64,000 nt of DNA, from the NCBI GenBank assembly GCA_029552245.1, contig JAKPDW010000027.1, forward strand, positions 1 to 64,000, given 5' to 3'. Source of the stretch: Deltaproteobacteria bacterium (GTDB lineage: Bacteria; Desulfobacterota; Desulfomonilia; UBA1062). The notes under the pieces were generated by a model. The model worked only from the letters and a program-made list of their open reading frames with translations. It was not told the origin of the DNA and made no database searches. Positions 1-64,000 of the stretch are shown in pieces (the stretch's first letter is position 1; every line of letters begins with the position of its first letter). Position numbers and translations under genes: made by a program.

Positions 1-1
1 G

Positions 2-115
2 ACGCTGGGCATGGCGCCCAACTTCACGCTCGTGGGCCTTGTCGCGGGCGTCTGCCTCGGCTTCAAGGGGTTCGTGGAAGAGGTCATCATCGAACGCAAG
101 GCCAAGAGGGCCTGA
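2..115 (+). CDS. C-terminal end of a small membrane protein (possibly AtpZ-like)
   Basis: This open frame enters from the left edge and ends at TGA 113-115, so only 37 residues are visible. They form one hydrophobic segment (TLVGLVAGVCLGF), then a charged tail rich in Lys, Arg and Glu that should lie in the cytoplasm. The pattern of a Pro-Asn-Phe lead into a Gly-rich helix ending in Gly-Phe resembles the last helix of AtpZ/AtpI-type ATP synthase assembly proteins. That is only a resemblance, because most of the protein lies outside the window. The next gene is about 800 bases away, so no operon partner is visible. Confidence 0.4.
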   Translation, partial: TLGMAPNFTLVGLVAGVCLGFKGFVEEVIIERKAKRA

Positions 116-931
116 GGGAAAGGGCCACCACGGCGCACGGAAGGTCGTGCGCAGGGGTGACCCTCTTCCTGAGGACAGGCTGGAGGCACGGCTGCCCGCA
201 TGGCGCGGACACTGGCACGCCTCTGCAAGCCTCGATCGAACGTTCAGCGTCTTCCTCGTCGACCTCTTCTCAAGATGACAACGGCCCGCACCTGGATGCT
301 GCCCGGGTTCCCACTTGTGCCCGTCCGGTCCGCACGGGGCCTGGGCCTTGTGCGCAGACGCCCTGTGTCTCCCCGTGAGAGAGGCCCCTCCCGGCGAGCC
401 AGGCGTCCCGTGCCCGTCCTGTCCCCATGGGGCCTGAGCCTTTGTTGTGCATCCCCGCGAGAGCGACAAGTCCCAGCGGGCCCGGAGGCCTGGTGGAGCT
501 GGGCGTTCAAGCGCCCGGTTGTGTGTTCCCGCAGCGAGGCTGTTCCCTATCCCCGGTGTTGTTCCCTGGCAAGGTGACGGGAGTTGCCCGCCTGCCTGGT
601 CGCAGCGAGGCTGTTCCCCATCTTCGTCGGTGCTCGGGGGCGGGCCTGGGCACAGATCTCGTCTCCTTGTGTTCGTGAGCCCTTGCAATCGGGAGGGGCG
701 GACCCTACGAAGCGTCTTACACGGAGAGCCGAAGGCTCCCTGGCATGTTCCTCCAGGTGCATGGCGGTGTGCGCGGCTGCCGCAGGCCTGCAGGCCTTAA
801 CGCCAGGGCGCGCGCGAAGCCCATACAGGGCTCCTGCGGCCGTGGCCCCTGCCGGCCGGCATCGCCGTGGCCCCTGCCAAAAGGGGACGTTCATGCAGGT
901 GCGAGGGCTGCAGGGGGGAAGGGAAAAGGGG
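116..931. other. Long intergenic spacer, no gene seen
   Basis: About 800 bases lie between the partial membrane protein and msrAB. Frames in this stretch have no ribosome binding site and no recognisable domain. The open frame that continues into msrAB from further upstream looks like chance high-GC coding. The spacer contains GC-rich direct repeats around 360-620, listed separately. No promoter with a convincing -35/-10 pair was found near msrAB. Confidence 0.6.
530..618. repeat. 18-bp direct repeat, 71-nt spacing
   Basis: CGCAGCGAGGCTGTTCCC occurs identically at 530-547 and 601-618. Looser relatives starting with GTGT or GTGC and a C-run occur near 364 and 447, so this may be the best-preserved part of a decayed repeat cluster. 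No transposase or terminal inverted repeats accompany it. Confidence 0.65.
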
Positions 932-2026
932 ATGTTCACGAAGATCATGAAAGGGATGCTCCTCATGCTCATCATCACACCGACCACAGGCGGCACGACA
1001 GATGCGAAGTACGAGACAGCGACCTTTGCCGGGGGCTGCTTCTGGTGCATGGAGGCGGCCTTCGAGGAGGTGCCGGGCGTCATCGAGGCGGTCTCGGGAT
1101 ACACGGGCGGGACCACGAAGAACCCCACCTACGAGGAGGTGTCCTCGGGGACGACCGGGCACGTCGAGGCGGTCCGGGTGACCTTCGACCCGGCCAGGGT
1201 GACCTACGCTCAGCTGCTCGACGTGTTCTGGCGGCACATCGACCCCACGGACGACGGGGGCCAGTTCGTGGACCGCGGGTCCCAGTACCGAAGCGGGATC
1301 TTCTACCACTCCGAAGAGCAGAGGAAACTCGCCGAGGCATCCAGGGCTGCCCTCGAGAAGTCCGGGAGATTCGGCAAGCCCGTCGTCACCAGGATAGCGA
1401 AGGCCGGGGCCTTCTACCCGGCCGAGGACTATCACCAGGGCTACTCCAGGAAGAACCCCGTGCGGTACAGGATCTACAGCCGCAACTCGGGACGCCCCCG
1501 GTACCTTGAGGAGGTGTGGGGCGGCAGGGACACGGGCACGAAGAAACAGCCGCCCCCTGCACCCGGCACGTACCGGAAACCCGACAGGGCCGTCTTGAAG
1601 AAGATCCTGACGCCGCTGCAGTACGAGGTCACCCAGGAGGGGGGCACCGAGCCGCCCTTCAGGAACGAATACTGGGACAACCACCGCGAGGGCATCTACG
1701 TTGACGTGGTCTCCGGCGAGCCCCTGTTCAGCTCCCTGGACAAGTTCGACTCCGGTACCGGCTGGCCGAGCTTCGTAAGGCCGCTCGTGCCCGAGAACAT
1801 CGTGGAGAGAAAGGACACGAGCCTTTTCATGACCAGGACTGAGGTGAGGAGCGCTCACGCCGACTCCCACCTGGGGCACGTCTTCGACGACGGCCCGCCT
1901 CCCACGGGGTTGCGCTACTGCGTGAACTCGGCCGCGCTGAGGTTCGTCCCGAGGGAGGACCTTGAAAAGGAAGGCTACGGCCGGTTCGTGAAGCTCTTCG
2001 AGAAGGGCGGGAGGCATCGGGAGTGA
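932..2026 (+). CDS. msrAB: Bifunctional peptide methionine sulfoxide reductase MsrA-MsrB fusion
   Basis: This protein (364 aa) reduces both the S and R forms of methionine sulfoxide in oxidised proteins. The MsrA domain comes first: the GCFWC motif is at about residues 35-39, and the first Cys is the catalytic one. It is followed by GYTGG, GHVEAV and SQYRSG. The MsrB domain fills roughly the last 145 residues, with [17 protein letters not shown] and the catalytic Cys in RYCVNS. The usual MsrB zinc-binding CxxC pairs are absent. ATG 932 was chosen because a purine-rich site (GGGGAAGGGAAAAGG) precedes it; the frame is open further upstream but has no such site. The N-terminus is basic and then hydrophobic (MLLMLII), so it may be a short export signal, placing the enzyme in the periplasm. 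It appears monocistronic. Confidence 0.95.
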
Positions 2027-2097
2027 TCCCGCGGGGCGGCCGGGCAGGGATCGCGCGCCGGGTGGTGCCTGCGGCAGGCCCTCACCGAGGTGACGTC

Positions 2098-2186
2098 TGG
2101 CGGAGGGAGTGGGATTCGAACCCACGGTACCAGGACGGTACATCGGTTTTCAAGACCGACGCCTTCAACCGCTCGGCCATCCCTCC
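2098..2186 (-). tRNA. tRNA-Ser (anticodon UGA)
   Basis: Read on the minus strand, GGAGGGA (2186-2180) pairs with TCCCTCC near 2102-2108, followed by discriminator G and an encoded CCA (2100-2098). The anticodon loop reads CTTGAAA, giving anticodon TGA, which reads UCA codons. The long variable arm (GTACCGTCCTGGTACC) is typical of class II serine tRNAs, and the T-loop GGTTCGAATCC is intact. The gene starts 14 bases after the serS stop on the same strand, so it may be transcribed together with its own synthetase. Confidence 0.97.
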
Positions 2187-2200
2187 TGTAGGCACGCTGT

Positions 2201-3472
2201 CTAGCGCACGCCCGCTATGAGGTCAACCCCCATGTACGGCCTGAGCGCCTCGGGCACGACCACCGAGCCGTCCTGCCTCTGGTAGTTCTCGAGGATCGCG
2301 GCCACGGTCCTGCCCACGGCGAGACCGCTGCCGTTGAGCGTATGGCAGAGCTCGGCCTTCTTGCCCTGCCTCGACTTGAAACGGATCTGGCCCCTGCGCG
2401 CCTGGAAGTCGACGAAGTTGCTGCAGGAGGATATCTCCCGGTACACCCCCTGCGCCGGCATCCAGACCTCGAGGTCGTAGGTCTTGGCCGACGAGAACCC
2501 GAGGTCGCCCGTGCACAGCACCACGACCCTGTAGTGCAGCCCGAGCTTCTTCAGGATGTCCTCCGCGTCCGCCGTGAGCTCCTCGAGGTCGGTGAAGGAG
2601 CGCTCGGGGTGCGCGAAACGGACGAGCTCCACCTTGTTGAACTGGTGCTGCCTGATGAGCCCGCGCGTGTCCTTGCCGTAGGAGCCCGCCTCCCTCCTGA
2701 AACAGGGGGTGTAGCACACGAGCTTGACCGGCAGGTCTTCCTCGGCGAGCACCTCCTCGCGGTAGAGGTTGGTGACCGGCACCTCGGCGGTGGGAACGAG
2801 GTAATAGTCGTCGGTCCTGAAGAGCTCCTCCTCGAACTTGGGGAGCTGGCCCGTGGCCGTCATGCTGTCGCGGTTGGTCATGAACGGCGTCCACACCTCG
2901 GTGTAGCCGTGCTCTTGCGTGTGCACGTCGAGCATGAAGTTGATGAGCGCGCGCTCGAGGCGCGAGCCCAGGCCCCAGCTCACGGTGAAGCGGGCGCCGG
3001 TGATCTTGGCCGCACGCTTGAAGTCGAGCACGCCCAGGGCCTCGCCGACATCCCAGTGGTCCTTCGGGGGGAAGTCGAACACGGGCCTCTCGCCCCAGGT
3101 GCGCACCACCTGGTTGTCCTGGGAGCCTTCGCCCACGGGGACGCTCTCGTGCGGGATGTTGGGGATCTCCAGGACGAACGCCTCCATCGCGGACTCGACC
3201 TCCCTGATCCTCGCATCCAGGTCCTTGATCTCCTCGGAGATCTTCCTCATCTCCGCCTTTCGGGCCTCGAGGTCGTCGCCCTTGCCCTTGGAGCGCGCGA
3301 TCTCCTGGGAGAACTGGTTGCGCCTCGCCTTGAGGTCTTCGGTCTTCTGGATGAGGGTTCTTCGTTCGGCGTCCTTTTCCAGGAGGGTGTCGAGGGTCAG
3401 GCTCGACCCCCTGTTCGCGAGCGCCTGTTGCACCAGGTCCTCGTGTTGCCTGATAAATTTTATGTCGAGCAT
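2201..3472 (-). CDS. serS: Seryl-tRNA synthetase
   Basis: This class II synthetase (423 aa) charges serine onto tRNA-Ser. Residues from about 30 to 105 form the long antiparallel coiled-coil arm that grips the tRNA variable arm. The catalytic core carries the TAEVPV loop, motif 2 ([14 protein letters not shown]) and motif 3 ([18 protein letters not shown]). Length and start match the family. No good ribosome binding site lies in front of ATG 3472, and a promoter ends only six bases upstream, so the mRNA may be leaderless. The cognate tRNA-Ser follows at once, an arrangement that would link enzyme and substrate RNA levels. Confidence 0.98.
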
Positions 3473-3478
3473 GTCACG

Positions 3479-3507
3479 AATGTACCACCCGGTGGGTGCA
3501 TCGTCAA
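3479..3507 (-). promoter_or_regulatory. serS promoter, start codon near +1
   Basis: On the minus strand TTGACG (3507-3502) is separated by 17 bases from TACATT (3484-3479). Only six bases (CGTGAC) separate the -10 box from the ATG, so transcription should begin at or next to the start codon. The spacer contains CCACC-C-GGTGG, a small dyad that could bind a regulator. Confidence 0.6.
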
Positions 3508-3627
3508 GGACGGCACTCGGAAGGCGTGCTCTTTACGGGTGTTCTTGAGGGCTTGCGTTCGGGTCGCCGCATGTTCTATGGAGGTGGTGTCGCCGGTCGT
3601 TCGTGACAGGGGGTTGGTGCCCGGGGG

Positions 3628-6600
3628 ATGAACAGGACGCTCAAACGGCTCGCCGTTGCCTGCCTGGCAGTGACGATCATCGCCTTCGCGGTCATGGCGG
3701 CGGGGACCTACGTCATATCGAGGTCGCCCGCCCAGGTGGCCTCCGCGATCGAGCGCCAGGTCAAGGACGCGCTCGACATGCCCGTGGCCATCGGCAAGGC
3801 GAGGTTCGAATGGAAGAGGGGGCCCCGCGTGATCCTCAACGCGGTGGTCGTGGACCAGCCGGGCGCACTGAAGCTCGAGATCCCGAGCGTGACCGCCTAC
3901 CTCTCGATCCCGAGGCTCATGCTGGGTCAGGCGCGGCTGTCCAAGGTCCGCCTTGTGAACCCGAAAGGCTGGGCCGACCTGGACAACCTGCAGTCCTTCC
4001 TCAAGTCCGAAAGTGCGCGCGAACGGCCCGTGCTGGTCATCTGGAAGGGCCGCGTGAGAATCTCCGCCTGGGGCGTCGACCTGGAGCTCGACGAGTTGAG
4101 CGGACGCATCACGAAAGACTGGCTCAACCTCAGGGCGCGCACCCTGGGCGGCAGGGTTCTCCTCGAGACCGACCTCGAGGCCCCGGGCAAGCTGATCTTC
4201 GACGCCTACGACGTGGACCTCTCCGCCGTCGACGCTTCGGTGCGGGGCAGGGCGTTCGTGAACACAGCCCTGTCGATGCGCGAGGACGGGACCACGGGCA
4301 CCGCGTCCTTGAAGCTCAAGGGACTCGACACCCCCTGGACGAGGCGCCCTGTGGACTGGGTGAACGCCTCAGCCGCGATCGGCCTCTCGCGAGGATATGC
4401 CTCTGCCACCGACATCGTCGTGGGCACACCGGTGGTGGAGATCAAGGGCAAAGCCGCCGTGAGGCTGCCCGCAGGGAAAGGCTCGTGGGAGGACGCGCAG
4501 GCCCAGGTGGACGTGTCGTCGGGCTGGTTCTCCCACGATGAGCTCGTCTCCTACCTCCCCCTCGAGAAGTTTCCGGACTGGTTCGCAGACCTCCTCGGCA
4601 GGCAGGTGCGCTCGGGACGGTCGAGATTCGTCCGCGCCGTCTACGGCGGGCCCGTAAAGGCCCTGCGCTCGGGGGTGGACCTGCTGGACAGGGTCCGCGT
4701 GGTCCAGGAACTGGACGGACAGAGCTTCACGGGCAGGCCCGGCGGCGAGACCATAACCGGCATCACGGGCAGGGTCGTCTACGCGGGGGGCGACATCCGG
4801 TTCGAGCGCCTGCGGGGGACCGCGGGGTCCTCCGTCCTCGACCGGGTGGACATCGCCTTCCCGGGCGCGCTCAGGCCCTACATGAGGGTCGGCGTGAACG
4901 CCGAGCTCGACATGCCGGCGCTCGATTTCATGCGCGCGTGGAACACGGCCGTGCGTGATACCGGGGTGAGCGACCTGCTCGGCCCGGTATCCGGCGTGAA
5001 GGCCGGCAGGGTCGTGTACAGGCTCTCCACCTACTACGACGAACAGGCCAAGGACCCCTTCTCGTTCAAGGGGGGCGTCGAGGTCCGCGATGCCGACTTC
5101 TCCTGGGCGGGGGCCCGGGTCAGCCGCTTCCAGGGCTCCCTGAAGGCCCACCGGTTCGGCGAGCCGCTCGTCGTGAAGGCCTCCGGCCTCTTCTCGGGCA
5201 CGAGGGTCAGGTCCTTCGATCTCAGGCTGGCCTCGCCCTTTAAGAGGAACGAGTCGCGCTTCGCGCTGGAGGCGGACCGGCTGGCGCCCCAGGCCGGCGT
5301 GTCACTCGAGAAGCCGAGGCTCAGGGCGGAGGGGAGCGGCAGGGGCGGGAACCTCTCGGGATCCGTGCACCTGGCGGCCGAGGCGGTGGTCGCTCCCGCA
5401 GGGGGTGGCAGGACGGTCCGCGTGGAGGGGGTGCAGGCGGCGTCCGACTTCACCGGCACCCTGGACAGCGGCCTGAGCCTGTCGTTCACGAAGGTGGCCG
5501 TCAGGACGAGGTGCGGCTCCCTCTCGGGCACGGCGGGCTCGACGAAAGACGGCCTGAGCGCCTCTTTGTCCGGGGCCGTGGACCTGGGGTGCATGAGCCT
5601 CACCGGTGCAGGGGGTGTCCAGAGACTGTCGGGAGCGGTCAAGGGGTCGTTCCGCTTCGCCTCGAGGGGGACGACGGCGTCCCTGTGGGCGGATATGGAT
5701 CTCGACGGCGTGGAACTCCCCCTGGAGACAGGCGCGGTGAGGCTGGACGGCAGGCTCGGCGTGGAGCCCGGACGCCTGGCCATGCGCCGGCTCGCCGCCC
5801 GGGTCGAGGACGCGACGTTCGTCCTCGACGGGACGCTCGAGTCTTCGCCGGGAAAGAGGTACTTCGAGGGCTCGGTCGACGTGACCGGTCTCCATGCGGG
5901 CGAGAAGCAGGCAGGCGGGGGCCTGCAAGGCCTGTGGGGTCCCCTTTCCGGCAGGGCTGACCTGCGCCTGCACGCGTGTTCATTCCACGGCTTCTCCGTG
6001 GACGAGGCCACGGCGCTCGCGCGCCTCGAGGGCGGCAGGCTCGTTCTCGACAGGTTCGAGACGAGCGCCTACGAGGGCAGGGCGACGGGAAGGATCGAGC
6101 TCGCACCCGGGGGTGACGCGCCGTTTGCGGCAGCTCTCAGGCTCTCGGGGGCCAGGCTCGACAGGGTCCTCAAGGCGGCGCTCGGCTCCTCGTCCGCAAG
6201 CGGCACGCTCGACCTCGAGGCGAGGCTCGAGGGTGACGCCGGCGGCGTCGAGGGCACGGTCGAGGTGAACGCGACCAGGGGCGAGATCCGCAAGTACGAG
6301 CTCGTGTCCAAGGTGTTCCAGCTGCTCAACGCGTACAGGATAGCCATGGGCCGCGACGTGGAGCTGTTGAGCAGGCGTTTCTCCTACGAGCGGATACATG
6401 CCACGTTCGCCATTGCCAGGGGGAAGATGACTTTCGACGACTTCTCGCTCGAGAGCGACTCTCTCCAGGTGTTCTCGGCAGGCACCTACGACCTCGACAC
6501 GAGGGCGATCGACGCCGTCGTGGGCGTGCAGCCCCTGGAGAGCCTGGACAGGACCATCGGCATGATACCGGTGGTGGGGTGGGTGTTCACCGGTGACTCG

Positions 6601-6780
6601 GGCAGGTTCATCGTGGTGAGCATGCGGGTGAGCGGGACCATGGACGACCCCAAGGTCGCGCTCGCGCCGGTGGACACCCTGTCGAACACCGTGGTCGCGA
6701 CCATGTTGCGCTCGCTCAAGCTGCCCTCCAAGCTCGTGGACGACTCCATCGAGGCCATCCAGAAGAGGCTGCCTAAGTGA
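3628..6780 (+). CDS. AsmA-like envelope protein (DUF3971/AsmA C-terminal family)
   Basis: This is a large protein (1050 aa) with one N-terminal membrane anchor (about residues 9-31) and a very long beta-rich periplasmic part made of repeating short strands. The last 120 residues match the AsmA-like C-terminal region: GTYDLDTRAIDAVVGVQP, then IPVVGWVFTGD and a terminal amphipathic helix. Members of the AsmA/TamB/YhdP superfamily bridge the inner and outer membranes and are linked to lipid transport and outer membrane integrity. The exact subgroup cannot be fixed here. ATG 3628 follows a G-rich site (GGGGG). The gene stands alone, divergent from serS and convergent with hflX. Confidence 0.85.
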   Translation: MNRTLKRLAVACLAVTIIAFAVMAAGTYVISRSPAQVASAIERQVKDALDMPVAIGKARFEWKRGPRVILNAVVVDQPGALKLEIPSVTAYLSIPRLMLGQARLSKVRLVNPKGWADLDNLQSFLKSESARERPVLVIWKGRVRISAWGVDLELDELSGRITKDWLNLRARTLGGRVLLETDLEAPGKLIFDAYDVDLSAVDASVRGRAFVNTALSMREDGTTGTASLKLKGLDTPWTRRPVDWVNASAAIGLSRGYASATDIVVGTPVVEIKGKAAVRLPAGKGSWEDAQAQVDVSSGWFSHDELVSYLPLEKFPDWFADLLGRQVRSGRSRFVRAVYGGPVKALRSGVDLLDRVRVVQELDGQSFTGRPGGETITGITGRVVYAGGDIRFERLRGTAGSSVLDRVDIAFPGALRPYMRVGVNAELDMPALDFMRAWNTAVRDTGVSDLLGPVSGVKAGRVVYRLSTYYDEQAKDPFSFKGGVEVRDADFSWAGARVSRFQGSLKAHRFGEPLVVKASGLFSGTRVRSFDLRLASPFKRNESRFALEADRLAPQAGVSLEKPRLRAEGSGRGGNLSGSVHLAAEAVVAPAGGGRTVRVEGVQAASDFTGTLDSGLSLSFTKVAVRTRCGSLSGTAGSTKDGLSASLSGAVDLGCMSLTGAGGVQRLSGAVKGSFRFASRGTTASLWADMDLDGVELPLETGAVRLDGRLGVEPGRLAMRRLAARVEDATFVLDGTLESSPGKRYFEGSVDVTGLHAGEKQAGGGLQGLWGPLSGRADLRLHACSFHGFSVDEATALARLEGGRLVLDRFETSAYEGRATGRIELAPGGDAPFAAALRLSGARLDRVLKAALGSSSASGTLDLEARLEGDAGGVEGTVEVNATRGEIRKYELVSKVFQLLNAYRIAMGRDVELLSRRFSYERIHATFAIARGKMTFDDFSLESDSLQVFSAGTYDLDTRAIDAVVGVQPLESLDRTIGMIPVVGWVFTGDSGRFIVVSMRVSGTMDDPKVALAPVDTLSNTVVATMLRSLKLPSKLVDDSIEAIQKRLPK

Positions 6781-6875
6781 GAGGGCCACGGGTGCACACC
6801 CCCCGCGAGGACCTCCCCTTGCAGAGGCCCATGGGAGGCCGCCCTAAAAGACGGCGCCGGGGCAGGGGCCTCCCC

Positions 6876-8507
6876 TCAGGCGGGGGTGTCCAGGAAGCAG
6901 GCCTCCACGCGCTCGATGAGGGGCCTGAGCGACGACCTGTCGAGGGCCGAGACCGCGACGCCGCCGTAGCGGGACGCCCACTGCGCGGCCGCCTGCTCGC
7001 CCACGCGGTCGGCCTTGTTGAAGACCTTGAGCCTGGGCTTCTTCGCCAGCCCCAGCTCCCTGAGGATCTCCTCGACCGCCTCTATCCTGCGCTCGATGTT
7101 GGGGTCGGACAGGTCGATGACCTCGAGGAGGAGCTGGGCGTCCTCGAGCTCCTCCAGCGTCGCCCGGAAGGCGGCCCTGAGGTCGGAGGGGAGGTCGCGG
7201 ATGAAGCCCACCGTGTCGGTGATGATCGCCTCGGTGTCCCTCGGGAAGCGCAGGCGCTTGCTGGACGGGTCGAGCGTGGCGAAGGGCATGTCCGCGGTCA
7301 GGACGCCGCTGTTGGTGAGCGCGTTGAGGAGGGTGGACTTGCCGGTGTTCGTGTAGCCGATGATGGAGATCACCGGCAGCCTCTGGCGTGAGCGGCGCGC
7401 TCTGGTGAGCCTGCGCTTGAGGGCGATCCTCCCGGCCTCGCGCTCGAGCCTGTCCATGCGCTCCTTGGCGCGCCTGCGGTCGATCTCGAGCTTGGTCTCG
7501 CCGGGCCCCCGCGTCCCGATGCCGCCCGCGAGCCTGCTCAAGAAGGGGTTCTTGCCCACCAGCCTCGACATGTTGTAGCGCAGCTGGGCGAGCTCCACCT
7601 GGATCTTTCCCTCGCGGGACCTCGCCCTGCGCGCGAAGATGTCCAGGATGAGCTGTGTGCGGTCTATGACGCGGATGTCCGTGATCTCCGTGATGGACCT
7701 CGCCTGCGAGGGCGTGAGCTCGTGGTCGAACACGAGGAGGTTCGCGTCGGAGGCGAGGGCCCTCAGCGACAGCTCGTTCACCTTGCCCTTGCCGATGACG
7801 TAGCGGGGGTCCGGCTTCGGTCTCCTCTGGACCACCACGTCCACGACCGTTATGGACGCGGCCTCAGCCAGGGCCCTGAACTCGTGGATCATGTCCTGGA
7901 GCTCGTCTGCGGGCGCCGCGGAGACGACCACGAGGATCGCGCGGTCCTCGTGCGCGCCCTTGACCAGGGTGTCCTGCGTCCGGTTGATCTCGTCCTCGAG
8001 CGAGGAGATGAACTCGTCGAAGGGCATGCCCACGCGATGGGTGGGGACGGGTTCCATGAGCTTCCAGAGGCGCCCGTCCTCCCCGCGGGGCAGGAGGTGG
8101 GCGCCGTAGGCGAGTCCGGGGCCGCCGTCGGGCCTCACCTCGACGGCGTAGACGAGGTCGAGCCTGAGCTTCGCCAGGTCCGTCAGGTCCTCGAAGGAGA
8201 GCGGCGACCCGTCCAGGTGGGTGTGGATGAGCCTCAGGCCCTGCAGCCTTCCCGGGTGGGTCCTCATGCGCTCGAGGGGGGGGATCGATATGCCGGTGGC
8301 GGTGCCGGCCATGACGTACTCCACGCCGCCCAGGCGGTTGAGGATGACGCCGACCTGGACGCCGGCCTCGAACGAGATGCGGCAGAGCTCGGTGCACAGC
8401 TCGTGGGTCAGGGCGGCGTCCGGGGGCACCCGCCTCCGGTAGAGTCTCTCCAGGGCCCTTTCCTGCGAGGCCTTCAGCGTCTTGCTGGTCCCGAAGATCT
8501 TCCTGAT
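6876..8507 (-). CDS. hflX: GTPase HflX, probable non-canonical ATC start
   Basis: HflX is a ribosome-associated GTPase that splits stalled or stress-damaged 70S ribosomes. The G domain is complete: G1 GYTNTGKST, G2 FATLDP, G3 DTVGFIRDLP and G4 NKAD. The upstream glycine-rich hinge (GGIGTRGPGE) and HflX N-domain are also present. The first standard start is GTG 8429, but it would remove conserved residues; the frame upstream encodes KASQERALERLYRRRVPPD, which fits the family's N-terminus. In that frame there is no ATG, GTG or TTG before the nusG-like stop. The only plausible initiation codon is ATC at 8507-8505, seven bases after a strong GGGGAGG site. From there the protein has 543 residues. 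It lies 22 bases after the nusG paralogue and is probably co-transcribed with it. Confidence 0.92.
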   Translation of the reverse strand: MRKIFGTSKTLKASQERALERLYRRRVPPDAALTHELCTELCRISFEAGVQVGVILNRLGGVEYVMAGTATGISIPPLERMRTHPGRLQGLRLIHTHLDGSPLSFEDLTDLAKLRLDLVYAVEVRPDGGPGLAYGAHLLPRGEDGRLWKLMEPVPTHRVGMPFDEFISSLEDEINRTQDTLVKGAHEDRAILVVVSAAPADELQDMIHEFRALAEAASITVVDVVVQRRPKPDPRYVIGKGKVNELSLRALASDANLLVFDHELTPSQARSITEITDIRVIDRTQLILDIFARRARSREGKIQVELAQLRYNMSRLVGKNPFLSRLAGGIGTRGPGETKLEIDRRRAKERMDRLEREAGRIALKRRLTRARRSRQRLPVISIIGYTNTGKSTLLNALTNSGVLTADMPFATLDPSSKRLRFPRDTEAIITDTVGFIRDLPSDLRAAFRATLEELEDAQLLLEVIDLSDPNIERRIEAVEEILRELGLAKKPRLKVFNKADRVGEQAAAQWASRYGGVAVSALDRSSLRPLIERVEACFLDTPA

Positions 8508-8529
8508 AAGCCGGCCTCCCCGCCTGCTC

Positions 8530-9036
8530 TCAGGCCTTCTCGATGATCGACGGGTGCACGAGCACCTTCGCGCGGTTGTTCACCATCTCGATGAGGATCC
8601 TCACCCTCCCCTCGTCGGAACCCCATTCCTCGAAGATCCCGACGATGTCCTTGAGCGGCCCCGAACGGATGCGGACCAGCTCGCCGGCCGTGAACTCGAC
8701 CGGCTTCTTTATCACGCCCGTCTCCTTGTCCTGGAGGTTCATCAGGGAGGTCACGAACTCGTCCTGGATCGAGACGGGCTGGTAGTTGTCGATGAGGATC
8801 TTCCTCACGCCCCTGCTCCAGCGGACCTTGTGGAAGTCCTCCTCGACGGGCCGGATGTGCACGAAGAGGTAGCCGGGAAAGAGCGGGTAGCGCTTGAGGG
8901 TCTTCTTCCTCGCGTGGAACACGAACTTCTCCATGTACGGCTGGTACACGGCGACCCCGTGCTGGGTGAGCACCGTTGACGCAAGCTGCTCCTCCCTGGG
9001 GTTCGTCTGCACCACAAACCACTGCGACTCGCTCAC
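8530..9036 (-). CDS. NusG/RfaH-type transcription factor (specialised NusG paralogue)
   Basis: This protein (168 aa) contains an NGN domain (about residues 5-105, starting WFVVQTNPREEQLA and including YPLFPGYLFV) followed by a C-terminal KOW-type domain (FTAGELVRIRSGPLKD). It should bind RNA polymerase and change pausing or termination. It is probably not the housekeeping NusG, because secE and rplK are absent; the length and sequence suit the RfaH/LoaP-like paralogues. Those often act on specific long operons, but no target can be named. The start GTG 9036 directly follows promoter-like boxes. It is paired with hflX, a translation rescue GTPase. Confidence 0.85.
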   Translation of the reverse strand: MSESQWFVVQTNPREEQLASTVLTQHGVAVYQPYMEKFVFHARKKTLKRYPLFPGYLFVHIRPVEEDFHKVRWSRGVRKILIDNYQPVSIQDEFVTSLMNLQDKETGVIKKPVEFTAGELVRIRSGPLKDIVGIFEEWGSDEGRVRILIEMVNNRAKVLVHPSIIEKA

Positions 9037-9043
9037 GCGGCTA

Positions 9044-9073
9044 CCTATACTGCAGTCGCGGCCGGGCAGTCAA
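9044..9073 (-). promoter_or_regulatory. Promoter of the nusG-like gene, start codon near +1
   Basis: On the minus strand TTGACT (9073-9068) and TATAGG (9049-9044) are 18 bases apart. Seven bases separate the -10 box from GTG 9036. The expected transcript would have almost no 5' leader. Confidence 0.55.
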
Positions 9074-9566
9074 TCCGCCGACAACGGTGGGGCCGAGCGG
9101 GCCGTCCGTCCCCCTTTCCCAGGAGGGCGCGGCCCGCCGCAGGGAAGGAAAGGGTCGCACGGTCACCGTGCAGGCGCACGCAATGATGGCGTCGCCGACC
9201 ATCGTGGGCAGGAGTGGACGGAAAGGGGTTCGCGGTCGCCGTGGCCGGCGCACCCCGGGGGGTGGCGTCACGATGCGTGCGCTACCCGCGAGGCCGTGGG
9301 CGGCGCGAAGGGAGGGCATGCAAGGGAATCCATGGTCTCTCGAGCGCTACCCGGCCGGCCGCATCCGGCGCCGGGCGTTGCCGGCTCCCCGGGGGGGCGG
9401 TCATGGGGGGTACACAGCCCTTGCACGGGCGGGCGGCAGTCCGGCGCTCGTTCGCGCGCCGGGCCGGAGGCGGGGCCTCGCCCGGGGTGGCCATGCCCCG
9501 GGAAACCCCGTCGGCGTCAGGTCCGCCCCGTCGTCCGGGCCCGTCCCCGTCGCCGGTCTCCCTGCG
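9074..9566. other. Intergenic spacer, very GC-rich, no gene seen
   Basis: About 490 bases lie between the nusG-like promoter and the deacetylase stop. There is no supported coding frame, tRNA or U-tract terminator. A short perfect hairpin, TGCGTCA-CCA-TGACGCA, sits at about 9559-9575, overlapping the deacetylase stop. It lacks a following T-run on the minus strand. Confidence 0.5.
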
Positions 9567-10733
9567 TCACCATGACGCAGCGCCGTGACGAACAGGGGCC
9601 TTCTCGCCCGCCCACCCGTTCGGGCTTTCGGCCAGCACCGAGACCCTCACCACCTCGATGCCCTCCTCGACGAGGCGCGGGACCTCCCGCTCGAGGGTCC
9701 TGACGGTCGCCTCGTGGGGGTGGCATATGCCGATGGCGCTGCCCTTGACGAGCGCCTCTTCCTCGAGCTTCTTGATCTGGCCCGCGATGTAGGCGTCGTC
9801 CTGGACGTTGTCGAGGAACACGTCCCTCGATGCGAAGGGTATGCCGGCTGCCGCGGCGGCCTGACGACACACGGACTCGTTCGTCGTGAGGCTGTCCACG
9901 AAGAAGAGGCGCCGCTTGCCCAGGACGTCGAAGAGGGCGTCCATGGTGGGCCTGATCCTCGTGACCGCCGACCCCATGTGGTTGTTCACGCCCACGGCGT
10001 AAGGCACCTGGGAGATGGAGTCCTCGAGGATGGATGCGGCCTCGGCGGGATCGGTGGAGGCGTAGATGGCCCCGGGGCCGGGGTTCACGCCGTTCTTGCC
10101 CTCCATGGGCTGGTGGAGGAGGATCTCCCTGCCGCGCCTGTGGAGGTAGCGGGCCGCGTCCTGCGTGTAGGGGAGGTTGGGCAGCACGCTGAAGGTGAGG
10201 TCGGCGTCGATGGCCGCGAGCCTGCGCACCGGCGCCATCTCCTGGCCGATGTCGTCGACGATGATCGCGACGCGCGCCCGGGTCTTGCTCATCGGGGCCG
10301 CCCCCTCGAAGATCACGTCCCAGGTGTGGCCGTTCATGGTGATCACGAGGAGCCCGGGGTGTTCCATGCGGACGGACACCCCCTCCAGCTCCTCCAGGGG
10401 GGCGAACGCCTTCTTGATGCGGGACTGGGAGGGCGGCTTCGTGACCCGCACGTGCACTGTCCTGCCCTTGGTGCCCACGTTCTCCCTGGGGATGCCCAGC
10501 TCGTAGAGGCAGCCCAGGACGAGGAGCTCCTCGGCCGCTATCCTGGTCGTGGAGACAACCCTCGTCCTCTCCGACGAGGGAGCCGGCTGTCCTGCCTGGT
10601 GTGGGCCCTGGCGTCTCTCGGTGTAGATCATCACCGCCGAGATCACGAGGATGAGGGCTATGAGCACCCCCACGACCGCCGTCACGACGACGGTCTTCGG
10701 AGGTTTCCTCCGGGGCTTTCGTCGCCTTCTCAT
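9567..10733 (-). CDS. Divergent polysaccharide deacetylase family protein
   Basis: This 388-residue protein starts at ATG 10733, overlapping the ctpA stop as ATGA, so the two are translationally coupled. A basic N-terminus precedes a membrane helix (about residues 15-37), which anchors a periplasmic domain. The catalytic region has IVDDIG, SVLPNLPYT, LLHQPMEG, NNHMGS, FFVDSLT and GICHPH, the signature of the divergent (YibQ-like) polysaccharide deacetylases. Members occur next to CtpA and EnvC and are thought to act on cell-wall or surface glycans; the substrate is not known. The C-terminal tail beyond the domain is short and variable. Confidence 0.88.
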   Translation of the reverse strand: MRRRRKPRRKPPKTVVVTAVVGVLIALILVISAVMIYTERRQGPHQAGQPAPSSERTRVVSTTRIAAEELLVLGCLYELGIPRENVGTKGRTVHVRVTKPPSQSRIKKAFAPLEELEGVSVRMEHPGLLVITMNGHTWDVIFEGAAPMSKTRARVAIIVDDIGQEMAPVRRLAAIDADLTFSVLPNLPYTQDAARYLHRRGREILLHQPMEGKNGVNPGPGAIYASTDPAEAASILEDSISQVPYAVGVNNHMGSAVTRIRPTMDALFDVLGKRRLFFVDSLTTNESVCRQAAAAAGIPFASRDVFLDNVQDDAYIAGQIKKLEEEALVKGSAIGICHPHEATVRTLEREVPRLVEEGIEVVRVSVLAESPNGWAGEKAPVRHGAASW

Positions 10734-12019
10734 GTCGCCTTCTTGGCCCGGTTGAACACCCCCCACGTCTTGAGCAGGTCGAGGCCGTACTTGAGCTGGT
10801 AGTCGTTCTCGGGCCTCGCCTTGCCGTCCGGGGCCTGGGCGGCCTCGGGTTTCTCGGCGTCGGGCGGCTCGAGGTGGGATTTCAGGTCCTTCTCCCGTAT
10901 GAAGCTCTGGCCCTTCTCCGGCAAGAGGACGGCCTGTTCGACGAAGACGTCCGGCTCGATGCCCTTGGCCTGGATCGAGCGGCCCGAGGGCGTGTAGTAC
11001 CTGGCCACGGTGAGCTTGAGCGCCGAGCCGTCACCGAGCTGGCGGATGGTCTGGACGGAGGCCTTGCCGAAGCTCTTCACCCCCACGATGACGGCCCTCT
11101 CGTTGTCCTGGAGCGCACCTGCGACGATCTCGGCCGCGCTCGCCGTACCGCCGTTGATGAGCACGACCATAGGGAAGTACTCGAACGTGCCGTCCTTGTG
11201 CGCCCTGTACTCGACGTGGTCTTCAGGGTTCCTGCCGTCGGTGTAGACGATCTTGCCCGCCTCCAGGAAGAGGTCGCTCACCGCGATGGCCTGGTCCAAG
11301 AGACCTCCCGGGTTGTACCTGAGGTCGAGGACGAGCCCCTGCAGGCCCCCGGCCTTGAGAAGCTTCTGGACGGCCTTCTTGACCGCGTCCGCCGTGTCGA
11401 CCTGGAAGCTGCGGACCTTGACGTAACCGTAGCCCGGCTCCAGGGTTTGGGACACGACGCTCTCGATGTGGATGGTGGCCCGGGTGATGGTGAGCTCGAG
11501 AGGCTTGTCCAGGGATTCCCGGCCCAGGGTGAGCGTCACCTTCGTCCCCTTGGGACCCCTCAGCAGCTTCACTGCCTCCTCGAGGGTCATGTCCGTGGTG
11601 GACTGGCCGTCGATCTTGAGGATCTTGTCGCCGGGCTTGATGCCCGCCTTGAAGGCCGGGGTGTCCTCGATGGGGGTGATGACCGTGAGCTGGCCGTCCT
11701 TGATGCCCAGCTCGATGCCCAGGCCCCCGAACGACCCGGTGGTGCTGATCTCCATCTCCTTGTAATCCTCCTTGGAGAGGTACGCGGAGTGGGGGTCGAG
11801 CGTGGAGGTCATGCCCTTGATCGCGCCCTCGATGAGTTTCCCCGGCTCCACCTTGTCCACGTAGTACCGTTCGATGAGGTCGAGGCAGTCCGTGAATTTC
11901 TGGAGGCTCGGCAGCATGGGCGAGCTCTCCGCCATGGCGTGCGGGATCGTGTGCAGCGCGACGAGGAGTACGAGCCCTGCCGCTACGAGGCCGGGCAGGA
12001 CGGCCCTGTGTCTTTTCAT
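10730..12019 (-). CDS. ctpA: Carboxy-terminal processing protease CtpA (S41)
   Basis: This is a periplasmic serine protease (429 aa) that trims or degrades proteins from their C-terminus. It has a signal peptide or anchor at residues 1-30 (VLPGLVAAGLVLLVALH, then AMA). An S41 N-terminal helical domain follows (FTDCLDLIERYYVD, LDPHSAYLS), then a PDZ domain (FGGLGIELGIKDGQLTV). The S41 core includes the catalytic Ser in NGGTASAAEI and the catalytic Lys in SFGKASVQ. ATG 12019 was chosen because AGGGGAAAGGAA precedes it. In related genomes this gene directly follows envC; here a 676-base spacer with repeats separates them. Confidence 0.95.
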   Translation of the reverse strand: MKRHRAVLPGLVAAGLVLLVALHTIPHAMAESSPMLPSLQKFTDCLDLIERYYVDKVEPGKLIEGAIKGMTSTLDPHSAYLSKEDYKEMEISTTGSFGGLGIELGIKDGQLTVITPIEDTPAFKAGIKPGDKILKIDGQSTTDMTLEEAVKLLRGPKGTKVTLTLGRESLDKPLELTITRATIHIESVVSQTLEPGYGYVKVRSFQVDTADAVKKAVQKLLKAGGLQGLVLDLRYNPGGLLDQAIAVSDLFLEAGKIVYTDGRNPEDHVEYRAHKDGTFEYFPMVVLINGGTASAAEIVAGALQDNERAVIVGVKSFGKASVQTIRQLGDGSALKLTVARYYTPSGRSIQAKGIEPDVFVEQAVLLPEKGQSFIREKDLKSHLEPPDAEKPEAAQAPDGKARPENDYQLKYGLDLLKTWGVFNRAKKAT

Positions 12020-12229
12020 GGGTTCCTTTCCCCTGGGGCGTGTGGTGTCGATGACCGACCTATAGCACAACTCATGCGGCCGGAAAACACCTGCGGTTCG
12101 TCCCTGTTCCCCCGGTCGGGGCCCTTGCCCGAGGCGCCCTCGGTCACCCCCGCCGAGGGCCGGGAGGCTGATGAAACCCCGGGTGCCGGGCCCTCGGGCG
12201 GGAGGGCCCCGCGTCCTTGGGCCGTGGGA

Positions 12230-12508
12230 CACGGGCCCCCGCTCGTGTGGAGACGTAGCGCATCGTTCGTGCGCAGGGCCATCTCCTGGTCCACGGTCCA
12301 CAGGGCCCCGCTAGCGTGGAGACGCCTTGTATGTCGTGGGCGGTGTTACGGCTATCAACCACAAGCCTCGATCTGTGGAGACGCCGAAACCACGGCCACG
12401 GGCCTCGGGGATCAGAACGCCCGCATGCCCCCGCTCGTGTGGAGACGCCGCCCCATCGCGGCGATTACGACCTCTTCTGGGACGCATGCCCCCGCTCGTG
12501 GGGACGCC
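12230..12508. repeat. Five degenerate 26-28-nt repeats, 31-41-nt spacing (CRISPR I-E-like remnant)
   Basis: Copies lie at 12230-12257, 12299-12326, 12358-12385, 12422-12449 and 12483-12508. The shared core is CCCCGCTCGTGTGGAGACG, with differences in most copies. The core can fold as CCCCGC-TCGT-GTGGAG, with one mismatch and one G-U pair, like the hairpin of type I-E CRISPR repeats. Gaps between copies are 41, 31, 36 and 33 bases. No cas gene, clear leader or intact repeat is present, so if this was a CRISPR array it is a dead fragment. The rest of the spacer between ctpA and envC (12020-12229 and 12509-12695) shows no gene. Confidence 0.65.
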
Positions 12509-12695
12509 CCTGGACCAGGACCCGGCGGGGAGAGGTCGCTCTGTTCGGCCGCGAGGCGCCGGCCCGGAGCCGACCCTCGTGTCATCGCCAGGGTGGAGAC
12601 CCTCGCGGGGGATGTCGTGTGCGGCCCGTGCCTGCGCAGCGGGAGGAGGGCTCGACGGGACGGGCGGGGTCGCGGTCATGAAACCGCCCGGGTTC

Positions 12696-13763
12696 TCACC
12701 GCTTGGAGGAGAGCCACCTGACAGGGTCCTGGGGCTTGTCCTTGTACCTGATCTCGAAGTGGAGGGTGGGCCTGGAAACGTCGCCGCTCGCGCCCACGAG
12801 CGCCACCTCCTCCTGCGCCTTGACCTCTTCCCCCGCCGCCTTGAGCGCCTTCATGAGGTGCCCGTAGACCGTGAAGAGACCGCCCCCGTGGTCTATGATC
12901 ATGGTGTTGCCGAACTTGGGGAGGGTGTCGTAGAAGGCGATCCTGCCCGAGTAGATGGTCTTGACCGGGGTGCCCTCCTGGGCCTCGATGTCCACGCCGT
13001 TGGAGATCTGCGCGTACCCCATGTCCCTGCTGATGCCGAAGCCCCGGACCAGGGACCCCTTCACAGGCCACGGCAGCTCGCCGATCCTCTTGTTCATCCC
13101 CCGGTCGGGCAGCGCCGTCGGCCGCTCCCTGAGCTTCTTCATGAGGGCCTTTATCCTGTTCTCGCAATCCCTCTTCTGGGCGTCGAGAGACGCGATGAGC
13201 CGGGTCTTCTCGTCGTGGCGCTCGTTCAGGTCCCGTATCGCCCGGTCCAGGTCCCTGAGTGCCGCCTCGTGCTGGAGCGTGATCCTGTCGAGGGCATCCC
13301 TCTGTCCCTGCAAGTCTTCCTTGGTTTTCTGGTAGGCCTCGATTCGGTCCAGGTCGTGCGCGATGACCGCGTCCACGTACCCGGAGTACTCGGGGTGCGC
13401 GGCGAGGATGTCGACCATGTCGAGGTAGGCCCCCTTGTAGAAGGCCGCCCACTTGCGCCTGAGCATCCGCCGGGCCTCCCTGAGCGTGCTCTCGGAGGCC
13501 GCGATCCTGGCCTTTTGTTCCTCCATCCGCGCCTTGAGCTCCTTCGACTTCTTCTCGGCCTCGAGCATGTCCCTGCGGGTGAGCTCGATGCGGCGGTCGA
13601 TCTGGGCGAGTCGCCGGTGCTCCGTCTCCTTCTGCTTCTCGATGGCCTTCACCTTCCTGCCCAGTTCCTTGATGTCCGTCTTGGGGTCCGCGGCAGGGGC
13701 ACAGGGGGAGATCAGGGCGATGACGGCCGCCGCTGCGAGTGCCGCCTTCAGCAGCCTACCCAT
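12696..13763 (-). CDS. envC: EnvC-like murein hydrolase activator (degenerate LytM/M23 domain)
   Basis: This periplasmic protein (355 aa) has a signal peptide (LLKAALAAAAVIALISPCAPA) and a long coiled coil (about residues 28-220) interrupted by a short loop, ending in a LytM/M23 domain (about 240-352). The metal ligands of active M23 peptidases are missing: the HxxxD position reads SNGVD, and the HxH position reads TLHFEIR. It should therefore activate amidases rather than cut peptidoglycan itself, as EnvC does. It overlaps ftsX by eight bases, and the FtsEX complex is the known controller of such activators at the division site. Confidence 0.9.
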   Translation of the reverse strand: MGRLLKAALAAAAVIALISPCAPAADPKTDIKELGRKVKAIEKQKETEHRRLAQIDRRIELTRRDMLEAEKKSKELKARMEEQKARIAASESTLREARRMLRRKWAAFYKGAYLDMVDILAAHPEYSGYVDAVIAHDLDRIEAYQKTKEDLQGQRDALDRITLQHEAALRDLDRAIRDLNERHDEKTRLIASLDAQKRDCENRIKALMKKLRERPTALPDRGMNKRIGELPWPVKGSLVRGFGISRDMGYAQISNGVDIEAQEGTPVKTIYSGRIAFYDTLPKFGNTMIIDHGGGLFTVYGHLMKALKAAGEEVKAQEEVALVGASGDVSRPTLHFEIRYKDKPQDPVRWLSSKR

Positions 13764-14625
13764 TCCCGCTCCTCGAGGCGGCCAGGGCCGCGCTGGAAAC
13801 GCCGCATGCGAACCCGAACAGGATCACGGCCAGGGCGAGCCGGTATACGTCCGGTTCGAGGAGGTGACCCAGTACCGGGAAACGCACGACCGCCGCACCC
13901 GCCAGGGCCAGGGCGGCCCCCAGGCCTGCGGCGGCGCCCAGGGCCCCGTAGAGCGCGCCCTCCACGACGTACGGGGCGAAGATGAAGGACCCGGGTGCGC
14001 CGAGGGTTCTCATGACGGCCACCTCCTGCGACCTGGACGCGATGCTCGTCCTGATCGAGAGGAAGACCACGAGGCCGAGGGTGAGGCCGAGGGACGCGCC
14101 GAGGGCCAGTGCCGCGGCCGCGATGTCGTCGTAGGAGGATGCCAGGACGGCGATGAGGCCCTTCCTCCAGCGGACGTCCCCGATGCCGGGGATCGCCGCG
14201 ACGGCGCGGGAGACGTCCTCGGGCCTGTGCGCGTATTCCCTGCCGAGGGTGATCTCGAAGGCGTCGGGGAGGATCTCCGGGTCCACGTCCTCGACGAGCG
14301 GGCTCTTTCGGCCGAGCCACGACCGCATCTTCTCGAGCCCCTTCTCCCTGGGGACGAACGTGAAGGACCTGACCTGGGGCAACGAGCGAAGGGCCTTCTC
14401 CATCTCGGGGACGCGGGTCCTCGGCACGCCCTCCTTCACGTAGGCGACCATGGAGCCGGAAGACACTGGCAGGCTCGCGGCCTTCTCAGCCGCGCCCACG
14501 GCGAGGAGGGCGAGGGCGAACAGGCACGAGGCGAACGAGCACGCCCCGAGCGTAAGCAGGCTCCCCAGGGGATGCGACCGTACCCCGCGGCCTATGAGCC
14601 TGATCACCGTGAGCACCCTCGTCAT
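13756..14625 (-). CDS. ftsX: Cell division protein FtsX
   Basis: This is the membrane subunit (289 aa) of the FtsEX complex, which couples ATP hydrolysis in the cytoplasm to cell-wall hydrolase activation outside. One membrane helix near residues 20-45 is followed by a periplasmic domain (about 46-160), then three C-terminal helices of the FtsX/MacB type. VAVMRTLGAPGSFIFAPYV is the cytoplasmic coupling loop expected to contact FtsE. The start lies 15 bases after ftsE, and the 3' end overlaps envC, so the three form one operon. Confidence 0.93.
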   Translation of the reverse strand: MTRVLTVIRLIGRGVRSHPLGSLLTLGACSFASCLFALALLAVGAAEKAASLPVSSGSMVAYVKEGVPRTRVPEMEKALRSLPQVRSFTFVPREKGLEKMRSWLGRKSPLVEDVDPEILPDAFEITLGREYAHRPEDVSRAVAAIPGIGDVRWRKGLIAVLASSYDDIAAAALALGASLGLTLGLVVFLSIRTSIASRSQEVAVMRTLGAPGSFIFAPYVVEGALYGALGAAAGLGAALALAGAAVVRFPVLGHLLEPDVYRLALAVILFGFACGVSSAALAASRSGNG

Positions 14626-14640
14626 GCCTTTGACGCCCCC

Positions 14641-15291
14641 TCACTCGAGGATCCGCCCGTGTTCCATGCGGACGATGCGCGCGTGGTCCATGAGCGGGTC
14701 GCTGCGGTGGCTTGCGATAACGATCGTCGTGCCCTTCCTGTGGAGCTTGTAGAACACGTTCATGAGGTACCTCGCCGTGGTCTCGTCCTGGCCTCCCACG
14801 GGCTCGTCGGCAAGCACGATGTCAGGGTCGTGGATGATCGCCCGTACGAGCGCCAGCCGCTGGCGTTCCCCGCCGGAGAGGTTCCTGGCGCGCTCGTAGA
14901 CCTTGTGCGTAAGCCCGATCCACTTGAGCATCCGCCAGACTCGCGACCTCACGTAGAGAGGCGACTTGCCGAGGATCTCCAGGGGGATCGCCGCGTTCTG
15001 GTACACCGTCCAGTCCTCGACGAGCCTGTAGTCCTGGAAGACGAACCCCGTGTGGCGTCTTATCGCCTGGAGCCGGGACCTGGGGATCCTCGAGAGGTCG
15101 CTGCCGAAGACGCTCACCGTGCCCTCCGAGGGTCTCTCGAGCCCGTAGACGAGCTTGAGCAGCGTCGTCTTGCCGGCCCCGGAGGGGCCGACGATGAAGC
15201 AGAGGGACCCCTTCTCGATGACGAGCGAGATGTCCCGTACGGCGTAGACGGTGTCGTGGTAGACCTTGGTGACGTTCTCGAACGTTATCAT
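14641..15291 (-). CDS. ftsE: Cell division ATP-binding protein FtsE
   Basis: This ABC ATPase (216 aa) energises FtsX. Walker A is GPSGAGKTTLLK near residue 35. The Q-loop region VFQDYRL, signature LSGGERQRLALVRA, Walker B IVLADEP and the switch histidine IASHRSD are all present. Length and the opening MITFENVTKVY are typical. It heads the ftsE-ftsX-envC operon, or follows the XRE gene 58 bases upstream. Confidence 0.95.
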   Translation of the reverse strand: MITFENVTKVYHDTVYAVRDISLVIEKGSLCFIVGPSGAGKTTLLKLVYGLERPSEGTVSVFGSDLSRIPRSRLQAIRRHTGFVFQDYRLVEDWTVYQNAAIPLEILGKSPLYVRSRVWRMLKWIGLTHKVYERARNLSGGERQRLALVRAIIHDPDIVLADEPVGGQDETTARYLMNVFYKLHRKGTTIVIASHRSDPLMDHARIVRMEHGRILE

Positions 15292-15349
15292 GGGACGCCT
15301 GCCGCCCCGCCAATGCCGGCGCTTTGTGCGAGGGGCCGGACCACCTCGC

Positions 15350-15787
15350 TCAAGCGAACCGCGCCCTGATGTCCAGAAGCAGGTCTATGTCCTCGCCCAC
15401 CATGGCCAGGTATCTGGCGATGGAAGGATGGTCGTCGGCGAGCTCGGCCGTGTCCATGAGGATGAACCTGAGCTCCTCGAGCTCTTTGTCGATGAGCCTC
15501 ACCAGCCTCGACACGTGGGCGTCCTCGAGGGTGAGCACGTCGCCCGCGTAGGGTTCCTGCTCCGCCTTCTTTCCCGCGGCCTTGGACGGGTAGATGCACG
15601 CGGTGAGCTCATCCGTCGAGACACCGAGCGCCTCGCTGATCTTGGAGAGGGCCTTCCTGCTCGGCCGTGCGGGCGGGTTCTTCTCGTACTGCGAGATCGT
15701 CTTGGCCGACACGCCGCTCAGCTCGGCCAGCCTGCCCATGGTGAGCCCCTTCGCCTTGCGGAGATCCTTGAGAGTCTTGGCGGACAA
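15350..15787 (-). CDS. XRE-family transcriptional regulator
   Basis: The protein (145 aa) has a Cro/C1-type helix-turn-helix at about residues 3-60 (LRKAKGLTMGRLAELSGVSAKTISQYE region). A C-terminal helical segment rich in acidic residues probably dimerises or senses a partner. The TTG 15787 start is supported by GGAGGT six bases upstream. It lies just before ftsE on the same strand and divergent from flhB. Control of either unit is possible, but no operator has been tied to it. Confidence 0.85.
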   Translation of the reverse strand: MSAKTLKDLRKAKGLTMGRLAELSGVSAKTISQYEKNPPARPSRKALSKISEALGVSTDELTACIYPSKAAGKKAEQEPYAGDVLTLEDAHVSRLVRLIDKELEELRFILMDTAELADDHPSIARYLAMVGEDIDLLLDIRARFA

Positions 15788-15845
15788 TGTGTACCTCCAT
15801 CGAATGGTGTCAGTCGAAACCGCACGATGCTGATCGTCATCCCTG

Positions 15846-15896
15846 TTATTTGCACAAAACGCCGGGTTTCACAACTCTTAACAGCGCGTGTAATCA
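15846..15896. promoter_or_regulatory. Divergent promoter region between the XRE gene and flhB
   Basis: On the plus strand TTCACA (15868-15873) is 17 bases from TAATCA (15891-15896), a possible flhB promoter. On the minus strand TTGTGA overlaps it and lies 17 bases from AAATAA (15851-15846). This is the only AT-rich part of the 338-base gap. The -10 boxes are weak, so the assignments are tentative. Nothing else was recognised between 15897 and 16125 apart from GC-rich sequence. Confidence 0.35.
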
Positions 15897-16125
15897 GAGG
15901 GTTCGGCTGCAGGGTGCCCTGACGCGACTCCCGCCGAGGGCGTTCTCCCTGCAAGTGACGGAAATCGCGGGGGGTGGGCTGCAGGCGCCCCGACCCTCTC
16001 GCCGTGCCCGGCCGTGATCCGCTGAGAGAAACGCAGCCGGGTCCGGGCGTGGTGCATGGCGGGTTCCCGGCGGCGGGGGCAGCCTTCTCACCCTGGGTGA
16101 CAGAGAGGGAAGGGGAGGCGCCCTC

Positions 16126-17247
16126 GTGAGCGCGGGGGCTGGTACGGTTCTCGCATTCACACCCCGTATGCCGAGCGAGAACGAGAACGGCCAACAGCGT
16201 ACCGAGCAACCTACATCGAAACGCCTGAGAGAAGCCAGGGAGAAGGGCCAGGTGTGCAAGAGCGTCGAGGTGTCAACGGCCCTCCTCTTCCTGGCCTCGG
16301 TCGTGGCCTTCTACCTCTACGTGCCGACCGTCGGCAGGAACCTGCACGGCGTGGTGGCCGAGTACGTCGGGAACACGTCCATGTGGGACGGCTCGAAGGA
16401 GTCGGTCGTGTTCATCTTCAGGCGTGCGTGCCTGGAGCTCGGCCTCATGACGCTGCCCCTGCTCGTGGCGTTCCTCGTCGTGGGGCTTGCGTCAAATATC
16501 CTGCAGGTGGGGTTCGTGGCGAGCCCGGAGGCCATCGTCCCCAAGCTCTCGAAGCTCAACCCGCTGAAAGGATTCAAGAACAGGTTCATGTCCACCAGGA
16601 GCCTCGAGCAGCTCCTCAAGACGCTGGTCATCATGGCGGTCGTCGTCTGGGTTTCGTACCGGGCGCTACGGCGCGAGATGGCGGCGTACCCGCCCCTCCT
16701 GAACGCCGACGCAACTGTCATTGTTTTGACGTTTTTCCGGTCGACCATGAGGTTCCTCCTGGATGTCCTCTGGGTGTTCGTGGTCATCGCGGCGGCCGAC
16801 TACGGGTTCCAGAAGTGGCAGTTCACCCGCGACCTCATGATGACGAGGCAGGAGGTCAGGGACGAGTTCAAGAACACCGAGGGCAACCCCCTCATCAAGA
16901 GCAAGATACGGTCCATCCAGATGCACATGGCGAGGCGCCGCATGATGAAGGCGGTGCCGAAGGCCGACGTGGTGATCACGAACCCGACCCACCTGGCGGT
17001 CGCCCTCGTGTACGACCGCACGAGGATGGCGGCGCCAACGGTGGTGGCCAAGGGGGCGGGTGAGGTGGCGCTCAGGATCAGGGAGGTGGCGCGTGGCGCC
17101 GGGGTTCCCGTGGTCGAGAACAAGCCGCTCGCCCAGACCCTCTACAAGTCCCTGGACATCGGGGACGTGATCCCCGAGGAGCTCTACAAGGCGGTGGCCG
17201 AGATCCTCGCATACGTCTACAGGCTCAAGCGGAAGGCGGTGATGTGA
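16126..17247 (+). CDS. flhB: Flagellar type III export protein FlhB
   Basis: This inner-membrane component (373 aa) of the flagellar export gate switches substrate from hook to filament proteins. The N-terminal ERTEQPT-like box ([20 protein letters not shown]) is present, with four membrane helices and a cytoplasmic domain carrying the self-cleavage site NPTH at residues 286-289. GTG 16126 is preferred because GGGAAGGGGAGG lies seven bases upstream. An ATG at 16168, closer to the usual FlhB start, has no ribosome binding site. flhA follows after one base. Confidence 0.95.
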
Positions 17248-17248
17248 C

Positions 17249-18214
17249 ATGGCGACCCAGGCGTTTTCGATGAGGCTTCCCGAGAAGGTATCGGCCGACG
17301 TGTTCATGGCCGCAGGGGTCCTTGCGGTTCTCTTCATCCTGCTCGTCCCCCTGCCGACCTTCGTGCTGGACATCCTGCTGACCTTCAGCATCGCCATGGG
17401 GATCGTGATCCTCATGGTGGGCATGTACACCACCAACCCGCTGAACTTCTCGGTGTTCCCCACGCTCCTGCTCATCGTGACCCTGTACCGGCTCGCGCTC
17501 AACATAGCCTCCACGCGCATCATCCTCCTCCACGGCTACGAGGGGGAAATGGCGGCGGGGAAGGTGATCCACACCTTCGGCCAGTTCGTGGTCGGCGGCA
17601 GCTACGTCGTCGGCGCGGTGGTGTTCTGCATCTTCGTGCTCATCAACTTCGTGGTCATCACCAAGGGCGCCACCCGCATAGGCGAGGTGACCGCCCGGTT
17701 CACCCTCGACGCCATGCCCGGCAAGCAGATGGCCATAGACGCGGACCTGAACGCCGGCATGATCACCGAGGAGGAGGCCAGGCAGCGCAGGGAGCGCATC
17801 GCGCGGGAGGCGGAGTTCTACGGGGCCATGGACGGCGCCACCAAGTTCGTGCGGGGGGACGCCATAGCCGGCATCGTGATCGTGATGATCAACATCGTGG
17901 GCGGCATCATCATCGGCGTGCTCCAGAACCAGATGACGTTCACCGACGCGCTGAGGACCTACACCACCCTCACCATCGGCGACGGGCTGGTCGCCCAGAT
18001 CCCCGCCCTCATCATCTCCACCGCCGCGGGCATCATCGTGACCCAGTCGGCAGCGGACAAGTCGGTGGGCAAGCAGCTCTCCGACCAGCTCTCGTTCCAG
18101 CCCATGGCCCTGCTCACGGCCGCGGGCATCATCTTCTTCTTCGGCCTGTTGCCCGGCATGCCCCACGTGGCGTTCCTCACCATGGCCACCGTCATGGGCG
18201 CCGTGGGGTGGTGA
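17249..18214 (+). CDS. flhA: Flagellar export protein FlhA, N-terminal membrane part (frame ends early)
   Basis: These 321 residues cover the FlhA membrane domain: eight predicted helices and the conserved cytoplasmic FHIPEP-type loop, here including [17 protein letters not shown]. The frame ends at TGA 18212-18214 just after the last helix. The cytosolic domain continues in another frame from 18208. Adding one G to the GGGG run at 18205-18208 would join both parts into one 691-residue protein, the normal FlhA length. It may be a sequencing error, a true mutation, or a split gene. Confidence 0.9.
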
Positions 18215-19323
18215 GCCTCAGGGTGAGGGAGGCCGCGAAGGAGGAGGAGGTCAAGCCGGTCGAGGCGGCGCCGGGCGACGTGTCTGCGGAGAGCCTCCTG
18301 CCCATGGACATCCTCGAGTTCGAGGTGGGCTACGGGCTCATACCCCTCGTCGACACGGCGCAGGGAGGCGACCTCCTGAGCAGGATCAAGGGCATGCGCC
18401 GGACCGTGGCCTCTGAGCTCGGCATCGTCGTACCGCCCATCCACGTGAGGGACAACCTCGAGCTCAAGCCCAACGAGTACCGCCTCCTCCTCAAGGGGAT
18501 AGAGGTCGCACGGGGTGAGGCCATGGCGGACAGGCTCATGGTCCTCAACCCGGACAGGGTGGAGATCGACCTGCCCGGCATACCCGTGAAGGAACCCGCA
18601 TTCGGCCTGCCCGGCCTGTGGATAAAGAAGGCGGACAGCGAGCGGGCGCAGATGGCCGGCCTCACCATAGTGGATGCGGCGACCGTGGTGGCCACCCACC
18701 TCACGGAGGCGGTCAAGGCCAACGCCCACGACCTGCTCGGAAGGCAGGAGCTCCAGTCCATCCTGGACGCGGTCTCGAGGACGCACCCGAAGGTCGTGGA
18801 CGACCTCGTCCCGCAGGTCCTGCCCGCCGGGGTGGTGCTCAGGGTCCTCAGGAACCTCCTCAAGGAGAAGGTCCCGGTCAAGAACATCATCACCATCCTG
18901 GAGACCCTCGCCGATTTCGGGCACATGACGAAGGACCCCGATATTTTGACGGAGTACGTCAGACAATCCCTCATGCGCATCGTGAGCGCCCCGTACGTGA
19001 GCGGGGGGACCTTGAGCGTACTGGCTCTGGATCCCGCTGTGGACGGGATGATCTCCAACGCGATCCAGCACACGGACCATGGTTCGTATCTTGCATTGGA
19101 CCCGGAGAAGTCGCAGCGGATCCTGGTGGCTCTGAACAGGGAGGTGACCAACGTGAGCAAGAAAGGCGTCGTACCGGTTCTGCTGACCTCGCCCATCAGC
19201 AGGATGTACGTGAAGAGGCTCACCGAGAGGTACATACCGGACCTCGTCGTGCTCTCGCACAACGAGATTCCACCGGAGGTCACCATAAAGAACCTGGGCT
19301 TGGTGAGGATCGATGCAAATTAA
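18208..19323 (+). CDS. flhA: FlhA, C-terminal cytosolic part (frame-shifted from the N-part)
   Basis: This frame (371 aa from GTG 18208) carries the linker and the FlhA cytosolic docking domain. Recognisable parts are [43 protein letters not shown] and [16 protein letters not shown]. It overlaps the N-terminal frame by seven bases. If translated separately, GTG 18208 lies within the upstream stop region and could be reached by coupled re-initiation, but no good ribosome site precedes it. It overlaps flhF by 11 bases. Confidence 0.9.
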
Positions 19324-20374
19324 GACCTACAAGGCGGTTTCGATGCGCGACGCGCTGGCGCAGGTCAAGGCCGAGCTCGGGCCGCAGGCCGTCATCGTCT
19401 CGACGCGCGAGGTGAAGGAGAACGCCTACGGGCTCATGGGCAGGCCCATGATCGAGGTGGTCGCCGCGGTTGATTACGACGCCGAGGCCCACCGCAGGAC
19501 CCTGGGCGCGCATCAGGGCTCGCGGCCGAGACCGCAGGCCGAGGAGGCGGAGAGCCGGGCGGCCGTGCCCGACAGGCTCGGGCAGGAGATCGTCGAGCTC
19601 AAGGAGATGGTCAGGCGCCTCATGGAGAAGAGCGAGGTGAGGGAGCCCCACCCCTTGAGGGACAAGCTGCTTTCGAGCGGGATCCGGGAGAGCCTCGTGG
19701 ACCTGGTCCTCTCGAAGCTCGGCGCCAAGGGCGGCATGGACGAGGTGAGGGCTCTCCTGGCGAAGCTCCTCAAGGTGGAGGCGCCGCCCGAGAAGAGGAT
19801 CCGTGTGTTCCTGGGGACCACGGGCGTGGGCAAGACGACCACCATCGCCAAGATGGCCGGCCACGCGGTGCTGACCGAGGGCAGCCGGGTCGCCCTCGTC
19901 ACGCTCGACAGCTACCGTATCGGCGCGGTGGACCAGAGCAGGATCTACGCCAGGATACTGAACATCCCCTTCTTCGCCGTGACCACGCCCGGCGAGTTCC
20001 GCTCCGCGCTGTCCCAGCTCGACTCGGTGGACCACGTGCTCGTGGACACCGTCGGCCGGTCGCCCTTCTGCAGCCAGTACATTCGGCAACTCGAGGGGTT
20101 CTTCGAGGGTGTGGATGCGTGCATGTTTCTCCTCATGCCGGTGGCCACCCGTGACCCGGAGATGGACACCGTCACGAGGGCCTTCTCGCCTTTGAAGGTG
20201 GACCGCATGATCTTCACCAAGGCGGACGAGGCGAGCGGGTTCGGCGGCGTCGTGACCCACAACATGATCCACCGCATCCCCATTTCCCACATCACCACAG
20301 GTCAGCGGGTACCCGAGGACATGGAGGAGGCCCGCCTCGAGACCGTCATCGCACGAACATTGGGAGACGCTTGA
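19313..20374 (+). CDS. flhF: Flagellar biosynthesis SRP-type GTPase FlhF
   Basis: FlhF (353 aa) is the third SRP-family GTPase and marks the site where a flagellum is built. The N-terminal basic domain starts [19 protein letters not shown]. After a variable linker the NG domain has G1 GTTGVGKTTTIAK, DSYRIGAVDQ, DTVGRSP and TKADEASGFG. The start lies inside the flhA 3' end, and the stop overlaps the flhG start (TGATG), so flhA-flhF-flhG are coupled. Confidence 0.95.
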   Translation: MQIKTYKAVSMRDALAQVKAELGPQAVIVSTREVKENAYGLMGRPMIEVVAAVDYDAEAHRRTLGAHQGSRPRPQAEEAESRAAVPDRLGQEIVELKEMVRRLMEKSEVREPHPLRDKLLSSGIRESLVDLVLSKLGAKGGMDEVRALLAKLLKVEAPPEKRIRVFLGTTGVGKTTTIAKMAGHAVLTEGSRVALVTLDSYRIGAVDQSRIYARILNIPFFAVTTPGEFRSALSQLDSVDHVLVDTVGRSPFCSQYIRQLEGFFEGVDACMFLLMPVATRDPEMDTVTRAFSPLKVDRMIFTKADEASGFGGVVTHNMIHRIPISHITTGQRVPEDMEEARLETVIARTLGDA

Positions 20375-21273
20375 TGAAGGACCAGGCGCATACGCTCAGG
20401 AAGATATTCAGGGAGGGAACGCTCAAGGCCCCCGAGGTCATATCGGTGACCTCCGGCAAGGGCGGCGTGGGCAAGACGAGCCTCGTGGTGAACATGGGGA
20501 TCCTCCTCGCGCGGCGGGGGAACAAGGTGCTCATCCTGGATGCGGACTTGGGGCTCGCCAACGTGGACGTGATGCTCGGCATGGCGCCGAGGCTCACCAT
20601 CAAGCACGTCCTCGACGGCCGGTGTTCCATCGACGAGGTCGTCCTCACGGGCCCCGGCGGTATCAAGATCATCCCCGCCTCATCCGGCATCCAGGAACTC
20701 GCTGACCTCTCCCCGGAGCAGCAGATGGGGCTCCTGGACGCCCTCGACCAGCTCGAGGACGACTTCGACTACCTCATCATCGACACGGGTGCGGGCATCT
20801 CGAGGAACGTGACCTACTTCAACGCCGCCTCCCAGAGGGTCATCGTGGTGGTCACCGCGGAACCGACGTCCATAACCGACGCGTACGCCCTCATCAAGGT
20901 GCTCAGGAAACAGTACGGGATCAAGCGGTTCGATCTCGTGACCAACAACGTGAACTCGAAGCTCGAGGGAGACCACGTGGCGCAGAAGCTCGCCACCGTC
21001 TGCGACCGGTTCCTGGGAGACGTCGCCATCGAGGTGCTCGGCTCCATCCCCCACGACCCGTCGGTCCCGGAGAGCATAAAGGCCCAGAAGGCCTTCGTGG
21101 AGATCGATCCCCGTGCGGATGCCTCGCAGAGGCTCCTTGCCGTCGTCGAAAGGCTGGCCAAGACCTCCCGGCCGTCCGCGGGAGGCAACATCCAATTCTT
21201 TTTCAGGCGGGTGCTCTTGAATCAGGTGAAAGGAACGAGCCATGCAGGACATTGTGTACTCGGAACTTACTGA
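20374..21273 (+). CDS. flhG: Flagellar number regulator FlhG (MinD/ParA-like ATPase)
   Basis: This 299-residue ATPase works with FlhF to limit flagellar number. The deviant Walker A SGKGGVGKTS, the DADLGLANVDVMLG motif and the IDTGAGIS loop place it in the MinD/FlhG family. ATG 20374 follows GGGAGAC and overlaps the flhF stop; an in-frame TTG just before it is less likely. An N-terminal segment (DQAHTLRKIF) resembles the FlhG DQAxxLR activator motif that stimulates FlhF. The last residues overlap fliA by 32 bases, so the C-terminus is unusual in sequence. Confidence 0.95.
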   Translation: MKDQAHTLRKIFREGTLKAPEVISVTSGKGGVGKTSLVVNMGILLARRGNKVLILDADLGLANVDVMLGMAPRLTIKHVLDGRCSIDEVVLTGPGGIKIIPASSGIQELADLSPEQQMGLLDALDQLEDDFDYLIIDTGAGISRNVTYFNAASQRVIVVVTAEPTSITDAYALIKVLRKQYGIKRFDLVTNNVNSKLEGDHVAQKLATVCDRFLGDVAIEVLGSIPHDPSVPESIKAQKAFVEIDPRADASQRLLAVVERLAKTSRPSAGGNIQFFFRRVLLNQVKGTSHAGHCVLGTY

Positions 21274-22012
21274 GGATCAGAAGCTCAACCCCAAGGTCCG
21301 CTCGAGGATCATCAACGAGTTCGCTCCGCTCATCAAGTACATCGCGAGCCGCATCGCGATCAGGCTTCCTCCGCACATCGACCTGAACGACCTCATCAAC
21401 GCCGGGGTGATCGGTCTCATAGACGCCATCGAGAAGTTCGACTCCTCCAAGCAGATCAAGTTCAAGACCTACGCCGAGTTCAGGATCCGGGGCGCGATCC
21501 TGGACGAGCTCAGGTCCATGGACTGGGTACCCCGTTCGGTGAGGCAGAAGGCGCGCAAGGTGGAGGACGCGATAGCCAAGCTCGAGTACGAGCTCGGCAG
21601 GCCGGCCACGGACGAGGAGATCGCCAGGGAGATGAACGTGGACATGGAGACCTTCCACAAGCTCCTCTCCGAGACCGCCTCCGTATCGCTCCTCAGCCTG
21701 GACGACCTCGGGGAGGACGAGACCGACCTGTCCAAGCGGAACATCCTCGAGTTCATCATCCAGGACGAGCGCGACTGGCCCTCGCACAGGCTGCGCACGG
21801 CGGAGATCAGCACGCTCGTGGCGAAGGCCATCCAGTCTCTGCCCGAGAAGGAGCGCATGGTGATCTCGCTGTACTACTACGACGAGCTCACCATGAAGGA
21901 GATCGGCCACGTGCTCAAGTTCACCGAGTCCCGCGTGTCCCAGATCCACACCAAGGCGGTTCTCCGCCTGAGATCCAAGATGCAGAAGATCCTGAAGGAG
22001 ATCTCCATGTAA
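21242..22012 (+). CDS. fliA: RNA polymerase sigma factor FliA (sigma-28)
   Basis: This 256-residue sigma factor drives late flagellar genes. It contains region 2 ([45 protein letters not shown] split by short gaps), region 3 ([10 protein letters not shown]) and region 4 ([18 protein letters not shown] followed by the helix-turn-helix [16 protein letters not shown]). FliA is normally held by anti-sigma FlgM, which is not in the window. It begins inside the flhG 3' end. Confidence 0.96.
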
Positions 22013-22068
22013 AGATTTGGGCCCAACGGTACGATGATACTGGAAAAGAGACACCGGCGGAGGTTCCC

Positions 22069-22452
22069 ATGGCTCTCGACAAGAACATGAAGATTCTCGT
22101 GGTGGACGACTTCTCCACCATGCGCAGGATCGTCAAGAATATTCTCAGGCAGCTCAACTTCGTGAACATCATCGAGGCCGACGACGGGTCCACCGCGCTC
22201 GACGTGCTCCAGCGCGAGAAGATAGACCTGATCGTCTCCGACTGGAACATGCCCAAGATGACGGGTCTCGAGCTGCTCAAGGCGGTGAGGGCCGACGACG
22301 CCCTCAAGCACATCCCCTTCCTGATGGTCACTGCGGAGGCGCAGCAGGAGAACATCATCGAGGCGGTGAAGTCGGGCGTGAGCAACTACATCGTGAAACC
22401 CTTCACGGCGGAGACGCTCAGCCAGAAGATCAACCAGATTTTCAGCAAGTAG
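22069..22452 (+). CDS. cheY: Chemotaxis response regulator CheY
   Basis: A single receiver domain (127 aa). Acidic residues in [12 protein letters not shown], phosphoacceptor Asp in [13 protein letters not shown], Thr in FLMVTAEA and Lys in YIVKPF are all present. DWNMPxMxGL and MRRIVKN are typical of motor-binding CheY. A GGAGG site precedes the ATG. It lies between fliA and a FliL-like gene, supporting a role in motor control. Confidence 0.93.
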
Positions 22453-22464
22453 GCGGGTGACGAC

Positions 22465-23085
22465 ATGGCAGGGGAAAAAGCGAGGAAGGCCGACCTGGAC
22501 AAGGAGGGCATCGTCCTCGGCGACACCTCGAAGGCCGAACTCGACAAGGAGGGGATAACCCTCGCCCAAGAGGTCGACCAGGATGGGGCGGTTGGGGATG
22601 AGCCGGGAACGCCGCAGGCGGAAGGGAAGTCCGAGGGCGGCCAGGAGAAGGTGCTCGGAAGAGGTTTCTTCGCGAGGTACCGGCTCGCCGTCGCCTGCGG
22701 CGGGGCCGGCGCCCTGCTGGCGGTGGTCGTCGCCGCGGCCGCGCTCATCATGTCCTCCTCCCCTGAGCCCGTCTCCCCCCAGACGCACAAGGCGGTCCAC
22801 AGGAAGGCCCAGGACGGCATCGTGCTCGACCCGTTCATGGTTTTCTACGAGACGCACGAGGACAACCGCCCGGGTATCCTCGTGGCGCAGGTCAGCCTGA
22901 AGGTCGACCCGTCGGTGGTCCCGACGGTCATGGGCAACCTCTACGACATCCGCAACATCATCTACCGGAGGCTGGCGGGGGCCGCGAGCGCGTACTCCCA
23001 GACCGAGATCGCGCTCATGCTCTCCGACGACCTCCTGGACTATCCCATCAAGGAAGTCGCCTTTCTCCAGTACCAGGCCAGGTGA
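22465..23085 (+). CDS. FliL-like single-span membrane protein
   Basis: The 206-residue protein has a charged cytoplasmic region, one membrane helix (about residues 74-95) and a periplasmic domain of about 100 residues. That domain has the layout of FliL (a beta strand with LVAQVSLKV, a helix with DIRNIIYRRL, and a final VAFLQYQ strand). FliL proteins sit around the stator and help torque. The N-terminal part contains a tandem motif, KADLDKEGIVL then KAELDKEGITL. The FliL relation is a structural guess from pattern and position after cheY. Confidence 0.6.
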   Translation: MAGEKARKADLDKEGIVLGDTSKAELDKEGITLAQEVDQDGAVGDEPGTPQAEGKSEGGQEKVLGRGFFARYRLAVACGGAGALLAVVVAAAALIMSSSPEPVSPQTHKAVHRKAQDGIVLDPFMVFYETHEDNRPGILVAQVSLKVDPSVVPTVMGNLYDIRNIIYRRLAGAASAYSQTEIALMLSDDLLDYPIKEVAFLQYQAR

Positions 23086-23141
23086 CGGGTTCGGGGTGGA
23101 ATGATCCCTCTTGAGACCGGGTGTGACGGGGACGAGTGAAC

Positions 23142-25046
23142 ATGGATTTCTCGGAGATTGATGCATTGATGTCCTCCGCCGATTCCTCGGACAGGCGGGC
23201 CGCCGCGAACATGCTCGGGGACATGTGCGGTGAGGGGACGGTCGAGAGGCTGGTTCGGCTGCTCAAGGACACGAACAGCGGCGTGAGGGACGCCGCCTAC
23301 AACGCGCTGATGTTCACGGGCGGCAGTGAGGCGGTGGAGAAGGTGGCCCCCCTGGTCGCCGAGACAGACCCAGGCGTGCGCAACGCCGCGATAGACATCC
23401 TGCGGGCCATCGGCGACGACGCCATCGATGTGCTGCACCGGCTCGCCCGGGACGCGAACGACGACATCAGGCTCTTCATGCTGGACATCCTCGGCACCAT
23501 CGGGAACCCCTCGAGCGTGGGGGTGCTGATCGAGGGGTTGAGGGATGCGAACCCGAACGTGCGCAACGCGGCCGTGGTCTCGCTCGGTCTCCTGGGGGAC
23601 CCCGAGGCCTTCGAGCCCCTGGCTGCTCTCATCGACGACGAGGAATGGATCCGTTTCAGCGTGATCGAGGCGATATCGCACCTCAACCACGAGAGACTGC
23701 CCTCCTTCATCAAGGAGCAGATGGGCAGGTTCAGGAACGACGACCTCACCATGTGCGCCCTGCTGGAGGCCTCCGGCGCGAGCGGGTCCCGGGAGTTGGC
23801 GCACTTTCTGGTCGAACTGCTCGAAGAGGCGTCGATGACCATCGAGTGCGAGGTGGTGGGCGCGATCCTGAGGCTCCTCAGCCCGGAGGAGATAGCCGGG
23901 CTTCATGCTGACAAGGCAAGGGCGGTCAAGGAGGTCATCGAGCGGCACGTGGGGTCCGTGGACGGAGACCTCCAGCTCTCCATGTTCAGGGCGCTCGAGG
24001 CCGTGGGCGACGGGCGGAGCGTCCAGGTGCTCCTGGAGGTCGCCCGCTCGTTAGACCCCGACGCCAGGCCGGAAGTCTTCGATGCCATCGAGGAGACCAT
24101 GGCCGCGATCGGGGACGTGGAGGCGGTCTCGAGCCTCCTCGAAGGCGAGGAGAAGATCGTCGTGCTCGGATCCAGGGTGCTGGGACGCATCGGCGGATCG
24201 AGGGCGTCGAAGATCGTGGCGCAATGCATCCCCGCCAGCCAGGGGCCGGCCAAGAGGGCGCTCGTGGACGCGCTCGTGGAGATAGACGTCCACGGAAACC
24301 GGGAGACATTCAAGGCCCTCCTTTCTGACCGGGACGGGCACGTCCTCAGGTCCAGCATCACGGCGCTCGGCCTGTGCGGCGGGCAGGAGGACATCGCCTC
24401 CCTGGAGCCCTTCCTCTCCCATCCCTACCCGGACGTGAGGGAGGCGGCTCTCGGGGCAATCGTGGAGATCGACACGGACCAGGCCCAGCAGGTCTTCACC
24501 CGGATGATGGGGAAGGACGATCCCGAGTCGCGCAGGATGGCCCTTGACGGCCTGTCGAGGTTGTCGAGCCCGCTTATCGGGAAATACGTCGTCGAATGCC
24601 TGAGAGACCCGAGCAACGAGGTCCGTCTCATGGCCGCCACCATCGTCCGCGACCGGGAGATACCCCTCGACACCGAGGCGATGAGGGACCTGCTCCGGGA
24701 CCCGAGCGACGCGGTCAGGTGCGTCGCCATCGACATGGTGGGACAGAGAAAGGTGGAGGGACTCAGGCCGGTCCTGGAGGAATGGATGGAAGGCGACGAC
24801 ATGAGGATCGCGTCCCACGCGCTCGATGCGCTCGGCGCCTTCGGGGACGACCGTGCGGTGGAGTCCCTGGTCCGGGTCGTGAGAAAGGGCTCGGACTTCC
24901 TGAGGATATCGGCCGTCAGGGTGCTGGGGGGCCTCGGCAGGGAGGATATCGTAGGGGAGATCGAGGCGTTCGTGGACGACCCCAACCCGGATGTCGCGAG
25001 GGCCGTCATGGATGCGATGGACAGGCTCAGGGGGGAGGGCTTCTGA
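23142..25046 (+). CDS. HEAT-repeat protein
   Basis: About 634 residues made almost entirely of two-helix HEAT/PBS-lyase-type repeats of roughly 31 residues (for example DPGVRNAAIDILRAIGDD, NPNVRNAAVVSLGLLGDP and SDAVRCVAIDMVGQRK). Such solenoids bind other proteins; no catalytic residues are seen. ATG 23142 is chosen; GTG 23136 is possible. The gene lies between a FliL-like gene and an HDOD/CheR pair, and its partner is probably a chemotaxis or motility protein, but this is inference. Confidence 0.85.
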   Translation: MDFSEIDALMSSADSSDRRAAANMLGDMCGEGTVERLVRLLKDTNSGVRDAAYNALMFTGGSEAVEKVAPLVAETDPGVRNAAIDILRAIGDDAIDVLHRLARDANDDIRLFMLDILGTIGNPSSVGVLIEGLRDANPNVRNAAVVSLGLLGDPEAFEPLAALIDDEEWIRFSVIEAISHLNHERLPSFIKEQMGRFRNDDLTMCALLEASGASGSRELAHFLVELLEEASMTIECEVVGAILRLLSPEEIAGLHADKARAVKEVIERHVGSVDGDLQLSMFRALEAVGDGRSVQVLLEVARSLDPDARPEVFDAIEETMAAIGDVEAVSSLLEGEEKIVVLGSRVLGRIGGSRASKIVAQCIPASQGPAKRALVDALVEIDVHGNRETFKALLSDRDGHVLRSSITALGLCGGQEDIASLEPFLSHPYPDVREAALGAIVEIDTDQAQQVFTRMMGKDDPESRRMALDGLSRLSSPLIGKYVVECLRDPSNEVRLMAATIVRDREIPLDTEAMRDLLRDPSDAVRCVAIDMVGQRKVEGLRPVLEEWMEGDDMRIASHALDALGAFGDDRAVESLVRVVRKGSDFLRISAVRVLGGLGREDIVGEIEAFVDDPNPDVARAVMDAMDRLRGEGF

Positions 25047-25047
25047 C

Positions 25048-25950
25048 ATGGAACCGCCGGTGCTCGAAAGGCTCAAGGCGATCGATGACCTGCCCACGCT
25101 CCCCTCGGTGGCGCTCGAGGTGCTCAGCCTCGCGCACAGGCCGGACGTGACGATCCAGCTCGTGGCCGAATGCATCCACAGGGACCCCCCCCTGGCCGCG
25201 AAGGTCCTGAGGATGGCCAATTCCTCGTTCTACCGCCGGGGGGACCGCCAGGTCGAGACCCTGCACAGGGCGATACTGTTCCTGGGGCTGGCGGAGATCA
25301 TCAACATAACCACCTCGCTCTCGGTGTTCTCGGCGCTCACCTCCAGGAGGGCCGTGGAGGTGTCGATCCGGGAACAGTTCTGGGATCACAGCGTGGCCAC
25401 GGGTCTCATGGCGAGGCACGTGGACAAGAAGCTCCAGATGCGGTCGCTGGGGAGGGAGTTCGTCGCCGGGCTCCTCCACGACGTGGGCAAGATCATCCTG
25501 GACCAGTATTTCCACGAGGAGTTCATGGCGGCGTACAACCTCTCGAGGGAGCAGGACAGGCCCATGTACGAGACCGAGATGGCGACGTGCGGGACGAACC
25601 ACATGGAGGTCGGATACTACATCGCCCGGAAGTGGAACCTGCCGCCGTACCTCCAGGACGTCATCCTGTGGCACCACAAGCCGTCCAGGGCCGCCTTCCC
25701 GGACATGGCGGCGGTCGTCTCCGTGGCCGATCACATGGCCAGGGCGGCGCAGTTCTCGTGCGGCGCAGACACGATGCCCTTCGTGCTCGCGGACCAGGAC
25801 GCGTGGGCGGTGCTCAAGGAGAGGGGCGTGGACGTCAACGGTCTCGACGTCGAGCGCATGACCTTCGAGATGGAGGCGATCGGGCACCAGGTGAAGGAGT
25901 ACATAGAGACCGTCATGAACCCCGAGGAAGGGGGGCGCCGGGATGGATGA
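25048..25950 (+). CDS. HDOD domain protein
   Basis: The 300-residue protein carries an HDOD domain over most of its length: LPTLPSVALEVLSLA, DPPLAAKVLRMANSSFY, AILFLGLAEI, then GLLHDVGKIILDQYF and VILWHHKPS. HDOD proteins are signalling scaffolds related to HD phosphohydrolases. The HD-type pair is partly kept here (LLHDVGK), so hydrolase activity cannot be excluded. ATG 25048 follows GGGGAGG. It overlaps cheR by eight bases, and the two are probably translated together. Confidence 0.9.
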   Translation: MEPPVLERLKAIDDLPTLPSVALEVLSLAHRPDVTIQLVAECIHRDPPLAAKVLRMANSSFYRRGDRQVETLHRAILFLGLAEIINITTSLSVFSALTSRRAVEVSIREQFWDHSVATGLMARHVDKKLQMRSLGREFVAGLLHDVGKIILDQYFHEEFMAAYNLSREQDRPMYETEMATCGTNHMEVGYYIARKWNLPPYLQDVILWHHKPSRAAFPDMAAVVSVADHMARAAQFSCGADTMPFVLADQDAWAVLKERGVDVNGLDVERMTFEMEAIGHQVKEYIETVMNPEEGGRRDG

Positions 25951-26800
25951 CCGCCTGAAGAACCCCGGCCCCGTCATGACCGACGAGACGTTCGTCCTGC
26001 TCAGGGATTTCATCTACGAGCAGTCGGGGATCTTCTTCGCGGACAACAGGAAGGACCAGCTGGCCTCGAGGCTGGCCTTCAGGCTGAAGGCGAACAACCT
26101 GTCGGACTTCGAGAAGTACTACTACCTGCTCAAGTACGACCAGAACGCGGCCCGGGAGCTCAGGGCCCTGTTCGACTCCGTGACCACCAACGAGACGAGC
26201 TTCTTCAGGAGCCCTCCCCAGATACAGGCCTTCCAGGACAAGGTCCTTCCCGAGATCATGGCGGCCAAGGAGCGCCGGGGCGAGAAGACGTTGAGGCTCT
26301 GGTCCGCCGGGTGCTCGACGGGGGAGGAGCCGTATACCATGGCCATCGTTCTGTCACAGGTCATGAACGGGAGACGCGACTGGGACGTGAAGGTCGTCGC
26401 CAGCGACATCAGCGAGAAGGCGCTGCGCTCGGCGAAGGAGGCCGTCTACGGCGAGTATTCCCTGCGCAGCGTGCCGCCCGAGATCAAGAGGGACTTCTTC
26501 GTGGCGGCAGGTTCCTCGTACAGGATCGTGGACGAGGTCAAGGACATGGTCGAGTTCCAGTTCCTGAACCTCAGCGACACCAGGCGCGTCCAGCTCATGC
26601 GGGGGTTCGACGTCATCTTCTGCAGGAACGTGCTCATCTACTTCGACGACCAGGTGAAGAAGCGGTTCGTCTCGCAGCTGTACGACTGCCTCAACCACGG
26701 CGGGTACCTCTTCATCGGCCACTCGGAGTCGCTTCACAACATATCGCGCGCATTCAAGCTCGTGCATTTCCCCGGCGCCCTCGCGTACAAAAAGGAATAG
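25943..26800 (+). CDS. cheR: Chemotaxis protein methyltransferase CheR
   Basis: CheR (285 aa) methylates glutamates of chemoreceptors using S-adenosylmethionine. The N-terminal helical domain (FVLLRDFIYEQSGI) is followed by the catalytic domain with TTNETSFFR, the SAM motif SAGCSTGEEPYTMA, FDVIFCRNVLIYFD and LFIGHSESL. No TPR extension is present. No CheB lies nearby. Confidence 0.95.
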   Translation: MDDRLKNPGPVMTDETFVLLRDFIYEQSGIFFADNRKDQLASRLAFRLKANNLSDFEKYYYLLKYDQNAARELRALFDSVTTNETSFFRSPPQIQAFQDKVLPEIMAAKERRGEKTLRLWSAGCSTGEEPYTMAIVLSQVMNGRRDWDVKVVASDISEKALRSAKEAVYGEYSLRSVPPEIKRDFFVAAGSSYRIVDEVKDMVEFQFLNLSDTRRVQLMRGFDVIFCRNVLIYFDDQVKKRFVSQLYDCLNHGGYLFIGHSESLHNISRAFKLVHFPGALAYKKE

Positions 26801-26811
26801 CGGAGAGTCCC

Positions 26812-27186
26812 ATGGAAAAGATCCTCATCGTCGACGATTCGAGCACGGTGCGGAAGTTCCTCGCCACGACGTTGAAGACGAAGAACTTCAGGTGCGTCGA
26901 GGCGTCCGACGGGTTCGACGCCCTCGAGAAACTCGCCCAGAATCCTGACGTGAGACTCATCATCTCGGATCTGAACATGCCGAACATGGACGGCATCGAG
27001 TTCATATCCGCCGTCAGGAAGGACCCCCAGTTCAAGGACATCCCCATCATCATGCTCACCACGGACGCGTCGCCCGAGAACCGCAAGCTCGCCTTCGAGA
27101 CGGGGGCGAACCTCTACCTCGTCAAGCCGTCGCCTGCGCACATCATCCTGTTCAAGGTCCAGAGCCTCCTCTACGCCGACAAGTGA
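26812..27186 (+). CDS. Single-domain response regulator
   Basis: This 124-residue protein is a lone receiver domain with IVDDSSTVRKF, phosphoacceptor Asp in LIISDLNMPNMDG, Thr in IIMLTTDA and Lys in YLVKPSP. It resembles CheY and lies 11 bases after cheR, so it closes the flagellar/chemotaxis gene group. It could be a second CheY or a phosphate sink. Confidence 0.9.
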   Translation: MEKILIVDDSSTVRKFLATTLKTKNFRCVEASDGFDALEKLAQNPDVRLIISDLNMPNMDGIEFISAVRKDPQFKDIPIIMLTTDASPENRKLAFETGANLYLVKPSPAHIILFKVQSLLYADK

Positions 27187-27198
27187 CCACCGCTCTCC

Positions 27199-27215
27199 CG
27201 GGCGCATGACGCCCG
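27199..27215 (+). terminator. Weak terminator-like hairpin after the receiver gene
   Basis: CGGGCG-CATGA-CGCCCG forms a six-pair stem 12 bases after the stop at 27186. The following bases (ATCCTCCTG) hold only scattered T residues, so intrinsic termination would be weak. Confidence 0.35.
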
Positions 27216-27280
27216 ATCCTCCTGACCGTCACGCCGGTCGACGAGAACGGTTCACCTTTTCTCAATCGATACCCGAAGCG

Positions 27281-27465
27281 GAGAAGAAAGACCCACCCGA
27301 AGGCGTGGCCTCGCCCGTACAAGACATCCGCGAATTCCCTATCCCTGGCGCTACGAGAAGAAAGAGCCCCCCGAAGACGCGGCCTCGCCCGAGCCGCCCC
27401 CCGCCAAGACACGACCTGCCCCCTGGACGACGAAGAGCACCCTGAATGCCCGAAGGGCGATGGCC
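27281..27465. repeat. Three decayed direct repeats with 74-nt spacing
   Basis: Copies begin at 27281, 27355 and about 27429. The first two share 37 positions with about five differences; both start GAGAAGAAAGA and end GGCCTCGCCCG. The third is more diverged (CGAAGAGCACCCTG, then CCCGAAGGGCGATGGCC). The 392-base gap between the receiver gene and rmuC holds this array and no supported gene. Confidence 0.7.
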
Positions 27466-27578
27466 GTGGACGGGCCGGCCCCCGTGGTGGGGTCAGGGGC
27501 CTGAGGCAGGCAGGCCCGGTCCCCAGGTACCTCCCGCGCACCCCCATGTCCGTCTCTCGGGGCGCAAGGCCCCGGGAC

Positions 27579-28946
27579 TCAGTCGTCCGCCTCGTCCGGG
27601 AGGGCCTCGGGGGGCCTTCTCAGGGAAACCCCAACGGGCTCGAGCCTGCAGGCGGCGTCGTCGACCCCGGGCGCGGTGAGCGACTTGAGCCTGTTCGCGG
27701 ACGGGACGACCCTCGACTCGAAGGACCCGACCGCATCGTTGTACGCCTTTGCCGCGCTCTCGATGCCCGTCCGCATGCGTTCGAGGTGCCCCACGAACAC
27801 CCTGAGGCGGTCGAAGAGCTCCCGGCCGGTCTCCCAGACCCTCCTCGCGTTTTCCTGCATGCCGTGTTCCTGCCAGCTCATGGCCACCGACCTCAGGAGC
27901 GCTATGAGGGTCACCGGCGTGGCTATGAGGACCTTCTTCGCGATGGCGTCGTCGATGAGGGAGGAATCCTTCTCGAGGGCCGCGGCGAAGAACTGCTCGC
28001 CCGGGAGGAACAGGACCACGAAGTCCGGCGTGGGCGTGAACTGCTTCCAGTACTCGCGGGAAGAGAGGGCCTGGACGTGGTCTTTCACGGAACGCGCATG
28101 TCGGGCCAAGAGCGCGTTCTGGCTGTCGGGGTCGGCCGCCTCGTAGGCGGCCAGGAACGCGTCGAGGGGGGCCTTGGCGTCCACCACGATGCGCCTGTTG
28201 CCGGGCAGGGTCACGACGAGGTCCGGCCGTCTCCTCCCGTCCTCGGTGCCCGTGCTCACCTGCTCGGTGAAGTCGCAGTGGGCCGACATCCCCGCGAGCT
28301 CCACCACGCGCCTGAGGGTGAGTTCCCCCCAGCGGCCCCTCGCCTTGGGTTCCTTGAGGGCCGTGGCCAGAGACCTCGTCTGGTCCGCGAGCCTCTCCTG
28401 CATCCTGACGAGCTCGCCGATGTGGCGGGAGATGTCGCCGAAGGCCGCCTGCCTGGACTGCTCCATGGCCTGCACCTGGGCCTCGTAGCGCTTGAGCGAC
28501 TCTTCCAGCGGCCTCACGACGGCCTCCACGGCTGCCTGGCGCTTCTCGAGGTCGCCCTTCATGTCCGAGGCCACCGCCTCGATGGCCTTCTGTGCCATCT
28601 GCATGAAGGCCGAGCCGCTTGCATGTAGGGCATCCAGGGAGAGCGCCTTGAAGGTGTCCGCGAGCCTTGCGGATGCCTCTTCGATGAGCCTGCGCTGCTG
28701 CTCGAGAGACGCCTGGGCCTCCTCGAGCCGTACCCGGTCCTTGGCCTGCTCTATGCGCTCGCGCTCGAGCTGGTCCCTGGCCTGTGCGACCTGGGCCGCC
28801 AGGGCCTCTTCCCTCGCCCTGAGTTCTTCCAACGAGCTCCTGGAGGCCTCGAGCGCGCCTGTGTACCTCGCGCGCGCTACAAGGAATCCCGCGGCGAGGC
28901 CTGCAAGCAGCGACAGCGCCACGATTGCGGCTGTGGAATACTCCAT
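27579..28946 (-). CDS. rmuC: DNA recombination protein RmuC
   Basis: RmuC (455 aa) limits inverted-repeat and other aberrant recombination. An N-terminal membrane helix (AAIVALSLLAGLAAGFLVA) is followed by a long coiled coil to about residue 190. A nuclease-like RmuC domain follows, with ARGRWGELTLRRVVE, RRPDLVVTLP, VVDAKAPLDAF and FLPGEQFFAAAL. ATG 28946 has no ribosome binding site, and a TTGACA box lies 29-35 bases upstream. It is monocistronic. Confidence 0.95.
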   Translation of the reverse strand: MEYSTAAIVALSLLAGLAAGFLVARARYTGALEASRSSLEELRAREEALAAQVAQARDQLERERIEQAKDRVRLEEAQASLEQQRRLIEEASARLADTFKALSLDALHASGSAFMQMAQKAIEAVASDMKGDLEKRQAAVEAVVRPLEESLKRYEAQVQAMEQSRQAAFGDISRHIGELVRMQERLADQTRSLATALKEPKARGRWGELTLRRVVELAGMSAHCDFTEQVSTGTEDGRRRPDLVVTLPGNRRIVVDAKAPLDAFLAAYEAADPDSQNALLARHARSVKDHVQALSSREYWKQFTPTPDFVVLFLPGEQFFAAALEKDSSLIDDAIAKKVLIATPVTLIALLRSVAMSWQEHGMQENARRVWETGRELFDRLRVFVGHLERMRTGIESAAKAYNDAVGSFESRVVPSANRLKSLTAPGVDDAACRLEPVGVSLRRPPEALPDEADD

Positions 28947-28952
28947 ACAAAA

Positions 28953-28981
28953 CCCATGTCAGCTCGAGGCGTCGATGTCAA
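28953..28981 (-). promoter_or_regulatory. rmuC promoter, start codon near +1
   Basis: A perfect TTGACA (28981-28976) is followed after 17 bases by CATGGG (28958-28953), a poor -10 box, and six bases later by the ATG. The geometry matches the serS promoter and suggests a leaderless mRNA. Confidence 0.45.
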
Positions 28982-29386
28982 GGGCCGGCTCGACCGGAAA
29001 GGGCAGTGCGTCTACCGGCCCGAGGCATCGTGCGGGTGCCTCGGGGGAAGCTGCCGTCCTTCGGAGCCCGTACCAGCCGCCATGTCGCGCTCCACCGAGA
29101 GGCCCCGGGCGCCCAGGAGTGACCCAATGCAACCAGGCGCCCAAGATGCCCGTGTCCCCCTGGAGGCAGGCACCCACGTTGAATGTCGGCGCCTGCCCCG
29201 CTGCGGCGGCGCAGGGCTCCGCGCCAGCCCCGGGATGTCGACCGCCGGGGTACAGGCGCATGCTCCAGGGAGGGGGGCAGAAACGAGCGCGTCGAGGGGC
29301 GAGGCCGCAGGGCATGGCGGGAAGAGGGCGCAGGGGACGCCATCGAGAAGGCGGCGGGAACGGGGCAAGACGGTGCCGCCCGCGGT
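28982..29386. other. Intergenic spacer, GC-rich hairpins only
   Basis: About 400 bases lie between rmuC and the radC stop. A long-loop inverted repeat GGCAGGC...GCGCCTGCC lies near 29164-29198, and GGCGCCCA repeats near 29107 and 29135. Neither has a T-run. No coding frame is supported by a ribosome site or a domain. Confidence 0.5.
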
Positions 29387-30085
29387 CTACAGCTCGCGGC
29401 CGAGGGAGATGCTGTAGATACCCCTGGCGGTGACCACGAGGTGGTCGTTGAGGGTGATGCCGACGCGCGAGCAGATCTCGGAGAGCTCCCGGGTGAGCCT
29501 CAGGTCCTGCTCGGAGGGCTTGAGGGTGCCGGATGGGTGGTTGTGCACGAGAACGAGCGAGACGGCGTCCGACTCGATGGCCGTCCTCAGCACCTCCCTG
29601 GGGTACACGTACGCGCCGTCGACCGTGCCCTCGGAGAGGACGGCGCGGTGCACGAGCCTGCCCGAGGCGTCGAGGCACAGGATCATGAAGCGCTCGCGGG
29701 CCTGCCCGCCCATGGACGTCCTCAGGTAGTCGGCCAGGCGCTCGGGTCTCGAGAGGACGGGTGCGGCCTCGTCGAAGGGCTCGAGGTACCTTTCCATGAG
29801 CGCCTTTGCGAGGCGGATCAGGGTAGAGGCCTGCCGGCCGATCCCCGGGTACTGCTCGAGCTGCTCGGCAGGCGTGTCCAGCACCCGCCGCAAAGACTTG
29901 AACCTTTCGAGGAGCCCCTTGGCGATGGGCTTGGTGTCCTTCCTCGGGATGGCGTATCCCAGGAGGAGCTCGAGGAGCTCGTAGTCGGCCAGCGAAGCGG
30001 GGCCGGACGTCCTGAACCGCCCCCTGAGCCTCGAGCGGTGCCCCTCGTGGTGAGGCCTCCTCGGCCGGCCGTCGTCACGTTCCAC
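29387..30085 (-). CDS. radC: RadC family JAB/MPN domain protein
   Basis: This protein has an N-terminal helix-hairpin-helix region (LADYELLELLLGYAIPRKD, YPGIGRQAS) and a C-terminal JAMM-type domain with the metal motif HNHPSG followed by an Asp (KPSEQD). Its biochemical role is not settled, despite the name. GTG 30085 is chosen because GGAGG lies seven bases upstream (232 aa); an earlier GTG at 30100 has no such site. It overlaps the radical SAM gene and ends the lpxC operon. Confidence 0.92.
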   Translation of the reverse strand: MERDDGRPRRPHHEGHRSRLRGRFRTSGPASLADYELLELLLGYAIPRKDTKPIAKGLLERFKSLRRVLDTPAEQLEQYPGIGRQASTLIRLAKALMERYLEPFDEAAPVLSRPERLADYLRTSMGGQARERFMILCLDASGRLVHRAVLSEGTVDGAYVYPREVLRTAIESDAVSLVLVHNHPSGTLKPSEQDLRLTRELSEICSRVGITLNDHLVVTARGIYSISLGREL

Positions 30086-31631
30086 GGCACGCACCTCCAC
30101 GGGGGGGTCCCGAGATGAACGACCAGGGGAGCACCTCGTCCTCGTCCCGCGGCCTGAGCGCGAAGTAGTCGGGGTTCACCGGCCAGCGCTTGAGCGCGGC
30201 CGTCCATCCCTGCTCGTCGCTCCCGGCGAGCCTCACGAGGAGGTCGTGGACGCGCCTGTCGCCCCTGGCGACGACGGCCTGCAGGTACGACCACTTCGGC
30301 CCCTCGTGCGTCACGCGCACGTTCGACTCCCTCTTCAGGCCCTGCTCGATGCGCCTGATGCGGGCCCTGGCATCGTCGACCGTGATCATGGGGCTCCGCT
30401 CGAGGGGGGTGCCGGGCTTGGGCACGAACGTGCCTATGCTCACGCTCACCGTGCCTATCCGCCTGTTGCCGCGGGAGACCTGGATGAAGACCTGCCGCAC
30501 CCTCTTGACGAAATCCACGGTGGCGTCCAGTTCCCTCGGCCCCTCGCCCGGCAGGCCCACCATGAAGTAGAGCTTGATGTCGCGGACGCCCGATGCCACG
30601 AGCGCCCTGATGTCCTCGAGGATGGTCGCGTCCGGTATCCGCTTCCCCAGGGCCTCCCTCAGGGTCTCGGACCCGGTCTCGGGCGCGAGGGTGACCCCCT
30701 TGACCCCTGATTTCTCGAGCGCCCCCAAGAGCCCCTTCGTCAGGATGCCGGACCTGAGCGAGGGGGGGGCGAGTTTCAGGCCCCGCGCGGCGATCTCCTC
30801 GAACAGCCTTTCCGCCTGCGGGTGGGTGTTGAGCGAGGTGCTCACGAGGCCCACCTTCGACCTGTGCCTGGATGCCTCGTCGAGGATGCGGGCCACGGTG
30901 TCCACCCCCGCGCACCTGTACGGTGAGTAGATCTGCCTGGCGCCGCAGAAGGAGCAGGAGAACGGGCACCCCCTGGCCGTCTCGACGAGGAACATGTCGC
31001 CGAAGGCCGTGTCTCTCGTCACGACGGAGGTGCGCGCGGGGTCGTCCAGCGTTTCCGTGACGGCTCGCATTACCTGTGGCCCCTCGAAGGCCTCCAGCGT
31101 GCCTCCCTCGATGACCGGGCGCGTCCTCGAGGGGAGATACACGCCGCCGGTTTGCAGCATGCGCTCGAGGAACTCCTCACGCGAGGAGCTCTTCGAGAAG
31201 GCCTCGTAGAGCGGCTGGACGATCACCTCCCCGTCGCCTGCGAAGCAGATGTCGCATGCCGGGGCGAGCGGTTCCGGGTTCATGGTGACCGCGGCGCCCC
31301 CGGCCATGACCAGCGGGCCCGTCGTCCGCCTCTCCGCGTGAGGGTCCATGCCGTTTGCGCACAGCATGCGCACGGCCTGGACCGCGTCCAGCTCGTACGA
31401 CACGGAGAAGGCGACGACGTGGAAGTCCGAAAGGGGCCTCCCGCTCTCCACCGATCTCGGCGCGTCGGTGAAGAACCGCTCGCACAGGATGAGGGGGTGG
31501 GCGTTGAGAACCCGGTACATCTGGTGGAAACCGAGGTTCGACATCCCCACGTGGTACGTGCCGGGGTACACCAGGGCGACGTTCAGCTTCCCGCCCTTGT
31601 CCTTGCGTATGGCGCCGCTCTCACTCCACAT
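30075..31631 (-). CDS. B12-binding-type radical SAM protein
   Basis: The 518-residue protein starts with a Rossmann-like segment typical of cobalamin-binding radical SAM enzymes (VALVYPGTYHVGMSNLGF, VMAGGAAVTMNPEPLA). The core follows with the Fe-S cluster motif CPFSCSFC (ETARGCPFSCSFCGAR) and TLAPETGSETLR. A C-terminal extension of about 100 residues ends the protein. It resembles the YgiQ/TIGR03960-like group found across anaerobes, but the substrate is unknown. Its start lies inside the ntrX 3' end (11-base overlap). Confidence 0.85.
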   Translation of the reverse strand: MWSESGAIRKDKGGKLNVALVYPGTYHVGMSNLGFHQMYRVLNAHPLILCERFFTDAPRSVESGRPLSDFHVVAFSVSYELDAVQAVRMLCANGMDPHAERRTTGPLVMAGGAAVTMNPEPLAPACDICFAGDGEVIVQPLYEAFSKSSSREEFLERMLQTGGVYLPSRTRPVIEGGTLEAFEGPQVMRAVTETLDDPARTSVVTRDTAFGDMFLVETARGCPFSCSFCGARQIYSPYRCAGVDTVARILDEASRHRSKVGLVSTSLNTHPQAERLFEEIAARGLKLAPPSLRSGILTKGLLGALEKSGVKGVTLAPETGSETLREALGKRIPDATILEDIRALVASGVRDIKLYFMVGLPGEGPRELDATVDFVKRVRQVFIQVSRGNRRIGTVSVSIGTFVPKPGTPLERSPMITVDDARARIRRIEQGLKRESNVRVTHEGPKWSYLQAVVARGDRRVHDLLVRLAGSDEQGWTAALKRWPVNPDYFALRPRDEDEVLPWSFISGPPRGGACRGT

Positions 31632-32973
31632 TGATCCCCAGGCTCTTGATCTTGCGGTGGAGGTTGCTCCGCTCCACCCCGATGAGATCGGCGGTCTTCG
31701 AGATGTTGTTGCCGCACAGGGCGAGCTTGCGTTCTATGAAGATCCGCTCGAACTCGGCGCGCGCGTCCTTCAGTTCCTGCATGTTGAGGATGCGGTCGAG
31801 GTCGCTCGTCGCGGTGACGCCCAGGGGGAAGATGTCATCGGCGGTGATGGTGTCACCCGGGGTCATGATGACGAGGCGTTCGATGATGTTCTTGAGTTCC
31901 CGGACGTTGCCCGGCCAGTCGTGCTGCATGAGCTTCTCGACGGCCCCCTCGGTGATGGTCTTGCGCCTGTTTCCCTTGTCCTGCGTGAAGAGGTGTATAA
32001 AGTGTTCCACGAGCAGGGGTATGTCCTCCCGGCGTTCCACGAGGCGCGGGACGTACAGGGGGATCACGTTGAGGCGGTAGTACAGGTCCTGCCTGAACCT
32101 CCCTTCCGCGATCTCCTGCTCCAGGTTCTTGTTCGTCGCGGTGAGCACGCGCACGTCCACCTGGATGGTCTGCGACCCCCCCACGCGCTCGAAGCGTTGT
32201 TCCTGGAGGATGCGCAGGATCTTCGCCTGGGTCGCCATGCTCATGTCGCCTATCTCGTCGAGGAAGAGCGTGCCGTTGTTGGCCAGGTCGAACTTTCCGC
32301 GCTTGCGCTCGGTCGCGCCCGTGAACGCGCCCTTCTCGTGTCCGAAGAGCTCGCTCTCGATGAGCTCCTCGGGGATCGCCGCGCAGTTCACCTCGACGAA
32401 CGGGTAGGAACTCCTCCTGCTCTTCTTGTGGATGCGCCGGGCCACGAGCTCCTTGCCCGTGCCGTTCTCGCCCAGGATGAGGACCCACGCGTCGGTGGGC
32501 GCCACCCTGTCGATCTGTTCCTTGAGCCTGAGGATGGCGGGCGAGTTCCCGATGATCTCGTCGTCCTTCTCCACCTTGTGCCTGAGGAGTGCGTTCTCCT
32601 CCTCGAGATCCTTGAGGTGGAGGATGTTGTTCACCGTGATGATGATCTTGTTGAGATCGAGGGGTTTCTCCACGAAGTCCAGTGCGCCCAGGCGCGTGGC
32701 CTTGACCGCGGTCTCGATGGTGCCGTGGCCGGACATGATGATCACGGGCAGCGAGTAACCGTTCGCCTTCAACTCCTCGAGGACCTGGAGGCCGTCCTTT
32801 CCCGGCATCCATATGTCCAGGAGCACGAGGTCGACCTCCTGTTTCTCGATGATCTTCAGGGCCTCCTCGCCCGAGGGCGCGGCTATGGTGGCGTAACCCT
32901 CGTCCTCGAGCCCCCCCTTGAGGGAGATCCGTATGTTTTCCTCATCGTCGACTATGAGAATGGTCCTCTTCAT
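31621..32973 (-). CDS. ntrX: Sigma-54-dependent response regulator NtrX
   Basis: This regulator (450 aa) has a receiver domain (ILIVDDEENIR, Asp in LVLLDIWMPGKDG, Lys in FVEKPL), then an AAA+ sigma-54 activation domain (GENGTGKELVARRIH, ELFGHEKGAFTGA for sigma-54 contact, GTLFLDEIGDM), and a Fis-type helix-turn-helix ending NISKTADLIGVERSNLHRKI. ATG 32973 follows AAGGAG. It lies two bases after ntrY, its kinase. Confidence 0.95.
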   Translation of the reverse strand: MKRTILIVDDEENIRISLKGGLEDEGYATIAAPSGEEALKIIEKQEVDLVLLDIWMPGKDGLQVLEELKANGYSLPVIIMSGHGTIETAVKATRLGALDFVEKPLDLNKIIITVNNILHLKDLEEENALLRHKVEKDDEIIGNSPAILRLKEQIDRVAPTDAWVLILGENGTGKELVARRIHKKSRRSSYPFVEVNCAAIPEELIESELFGHEKGAFTGATERKRGKFDLANNGTLFLDEIGDMSMATQAKILRILQEQRFERVGGSQTIQVDVRVLTATNKNLEQEIAEGRFRQDLYYRLNVIPLYVPRLVERREDIPLLVEHFIHLFTQDKGNRRKTITEGAVEKLMQHDWPGNVRELKNIIERLVIMTPGDTITADDIFPLGVTATSDLDRILNMQELKDARAEFERIFIERKLALCGNNISKTADLIGVERSNLHRKIKSLGINVE

Positions 32974-32975
32974 GC

Positions 32976-35159
32976 TCACTCCTTGACCGGCAGTTCTATG
33001 CTGAAGACCGTGCCCGAAGGCTCGTTGTCCCTGACCCTGATGTACCCGTTGTGATCCGCCACGATGCGGTTCACGATGGCGAGCCCCAACCCCGTGCCGC
33101 CCTTGGTCGTGGAGAAGTACGGCTCGAAGATCCGGTCCCTGGCACCGGGCGGGATGCCGGGCCCGTTGTCCGCGATGTCCAGGACGGCGATCTTGAGTTC
33201 GGGGTCGAAGCGTGTCCTCACCTCGATCTTCTTGGGGTTGTCCCCGTTGTTCTCGATCACGGCGGTGGTCGCGTTGTCCAGGAGGTTTCCCACGGCGCGG
33301 TTCATCTGTGCGTGGTCGATCTCGATGGGGGGCAGGTTCTCGTCCAGGTCGAGCAGGTACTCCACCTCGGCGTGCGCCTGCCTGTAGAGGGCCACCGTCT
33401 CCGACACCACCCGGTTCAGGTCGTCCGGCCGGAGCATGGCGCTCGGCATCTTCGCGAACGCCGAGAACTCGTTGACCAGGCGCTTCATGACGTCCACCTC
33501 GTTGATGATCACGCGGGTGCACTCCTCGAGGACCTCCGCGTCGTCGCCCAGCTTGTCGAGGTACCTCCTCCTGAGGCGCTGGGCGGACAGCTGGATGGGG
33601 GTGAGCGGGTTCTTGACCTCGTGGGCGATCCTCCGGGCCACCTCGCGCCATGCCGCCATGCGCTGCATGCGCATGAGCTGGGTGAGGTCGTCGAACACGA
33701 TGAGGATCCCCATGCTCTCGCTGTTCTCCGCGAACAGGAAGGAGGCCTTGCACATGAGGGTGAGCCTCGTGGCCCCCGCCTGCACGTTGATCTGCCTGGA
33801 CACGACCCCGTGGCCCCTCGACGTCCTCAACGACTGCACGAGCTCGGTGTAGAGCTGGGAGTATTCCCCCGAGAGGACCTCGGAGGCGGGCTTTCCCGCC
33901 ACCTCGGCCTGCCTGAGACCGAGGAGGGCCTGGGCCGAGGGGTTGACGAGGGCGATGCGGTCGTCCCTCGTGATGGTGATGACACCCGTGGAGATGGCGT
34001 TCAGCACGCTCATGGTGTAACGGTTCCTCGCCTGGATCTCGTTGTAGGCGCTCTCGAGGTTCCGCCTGGATTCCTTGAGGTCCTCCACCATGGCGTTGAA
34101 GTCGTTCACCAGGATCCCGAGCTCGTCCTCTGCCTGGACGTCTATGGTGAAGCCCAGGTCGCCCCTGGAGATCCGCTGGGTCCCCTCGACGAGCTTCTCG
34201 ATGGGGTTGATGAGGCCTTTCGCGGTGTTGATGCCGAACCAGATGGCGGAAAAGATGACGAGCAGCGTCACCGAGGTGAGGATGATGATGTAGTTGGTCT
34301 TGATGGGTCCCTTGAGCCTGAGTATCTGGGAGTAGTCCGAGAAGGACCTCTTGATGAGGTTGAGGCGCTCCGAGAGGCTCTCCGGGATGTAGTAGTCAGC
34401 CACGAGCACGCCCACGACGTCCCTGGGGTTGAAGGACGACCTGATGGGCACGATGCCCTCGATGAAGTCCGCCTTGCCCTTCCTGACCACCATGGAGAGG
34501 CTCCTGCCGTCCATGGCCTTCTGTACCGTCGCGGATTCCAAGGTCGGCATCCTGACGTTCTCGAGGCCGGGGGAGGTCATCCTCACGAGCTCTTCCCCCT
34601 GGGCGGAGAACACCACCACCGAGGAGAACCTGAACAGGTCCATCTTTTCCTTGAGGGCCGACCTGAGGAAGGGGAGGTTCTCCTCCTTGAGGAGCCTCCG
34701 CTCGGTGATCTCCCCGGATATGGACGAGGCGTAGCGGATGGCGTCCGCCGACGCCTCCCGGTAGTACACGTTTGCCACGTTCATGGACTCCGCTATGGCC
34801 TTCTCCACCTCCGCAGACAGCCAGCCCTCCACGCTCCTGCCGATGAACACCACGCTCGCGAAGAACAGGACCGTGGTCGGGATGATGGTGAGGGTGACGA
34901 AGGCCACCACGAGCTTCGTCCTGAGCCGCGTCCCGAGAACCCCGCGCCTGCGCTCGAGCATGAGCTTGACCACGTTGCGGGTGACCAGGAAGACCACGAG
35001 CACGAGCAGGATCACGTTGACGCTGATGATGGTGAAGATGACGACGTTGCTCGTGGGTACGTGGCCTATGGTGTCGAGGTTCGTCTTCAGGACCCACATG
35101 AGGATCATGGCCACGAACATGGCCCCGACCACGATCATCTCCCTGGTCTTCTTGTTCAT
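32976..35159 (-). CDS. ntrY: Sensor histidine kinase NtrY
   Basis: This membrane kinase (727 aa) has several N-terminal helices, a periplasmic region, a further helix near residue 290, HAMP (IEKLVEGTQRISRGDLGF), PAS (MSVLNAISTGVITI), the phosphorylated His in RIAHEVKNPLTPI, and an ATPase domain with DNATTAV, DNGPGIP and GGTGLGLAIV. NtrYX pairs respond to nitrogen, redox or envelope cues depending on species. The start overlaps the lpxC stop (ATGA), which links it to lipid A synthesis. Confidence 0.95.
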   Translation of the reverse strand: MNKKTREMIVVGAMFVAMILMWVLKTNLDTIGHVPTSNVVIFTIISVNVILLVLVVFLVTRNVVKLMLERRRGVLGTRLRTKLVVAFVTLTIIPTTVLFFASVVFIGRSVEGWLSAEVEKAIAESMNVANVYYREASADAIRYASSISGEITERRLLKEENLPFLRSALKEKMDLFRFSSVVVFSAQGEELVRMTSPGLENVRMPTLESATVQKAMDGRSLSMVVRKGKADFIEGIVPIRSSFNPRDVVGVLVADYYIPESLSERLNLIKRSFSDYSQILRLKGPIKTNYIIILTSVTLLVIFSAIWFGINTAKGLINPIEKLVEGTQRISRGDLGFTIDVQAEDELGILVNDFNAMVEDLKESRRNLESAYNEIQARNRYTMSVLNAISTGVITITRDDRIALVNPSAQALLGLRQAEVAGKPASEVLSGEYSQLYTELVQSLRTSRGHGVVSRQINVQAGATRLTLMCKASFLFAENSESMGILIVFDDLTQLMRMQRMAAWREVARRIAHEVKNPLTPIQLSAQRLRRRYLDKLGDDAEVLEECTRVIINEVDVMKRLVNEFSAFAKMPSAMLRPDDLNRVVSETVALYRQAHAEVEYLLDLDENLPPIEIDHAQMNRAVGNLLDNATTAVIENNGDNPKKIEVRTRFDPELKIAVLDIADNGPGIPPGARDRIFEPYFSTTKGGTGLGLAIVNRIVADHNGYIRVRDNEPSGTVFSIELPVKE

Positions 35160-35971
35160 GCCCTTTCCCCCCGGTGCTCTTCGAAGAGGGCCTTTGCGAG
35201 CCGCACGTGGAGTGCGTGACTCGCCTTCCAGGCGGTGATGCGGGCCTTGAGGGGCGCCTGGAGTGACCAGAGATCGCCCAGGAGATCGAGGATCTTGTGC
35301 CTGACGAACTCGTCCTCGAACCTGAGGCCTTCGGGGTTGACCACCCCGTCGCCGTCCACGACCACCGCGTTGTGGAGGCCGCCGCCCAAGGCGAGGCCGG
35401 CCGCCCGCATGGCCTCGACGTCCTGCATCCTGCCGAACGTCCTGGCCGGCGCTATGCGCTCGGCGAACCCGCGCCCGTCGAAGGTGAAACGCATGCGGCC
35501 GATGGCGGTGTCCGGGAAGTCTATCTCGTAGCTCACGGAGAAATCGCCCGGGCGGGCCTCGATCCAGGAGGCGCCGTCCCCGAAGCGGAGCACGCCCCTC
35601 GGAGAGATCTCCGCCGCCGCGACCCCCAGGGGAGACCGTCCCGCATCACCGAGCGCCTCCACGAAGGGGAGGGCCGACCCGTCCATGGCCGGGATCTCGT
35701 CGCCTTCCACGACGATGTCCAGGTCCGTCAGGCCGAGGCCGTAGAGGGCGGCCATGAGGTGCTCGGTGGTGCCGACGCGGACGTTTCCCACCCCGTAGGT
35801 GGTGTTCAGGCGCGTGTCGACGATGTGCGGCGGGGTCGCGGGGATACGGGTGCCGTCCTTGATGAAGGCTATGCCTCTCTCGGACGGCTTCATGCGGAGT
35901 CTCGTCCCCAGGCCCGAGTGGAGCCCGACGCCCTCCACCTCGACCTCCCTGGCTATGGTCGTTCGATCCAT
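35156..35971 (-). CDS. lpxC: UDP-3-O-acyl-N-acetylglucosamine deacetylase LpxC
   Basis: LpxC (271 aa) catalyses the committed step of lipid A synthesis. Zinc ligand and active-site motifs are present: TEHLMAAL, AMDGSALPF, HNAVVV, EFVRHKILDLLGDL and KASHALHVRL. It is a little shorter than the usual 300 residues. ATG 35971 gives the normal MDRTTIAREVEVEG opening; only a weak AGGG lies upstream. It heads the lpxC-ntrY-ntrX-radical SAM-radC operon, in which every junction overlaps or has at most two bases. Confidence 0.96.
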   Translation of the reverse strand: MDRTTIAREVEVEGVGLHSGLGTRLRMKPSERGIAFIKDGTRIPATPPHIVDTRLNTTYGVGNVRVGTTEHLMAALYGLGLTDLDIVVEGDEIPAMDGSALPFVEALGDAGRSPLGVAAAEISPRGVLRFGDGASWIEARPGDFSVSYEIDFPDTAIGRMRFTFDGRGFAERIAPARTFGRMQDVEAMRAAGLALGGGLHNAVVVDGDGVVNPEGLRFEDEFVRHKILDLLGDLWSLQAPLKARITAWKASHALHVRLAKALFEEHRGERA

Positions 35972-35981
35972 GACAGGCCCT

Positions 35982-36010
35982 AGATTAGGTAAGGCGCTCC
36001 CGTTAGTCAA
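35982..36010 (-). promoter_or_regulatory. lpxC operon promoter, very short leader
   Basis: TTGACT (36010-36005) lies 17 bases from TAATCT (35987-35982). The ATG follows ten bases after the -10 box, leaving a leader of about three bases. Confidence 0.5.
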
Positions 36011-36174
36011 ACCATATTGCGGCCCTTGGGCAGCCCTTCCCGAAACCACCCCCGGGCGACGCGCCCGCCCACGGCGAGGCCCTTGGGGGGGCGGGGCCCG
36101 GCAAGGCGACCGTGGGCCCTAAAAAGCCCCCGTACGGTTTGTATGCCGCTTTGCGGCCGGCCTCCCCGACCGGC

Positions 36175-36330
36175 GACGAAGACCGCCGCCTTCGGGCCAG
36201 GGGATGCGCTGCATATTGCGCCGCCATACGACTCGAAGCCGGCCATTCGTCCCGGACCATGGGCCGCGCTACCCAGTGAAGATCTCTCCCGAAGGCGAGT
36301 ACCCGCCGCCTTCGGGCCTTGGCCGCGCTC
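36175..36330. repeat. Degenerate tandem repeat, 60-nt period
   Basis: CCGCCGCCTTCGGGCC occurs identically at 36183-36198 and 36303-36318, exactly 120 bases apart. A decayed middle copy near 36243 shares the following GGCCGCGCT (36262) with the third unit (36321). The gap between lpxC and the FYDLN gene (35972-36463) contains this array, the lpxC promoter and the next gene's promoter, and no other supported gene. Confidence 0.7.
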
Positions 36331-36384
36331 ATGGTGCGCTTCGAGCCTGCCCGGGGTCGCCCTGGCTCGCCCGTGAGATTTCTC

Positions 36385-36413
36385 TTGACAATTGGATACA
36401 GCCACGGTGTGAA
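36385..36413 (+). promoter_or_regulatory. Promoter of the FYDLN gene
   Basis: A perfect TTGACA (36385-36390) is followed 17 bases later by TGTGAA (36408-36413) in an AT-rich patch. The predicted leader of about 45 bases contains the AAAGGAG ribosome site of the GTG 36464 start. Confidence 0.6.
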
Positions 36414-36463
36414 TAGACGATCTCGGCAGGCGACTGCAGGGAATCGAACACAAAGGAGATTCC

Positions 36464-36757
36464 GTGCCAGAACTCGGAACCAGATACAAGTGCTACAGGT
36501 GCGGCACCAAGTTCTACGATCTCGGAAGGCCCCAGCCGTTGTGCCCTTCCTGCGGTGAGGACCAGAACAACGAGGAGACCAAGCGTCTGCTCAAGCGCAA
36601 GAGGAAGCGCGCTATGGCCAAGGTGAAGCCCGAGGCCAGGGGCCTGATCGACGAGGCGGCGCTGCCCCTCGAGGCGGACGAAGAGGTCGAGGAGTACGTC
36701 CTCGACATGGAGGACATCGTTCTCGAAGAGGGGTCCGACCTGGAGCACCTCGAGTGA
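36464..36757 (+). CDS. FYDLN-type zinc-ribbon protein
   Basis: A 97-residue protein with an N-terminal zinc ribbon (CYRCGTKFYDLGRP, then CPSCG) and a strongly acidic C-terminus (EADEEVEEYV, EDIVLEEGSD). This matches the FYDLN acid-domain family, whose function is not known. The GTG start follows AAAGGAG by five bases. It appears to be a single-gene unit and is convergent with the cvpA group. Confidence 0.85.
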   Translation: MPELGTRYKCYRCGTKFYDLGRPQPLCPSCGEDQNNEETKRLLKRKRKRAMAKVKPEARGLIDEAALPLEADEEVEEYVLDMEDIVLEEGSDLEHLE

Positions 36758-36791
36758 CAAGGCCGCCTGCGGCCTCGAGCGACGGCCCCTG

Positions 36792-37301
36792 TCATTTGAC
36801 GATGACGATCCTGCCCGTGGTCTTGATGTAGGGCTTCATGTGCTCGGGCACGAAGCCCATGACGAGCACGAGGGCCTTCTTCGTCACCGGCAGCGTCTTC
36901 GACTTGACGAACACCGCCGAGTCCTTCGGCAGGACGACCTGTGCCATGGCCACCACGAGGAGCGCGCCGATCACGCCCTTGGCGAGGCCGAAGGCGCCCC
37001 CGAGCGCCATGTCGAACGGCGCCAGGACCGAGGTGCTCATGATCTTGTGCGTCAAGTGCAGGAGCACCTTTATGGCGACGAAGAACAGCAGGAACGCGGC
37101 GGCGAGGCCGAGGACCCCGCGCGCGTCCTGCACCTGGAGGATCGCGAGACCGTGCGAGATGTCCAGGGCGAACCTCTTGGCCAGCAGGAGGCCGCCCACG
37201 AGCGCCACCAGCGAGGACGCGCTCTTGATGAACCCCTGGTAGACGCCCAGGCCCGTGAACACCACGACGAGGAGGATGGTGGCCGCGTCGATCGCGTTCA
37301 C
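36792..37301 (-). CDS. CvpA family membrane protein
   Basis: This protein (169 aa) has four hydrophobic helices (starting AATILLVVVFTGLGVYQGF) in the CvpA/colicin V production layout. The family is linked to envelope stress and peptidoglycan-related functions, but the mechanism is unclear. GTG 37301 overlaps the upstream stop and follows GAGGAAGGA. A longer open frame to 37682 exists but would overlap the upstream gene almost completely. Confidence 0.85.
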   Translation of the reverse strand: MNAIDAATILLVVVFTGLGVYQGFIKSASSLVALVGGLLLAKRFALDISHGLAILQVQDARGVLGLAAAFLLFFVAIKVLLHLTHKIMSTSVLAPFDMALGGAFGLAKGVIGALLVVAMAQVVLPKDSAVFVKSKTLPVTKKALVLVMGFVPEHMKPYIKTTGRIVIVK

Positions 37302-37723
37302 CGTGAGTCCTTCCTCACGATGTCGATGCTCGAGACGTCCTTGAGCAGGATCTTGTAGGTCCCGTAATCGGTTTTCCCCGAGACCCTGGTCGACCCGCCC
37401 GCCTTGAGGCCGCACATGGTCTTGGCGTCCTTGAACGTCACGCAGAGATCCCCGTCCTTCACCTCGATCCTCGAGATGTTCTCGAGGGGGATCTGCACCC
37501 TGCCCTTCCCGAGGGTGACGCCCAGGGTCGTGTCGCCGTCGAAGGTGACCGAGGCGAGGTGGACCTTGGTCCTCGAAGCGTCGGTGATGTTCGCGTCGAA
37601 AGGCGAGTCGGCGGGCGTCCGTGAGACGCCCGGGGCCTGGCCCATGCCCATGGCGAAGACGAGGGTGAGCAGCAGCGGGCACGCGCGTAGGATACCTGTG
37701 AACCTTCTCGGGCGGTTCTTCAT
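37298..37723 (-). CDS. Conserved exported protein of unknown function
   Basis: A 141-residue protein with a signal peptide (GILRACPLLLTLVFAMGMG) and a mature part made of beta strands (VTLGKGRVQIPLENISRIEV; TDYGTYKILLKDVSSI). No known catalytic motif was recognised. It overlaps the DUF4911-like gene (ATGA) and cvpA (GTGA), so the three are translated together. Confidence 0.75.
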   Translation of the reverse strand: MKNRPRRFTGILRACPLLLTLVFAMGMGQAPGVSRTPADSPFDANITDASRTKVHLASVTFDGDTTLGVTLGKGRVQIPLENISRIEVKDGDLCVTFKDAKTMCGLKAGGSTRVSGKTDYGTYKILLKDVSSIDIVRKDSR

Positions 37724-37941
37724 GAGCTATGCACCTCCTTGACGATCCCCTGGACGCGAAGGTCCTCCACGAGATCGAGCACGGTCGACTCCAGGCTTGC
37801 GGGGTAGGCGAGCCCGAGCAGGCCTCTGGACGCGTCCAGGGTGCTCACCGTGGCGAGACCTTCGTATGCCTCGATCACGTAGTGGACGAACGCGATCTCC
37901 CTCCGGGCGACCTTGATCGACATTTCCCGGAATTCCACCAT
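37720..37941 (-). CDS. DUF4911-like small protein
   Basis: This 73-residue protein (starting MVEFREMSIKVARREIAFVH) contains FVHYVIEAYEGLATVSTLD and a closing LEDLRVQGIVKEV-like helix. The pattern resembles DUF4911, a small family often found near envelope genes in deltaproteobacteria. ATG 37941 has a nearby AGGA; ATG 37923 is an alternative. It leads the small operon with the exported protein and cvpA. Confidence 0.7.
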   Translation of the reverse strand: MVEFREMSIKVARREIAFVHYVIEAYEGLATVSTLDASRGLLGLAYPASLESTVLDLVEDLRVQGIVKEVHSS

Positions 37942-38154
37942 GGTTTCCTGAGTTATCACACACCGTCTGCGAGCACAACATTCCAGAAGGAGCCTGTTTT
38001 TGTCGTGCACGCGATCGGTGACTGTGCGCGGCGCCCATCCTTGGGGATTTATCCCCGTGCCCAAGATCATGCCCCGGGGTGGGGGTGCGGCGCCAGGCCG
38101 CCACCCGCCTGGTCCACGGGCTGGGGCGTCCCCGAGGCGGCGCTCCCGCAGGCC

Positions 38155-38230
38155 CGAGAGTCCCTGCCTGCGGAGGGGGGCAGAAGGCACAGGGGAAAGG
38201 TTTCGTTCGAGAAACGAAAGTCCCTGCCTG
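38155..38230. repeat. 16-nt repeat exactly 60 nt apart, with hairpin
   Basis: CGAGAGTCCCTGCCTG (38155-38170) and CGAAAGTCCCTGCCTG (38215-38230) differ at one position. A perfect hairpin TTTCGTT-CGAGA-AACGAAA (38201-38219) overlaps the second copy. The remaining sequence between 37942 and 38342 shows no gene. A short inverted repeat GGGGAT...ATCCCC lies near 38043-38056. Confidence 0.6.
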
Positions 38231-38342
38231 GGTATAGGAACAGGCCTTCGTACCTGCCGGCGGACCCCGGCATGCGTTCCTCCCATGGTGCGGTGAACAT
38301 GGTTCTCGGTCCGGGAGCGGGTTTCGGCCGTCAACAAAATTC

Positions 38343-38404
38343 TTGACATGAACGGATGCGCGGTGATAGTGGAATTGGGTCTGAATGAGTGAACAGCCAT
38401 TCAG
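38343..38404 (+). promoter_or_regulatory. ATP synthase operon promoter with downstream inverted repeat
   Basis: A perfect TTGACA (38343-38348), 16 bases, then GATAGT (38365-38370) preceded by GGT. About ten bases later CTGAATG (38381-38387) and CATTCAG (38398-38404) form a seven-pair inverted repeat around the expected +1 to +30 region, a candidate operator or leader hairpin. The leader to atpF' is about 290 bases and contains no supported gene. Confidence 0.6.
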
Positions 38405-38667
38405 TCAGGGCCGTCGTGGGTGATGCGCACCGACCAAGGGGTGGAGACAGGTTCGTGTCGGTGGAACCGAATGGTCTCCTGTCAGGGTTCGGGTGCCGGG
38501 CCCGGCGGTGACTCGTCGGAGGACGGCCGCCTCCACCAGGGGCAGCTTGGGACGGAATGACAAGGGGCGAGCTTGTCGGGCGTTTCGCGATCCTGAGCCT
38601 CGAGCATGGTTCCGTCTCTGGTGGAAAGGTGGGTTCCCTCTCGGACCAACGTCGAAGGAGGCTGGTT

Positions 38668-39096
38668 TTGATAGAGATAAACTTCACCCTTCTGATCCAG
38701 GCTGCCAATTTCCTTCTCCTCATCTTCCTGTTGAATGTGGTCCTCTACAAGCCTATCCTGAAGATCCTCGAGGAGAGAGAGCACAGGATCGACGGCCAGC
38801 AGGCCGAGGCCAAGAAGATCACGGATGACAGCCAGGCGTTGATCGATGAATACAACCGGAAGCTGCACGAGGCCAAGATCGAGGCCATGAACGCGAAGAA
38901 CGCGGCCAGGAGTCAGGCATCCGAGGAGGCGGGCCGCATCATAGAAGAGGCCAGGAAGAAGGCCGAGGAGATGGTCGCCCAGGTCCAGCGGGAGATCGCC
39001 TCGGAGATAGCGCAGGCCAAGAAGGAGCTCGAGCCCGAGCTCGGGGTCATGGCCGCGACGATAGCCGAACAGATCCTGGGGAGGAGGGTTGCATGA
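38668..39096 (+). CDS. ATP synthase Fo subunit b'
   Basis: This 142-residue stator subunit begins at TTG 38668 (read as MIEINFTLLIQAANF), six bases after a strong AAGGAGG. A membrane helix (residues about 5-26) leads into LYKPILKIL and a long charged helix. The frame is open further upstream, but the family starts here. It pairs with subunit b, encoded next, to form the peripheral stalk. Confidence 0.95.
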   Translation: MIEINFTLLIQAANFLLLIFLLNVVLYKPILKILEEREHRIDGQQAEAKKITDDSQALIDEYNRKLHEAKIEAMNAKNAARSQASEEAGRIIEEARKKAEEMVAQVQREIASEIAQAKKELEPELGVMAATIAEQILGRRVA

Positions 39097-39685
39097 GGAG
39101 GCGTCTTGCTGACACGGCTGTTCGGGTGGCCCCGGCCCTTGCGCTCTTCGTTCTCGCGGCGGCCGGCATCGCCCTCGGGTCCGAGGGGGGCGGCGGCCAC
39201 GGTGAGGGCGGCACGACCAAGTGGCTGGACCTCCTCTGGCGCACGGTCAACTTCATCATCCTCGCGGCGCTGTTGTGGAAGCTCCTGGCCGACAAGGTGA
39301 AGAAGTATTTCATAGAGCGCAGGGAAGAGATCGCCCAGCTGATCGAGGAGGCGGACAGGGCGAAGGCCGATGCCCAGGCGCAGTTCGCCGAGATGAAGAA
39401 GAAGCTCGCGAACGTGGAGAGGGACATCGAGGAAATCAAGACGGCCATCATGGGAGAGCTGGACAGCGAGAAGGCCCGGATCATAGAGGAAGGCAGGCTC
39501 GCGGCCGAGCGGATCATCCAGCAGGCCAAGTGGACGGCTGACCAGGAGGTCGTCAAGGCCCGCAAGGAGCTCAAGGAACAGGTGGTGGACATGGCCGCGG
39601 ACCTTGCGTCCGGCATCGTGACGAAGAGCATGACCCCCGAGGATCAGAAGCGGATACTCGAGGAATATCTCGATAGGGTAGCGAG

Positions 39686-39689
<4 letters not shown>
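39093..39689 (+). CDS. atpF: ATP synthase Fo subunit b
   Basis: A 198-residue stalk subunit with an N-terminal signal-like hydrophobic segment (APALALFVLAAAGIALG), then a membrane helix (FIILAALLWKLLADKV) and a long coiled coil. The extra N-terminal segment is common in related genomes. The start overlaps the b' stop (ATGA). Confidence 0.95.
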
Positions 39690-41750
<2,061 letters not shown>

Positions 41751-41768
41751 AGACGGTTAGGAGCTCAC

Positions 41769-42629
41769 ATGCCAAGTCTCAAGGACTTACGCAAGAGGAT
41801 CAACTCGGTCAAGAAGACGAGGCAGATCACGTCGGCGATGCGGATGGTGGCCGCGGCGAAGCTCCGCAGGTCGCAGAGCGACATCATCGCCGCACGGCCG
41901 TATGCCATAAAGACCAACGAGGTCCTCGTGTCGCTCGTCACGAGGACGAACCCCGACATGCACCCCCTCCTCAGGGTGCGTGAGCCCAAGCGCGGGGTGG
42001 TGGTGGTGATCGCCTCCGACAGGGGGCTGTGCGGGTCGTTCAACCAGAACCTCTTCCGCAAGGCCGAGACCTTCATCAAGCAGAACCGCGACCGGTACGA
42101 GGACATCCAGATGGTGCTCATCGGCAAGCGTGCCGGCGACTACTTCAAGCGCAAGAACGTGGCGAAGCGCGCGGTCTACACGATCGGCACGCCGAGCTAC
42201 GAGCTCGCGAGCGAGATCTGCGACGACCTCATCAAGGGCTACGTGAACGCCGAGTACGACGAGCTCACCATCATCTTCAACGAGTTCCGCTCGGCTCTGA
42301 CCCAGGTCATGCACGTTGACAGGGTGCTGCCCGTGGAGCCCATGGAGGCCGAGGACGACATGATGAACGTCGAGTACCTCTACGAGCCGTCCGAGGACAT
42401 CCTGCTTGAGGCGCTGCTGCCGCTCAGCCTCAAGGTGTTCATGTACCGGGCGTTGCTCGAGTCCGCGGCATCCGAGCACGGCGCGAGGATGACCGCCATG
42501 GAGAGCGCCTCCAAGAACGCGGGCGAGGTCATCGGGAAGCTGGAGATCAAGTACAACAGGGCCCGCCAGTCGGCCATCACCACCGAGCTCATGGAGGTGG
42601 TGGGCGGTGCCGAGGCACTGAAGGGATAA
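41769..42629 (+). CDS. atpG: ATP synthase F1 subunit gamma
   Basis: A 286-residue rotor subunit. The N-terminal helix has LKDLRKRINSVKKTRQITSAM, split here by reading only its core KTRQIT, and the C-terminal helix has ESASKNAGE and NRARQSAITTEL. SDRGLCGSFN is also typical. It lies 18 bases after atpA. Confidence 0.97.
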   Translation: MPSLKDLRKRINSVKKTRQITSAMRMVAAAKLRRSQSDIIAARPYAIKTNEVLVSLVTRTNPDMHPLLRVREPKRGVVVVIASDRGLCGSFNQNLFRKAETFIKQNRDRYEDIQMVLIGKRAGDYFKRKNVAKRAVYTIGTPSYELASEICDDLIKGYVNAEYDELTIIFNEFRSALTQVMHVDRVLPVEPMEAEDDMMNVEYLYEPSEDILLEALLPLSLKVFMYRALLESAASEHGARMTAMESASKNAGEVIGKLEIKYNRARQSAITTELMEVVGGAEALKG

Positions 42630-44072
<1,443 letters not shown>

Positions 44073-44084
44073 GGGAGAGACGGC

Positions 44085-44507
44085 ATGGCCGAAGAATACA
44101 TTCAGGTGGACGTGGTCACCCCGGAGAAGGCGGTGCTCAGCCGCAAGGCCGTGGAGGTGGTCGCGCCCGGCAGCCAGGGCGAGTTCGGGGTGCTCATCGG
44201 ACACACGCCCTTCCTCACCACGCTCAAGCCAGGCCAGATCATCGTCCGGACAGAGGACAGGGATATCTATCTCGCCTGCGGGGGCGGTTTCGCCGAGGTC
44301 ATCTCCGACCGCGTGATCATCCTCGCCGAGACAGCCGAGATGGCCGAAGACCTCAAGGCCGACGAGCTGAAGGAGGAGGTCGAGCAGGCCAGGGAGAAGC
44401 TGCGCCAGCTCGGCAAGGAAGACCCTGACTACGAGAAGTGGGAAAAACGCCTCCTCAGGGCCGAGATCAAGCAGCGGGTTCTCGAGAACTGGGAGAAGAA
44501 CAGGTAG
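44085..44507 (+). CDS. atpC: ATP synthase F1 subunit epsilon
   Basis: A 140-residue subunit with the N-terminal beta sandwich (VDVVTPEKAVLSRKAVEVV, ARPGSQGEFGVLIGHTP-like region) and a two-helix C-terminal domain that can inhibit rotation. It ends the operon, just before a strong terminator. Confidence 0.96.
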   Translation: MAEEYIQVDVVTPEKAVLSRKAVEVVAPGSQGEFGVLIGHTPFLTTLKPGQIIVRTEDRDIYLACGGGFAEVISDRVIILAETAEMAEDLKADELKEEVEQAREKLRQLGKEDPDYEKWEKRLLRAEIKQRVLENWEKNR

Positions 44508-44531
44508 AAGGTCGTCCCGATCGCAAGGTTC

Positions 44532-44567
44532 AGGGGAGGGGCCTCACGCGGCCCCTCCCCTTGTATT
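44532..44567 (+). terminator. Strong intrinsic terminator of the atp operon
   Basis: GGGGAGGGGCC (44533-44543) pairs perfectly with GGCCCCTCCCC (44550-44560) around a six-base loop, extended by A-T, and is followed by TTGTATT. It lies 25 bases after atpC. Confidence 0.85.
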
Positions 44568-44576
44568 CGGTGCGTA

Positions 44577-44605
44577 TTGACTCCGCAGGAGAATCTCTCT
44601 ATAAG
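44577..44605 (+). promoter_or_regulatory. tRNA-Arg promoter
   Basis: TTGACT (44577-44582), 17 bases, TATAAG (44600-44605). This strong pair lies just after the atp terminator and about 24 bases before the tRNA. Confidence 0.8.
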
Positions 44606-44628
44606 CGTGAGAGTTCGAACCGAGGCGT

Positions 44629-44705
44629 GCGCCCATAGCTCAGCCGGATAGAGCGTTGGACTACGAATCCAAAGGTCGCAAGTTCGAGTCTTGCTGGGCG
44701 CACCA
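44629..44705 (+). tRNA. tRNA-Arg (anticodon ACG)
   Basis: GCGCCCA pairs with TGGGCGC, with discriminator A and encoded CCA. The anticodon stem-loop TTGGA-CTACGAA-TCCAA gives ACG, normally edited to ICG by TadA. The T-loop AGTTCGAGTCT is intact, and the D-arm AGCTCAGCCGGATAGAGC is typical. Confidence 0.97.
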
Positions 44706-44868
44706 AACACCAAGGGCACGAGAGACCCACTCCTTCGCCCCGCTCGTCCCCGGTCCCGAAGCGCCGGGAGCAGCCGGAACGCGGGCCTGTCGCGTTACGC
44801 CGCCTTTGTGCCGCCCCCTTTGTTGCGCGGTGGAAGAAACACGGTCGCCCTGTCCGTGGTGAAGAGAC

Positions 44869-45960
44869 ATGAAGAAGATCTTCCTCAGACTCATCCCAGG
44901 CGACGGCATCGGCGTCGAGGTCACCCGAGAGTGCAGGAGGATCCTCCGCGTGCTCGAGGAGATCCACGGCGGGGTCTCGTTCACCCTGGAAGAACATCCG
45001 TGGGGATGCAGGTACTTCCTGGAAAAAGGCGTCATGATGCCCCGTGACGGCCTGTCGATCCTGTCGGAGTGCGACGCGATCCTGCTCGGGGCCGTGGGGT
45101 ACCCCGGCGTGCCCGATCACGTGTCCCTCCAGGGGCTGCTCCTGCCCATCAGGCAGGGCTTCGACCAGTACGTCAACCTCAGGCCCATACGGCTCCTCGA
45201 AGGGCTGCCCTCGCCGCTCAAGGCTGCCTCGGACCGCGGGATAGACTTCGTCGTGATCAGGGAAAACTCCGAGGGCGAATACTGCGGGAGGGGGGCGTTC
45301 TTGGACGTGGGGACGGAGGAGGAGGCGGCGGTCCAGGAGGCGCGCTTCACCCGCAAGGGTACCGCCAGGATCGTGCGCTACGCCTTCGAGTACGCCATAG
45401 GGCACGGTCGCACGAGCGTGATCAGCGCCACGAAGTCGAACGCGCTCAACTATTCCATGGTCTTCTGGGACAGGATCTTCGAGGAGACAAGCAAGCGCTA
45501 CCCGGGTATCGACTCGAGGAGCGTGCACGTCGACGCACTGGCCGGGCTCATGGTCCTCAGGCCACACGTCCTCGACGTCATCGTGGCGAGCAACCTCTTC
45601 GGCGACATCCTCACCGATCTCGGCTCCGCCCTGCTCGGGAGCATCGGCGTCTCGCCGTCCGCCAACATCAACCCTGAGGGGCGCCACCCGAGCATGTTCG
45701 AGCCCATCCACGGGTCGGCGCCCGACATCGCCGGCAAGGGCATCGCGAACCCCGTGGGCATGATGTGGTCCATGGTGCTCATGCTGGAGCACCTGGGCCT
45801 CGCTGACCTCTCGAGCCTCCTCATAAAGGCGGTGGAGTCCGTGATCGCGTGCGGGCGCGTGCTCACGCCTGACCTGGGAGGGACCTCCACCACGGCGGAA
45901 GTGGTGGACGAGGTCTGCAGGGCGCTCGGCGGGGGAGGGGAGCCCCTTCGGCAGGGATGA
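44869..45960 (+). CDS. Malate/tartrate-type beta-decarboxylating dehydrogenase
   Basis: This 363-residue enzyme belongs to the isocitrate/isopropylmalate dehydrogenase family, which oxidatively decarboxylates (2R,3S)-malate-type substrates with NAD. IPGDGIGVEV, VVIRENSEGEYCGRGA, YSMVFWDRIFEE, ASNLFGDILTDLG and FEPIHGSAPDIAGKGIANP are present. VSLQGLLLPIRQ and YVNLRPIRLLEG fit the tartrate/D-malate dehydrogenase (TtuC/DmlA) group better than leucine synthesis. No leu genes are nearby. The ribosome site is weak (GAAGAG). Confidence 0.85.
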   Translation: MKKIFLRLIPGDGIGVEVTRECRRILRVLEEIHGGVSFTLEEHPWGCRYFLEKGVMMPRDGLSILSECDAILLGAVGYPGVPDHVSLQGLLLPIRQGFDQYVNLRPIRLLEGLPSPLKAASDRGIDFVVIRENSEGEYCGRGAFLDVGTEEEAAVQEARFTRKGTARIVRYAFEYAIGHGRTSVISATKSNALNYSMVFWDRIFEETSKRYPGIDSRSVHVDALAGLMVLRPHVLDVIVASNLFGDILTDLGSALLGSIGVSPSANINPEGRHPSMFEPIHGSAPDIAGKGIANPVGMMWSMVLMLEHLGLADLSSLLIKAVESVIACGRVLTPDLGGTSTTAEVVDEVCRALGGGGEPLRQG

Positions 45961-46242
45961 CGACGACTGCAGGGCGGGACGGTGACCCCCTTCCCTGCGC
46001 GGGGCCGTGCCGGAGGCGGTCGGTCGAGGAAGGCAGCGACCTGGACGGGGTGGGGCGGGGTTTGCCGGGCGGCTGGCTGGGCCCGTTCTCCTGGAGGATC
46101 CATGCGCAAGGACGCCAAAGAAACGCGGCCTTGCGCGTGGGAGGAGAGGCCGGGGTTCTGCCTGCGGGCGGGCCTCCACCGGGTGGGTGCTCATCCAGCC
46201 CTGCCTGATGCCCGTTCCGACTGCTGCATGTGCAGCCGGGAA

Positions 46243-46271
46243 GGGCCGCGTTCGGACGTGAGACGCGGCCC
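46243..46271. other. GC-rich hairpin in the spacer before the holin-like gene
   Basis: GGGCCGCGT (46243-46251) pairs with ACGCGGCCC (46263-46271) in nine pairs. It lacks a T-run. A second inverted repeat, GCGCAAGG...CCTTGCGC, lies near 46105-46137. The gap 45961-46330 holds no supported gene. Confidence 0.5.
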
Positions 46272-46330
46272 GGCCGCGCCTTGGGCCTCGAGGGCGGACC
46301 TCATCGAGGGCATCACGGCCTCTGGCACGC

Positions 46331-46359
46331 TTGAAACATCCCGATCGCGGGTGTACGAT
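46331..46359 (+). promoter_or_regulatory. Promoter of the holin-like gene
   Basis: TTGAAA (46331-46336), 17 bases, TACGAT (46354-46359), with the start codon 20 bases further on. Confidence 0.6.
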
Positions 46360-46378
46360 GCAGGCAGGGGGAATCGCC

Positions 46379-46714
46379 ATGGGTATCCTGCTCAGGTGGA
46401 TCATCATGACGGCGTCGGTCATGATCGCGGCCTACCTCCTGCCCGGTGTCACGGTGCAGGGCTTCTGGGCCGCCCTCATCACTGCGCTCGTTCTGGGGCT
46501 CGTCAACGCCCTGCTCAGGCCCGTGCTCATCCTGCTGACCCTGCCCCTCACCGTGGTGACGCTCGGCCTCTTCATCTTCGTCGTCAACGGGCTGCTCGTG
46601 CTGATGGCCGCCTGGATCGTCGACGGCTTCCACGTGGCCGGGCTGGGGTGGGCGATCCTGTTCAGCATCGTCGTGTCCATCGTGAGCTTCGTGTTCCACC
46701 AGGTGTTCGGCTGA
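46379..46714 (+). CDS. Phage holin superfamily IV-like membrane protein (PF04020)
   Basis: A 111-residue protein with four membrane helices (WIIMTASVMIAAYLLPGV; AALITALVLGLVNALLRP; LLTLPLTVVTLGLFIFVV; AWIVDG then ILFSIVVSIVSFVF). NALLRPVL and TLPLTxxTLGLF are the PF04020 pattern. Despite the name, these occur widely in chromosomes without phage. ATG 46379 follows AGGGGG. No lysis or phage genes are nearby. Confidence 0.88.
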   Translation: MGILLRWIIMTASVMIAAYLLPGVTVQGFWAALITALVLGLVNALLRPVLILLTLPLTVVTLGLFIFVVNGLLVLMAAWIVDGFHVAGLGWAILFSIVVSIVSFVFHQVFG

Positions 46715-46909
46715 GGAAGGCTCGGTCCAGGCCCTCACCGGATCCCTGCGGTGGCTCGAGGGGCGTTTTCGGCCTGCACGGCGGCGCAGCGACCGCGACA
46801 CCCTGACCGGTGGCGTAAGGCACTTCCGAGGGAGGGCCATGCCCCTCTCCAGCCTGTCATGGGCGAGGGGCTGTCGGTCTGCCCCGGTGGCCCCACGCCG
46901 GGCGCCGCC

Positions 46910-48754
46910 TCACCCCCTGCGTTCGATGCCCTGCCAGAAGCGGTCCTCGATCTGCCTCTTCATCATCTTGCCGTCTATGTGGCGCGGCAGGGTCTTCACG
47001 AACTCGATGTGGCGGGGGATCTTGAAGCTCGTGAAGGCCAGGGATTTCAGATGCTCGACGATCTCGGAGGCGTCGATCGACTGGCCGTCCTTGGGCTGGA
47101 TGACCGCGGCGGGCACCTCGCCGAGGTCGGGGTGGGGGTACCGGACCACGGCAACGTCCATGACCTTGTCGTGGCGCTTGATCGCCGACTCGATCTCGGT
47201 GGGGAATATGTTCACCCCGCCGGTTATGATCATCTCCTTGACCCTTCCCGTGAGGTAGAGGAACCCGTCTTCGTCGAGGTGGCCGATGAGGCCGTCGTCG
47301 AACCACGGCAGGCCGTCGACGATCCTGAAGGCCTTCTCGAGCTTTTCCGGGGAGCCCATGTAGTCGAGGTTGACCGTGGTGAGGCTCCTGGTGAGGACGA
47401 GACCGTCTTTCCCCGGCTGGCACCAGGTCCCCGTCTCCTCGTCGAAGATCCGCGTATGTGCGCAGCGGACCCTGCCGACGCTGGCCAGGCGCTCGGGTTT
47501 CTCCTCGTAGTCGGCAGGGACGAGCACCGAGCACACGCCCGTCTCGGATGCCCCGTAGAACTCGTGCAGGACGTCGCAGGGGCACCCCTGCCTCCTGAAG
47601 AGCTCGTTGGCGGCCGCCTTGAGCTCCGGGGTGGCCGGTGCGGCGGCGCAGATGAGGGAGCGCATGGAGCTCAAGTCGTAGGCGCTCCTCTTGCGCTCGG
47701 GCAGGGCGAGGATGCGCTCGAGCATGGTCGGCACCACGAACACCCAGTTGATGCGTTCTTTCTCCACGAGCGCGAGGAAGTGCTCCGCATCGAAGGACCT
47801 CATGGTGACCCCGGTCGCCCCCAGCAGGAGCACGGGCACCCATCCCGCGATCGTCCCCGCGTGATAGAGCGGCCCGGGGATGAGACACCTGATGTTGCCG
47901 GTGACGGGGTCCTTGACGCTGGAGCCGCCGAGGTAGTGGAGGAAGCTGAACTGGAGCACGAGGAAGCGCAGGTAATCGGCGAGGCTTATGGGCGGCTGTT
48001 TCGCGAGATCGCTGAAGGCGTAGCCTATGCTGTCGTAGTAGTTCACGTTCTTGGGCGTGCCCGTGGATCCGCCCGTGTACGGGTTCATGGCCACCACGAG
48101 CCTGCATTCGGGCATGGTCTCATCCGAGCCGGCCATGAGCCCCTCGTACGAGTTCATGCCCCCGGGGACACGCGGGCCCACCACGATGAAGTGCTCCACG
48201 CTTTCCAGCCTGTCCTTCACGGCCTCGATCTCGTCCAGGAACTCCTCGTGCAGGATCAACGCCTTGGGCCTGGCCCTGCCGATCGCCTCGGCGAGCTCCT
48301 CGCCGTGGAGGTGCCAGTTCAGAAACGGCATGGGGCAGCCGATGAAGGAGCAGGCGAAGAAGGCCTCGAAGAACTCGTTGCCGTTGTAGAGCAGCTCCGC
48401 TACGCGGTCGCCGGGCCTCAACCCCAGGGAGACGAGGGCGTTGGCGAGCCTGAAGACGCGGTTCTTGAAGTGGGAGTAGGTGAACCTCCGCCCTTCTGAG
48501 ACGAGGATCTCCCTTTCGCCGAAGGTCTCCCACATGCTCGTGATGAAGCGGGGTGTGATCTCGGACAGCCTGAAGGCGGCCAGGTCGCGGATCGTCCGAA
48601 GCGGGCCGGTCCTGCAGGCGGTCTTGGCGAGGATGCCCAGGGCGGGGCGCCACCCGAGCTGGAAGGAGAACGTCCTGAGCAGGCCGCGGGCCTGCTCCGT
48701 GCCCGCGAGCGAACAGAGGGCCGAGGCGACCTCGGTGAACTTCCTGTCACCCAT
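46910..48754 (-). CDS. AMP-dependent acyl-CoA ligase
   Basis: A 614-residue ligase that should activate a carboxylic acid to its CoA thioester with ATP. The P-loop is MNPYTGGSTGTPKNV; EFYGASETG, YLTGRVKEMI, and the C-terminal domain with a Lys near HIDGKMMKRQ are present. It is about 60 residues longer than many relatives, mostly at the N-terminus. ATG 48754 follows GGGGAGG. Its promoter and an inverted repeat lie about 100-150 bases upstream. The substrate is not predictable. Confidence 0.88.
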   Translation of the reverse strand: MGDRKFTEVASALCSLAGTEQARGLLRTFSFQLGWRPALGILAKTACRTGPLRTIRDLAAFRLSEITPRFITSMWETFGEREILVSEGRRFTYSHFKNRVFRLANALVSLGLRPGDRVAELLYNGNEFFEAFFACSFIGCPMPFLNWHLHGEELAEAIGRARPKALILHEEFLDEIEAVKDRLESVEHFIVVGPRVPGGMNSYEGLMAGSDETMPECRLVVAMNPYTGGSTGTPKNVNYYDSIGYAFSDLAKQPPISLADYLRFLVLQFSFLHYLGGSSVKDPVTGNIRCLIPGPLYHAGTIAGWVPVLLLGATGVTMRSFDAEHFLALVEKERINWVFVVPTMLERILALPERKRSAYDLSSMRSLICAAAPATPELKAAANELFRRQGCPCDVLHEFYGASETGVCSVLVPADYEEKPERLASVGRVRCAHTRIFDEETGTWCQPGKDGLVLTRSLTTVNLDYMGSPEKLEKAFRIVDGLPWFDDGLIGHLDEDGFLYLTGRVKEMIITGGVNIFPTEIESAIKRHDKVMDVAVVRYPHPDLGEVPAAVIQPKDGQSIDASEIVEHLKSLAFTSFKIPRHIEFVKTLPRHIDGKMMKRQIEDRFWQGIERRG

Positions 48755-48858
48755 GCGAAACCTCCCCTGAGACAGTGCGTCTTCGGTTGTCCGAACCCTC
48801 AGCCAGCGGCGCGTACCCGCCGATGGAGGCCCCTTCGGCCCGCGGTACCGATGCCGCC

Positions 48859-48870
48859 ATGACAAGTCAT
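48859..48870. promoter_or_regulatory. Inverted repeat at the acyl-CoA ligase promoter
   Basis: ATGAC-AA-GTCAT lies 11 bases downstream of the -10 box on the minus strand, near +1. A similar ATGA-N3-TCAT element sits at the acyl-CoA dehydrogenase promoter, so both could bind one regulator of acid breakdown. Confidence 0.5.
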
Positions 48871-48881
48871 ATGAAAAGATT

Positions 48882-48910
48882 ATAATACAACAATACCGGT
48901 TCCGGGACAA
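48882..48910 (-). promoter_or_regulatory. Promoter of the first acyl-CoA ligase
   Basis: TTGTCC (48910-48905), 17 bases, TATTAT (48887-48882), within the most AT-rich stretch of the region. Confidence 0.65.
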
Positions 48911-49118
48911 GGGAGAGACCCGGGCACCCTCCGCCCAGGTCGGTCTCTTCAGGATGGCACGCGGGGAGAACGGGCGCCGGGTGGTCTTGGCGGGTTGGAC
49001 GACAAGCCGAGGGCTTTCTCACGCGGCGTGAGACGGCCTCGCACGGTGTGGGACGTGTCCTCGGGGCCTGCGCAGGGAGCTTGTGGCGCGAGGAGCTCTT
49101 CGTGCCCTCGCACGCGGC

Positions 49119-49150
49119 GAAGAAAGATGCGGGCCCGCAAAGGGGCCCGC
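49119..49150 (-). terminator. Intrinsic terminator after the second acyl-CoA ligase
   Basis: On the minus strand GCGGGCCC...GGGCCCGC (eight pairs, 49129-49150) is followed by ATCTTTCTTC. It lies about 60 bases after the ligase stop. The other sequence between 48911 and 49211 shows no gene. Confidence 0.65.
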
Positions 49151-49211
49151 TGAAACCACCCCGGAGTTGTCAGGTGGTGTCGGGAAGACGGGGATAGGTT
49201 CGTGCGCCTCG

Positions 49212-50873
49212 TTACGAGGAGGCGCCTTTTTCCGCGAGCATGGACCTGATGAGTTTCTTGTCGATCTTGCCCACGCTCGTCTTGGGGATGTCCTCCGTGA
49301 TGATGCACCTGTCCGGAACGCCGTACCTGGGTATCCTGCCCTGCTCCGCGCACTGCCGCATGAATTCCCTGAGCGCGTCCTCGGTGACCCCGTTGTTCCG
49401 GTACGGTGGTTTCAGTGCGACCAGCAGAACGGGCCGCTCGCCCCACTTCGCGTCCGGGACCCCGACGGCGGCGGCCTCCAGCACCGCCTCGTGCGAGCTG
49501 ATGGCGTTCTCGAGATCGAGGGACGAGATCCACTCTCCCCCTGTCTTTATGACGTCCTTGAGACGGTCCGTGATCTGGAGGTACCCCTCGGCGTCCATGT
49601 GGCCCACGTCCCCCGTGTGCAGCCACCCGCCGCGCCAGAGCTCGCCGCTCTGGGCTGGGTCCTTGAAGTAGCCGTGGGTGAACCACGGCGCCCTCACGAC
49701 GATCTCACCGGTGCTCTCGCCGTCGGTCGGCAGGAACGTGCCGTCTTTGTCCACGATCCGCGCGTCGACGAGGGGTATGGGGATGCCGGTCTTGATGACG
49801 ATGTCGCTCTTCGCCTCGTTGTCCAGGTGCTTCATGGAGGGCTTGAGCGACGAGACGCTGATCACCGGGCAGGTCTCGGACATGCCGTAGCCGGCCATGA
49901 CCTGTATGCCGAGGTCGAGCGCGGCCTTGGCCAGCCCCTTGGGGAGCCTCGCGCCCCCGATCACCACCTTCCAGGACGAGAGGTCGACGGTCTTGGCGAT
50001 CGGGCTGTTCACGAGCATCTGGAGGATGGTCGGCACGCAGTGCGAGAAGGTCACCCGCTCCTTGAGGATGAGCCTGACGAGGGTTTCCGGTTCGTACTTG
50101 CCCGGGTAGACCTGCTTGATGCCCATCATGGTCGCGATGTAGGGGAACCCCCAGGCGTGGACGTGGAACATGGGCGTTATGGGCATGTAGACGTCCGACG
50201 TCGAGAACCTGAGAGGCGTGTCGTGGCAGCTTACCGTGATGCACACGCTGAGCGTGTGGAGCACGATCTGCCGGTGCGAGAAGAACACGCCCTTGGGCAG
50301 CCCCGTCGTGCCCGTGGTGTAGAACGTCGTGGCCTTCGTGTTCTCGTCGAGGTCGGGGAAGTCGTAATCGGGGGACGACGAGGAGAGCATGGGCTCGTAC
50401 TCGGCATCCACCGGGAAGTCCGCCGCGTGCGGCTCGTCCCTGTCGCTCATGACCACCACCTTCCTGACCGTGGACAACGTGCCGCGGATGGAGGAGAAGA
50501 GGGGCAGGAAATCGGCGTTGATCAGCACCACGTCGGCCTGTGCGTGGTTGATCGTGTACTCTATCTGCTCGGGGGAGAGCCTCCAGTTCACCATGAAGAG
50601 CACGGCGCCCATCATGGGGACCGCGAAGAAGCACTCGAGGTAACGGTGGGAGTCGTAATCGAACACCGCCACCGTGTCCCCCTGCCTGACCCCGAGGGCC
50701 GCCAGCCCGCTTGCCAGCCTGCCTATGCGGTCGAGCAGGTCGGCGTAGGTGTAGCGGACCCTGTCTCGGTACACGATCTCCTGCCTCAAGGCCTGCGTCC
50801 TCGGGCTGTGCAGAAGGTCCTTGATGGTAAGCTGGAAACGGTACGGATTCCCGTTCAACGATCTCCTCGCCAT
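49212..50873 (-). CDS. Fatty-acid-type acyl-CoA ligase
   Basis: A 553-residue AMP-forming ligase with FYTTGTTGLPKGV, PMFHVHAWGFPY, GYGMSETCPV, LHTGDVG, DRLKDVIKTGGEWIS and the catalytic Lys in TSVGKIDKK. These fit the medium/long-chain fatty-acid CoA ligase group (LC-FACS-like). ATG 50873 follows a strong GGAGG. The leader holds an eight-pair inverted repeat. Confidence 0.92.
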   Translation of the reverse strand: MARRSLNGNPYRFQLTIKDLLHSPRTQALRQEIVYRDRVRYTYADLLDRIGRLASGLAALGVRQGDTVAVFDYDSHRYLECFFAVPMMGAVLFMVNWRLSPEQIEYTINHAQADVVLINADFLPLFSSIRGTLSTVRKVVVMSDRDEPHAADFPVDAEYEPMLSSSSPDYDFPDLDENTKATTFYTTGTTGLPKGVFFSHRQIVLHTLSVCITVSCHDTPLRFSTSDVYMPITPMFHVHAWGFPYIATMMGIKQVYPGKYEPETLVRLILKERVTFSHCVPTILQMLVNSPIAKTVDLSSWKVVIGGARLPKGLAKAALDLGIQVMAGYGMSETCPVISVSSLKPSMKHLDNEAKSDIVIKTGIPIPLVDARIVDKDGTFLPTDGESTGEIVVRAPWFTHGYFKDPAQSGELWRGGWLHTGDVGHMDAEGYLQITDRLKDVIKTGGEWISSLDLENAISSHEAVLEAAAVGVPDAKWGERPVLLVALKPPYRNNGVTEDALREFMRQCAEQGRIPRYGVPDRCIITEDIPKTSVGKIDKKLIRSMLAEKGASS

Positions 50874-50888
50874 GGCTGCCTCCTTTGT

Positions 50889-50924
50889 GAAGAGTCTCTC
50901 GATACCGGCATGATCGGACTCTTC
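50889..50924. promoter_or_regulatory. Inverted repeat in the acyl-CoA ligase leader
   Basis: GAAGAGTC (50889-50896) and GACTCTTC (50917-50924) are perfect inverted arms 20 bases apart, with GATA/GATC-type inner bases extending the dyad. It ends about 16 bases before the ATG, close to the ribosome site, so it could be an operator or an RNA hairpin that controls translation. The gap upstream to 51247 is GC-rich and holds no supported gene. Confidence 0.5.
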
Positions 50925-51247
50925 GCGAAAGGAGAACATCGGCATCGAACCGGTTTTTCAGTAAGAAGATGGACCAAAGTGGCCTCGGTCGATGACCTAC
51001 CTCGAGGAGGGGGCTCATGCCGTCTCAGGGATGTCCCCGTCCATGGCCGGCACGAGGCGGCGCTCCCCCTTCTCTCCGGGCGGGCGTCCCCGCCGGGCGG
51101 ACCCCTCCCGCGGCCATGGTCCGTGAGCCTGTCATGCGGCGGGATCCGGCGGGTACGGCAAGGTCCGGACCTCGGCCGGGCCGCAAGGCGCCGCGCCTTC
51201 CTGCATCCCGGCGCGAGGCGGGACCCGCCGGGTTGCGGCAGGCTCAC

Positions 51248-51934
51248 CTACGAGCCCGAGACCCGCTCCTGTTCCACCCAGTGCAGGGCGTAGCGCAAGA
51301 GCTCGGTCGCGCTCTTGAGGTTCAGCTTCTCCTTGATGCGCTCCCGGTGGGTGCCCACGGTCTTCACGCTCAGGTGCAGCCGTCTGCCGATCTCGCTGAT
51401 GCTCAGGCCTTCGCCTATGAGCCTGAAGATCTCGAGCTCCCTGTCCGTGAGCCGGTTGAGCGGGGACTCGAGGGGCTCCGAGGTCCCCTCGAGAAAGCGT
51501 CTCATGATGTCGTCGGTGATGCGGTGGCTCGTGTAAATGCCGCCCGAGAGGACCTTCCGGATAGCGGATATCACGTTCTCGGATGCCTCCTGCTTCATGA
51601 TGTATCCCCTGGCCCCGGCCCTCAGCGTGCGTTCCGCGTAGAGCGTCTCGTCGTGCATGGATATGACGAGCATCGGCATCTCCTTGAACCGCCTGTGGAT
51701 CTCCTTGATGAGCTCGATGCCGCTCGTCTCCTTGAGCGTTATGTCCACGACGATCAGATCCGGCAGGAGTTCCGATGCCGCTTTCAATGCGTCGTGATAG
51801 TCTTCGGCCTCCCCGCACACCTCCAGGTCGTCCTCCTGGGAGATGAGCTGGGCCAAGCCGTGGCGGAATATCGGGTGGTCGTCCACCACGAGGATCCTGT
51901 ACCTGTGGCCCGGGCCCCTTCTAGGAGTCTTCAT
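51248..51934 (-). CDS. LuxR/NarL-family response regulator
   Basis: A 228-residue regulator: receiver domain (LVVDDHPIFRHGL, phosphoacceptor Asp in LIVVDITLKETSG) and a C-terminal LuxR helix-turn-helix (LTDRELEIFRLIGEGLSISE, LHLSVKTVGTHRERI). It overlaps the upstream kinase gene by 14 bases. Confidence 0.93.
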   Translation of the reverse strand: MKTPRRGPGHRYRILVVDDHPIFRHGLAQLISQEDDLEVCGEAEDYHDALKAASELLPDLIVVDITLKETSGIELIKEIHRRFKEMPMLVISMHDETLYAERTLRAGARGYIMKQEASENVISAIRKVLSGGIYTSHRITDDIMRRFLEGTSEPLESPLNRLTDRELEIFRLIGEGLSISEIGRRLHLSVKTVGTHRERIKEKLNLKSATELLRYALHWVEQERVSGS

Positions 51935-53090
51935 TTCCCTCGGTCCCCTCCTGGGTGAAGGTGCAGGTCACGAGCGTGCCGCCCGATGGTTCCGATTCTA
52001 TCGTGAGCGTCGCGCCGATCATGCGTGCCCTGTGGTTCATGATCTTGATCCCCATGCCGTCGGCCTGCCTTGGGTCCGTCATGCCCATGCCGTTGTCGAG
52101 AACGGACAGCGAGACGGTGCCGCTGCTGTTCAGGAGCTCGATGGCCACCTTGCTCGCCTGGCCGTGTTCTATGGCGTTGTGGACGGCCTCCTTGGCGATG
52201 TAGTAGAGGTGGGTGGACAACGTGTTGTCCCTGATCGGGACGTGCCTCGGGCAGCTGAAGGTGCACGAGATGGAGAAGATGTTCGAGGTCGAGCGGGCGA
52301 GCTCCTCGAGGGCGGACTCGAGGCCGAGCGAGGTGAGATCCACCGGGCAGAGGCCCCTGGCGAGCATCCTCGTCTTCGCGATCGCCTCCTTGACCAGGGC
52401 GTTTATCTCCGAGGCGTACGAGGCGTCCTCCGGGGAGACTGCCGCAAGCCTGTTCGTGAGCACCTTGGTCATGAACTCTATGCCGATGAGGTGCTGGCCC
52501 AGGTCGTCGTGGAGGGCATAGCCTATCTTCAGCCTCTCCCTCTCGCCGATGTCGAGCACCTCGCGCTCGAGCTTCTTCAATGCGGTGATGTCCACCATGG
52601 AGGCGATGCTCTGCTTCGTCCCGGGGACCATGGAGATGGTCATGTAGATGTGGAGCAGGCCGCCGTCCTTGTTCCTGATCTTGAACTCGTAGTTCCTGGG
52701 TGCGGCTCGAGGGTCTATCCTGCGCAGGCGGTGGTATTCGAGGAGCCTCGGGATGTCGTCCTCGGCCACGTAGTGCGTCCAGCTCTTCCCGAGCACCTCG
52801 TCCCGGGAATAGCCGGTGAAGTTCGCGAAGTCCGAGTTCAGCATGGACACGGTGGTGTCTTCCTCGATGAGGATGGTCGCCGTCCCGGAATTCTCGAAGA
52901 GCGTGCGGTAGAAGTTCTCTGACTGGATGAGCTCGGCCTCGATCCTGAGGTAGCGTCTCGCCTGTTCCTCGAGCCGGCGCACCTCGCTCCTGAGAGAGGC
53001 GAGCTCCGCCTCGAGCCTTCTTACGTCGTCGGTAGAGTCTTTCACCGTGCCGGTACCCCCCGCGTCCCGGATCGTTGTACCCGAAGACAC
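51921..53090 (-). CDS. PAS-domain sensor histidine kinase (HisKA_3 type)
   Basis: A 389-residue soluble kinase with an N-terminal coiled coil, a PAS domain (about residues 60-180, FYRTLFENSGTATILIEE), a HisKA_3 dimerisation helix with the target His in GYALHDDLGQH, and an ATPase domain (LYYIAKEAVHNAIEHG, LDNGMGM). It has no membrane helix, so the signal is cytoplasmic. GTG 53090 is the longest start; other GTGs within 17 residues are possible. Confidence 0.9.
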   Translation of the reverse strand: MSSGTTIRDAGGTGTVKDSTDDVRRLEAELASLRSEVRRLEEQARRYLRIEAELIQSENFYRTLFENSGTATILIEEDTTVSMLNSDFANFTGYSRDEVLGKSWTHYVAEDDIPRLLEYHRLRRIDPRAAPRNYEFKIRNKDGGLLHIYMTISMVPGTKQSIASMVDITALKKLEREVLDIGERERLKIGYALHDDLGQHLIGIEFMTKVLTNRLAAVSPEDASYASEINALVKEAIAKTRMLARGLCPVDLTSLGLESALEELARSTSNIFSISCTFSCPRHVPIRDNTLSTHLYYIAKEAVHNAIEHGQASKVAIELLNSSGTVSLSVLDNGMGMTDPRQADGMGIKIMNHRARMIGATLTIESEPSGGTLVTCTFTQEGTEGNEDS

Positions 53091-53126
53091 CCCCGCGTGT
53101 CGAGGCGCCCGTGCGTCCTCGCGGTG

Positions 53127-53927
53127 TCAGGAGGCGGCTCGGCGGGGGTCGGACGCCAGCCTCACGGGGACGCCGTTGTCCTTGAGGAGTTCCTTGATGC
53201 CCCCCACCGTGTACCTGCCGTAGTGCACCATGGACGCGATGAGCGCCGCATCCGCCCCCGCTTCCACGAGGACGTCCCTGATGTGCTCGGGTCTTCCCGC
53301 ACCCCCCGAGGCGATGACCGGTATGGTGACGCCCGAGGACACGAGCCTCGTCACGGTGAGCTCGTAGCCGTCGTTCGTCCCGTCGGCGTCGATGGAGTTG
53401 AGACAGATCTCGCCGGCGCCCAGGTCCTGAGCCTGCCTGGCCCACGCGAGCGCGTCGATACCCATGGGGGTCCTGCCGCCGTTGATGTAGACCTCGTAGG
53501 CCGAGGGGATCTTCTCCGATGGGCCCACGCGCAACACGTCCATGCCGAGGACGATGCACTGGCTGCCGAAACGCCTGGCGCCTTCGGAGATGATCTCCGG
53601 GTTCAGCACCGCCGCGCTGTTGACGCTGATCTTCTCCGCCCCGGCATCGAGGACGCGGTACATGTCGTCGAGCGTCCTGATGCCACCGCCGACGCTGAAG
53701 GGGATGAAGATGTTCGCGGCGACCGACCTCACGACGTCGATCATGATGTCCCTGCTCTCCGAGGAGGCCGTGATGTCGTAGAACACGAGCTCGTCCGCGC
53801 CCTGGAGGTAGTACTCCCGTGCCATCTCCACGGGGTCGCCGATGTCCACGTTGTCGAGGAACCGTACGCCCTTGGTGGTCTTGCCGCCCTTCACGTCCAG
53901 GCAGACGATGATGCGCTTGCTGAGCAT
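53127..53927 (-). CDS. hisF: Imidazole glycerol phosphate synthase cyclase subunit HisF
   Basis: HisF (266 aa) makes imidazole glycerol phosphate and AICAR during histidine synthesis, using ammonia from HisH. The (beta/alpha)8 barrel shows catalytic Asp in [21 protein letters not shown], and [13 protein letters not shown]. The second Asp position reads VLGMDVLRV. No other his gene is near, and the next genes are a kinase and its regulator, so a HisF-like role outside histidine synthesis is possible. The start sits beside a promoter-like box. Confidence 0.88.
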
Positions 53928-53933
53928 GAGAAC

Positions 53934-53962
53934 GTTCTAGGACAAAACAGGACTCGTATCCA
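53934..53962 (-). promoter_or_regulatory. hisF promoter with AGAACGTTCT palindrome
   Basis: TGGATA (53962-53957), 17 bases, TAGAAC (53939-53934), then six bases to the ATG. The -10 box overlaps a perfect ten-base palindrome, AGAACGTTCT (53929-53938), an attractive repressor site. Confidence 0.45.
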
Positions 53963-54072
53963 GAGGGATCTTGCCCTGGTGCCGAACGGCAGGCGCGATC
54001 TCGGGTGGGCCTGGGCCGCATCCCCGGATCGGGGCAGGGGATGCGCCGGCGCGACCACCTCCGGGGGGTTGG

Positions 54073-54123
54073 AAACTCCCGGGGGCGTGCCGTCTCGGGG
54101 AGTTCCCCACGGCACGCCCCCGG
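54073..54123 (-). terminator. Strong terminator-like hairpin after the acyl-CoA dehydrogenase
   Basis: CCGGGGGCGTGCCGT (54079-54093) pairs perfectly with 54109-54123 (15 pairs). On the minus strand it is followed by GAGTTTCC, a short T-run. It lies 29 bases beyond the stop at 54152. Confidence 0.7.
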
Positions 54124-54151
54124 CGAGAGGCGTCGTCTTTTGGGCGTTTTC

Positions 54152-56011
54152 CTAGAAGCCCTCGTCCGGGATCTCCATCATGGAGAGGTCCTTGCTCTTG
54201 ATCGCCTTGGCGGCGGCCTCCACCTCGGGCAGCACGTTCTTGATGAAGTAGCGCGCAGCCTTGATCTTGCCCTCGTAGAACGCCGCGTCCTTGTTGTCCT
54301 TGAACAGGGAGGCCAAGGCCGATGCATCCGTCATGGACACGCCCTTGGCCCGGCAGATGGCCTCGAGCTTCTCGCGCGCCACGCCCGCCTGCCAGAGCAG
54401 GAGCCATGCGCACACGATCTTTCCCATCATCATGAGGAAGGGGTACGCGTTGCCCACGGGCACGAGGTATTCGCCGGACTTCCCGCACGATGCGAAGAAC
54501 ATCCCGATCTCGGCGAGCGTGTTGACACCCGCCTGGACGTCCAAGGCCAGGTCCTTCAGCTGCTCGACGCCCTGGTACTTGGACACGGTCGCGCCCATCT
54601 CGCCGAGCAGGGTCATGAAGTACGCGCCCTTCTTCATGCCCATCTTCCTGCCCACCAGGTCCAGGGCCTGGATGCCGTTGGTGCCCTCGTAGATGGTCGC
54701 GATCTTCTCGTCGCGCATGAACTGCTCGATGGGGTACTCGCTGCAGTAACCGTACCCGCCGTAGCACTGCATGGCCGTTTCGATGACCCTGAAGCCCATG
54801 TCCGTGCAGTAGGCCTTGACGATGGGCGTGAGCACCTCGACGATGCCGAGCCACTTCTCCGCCTCCGCGGGATCCTTGGAGCTCGCCGCCCTGTCGCCGC
54901 AGACGGTGGCGTAGTACATGAGCGCCCTCATGCCCTCGACGTTGGACTTCATCCAGAGCAGCATGCGCCTGACGTCAGGGTGCTGGATGATGGGGACTCG
55001 GGGGGCATCCGGGTTCTTGAACTCGAGCAGGGAAGAGCCCTGGAGCCTCTCCTTCGTGTACTTGAGGGCGTGCAGGTAGGCGACGCTCGCGCTGCCGAGG
55101 CCCTGGAGGCCCGTGGCGATCCTGGCCTCGTTCATCATCTGGAACATGATCTTCATGCCCTCGCGCTCACCCCCGAGCAGCTCGGCGTAGCATTCATTGT
55201 TGTCGCCGAAATTGATCAGGCAGGTCGAGCTCCCGTGTATGCCCATCTTCTCTTCGATCTTGGCGATCTCGTAGTCGTTGCGCCTTCCCAGCGTGCCGTC
55301 GTCGTTGACGAGGTACTTGGGGACGAGGAAGATGGATATGCCCTTGGTTCCCGCAGGGTCGCCCTCGATGCGTGCGAGCACGGGGTGGATGATGTTCTCC
55401 GTCAGGTCCTGGTCGCCGCCCGTGATGAATATCTTGGTGCCCTGTATCTTGAAGGTGCCGTCCGGCTGCCTCACGGCCTTGGTGCTCAGGTTGCCCACGT
55501 CGGATCCCGCGCCGGGCTCGGTGAGGCACATGCTCCCGCCCCAGACGCCGGAGACCATCTTGGGCAGGTACTTCTTCTTCTGCTCCTGTGTCCCGTACAC
55601 CTCGATGAGGTGCGCGGCGCCCTCCGCGAGGCCCGGGTAGCAGGCGAAGGCGAAGTTGTGGATGAACCATTCGTGCGCCGCGATCCTCAGGATGAAGGGC
55701 AGGCCCTGCCCGCCGGATTCCTGGGGGAACGACATGCAGTTCCAACCCGCCTCGCAGAAGAGCTTGTAGGGTTTGTGGAAGCACTGGGGCACGTATACCT
55801 GCCCACCCTCGAGCCTGCACCCTACCTTGTCCGACTCGGCGAGCGTCGGGAAGATCTCCTCCTCGGCGAACTTCTGCGCCTCGGTGAGGATCATGTCGAA
55901 CATGTCCACCGAGAAGTCCGCATACCTCTCGAACTCGCAGAGCTTCCCGATCTCGAGCACCTCGTTGAGCGCGAACCTCTGGTCCCTTTCGTCGACGATC
56001 AAGCTGGCCAT
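54152..56011 (-). CDS. Acyl-CoA dehydrogenase with C-terminal extension
   Basis: A 619-residue FAD enzyme that forms the alpha,beta double bond of acyl-CoA in beta-oxidation. CLTEPGAGSDVGNLSTKA and IYEGTNGIQALDL (with the catalytic Glu) are present. The C-terminal part beyond residue about 470 fits the extended family often found with fatty acid or alicyclic acid oxidation. ATG 56011 follows GAGGAGGG. Electron transfer partners (EtfAB) are not in the window. Confidence 0.95.
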   Translation of the reverse strand: MASLIVDERDQRFALNEVLEIGKLCEFERYADFSVDMFDMILTEAQKFAEEEIFPTLAESDKVGCRLEGGQVYVPQCFHKPYKLFCEAGWNCMSFPQESGGQGLPFILRIAAHEWFIHNFAFACYPGLAEGAAHLIEVYGTQEQKKKYLPKMVSGVWGGSMCLTEPGAGSDVGNLSTKAVRQPDGTFKIQGTKIFITGGDQDLTENIIHPVLARIEGDPAGTKGISIFLVPKYLVNDDGTLGRRNDYEIAKIEEKMGIHGSSTCLINFGDNNECYAELLGGEREGMKIMFQMMNEARIATGLQGLGSASVAYLHALKYTKERLQGSSLLEFKNPDAPRVPIIQHPDVRRMLLWMKSNVEGMRALMYYATVCGDRAASSKDPAEAEKWLGIVEVLTPIVKAYCTDMGFRVIETAMQCYGGYGYCSEYPIEQFMRDEKIATIYEGTNGIQALDLVGRKMGMKKGAYFMTLLGEMGATVSKYQGVEQLKDLALDVQAGVNTLAEIGMFFASCGKSGEYLVPVGNAYPFLMMMGKIVCAWLLLWQAGVAREKLEAICRAKGVSMTDASALASLFKDNKDAAFYEGKIKAARYFIKNVLPEVEAAAKAIKSKDLSMMEIPDEGF

Positions 56012-56130
56012 GCATCCCTCCTCTCGGATTGGTATCGAAACTCACACCCGGAATCCCTCTCGGTTCCTGGGACCTCCCGGTGGGCTTGCCAGGGGCTGTC
56101 TGTCGCCCGTCCTCGTCCGTTTAATGTATT

Positions 56131-56160
56131 ACAATATGAGATTCATACAAACCAGGTGAA
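56131..56160 (-). promoter_or_regulatory. Acyl-CoA dehydrogenase promoter and overlapping operator
   Basis: TTCACC (56160-56155), 18 bases, TATTGT (56136-56131). A perfect TATGA-GAT-TCATA (56135-56147) overlaps the -10 and spacer. It resembles the ATGAC-AA-GTCAT site at the ligase promoter. Confidence 0.55.
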
Positions 56161-56402
56161 ACGGAATCGTACCCGGGAAGCCTCGCGCTTGTCAAGTCGC
56201 CAAGGGTCCTACACCCGGGGGAGCCTGTCGGGGAGGGCGCGGCGTCATACCGAAGACCCGGGTGTGCGCTGTCTCTCGGTCAGGGGAGCGAGGGCCGTCC
56301 TGTCGCCTCGAGGAGACGCCCGGAGGGGATGGCTGCGCGCCCCTGCCCCGCACTCTGCGCCGCGGCGTCATGGTCGCAGCAGGGGCTTGCCCGACGGGCG
56401 GC

Positions 56403-56499
56403 CGGTCCACCTCTTGCGGACCCTATGACACGCGCCGGGGATTGCATCTTCATGGCGATGGGGCACACGGGCTGACGGTCCACCTCTTGCTGACCCTAT
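56403..56499. repeat. 24-nt direct repeat with hairpin, 73-nt spacing
   Basis: CGGTCCACCTCTTGC, one varied base, then GACCCTAT occurs at 56403-56426 and 56476-56499. Each copy can fold GGTC...GACC around CCTCTTG, the first with five pairs. The second copy abuts the GT2 stop codon. The gap 56161-56498 has no other supported gene; 56012-56130 is the leader of the dehydrogenase. Confidence 0.7.
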
Positions 56500-57566
56500 C
56501 ACGCGGGTGGGGCGACGTCTTCCTTTCCCGGCGCGGCCGTCCTGTTCGACCCCGCATGCATGCCGGGATCTTCCCCCAGGGCGATGCGCCTGAGGCGGGC
56601 GATGGCTCTGCGGCCGAGGAGGACCTCCTTGCGGAGGAAGTGCACCTGCGTGGCCAGAAACCCGAAGGAGAGTATCTGGACGCCGCCGAGGAGGAACAGG
56701 ACCATGAGGGTGATGAGGGGGCGGTTCGGGTTCAGGAGACCGTGCGTGTAGAGGTAGACCACGTACAGGCCCAGGATGATCCCCGTGAGGACGGCCAGCA
56801 CGCCCAGGAAGCCGAAGAGCAAGGTCGGCCTCTCGAATATGGTGAAGAGGAGGTGGGAGACCGCGGTCGACCTGAACGAGAACTTGGAGGACCCCTTCTT
56901 CCTGGAGGTGAGCACGGCCGGTATCTCCCTGATGTGGTACCCCATGGCCAGGGCCTTGGAGAGTATCTCCAGGTGGATCTCCTTGCCGTCCGACTCGAGG
57001 TCGAGCGAATCGAGGACCTCCTTCCGGTAGCATCTCACGATGCACGTGAGGGTGTGGATCTTCTGGGGCATCGCGAGCTGGAGGACCTTGTTGCCGAGCC
57101 AGGAAACCAGGAGCCGGGCCGCCGGTACGCCGACCGCCTTCCCTCCCTCCATGTACGGGCTCACGAGAACCATGTCCACGTCGTTTTCCTCGTCGAGCAC
57201 GCGGGCCATCTCGAGGATGTAGAGGGGGTCGTAGGAGAGATCCGCGTCGATGGTCGCCACGTAGGGGCACCGGGCCGCCGCGAAACCGTACCTGAGCGCC
57301 TTGCCCCTCCCCCCGTTCTTCCAGTAGGACACCACCCTGACGCGCCCGTCCTCCTGCGCGAGCCTGTCCAGCACGTCGAGGGTCCCGTCCGTGCTCCCGT
57401 CGTTCACCGTGACGATCTCGAACGGGCGGCCCGCCTCCTCGAGGAGTTTCCGGACGCGCGAGACGGTCTCCCACGCGTTGGCCTCCTCGTTGTACATGGG
57501 GATGATCACGCTTATCGCGGCCTTGACTCCCTGCCTCGCGGGCACCTGCATACCGTCTCGAACCAT
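56499..57566 (-). CDS. Family 2 glycosyltransferase with membrane helices
   Basis: A 355-residue protein with a GT-A fold (ISVIIPMYNEEANA, VNDGSTDGTL, DADLSYDP) and two C-terminal membrane helices (FGFLGVLAVLTGIILGLYVV; LITLMVLFLLGGVQILSFGF), as in polyprenyl-phosphate sugar transferases (DPM1/GtrB-like). It should transfer a sugar to a lipid carrier at the inner membrane. ATG 57566 has no ribosome site but sits six bases after a strong -10 box. The longer open frame upstream is not supported. Confidence 0.85.
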   Translation of the reverse strand: MVRDGMQVPARQGVKAAISVIIPMYNEEANAWETVSRVRKLLEEAGRPFEIVTVNDGSTDGTLDVLDRLAQEDGRVRVVSYWKNGGRGKALRYGFAAARCPYVATIDADLSYDPLYILEMARVLDEENDVDMVLVSPYMEGGKAVGVPAARLLVSWLGNKVLQLAMPQKIHTLTCIVRCYRKEVLDSLDLESDGKEIHLEILSKALAMGYHIREIPAVLTSRKKGSSKFSFRSTAVSHLLFTIFERPTLLFGFLGVLAVLTGIILGLYVVYLYTHGLLNPNRPLITLMVLFLLGGVQILSFGFLATQVHFLRKEVLLGRRAIARLRRIALGEDPGMHAGSNRTAAPGKEDVAPPA

Positions 57567-57572
57567 GGGGGG

Positions 57573-57601
57573 ATCATAACCGAGAACGGTCCTTTTGTAC
57601 A
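57573..57601 (-). promoter_or_regulatory. GT2 promoter, start codon near +1
   Basis: TGTACA (57601-57596), 17 bases, TATGAT (57578-57573), then CCCCCC and the ATG. Only one base differs from the TATAAT consensus. Confidence 0.55.
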
Positions 57602-57775
57602 CCTCTTCCCCGTCTGGGCGAGCGGCTGGAATGTATCCGGCGGGTGCGGGCGCTCGACCTCCCGCGCGAGGCCGGGCGGCCGCGGGCAAGACCACGGGGG
57701 CGGCCCTGTCGGGCGGCGGCGAGGCTCGTTGAGGTCCCCACGGGGTGCCCGCCGGTCACCCGCGACGAGGCGTCG

Positions 57776-58678
57776 TCAGATCAGGCTCGTGGAGAAATAC
57801 CTCTCGGCCCGGTCGGGCAGGACGGTTGCAATGATCTTGTCCCTGCCGTACTTGTTCGCCATCTGCACGCAGGCCCAGACGTTGGCGCCCGAGGATGTCC
57901 CCACCAGGAGACCCGCCTTCCTGGCCAAGAGCCTGCTCGTCTCGATGGCGTCCTCGTCCGTGACCTCCACCACCTCGTCCACGATGGAGGTGTCCAGCAC
58001 AGGCGGGATAAACCCGTCCCCGATACCCTCGATCCGGTGGAGGCCGGGTTCGTGGCCCAGGAGCGCGGACACGTTCTTCGGTTCCACCGCCACGACGACG
58101 GTATCCTTGTTGCGCTCCTTGAGGAAGGAGCCGACTCCCTGCAGCGTCCCGCCGCTTCCGAGCCCGGAGACGAAGACGTCCACGTGATGCCTGAGCTGCG
58201 ACCAGATCTCCGGCCCCGTCGAGAGGTAGTGGGCGAGGGGGTTGTTGGGGTTCTCGAACTGCTGCGGCACGTAGAGGTTCTTGATGTCCCTGCGCAGGTC
58301 GTCGATCACCCGGATGCACCCCTCGAGGCTCTCCTCTGCAGGGGTGAGGATGAGTTCCGCCCCGAGCGCCCTGATGATCTTCTTTCGCTCCTCGCTCATG
58401 TTTTCGGGCATGACGCATATGACCCGATGGCCCATGATCCCGCCCACGAGCGCCATGCCGATCCCGGTGTTGCCCGAGGTCGGCTCCGCGATCACGGCGC
58501 CGGGCTTGAGCACGCCCTTCCTCCTCGCCTCCTCCAACATGAACAGGGCGACGCGGTCCTTGATGCTGCCGCCTGGATTGAGGTGTTCCGCCTTGGCGAA
58601 GATGTTGGCGTTCAAGGCGTTCTTCAGACACACGATGGGGGTGTTTCCGATCTGGTCGAGGACGTTCTTGGAAAACAT
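57776..58678 (-). CDS. Cysteine synthase (O-acetylserine sulfhydrylase family)
   Basis: A 300-residue PLP enzyme that forms cysteine from O-acetylserine and sulfide. The PLP Lys lies in NPGGSIKDRVA, and PTSGNTGIGMAL and LVGTSSGANVWA are present. It resembles CysK/CysM. ATG 58678 is the family start; upstream open frame is noise. The mRNA has a leader of about 80 bases. Confidence 0.93.
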   Translation of the reverse strand: MFSKNVLDQIGNTPIVCLKNALNANIFAKAEHLNPGGSIKDRVALFMLEEARRKGVLKPGAVIAEPTSGNTGIGMALVGGIMGHRVICVMPENMSEERKKIIRALGAELILTPAEESLEGCIRVIDDLRRDIKNLYVPQQFENPNNPLAHYLSTGPEIWSQLRHHVDVFVSGLGSGGTLQGVGSFLKERNKDTVVVAVEPKNVSALLGHEPGLHRIEGIGDGFIPPVLDTSIVDEVVEVTDEDAIETSRLLARKAGLLVGTSSGANVWACVQMANKYGRDKIIATVLPDRAERYFSTSLI

Positions 58679-58765
58679 GCTCCAGTGCTCCCGAGTGGTC
58701 TCTCGATGCGGATCCTTTGGCGGCAGGAGGGCCCCGCACCTGTTGCGCCCTTGGTACAGCCCTAC

Positions 58766-58794
58766 CCGATAGACGAGAAGGCGCCCCGTGTCAA
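58766..58794 (-). promoter_or_regulatory. Promoter of the cysteine synthase gene
   Basis: A perfect TTGACA (58794-58789), 17 bases, TATCGG (58771-58766). Confidence 0.6.
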
Positions 58795-58818
58795 GATCAA
58801 ACGGGTCCGCTCCAGGGT

Positions 58819-58842
58819 CCTTGCGGCCTGAAGGCCGCAAGG
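58819..58842. other. Perfect ten-pair hairpin with TGAA loop
   Basis: CCTTGCGGCC-TGAA-GGCCGCAAGG lies just upstream of the cysteine synthase promoter. No T-run follows on either strand, so it is not a standard terminator. The rest of the gap to 59381 is GC-rich with a second inverted repeat, GAGACG...CGTCTC, near 59083-59104, and no supported gene. Confidence 0.6.
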
Positions 58843-59381
58843 GTCGCCGCGATGCCCTCCCCGGCGTCTCGGGACGTGCTTCCACCCTGCGGGCGGGATG
58901 CACCCGGGTATGACCCCGCGAGGCAGGCTCTCCCTGGGGGTGTGCCGCGGCGTGACCTCGAGGGCCGTCGCGATGCGTGGAGAAGGGGTCCCGGATCATG
59001 GCGGGCTGCAGGAGGCCTTGCGTTGCGGGTTTTCGGGTGGAAGGCGCCGGGACTTCGGTTCGGGCCATGCTGGCGGAGAGGCCGAGACGCCCGGACGACG
59101 TCTCGGGGCGTCTTCGCCGCCTCACGGGCCGGTGATGCCGCCCACGGTGCGGCATGCCTTCCGGGTCGTGTGTCATAGGCCGGTCTCAAGGCGGCGCCGT
59201 GGCTCGCGCCGAAGACGTCGGCCCACCCGTGCGCCCTTCCGGCGGGCACGTTGCCCCCACGACATCGACTGTGCGTGACGGCCCTCGGGAGCGGATCCAG
59301 GCGGCAAAGCGCGTCCCTCGACACGCGCGGCCTCCGTGCAGGGGGCGGCCCCGCGGCCCGGCCTCACGGCGAGGCGATGCT

Positions 59382-60215
59382 TCAACCACCGAGGCGGGCC
59401 AGGAAGGCCTCGAGCCTCGACTCGTCGATGCCCACTGCGCCGATGGGGCACTCATGGTCTTCCAGGCCGTGGTAGTCGCTCCCGCCTGTGACCAAGAGCC
59501 CCAGGGCCTCCGCCATGCCGATGCAGTGCGCGGTCTCGCCCGGCCCGTGATCGGGGTGAAAGGCCTCGATCCCCTCGAGGCCCGAGCGCGCGAGGAAGCG
59601 CACGAACCTCCTCAGTTCGCCGCGGTCCATCCCGAGGGAGGACGGGTGGGCGAGCACGGGTATGCCGCCGTGATCCCTGACGAGGGCCAGGGCGTCGCGT
59701 ACCGACGGCTTGGCCTTGGGGACGTAACCGGGCCTTCCCCGCGCGAGAAACCTGTGGAACGCATCGTCGACGCTCGATGCGAACCCCTTGTCGACGAGGA
59801 CCCGGGCGACGTGTGGCCTCCCGGGGACCGCGCGGGCGGCGTACGTTTCCACGTCTTGCTCGGTTATGTCCATCCCGAGGCCTCTGAGCCTGTCGACGAT
59901 CCTGGGGATCCTCTCCCTGCGGGCCCTCTCGAGGGATGCGAGCTCGGCTTCGAGGCCCGAGGGCCAGCAGGGAAAGTACCCGAGGATGTGGAGGGTGCCC
60001 CGTGGCGATCGGGCGCTCAGCTCCGTGCCCGCGACCACGGAGAGGGAGGTGCCCCGAGATGCCGAGAGCGCCTCGCCGATGCCGCCCAGGGTGTCGTGGT
60101 CCGTGATCGCGACCGCGACGATGCCCGAGGACCGGGCTCTTTGGACCACTTCCGTCGGGCTGTGCGCGCCGTCGGATGCGTTCGAGTGCACGTGGAGGTC
60201 GGCCGCGACGCGCAT
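59382..60215 (-). CDS. PHP-domain phosphoesterase
   Basis: A 277-residue metal-dependent phosphoesterase. The PHP motifs DLHVHSNASDG, ITDHDT, AGTELS, HILGYF, GRPHVA, VLAHP and GSDYHG are intact. This pattern is typical of the YciV/RnaAM-like group, which hydrolyses nucleotide or short RNA phosphates. The start lies seven bases after the receiver gene, so the two are one unit. Confidence 0.9.
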   Translation of the reverse strand: MRVAADLHVHSNASDGAHSPTEVVQRARSSGIVAVAITDHDTLGGIGEALSASRGTSLSVVAGTELSARSPRGTLHILGYFPCWPSGLEAELASLERARRERIPRIVDRLRGLGMDITEQDVETYAARAVPGRPHVARVLVDKGFASSVDDAFHRFLARGRPGYVPKAKPSVRDALALVRDHGGIPVLAHPSSLGMDRGELRRFVRFLARSGLEGIEAFHPDHGPGETAHCIGMAEALGLLVTGGSDYHGLEDHECPIGAVGIDESRLEAFLARLGG

Positions 60216-60222
60216 GCAGTCT

Positions 60223-60588
60223 TCACGCGGGGACGTTCGTCTCCAGGACCTGCGCGATCTTCTTCTTGAGCTCGGTCATGTCCGAGGACTTCACCACGTA
60301 CGCATCCGCCGCTATGGACTTCAGGTCGACCTTGTAGCTCCCGTACGCGCTGCAGAGGATCACGGGGAGGTTGTAGTAGGTGTTGCGGATCTCTTGGAGC
60401 ACGTCCAGCCCGTTGGAGGAGACCATCTTGATGTCCAGGATCACCACGTCCGGCTTCTCCTCGGCTATCCTATCCAGGATCCCCACGCCGTCCGACGCGG
60501 TGGCGACTTCGTACCCCTCCTCCTCCAGCTCCTCCGTGTAGAGGAGACGAATGTGCTTTTCGTCGTCCACGATGAGGATCTTGGGCAT
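60223..60588 (-). CDS. Single-domain response regulator
   Basis: A 121-residue receiver domain: KILIVDDEKHIRLLY, phosphoacceptor Asp in VVILDIKMVSSNG, Ser in VILCSAYG and Lys in YVVKSSD. ATG 60588 follows AAGGAGG. No kinase is adjacent. It shares a unit with the PHP phosphoesterase and a glycosyltransferase-like gene. Confidence 0.9.
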   Translation of the reverse strand: MPKILIVDDEKHIRLLYTEELEEEGYEVATASDGVGILDRIAEEKPDVVILDIKMVSSNGLDVLQEIRNTYYNLPVILCSAYGSYKVDLKSIAADAYVVKSSDMTELKKKIAQVLETNVPA

Positions 60589-60613
60589 GGTCACCTCCTT
60601 GGGGTTGCTAGTG

Positions 60614-61840
60614 TTACTTCTGGTCCCACCGGTAGGTGAGATACGGCTTGTTCTGCTCGAAGACGAGGCACATGTCCTCGAGGTACTCCTCAGCCTGCTG
60701 GTGCGACATGCCCTCGGTCTTGTTCACGTACGACAGGATCATGCCGAAGTGCAGCGACGCCAGGACGTCCAGTATCCGCGCCGGTTCCATCACGCGCCTG
60801 TGGTACCCGATGGCGCAGTCGAACAGGATCCTCGCCCAGACCGTCACCGGGATCTCGAAGTGGTCCAGGTCGAGCGAGGCGATCTCCCGGATCTTCTGGA
60901 GGTTCTCGCCCGCCAGCAGGGCGCGGTAGAGGTCCCACTGCGAGTTGAACCCGTCCCTGAACTTCGTGTAGAGCCGCTCCCTGTTCACGGTGATGGGCGG
61001 GGGGGGCTCGATGTCCTTGAGGTTGAACCCGAAGATGGCCGTGGGCTTGCTCCACTTGGTGGTGGCCCACTTGTCCTTGAAGTGACCCATGAGGTTGAAG
61101 AGGGTGACGACCATGTTCCTGAACATGGGCCCCATGTCGAGCGCCGGGTCCCTGGGCTTGGTGGTGCTGATCTTGGGCCTCCCGAGAAAGGCCTGGCAGA
61201 TGGGGACCCCCTCGTTCACCGCGAGCGTGCACATCCAGAGGTCTATGCCGAACTGGCTCACGTCCTCGTCCCAAAGCGTGCTCTTGAGGAAGGTGTGGGC
61301 CATGTCGCCGGAGAAGGCGCAGTCCCCTCCTATGGGCTGGCGGACACGCCTCCCGTAGAGACAGCGCGTGAGCGGGTAGGCGATAGTGGTGGCGACCGGG
61401 CTCTCGTACTTGTGCCTCACGTACAGGGGTGACACGAAGGAAAACCCCTTGAACACGGGTTCGGCCAGATTCTTGACCCAGACAGGGCCCACGCTCTTGA
61501 GGTTGGCCTCGAGCACCACCACCGCCTTCGCCTCGAGGTCCACCGCCTTGCGGAAGAGGTTCTTGAGGTTGTTGCCCTTGCCCCTGATCCCCCTCGGCGT
61601 GGAGATCACCATCTTGGGAACGCCGTGATCCGGCGCCTCCATGAAGGCCTGGGGCGTACCGTCGGTGCTGCTGTTGTCGCAGTTGATGATCACGGACCTG
61701 AGGTTTGCGAAGTGTTCCCTGAGCCCCAGGGCCGCCTGCTCCGCGGGCAGGGCTATGGCCGCCGCCTCGTTGCAGGACGGGATGCCCACCACTATGTCCG
61801 CCCGGGTTATGCCGCCGGGGTTCACCTCGTTGAAAACCAT
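60614..61840 (-). CDS. Glycosyltransferase-like protein (GT-A fold)
   Basis: A 408-residue protein with a GT-A start (IVVGIPSCNEAAAI, CDNSSTDGTP), GKGNNLKNLF and GGDCAFSGD, and a long C-terminal helical domain. The arrangement resembles the glucosyl- or mannosyl-glycerate synthase group (GT81/GT78-like), but I cannot assign the donor or acceptor. It lies 25 bases before the receiver gene. The upstream gap (61841-62088) has an AT patch near 61885-61910 but no firm promoter. Confidence 0.75.
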   Translation of the reverse strand: MVFNEVNPGGITRADIVVGIPSCNEAAAIALPAEQAALGLREHFANLRSVIINCDNSSTDGTPQAFMEAPDHGVPKMVISTPRGIRGKGNNLKNLFRKAVDLEAKAVVVLEANLKSVGPVWVKNLAEPVFKGFSFVSPLYVRHKYESPVATTIAYPLTRCLYGRRVRQPIGGDCAFSGDMAHTFLKSTLWDEDVSQFGIDLWMCTLAVNEGVPICQAFLGRPKISTTKPRDPALDMGPMFRNMVVTLFNLMGHFKDKWATTKWSKPTAIFGFNLKDIEPPPPITVNRERLYTKFRDGFNSQWDLYRALLAGENLQKIREIASLDLDHFEIPVTVWARILFDCAIGYHRRVMEPARILDVLASLHFGMILSYVNKTEGMSHQQAEEYLEDMCLVFEQNKPYLTYRWDQK

Positions 61841-62088
61841 GCCGACCTGGCTCCTTGTCTAGGGGACGGGCCTGCCTCCCCGCCTTCATATATTGGGACA
61901 TTTATCGCCGTGCGGCAACTGGAAAAACCTTCAGCCCCTTACGCAACGGAAAGAGAGGAGCGGGCGCAAAAGGTGAGAACGTGGTCGAGGCCGCCGCGGA
62001 AAGGCCGCCGAGGTCCCGGGTTTGAGCCCCTGGGTCGCCAATTCTCCCCTTGCCTTTTCGAGGGTGCTGTGTGATCGTTTATAATTCG

Positions 62089-63771
62089 ATGCAGGCAAGC
62101 GACAAGCCGCTCATCATACAGAGTGACGGGAGCGTCCTCCTCGAGGTGCATTCCGAGGCGTACGACGAGGCGAAGGATGCGATAGCGCCCTTCGCGGAGC
62201 TCGTGAAGTCCCCCGAGCATGTCCATACCTACCGGATAACCCCCCTCTCCTTGTGGAACGCCTCGGCCATGGGGGTGACCAGGGAAGAGGTCATGGCGGC
62301 GCTCGAGAGGTTCTCGCGCTACGAGATACCGCATACCGTGGCCAGGCGCATCGGGGAGGCCTTCGAACGGTGGGACGCCGTGCGCCTCTTCGAGCACGAC
62401 GGGGACACCCTGGTGGCAAGGATCAAGAACGGGGAGATCCTGTCTCTCTTGAGAACATCCGCCGAGGTCTCCAAGATGATCGTGGGCGTGGACGAGCCGC
62501 TGGGGCTGGTCATGCCCAGGGGGGTCCGCGGGAGGTTCAAGCACGCCTGCATCAAGATGGGCTACCCGGTGAACGACCTCGTGGGGTATGAGCCAGGCGA
62601 CCCTCTCCCCATGGACCTCAGGCCGGTCACTTCCTCAGGCGAGCAGTTCAGGCTGAGGCCGTACCAGGAGGAGGCCGCAGACAGTTTCTGGGCCGGGGGA
62701 GGGCCGGCAGGCGGCCAGGGCATAGTGGTCCTTCCCTGCGGGGCGGGCAAGACCGTGGTGGGCATGGCCGTGATGGCCAGGGCCCGGACGCACACGCTCA
62801 TTTTGTGCACCAACGTCTCCGCGGTGAACCAGTGGGTCTCGGAGCTTCTGGACAAGACCACGCTCTGTCCGTCGGACATCGGGGTGTACATAGGCGGCAG
62901 GAAGGAGATCGCCGCCGTGACCGTCACCACCTACCAGATGCTGACCTACCGGAGATCGAAAGACGGCCCGTTCGAGCACATGAACCTCATGATGGGCCGC
63001 AACTGGGGTCTCATCGTCTATGACGAGGTCCACGTCATGCCCGCGCCCGTCTTCAGGGCGACCACCGAGCTCCAGGCGAAGCGGAGGCTGGGGCTCACGG
63101 CGACGCTCATCAGGGAAGACGGGCTCGAGGACGACACCTTCTCGCTCGTGGGCCCCAAGTGCTACGACGTGCCGTGGAAGGAGCTCGAGCAAAAAGGGTT
63201 CATCGCCCAGGCGCTGTGCTGCGAGGTGCGGGTCCCGCTTGCATCGGAGAAGGTCCGCGAGTACGTGAGCTCGCCCGAGAGGGTGCAGTTCAGGATCGCC
63301 TCCGAGAACGGAAACAAGGAACGTGTCTTGACGGCCATCCTGAAGAAACACATGGACGAGCCGGTGCTCGTGATCGGCCAGTACCTGAGCCAGCTCAAGA
63401 GGATCGCGGCGAGGCTGAAGGCCCCCCTGATCACCGGTTCGACCAGCAACGCCCGCCGTGACGAGCTCTACGAATCGTTCAGGAGGGGCGACATACCCGT
63501 GCTCGTGGTCTCGAAGGTCGCGAACTTCGCCATCGACCTCCCGGACGCATCCGTGGCGGTCCAGGTCTCCGGGACCTTCGGCTCCCGCCAGGAGGAGGCC
63601 CAACGGTTGGGCAGGATCCTGCGGCCCAAGGACAGGGTCTCCACCTTCTACACCCTGGTGAGCAAGGAGACCTCCGAGGAGGAGTTCGCCCACAAGAGGC
63701 AGGTCTTCCTCGCGGAACAGGGGTACCGGTACCGCATCGAGGAGTGGACGGTTGAAGACCTCGACACATGA
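62089..63771 (+). CDS. XPB/Ssl2-type DNA helicase
   Basis: A superfamily 2 helicase of about 560 residues. The N-terminal DRD-like region starts PLIIQSDGSVLLEV and includes HVHTYRITPLSLWNA. Walker A is LPCGAGKT, Walker B is VYDEVH, and motifs GLTATLIREDG, ITGSTSNARRDELY and QEEAQRLGRILRPK follow. Bacterial XPB homologues are related to the archaeal and eukaryotic repair and transcription helicase. ATG 62089 fits the family; GTG 62071, with GAGGG upstream, is possible. Confidence 0.93.
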   Translation: MQASDKPLIIQSDGSVLLEVHSEAYDEAKDAIAPFAELVKSPEHVHTYRITPLSLWNASAMGVTREEVMAALERFSRYEIPHTVARRIGEAFERWDAVRLFEHDGDTLVARIKNGEILSLLRTSAEVSKMIVGVDEPLGLVMPRGVRGRFKHACIKMGYPVNDLVGYEPGDPLPMDLRPVTSSGEQFRLRPYQEEAADSFWAGGGPAGGQGIVVLPCGAGKTVVGMAVMARARTHTLILCTNVSAVNQWVSELLDKTTLCPSDIGVYIGGRKEIAAVTVTTYQMLTYRRSKDGPFEHMNLMMGRNWGLIVYDEVHVMPAPVFRATTELQAKRRLGLTATLIREDGLEDDTFSLVGPKCYDVPWKELEQKGFIAQALCCEVRVPLASEKVREYVSSPERVQFRIASENGNKERVLTAILKKHMDEPVLVIGQYLSQLKRIAARLKAPLITGSTSNARRDELYESFRRGDIPVLVVSKVANFAIDLPDASVAVQVSGTFGSRQEEAQRLGRILRPKDRVSTFYTLVSKETSEEEFAHKRQVFLAEQGYRYRIEEWTVEDLDT

Positions 63772-64000
63772 CCTCATCGTCGGCATACCCACGCCCGTGG
63801 TGCCCCTCGTGTCCATGATGGTGGTGGGTGACAGGCTCGACCGCAAGGAACTTGCGGAGAGGCTCTCCGACGAGGGGTACCTCGCCGGGACGGTCTCCTC
63901 GCTGCCCGAGCGGCTCTCGGAGCTCCTCCTGAGCCTCCACGAGGCGGGGGGTGTCGCCGAGGAGGACATGCTCGCGCGGGTGATGGGGTACGATGCGGAC
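63752..64000 (+). CDS. Hypothetical protein, cut by the window edge
   Basis: An open frame from TTG 63752 runs past the end of the window (83 codons visible). GGAG lies six bases before it, and it overlaps the helicase stop by 20 bases. The start of the protein (HDLIVGIPTPVVPLVSMMVV, then a charged helical part with ERLSELLLSLHEAGG) has no motif I recognise. The overlap suggests that it is translated with the helicase and may be its partner. Confidence 0.6.
   Translation, partial: MKTSTHDLIVGIPTPVVPLVSMMVVGDRLDRKELAERLSDEGYLAGTVSSLPERLSELLLSLHEAGGVAEEDMLARVMGYDAD

Follow-up and report, generated by a model that had tools for sequence, protein, structure and literature searches.

The window, a 64,000-nucleotide stretch of DNA, carries two minus-strand genes, envC with its stop at 12696 and ctpA with its start at 12019, and the intergenic space between them contains five degenerate direct repeats, all in the same orientation, that span ~280 bases (12230-12509) when read in a 29-nt frame (Table 1). 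The genes are separated by 676 bp, compared to 82-136 bp in four genomes of the same genus, and similarly short spacing is seen in other genomes of the family in which envC and ctpA are adjacent. In the original prediction, the array interrupts a usually contiguous gene order at this junction. Among the genomes compared, the ~550-600-bp expansion that holds the array is unique to the source genome, and a search for the region in 40 relatives found it in none of them (0/40). The lack of an I-E system or matching repeat in the genome, together with the same sequence, free of spacer-like variation, at the same place in close relatives, had been put forward as evidence against a decayed type I-E array. 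No I-E system was found, which fits a dead array, but the relatives searched do not carry the sequence, the region being simply missing.

The extra DNA is placed between the end of envC and a conserved motif just upstream of ctpA, which reads GTGCTATAGG on the minus strand (window positions ~12052-12073) and TATGCTATAGG in three relatives. Each of the five genus members (5/5) keeps this motif in one form or the other, and it could belong to a promoter. No protein families were detected in the intergenic reading frames. Type I-E arrays have an AT-rich leader that adjoins the first repeat; here the GC content of the intergenic region is 71% and such a leader is not evident by reading; it may have been lost. 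To the right of the array, positions 12520-12575 weakly resemble an ArdC-like antirestriction gene at the nucleotide level (82%, E 0.01). When the whole region was compared with phages using BLASTN, the sole match family, the Caulobacter phiCbK group, mapped to this same segment, which lies outside the array, is GC-rich and was not counted. The similarity is possibly due to chance, or the segment could be a further decayed spacer.

Table 1. Coordinates of the repeat copies and gaps in the envC-ctpA intergenic region; + denotes the strand as shown.
Feature	Position	Strand	Description
Expanded envC-ctpA intergenic region	12020..12695		676 bp; contains the array
Repeat copy c1	12230..12258	+	degenerate CRISPR repeat, CACGGGCCCCCGCTCGTGTGGAGACGTAG
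Gap 1	12259..12298	+	putative decayed spacer, 40 nt; no match
Repeat copy c2	12299..12327	+	degenerate CRISPR repeat, CACAGGGCCCCGCTAGCGTGGAGACGCCT
Gap 2	12328..12357	+	putative decayed spacer, 30 nt; no match
Repeat copy c3	12358..12386	+	most diverged copy, ACCACAAGCCTCGATCTGTGGAGACGCCG
Gap 3	12387..12421	+	putative decayed spacer, 35 nt; no convincing match
Repeat copy c4	12422..12450	+	degenerate CRISPR repeat, CGCATGCCCCCGCTCGTGTGGAGACGCCG; reference copy
Gap 4 (spacer 4)	12451..12482	+	exactly 32 nt; phage HNH endonuclease gene fragment
Repeat copy c5	12483..12509	+	terminal copy, 27 nt, 2-nt deletion, CGCATGCCCCCGCTCGTGGGGACGCCC

Structure and uniqueness of the repeat family

CRISPR arrays of any type consist of direct repeats of ~23-50 nt, between which lie unrelated gaps of similar length. 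The same arrangement of several direct repeats is seen here, with gaps of 40, 30, 35 and 32 nt that are mutually unrelated in sequence, and this lack of similarity among the gaps is unlike the product of a tandem duplication. The gap lengths reported earlier (41, 31, 36 and 33) refer to a slightly different frame. Start-to-start periods other than that formed by c4 and gap 4 are 69, ~60 and ~63; copy c3 has a small deletion, and its 5' edge is uncertain by ~2 nt.

The five degenerate repeats of the original prediction are present where it had placed them. The ungapped family of four copies has a score of 80, whereas 1500 dinucleotide-preserving shuffles of the intergenic region never exceeded 71. 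A separate run of 200 shuffles gave a highest null score of 72 relative to the observed value of 80. Copy c3, which needs a gap to be aligned, has a gapped score of 14 versus a null maximum of 10 (300 shuffles). No more copies of the repeat are detected in the flanks, where the maximum score is 9 and the 95th percentile of the null distribution is 10. Within the source genome, the core CCCCGCTCGTGTGGAGACG (allowing up to 2 mismatches) is confined to the array. A lone core match in a second genome (G021, L004) was rejected as an array; it sits in coding-like sequence. Other core matches with 2-3 mismatches are isolated, scattered sites having a frequency close to that of a reversed-pattern control. 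An intact array with the same repeat is found in none of 395 genomes of the phylum, and an exact pattern scan of IMG/VR gave no such array either.

A spacer from a phage HNH endonuclease gene

Each gap was translated in one or two reading frames, and the resulting degenerate peptide patterns were scanned against IMG/VR viral contigs, with the edges of matches being checked. The translation of gap 4 is PHRGDYDLFWD, the motif conserved among phage HNH endonucleases (PHROG 144/2323/589). Its pattern is found in seven IMG/VR contigs, where HRGDYDLFWD lies within the arrangement VDHI/VDHV..HRGDYDLFWD..N(W/H)Q and the proteins have a C..CH or similar metal-binding pair after N(W/H)Q. Two of the seven viral proteins match PHROG HNH endonuclease families (144, 2323 and 589) with best E values of 7e-39 and 7.6e-26, and a third matches annotated HNH endonucleases of GenBank phages. 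Because the seven contigs are mutually homologous, however, they represent one event and not seven independent ones. A control scan of IMG/VR using the reversed peptide yielded no matches. HNH endonuclease is also the top match by coverage when gap 4 is compared with plasmids using BLASTN, but at E = 6. The motif of spacer 4 is absent from other genomes of the class and from the rest of the source genome.

At the level of bases, gap 4 shares 24-29 of its 32 positions with the seven homologues, whereas the flanks agree at only 6-13 of 30 positions on each side, which is about the value expected by chance. An identity that ends at the repeat boundaries is expected for a captured spacer and not for a decayed gene. 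Gap 4 has the properties of a CRISPR spacer, and its source was a phage HNH endonuclease gene, one that many phages carry. Of the four gaps whose search against phages and plasmids was recommended with the original prediction, one (gap 4) has a mobile-DNA match with edges at the repeat boundaries, and gaps 1-3 have no convincing match by nucleotide or degenerate peptide (one or two frames per gap).

Subtype and cas genes

Type I-E systems have repeats of 28-29 nt and spacers of 32-33 nt, and the stem of the repeat is palindromic (CCCCGC...GCGGGG). This geometry is exact (29 + 32) for c4 and gap 4, and the other three gaps, at 40, 30 and 35 nt, depart from it. Repeats of 29 nt and of the I-E kind adjoin cas genes in five family or class genomes. 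Comparing the repeat with four tested I-E repeats gives z values of ~3.2-3.6 in the minus orientation and at most 2.7 in the plus orientation, and z values of up to 2.7 are obtained for I-C repeats, all as part of twenty comparisons that are uncorrected. The C-rich/G-rich core expected for an I-E hairpin is present, but the hairpin itself holds up less well; the stem is imperfect, four copies have in common the sequence GTGGAGACG, which disrupts a perfect I-E palindrome, and the copies that were folded are no more stable than shuffled sequence. The canonical type I-E PAM is AAG, located 5' of the protospacer. This triplet precedes the protospacer in one of the seven viral sequences (L113), although these are homologues rather than the identified source phage. 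Given that the palindrome is imperfect and that an intact array with the same repeat was not found, assignment of the array to subtype I-E is only probable. With the I-E label kept at this strength, the idea of a decayed I-E-like CRISPR is supported by the phage fragment bounded by repeats in gap 4 and by the 29 + 32 unit. Among family and class relatives (L092-L095, L007-L012), long I-E arrays are observed, with ~116 repeats in G010, and other arrays are I-C-like.

Cas1, Cas7e and true Cas3 are found neither in the source genome, which is 99% complete, nor in four genomes of the same genus. Matches to TIGR01587 (Cas3) in the genus fall below the cut-off, as is also the case in control genomes free of cas genes, and we take them to be ordinary helicases. 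Four further family genomes have I-E systems. The missing cas genes concern the activity of the system, not its origin, and the array should be inactive, given the divergence of its repeats and the lack of machinery.

Discussion

We conclude, with a probability of roughly 0.9, that a short remnant of a CRISPR array, most likely of type I-E and without cas genes, lies between envC and ctpA. In the intact state, each 29-nt repeat would have been followed by a spacer of ~32 nt captured from invading DNA, including spacer 4 from a phage HNH endonuclease gene, and the array transcript would have been cut within the repeats to give guide RNAs for a Cascade-Cas3 complex. The cas genes may subsequently have been lost, or the array may have arrived without them, and divergence of the repeats together with the missing machinery would have left it no longer functional. 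It is highly improbable that the array arrived alone, without cas genes, and now has a regulatory role in the cell-division/protease operon.

A CRISPR remnant of some other subtype, such as I-C or one that is mixed or unusual, might also account for the array. The family commonly has I-C arrays, I-C repeats are nearly as similar (z up to 2.7 versus 3.6), and the period of 69 is near the I-C spacing. We consider this unlikely, however, since the best preserved unit has the geometry of type I-E and since I-C repeats of the family end in GTGGATTGAAAC, which none of the copies carries.

Explanations that dispense with CRISPR altogether have to accommodate spacer 4. The five copies might constitute an intergenic repeat that is either short and selfish or made up of regulatory hairpins, with a spacing near 60 bp arising by chance, and the imperfect palindrome, the lack of cas genes found in the genus and the failure to find the intact repeat anywhere else are consistent with this idea. 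Nevertheless, the core is confined to the array in this genome, unlike dispersed repeats, the copies are all direct and the gaps are mutually unrelated. Moreover, the fragment of a phage gene bounded by repeats in gap 4 is left unexplained, so that a repeat of this kind is largely refuted by spacer 4 and very unlikely. The HNH motif encoded by gap 4 could alternatively derive from a decayed phage HNH endonuclease gene having internal tandem repeats. The sequences flanking the 32 nt, however, contain no HNH remainder when set against the seven homologues, and the intergenic frames encode no protein family, leaving this origin with next to no likelihood.

The CRISPR remnant has counterparts both within and outside the family. 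Type I-E arrays of the same family, with repeat GTGTTCCCCACATGCGTGGGGATGAACCG in G014 and G020 and ATGTTCCCCGCACACGCGGGGATGAACCG in G010, likewise have a 29-nt repeat, a period of ~61 nt and a C-rich/G-rich core. These arrays are long and regular and occur in genomes with Cas7e and Cas1, whereas the five repeats here have diverged and are irregularly spaced, their palindrome is imperfect, and cas genes are lacking. Degenerate repeat clusters, cas-less arrays and degenerate terminal repeats have been described in Escherichia and Salmonella (PMC2886076), and the present array resembles them in its diverged repeats, irregular spacing, lack of cas genes and degenerate terminal repeat. The Escherichia and Salmonella arrays, however, occupy known CRISPR places and have intact versions in sister strains, while no intact version was found here. 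The array is a new example of this already described degenerate or cas-less kind, and its identification hinges on a single readable spacer.

A single surviving spacer can be enough to identify a decayed array whose repeats have no intact counterpart, and scanning viral contigs with degenerate gap-peptide patterns, followed by a check for sharp edges, could be applied to other suspected CRISPR fossils. As for the organism itself, the genus is now without detectable cas genes, and its lineage, or a donor, would once have had CRISPR immunity against a phage carrying an HNH endonuclease gene.
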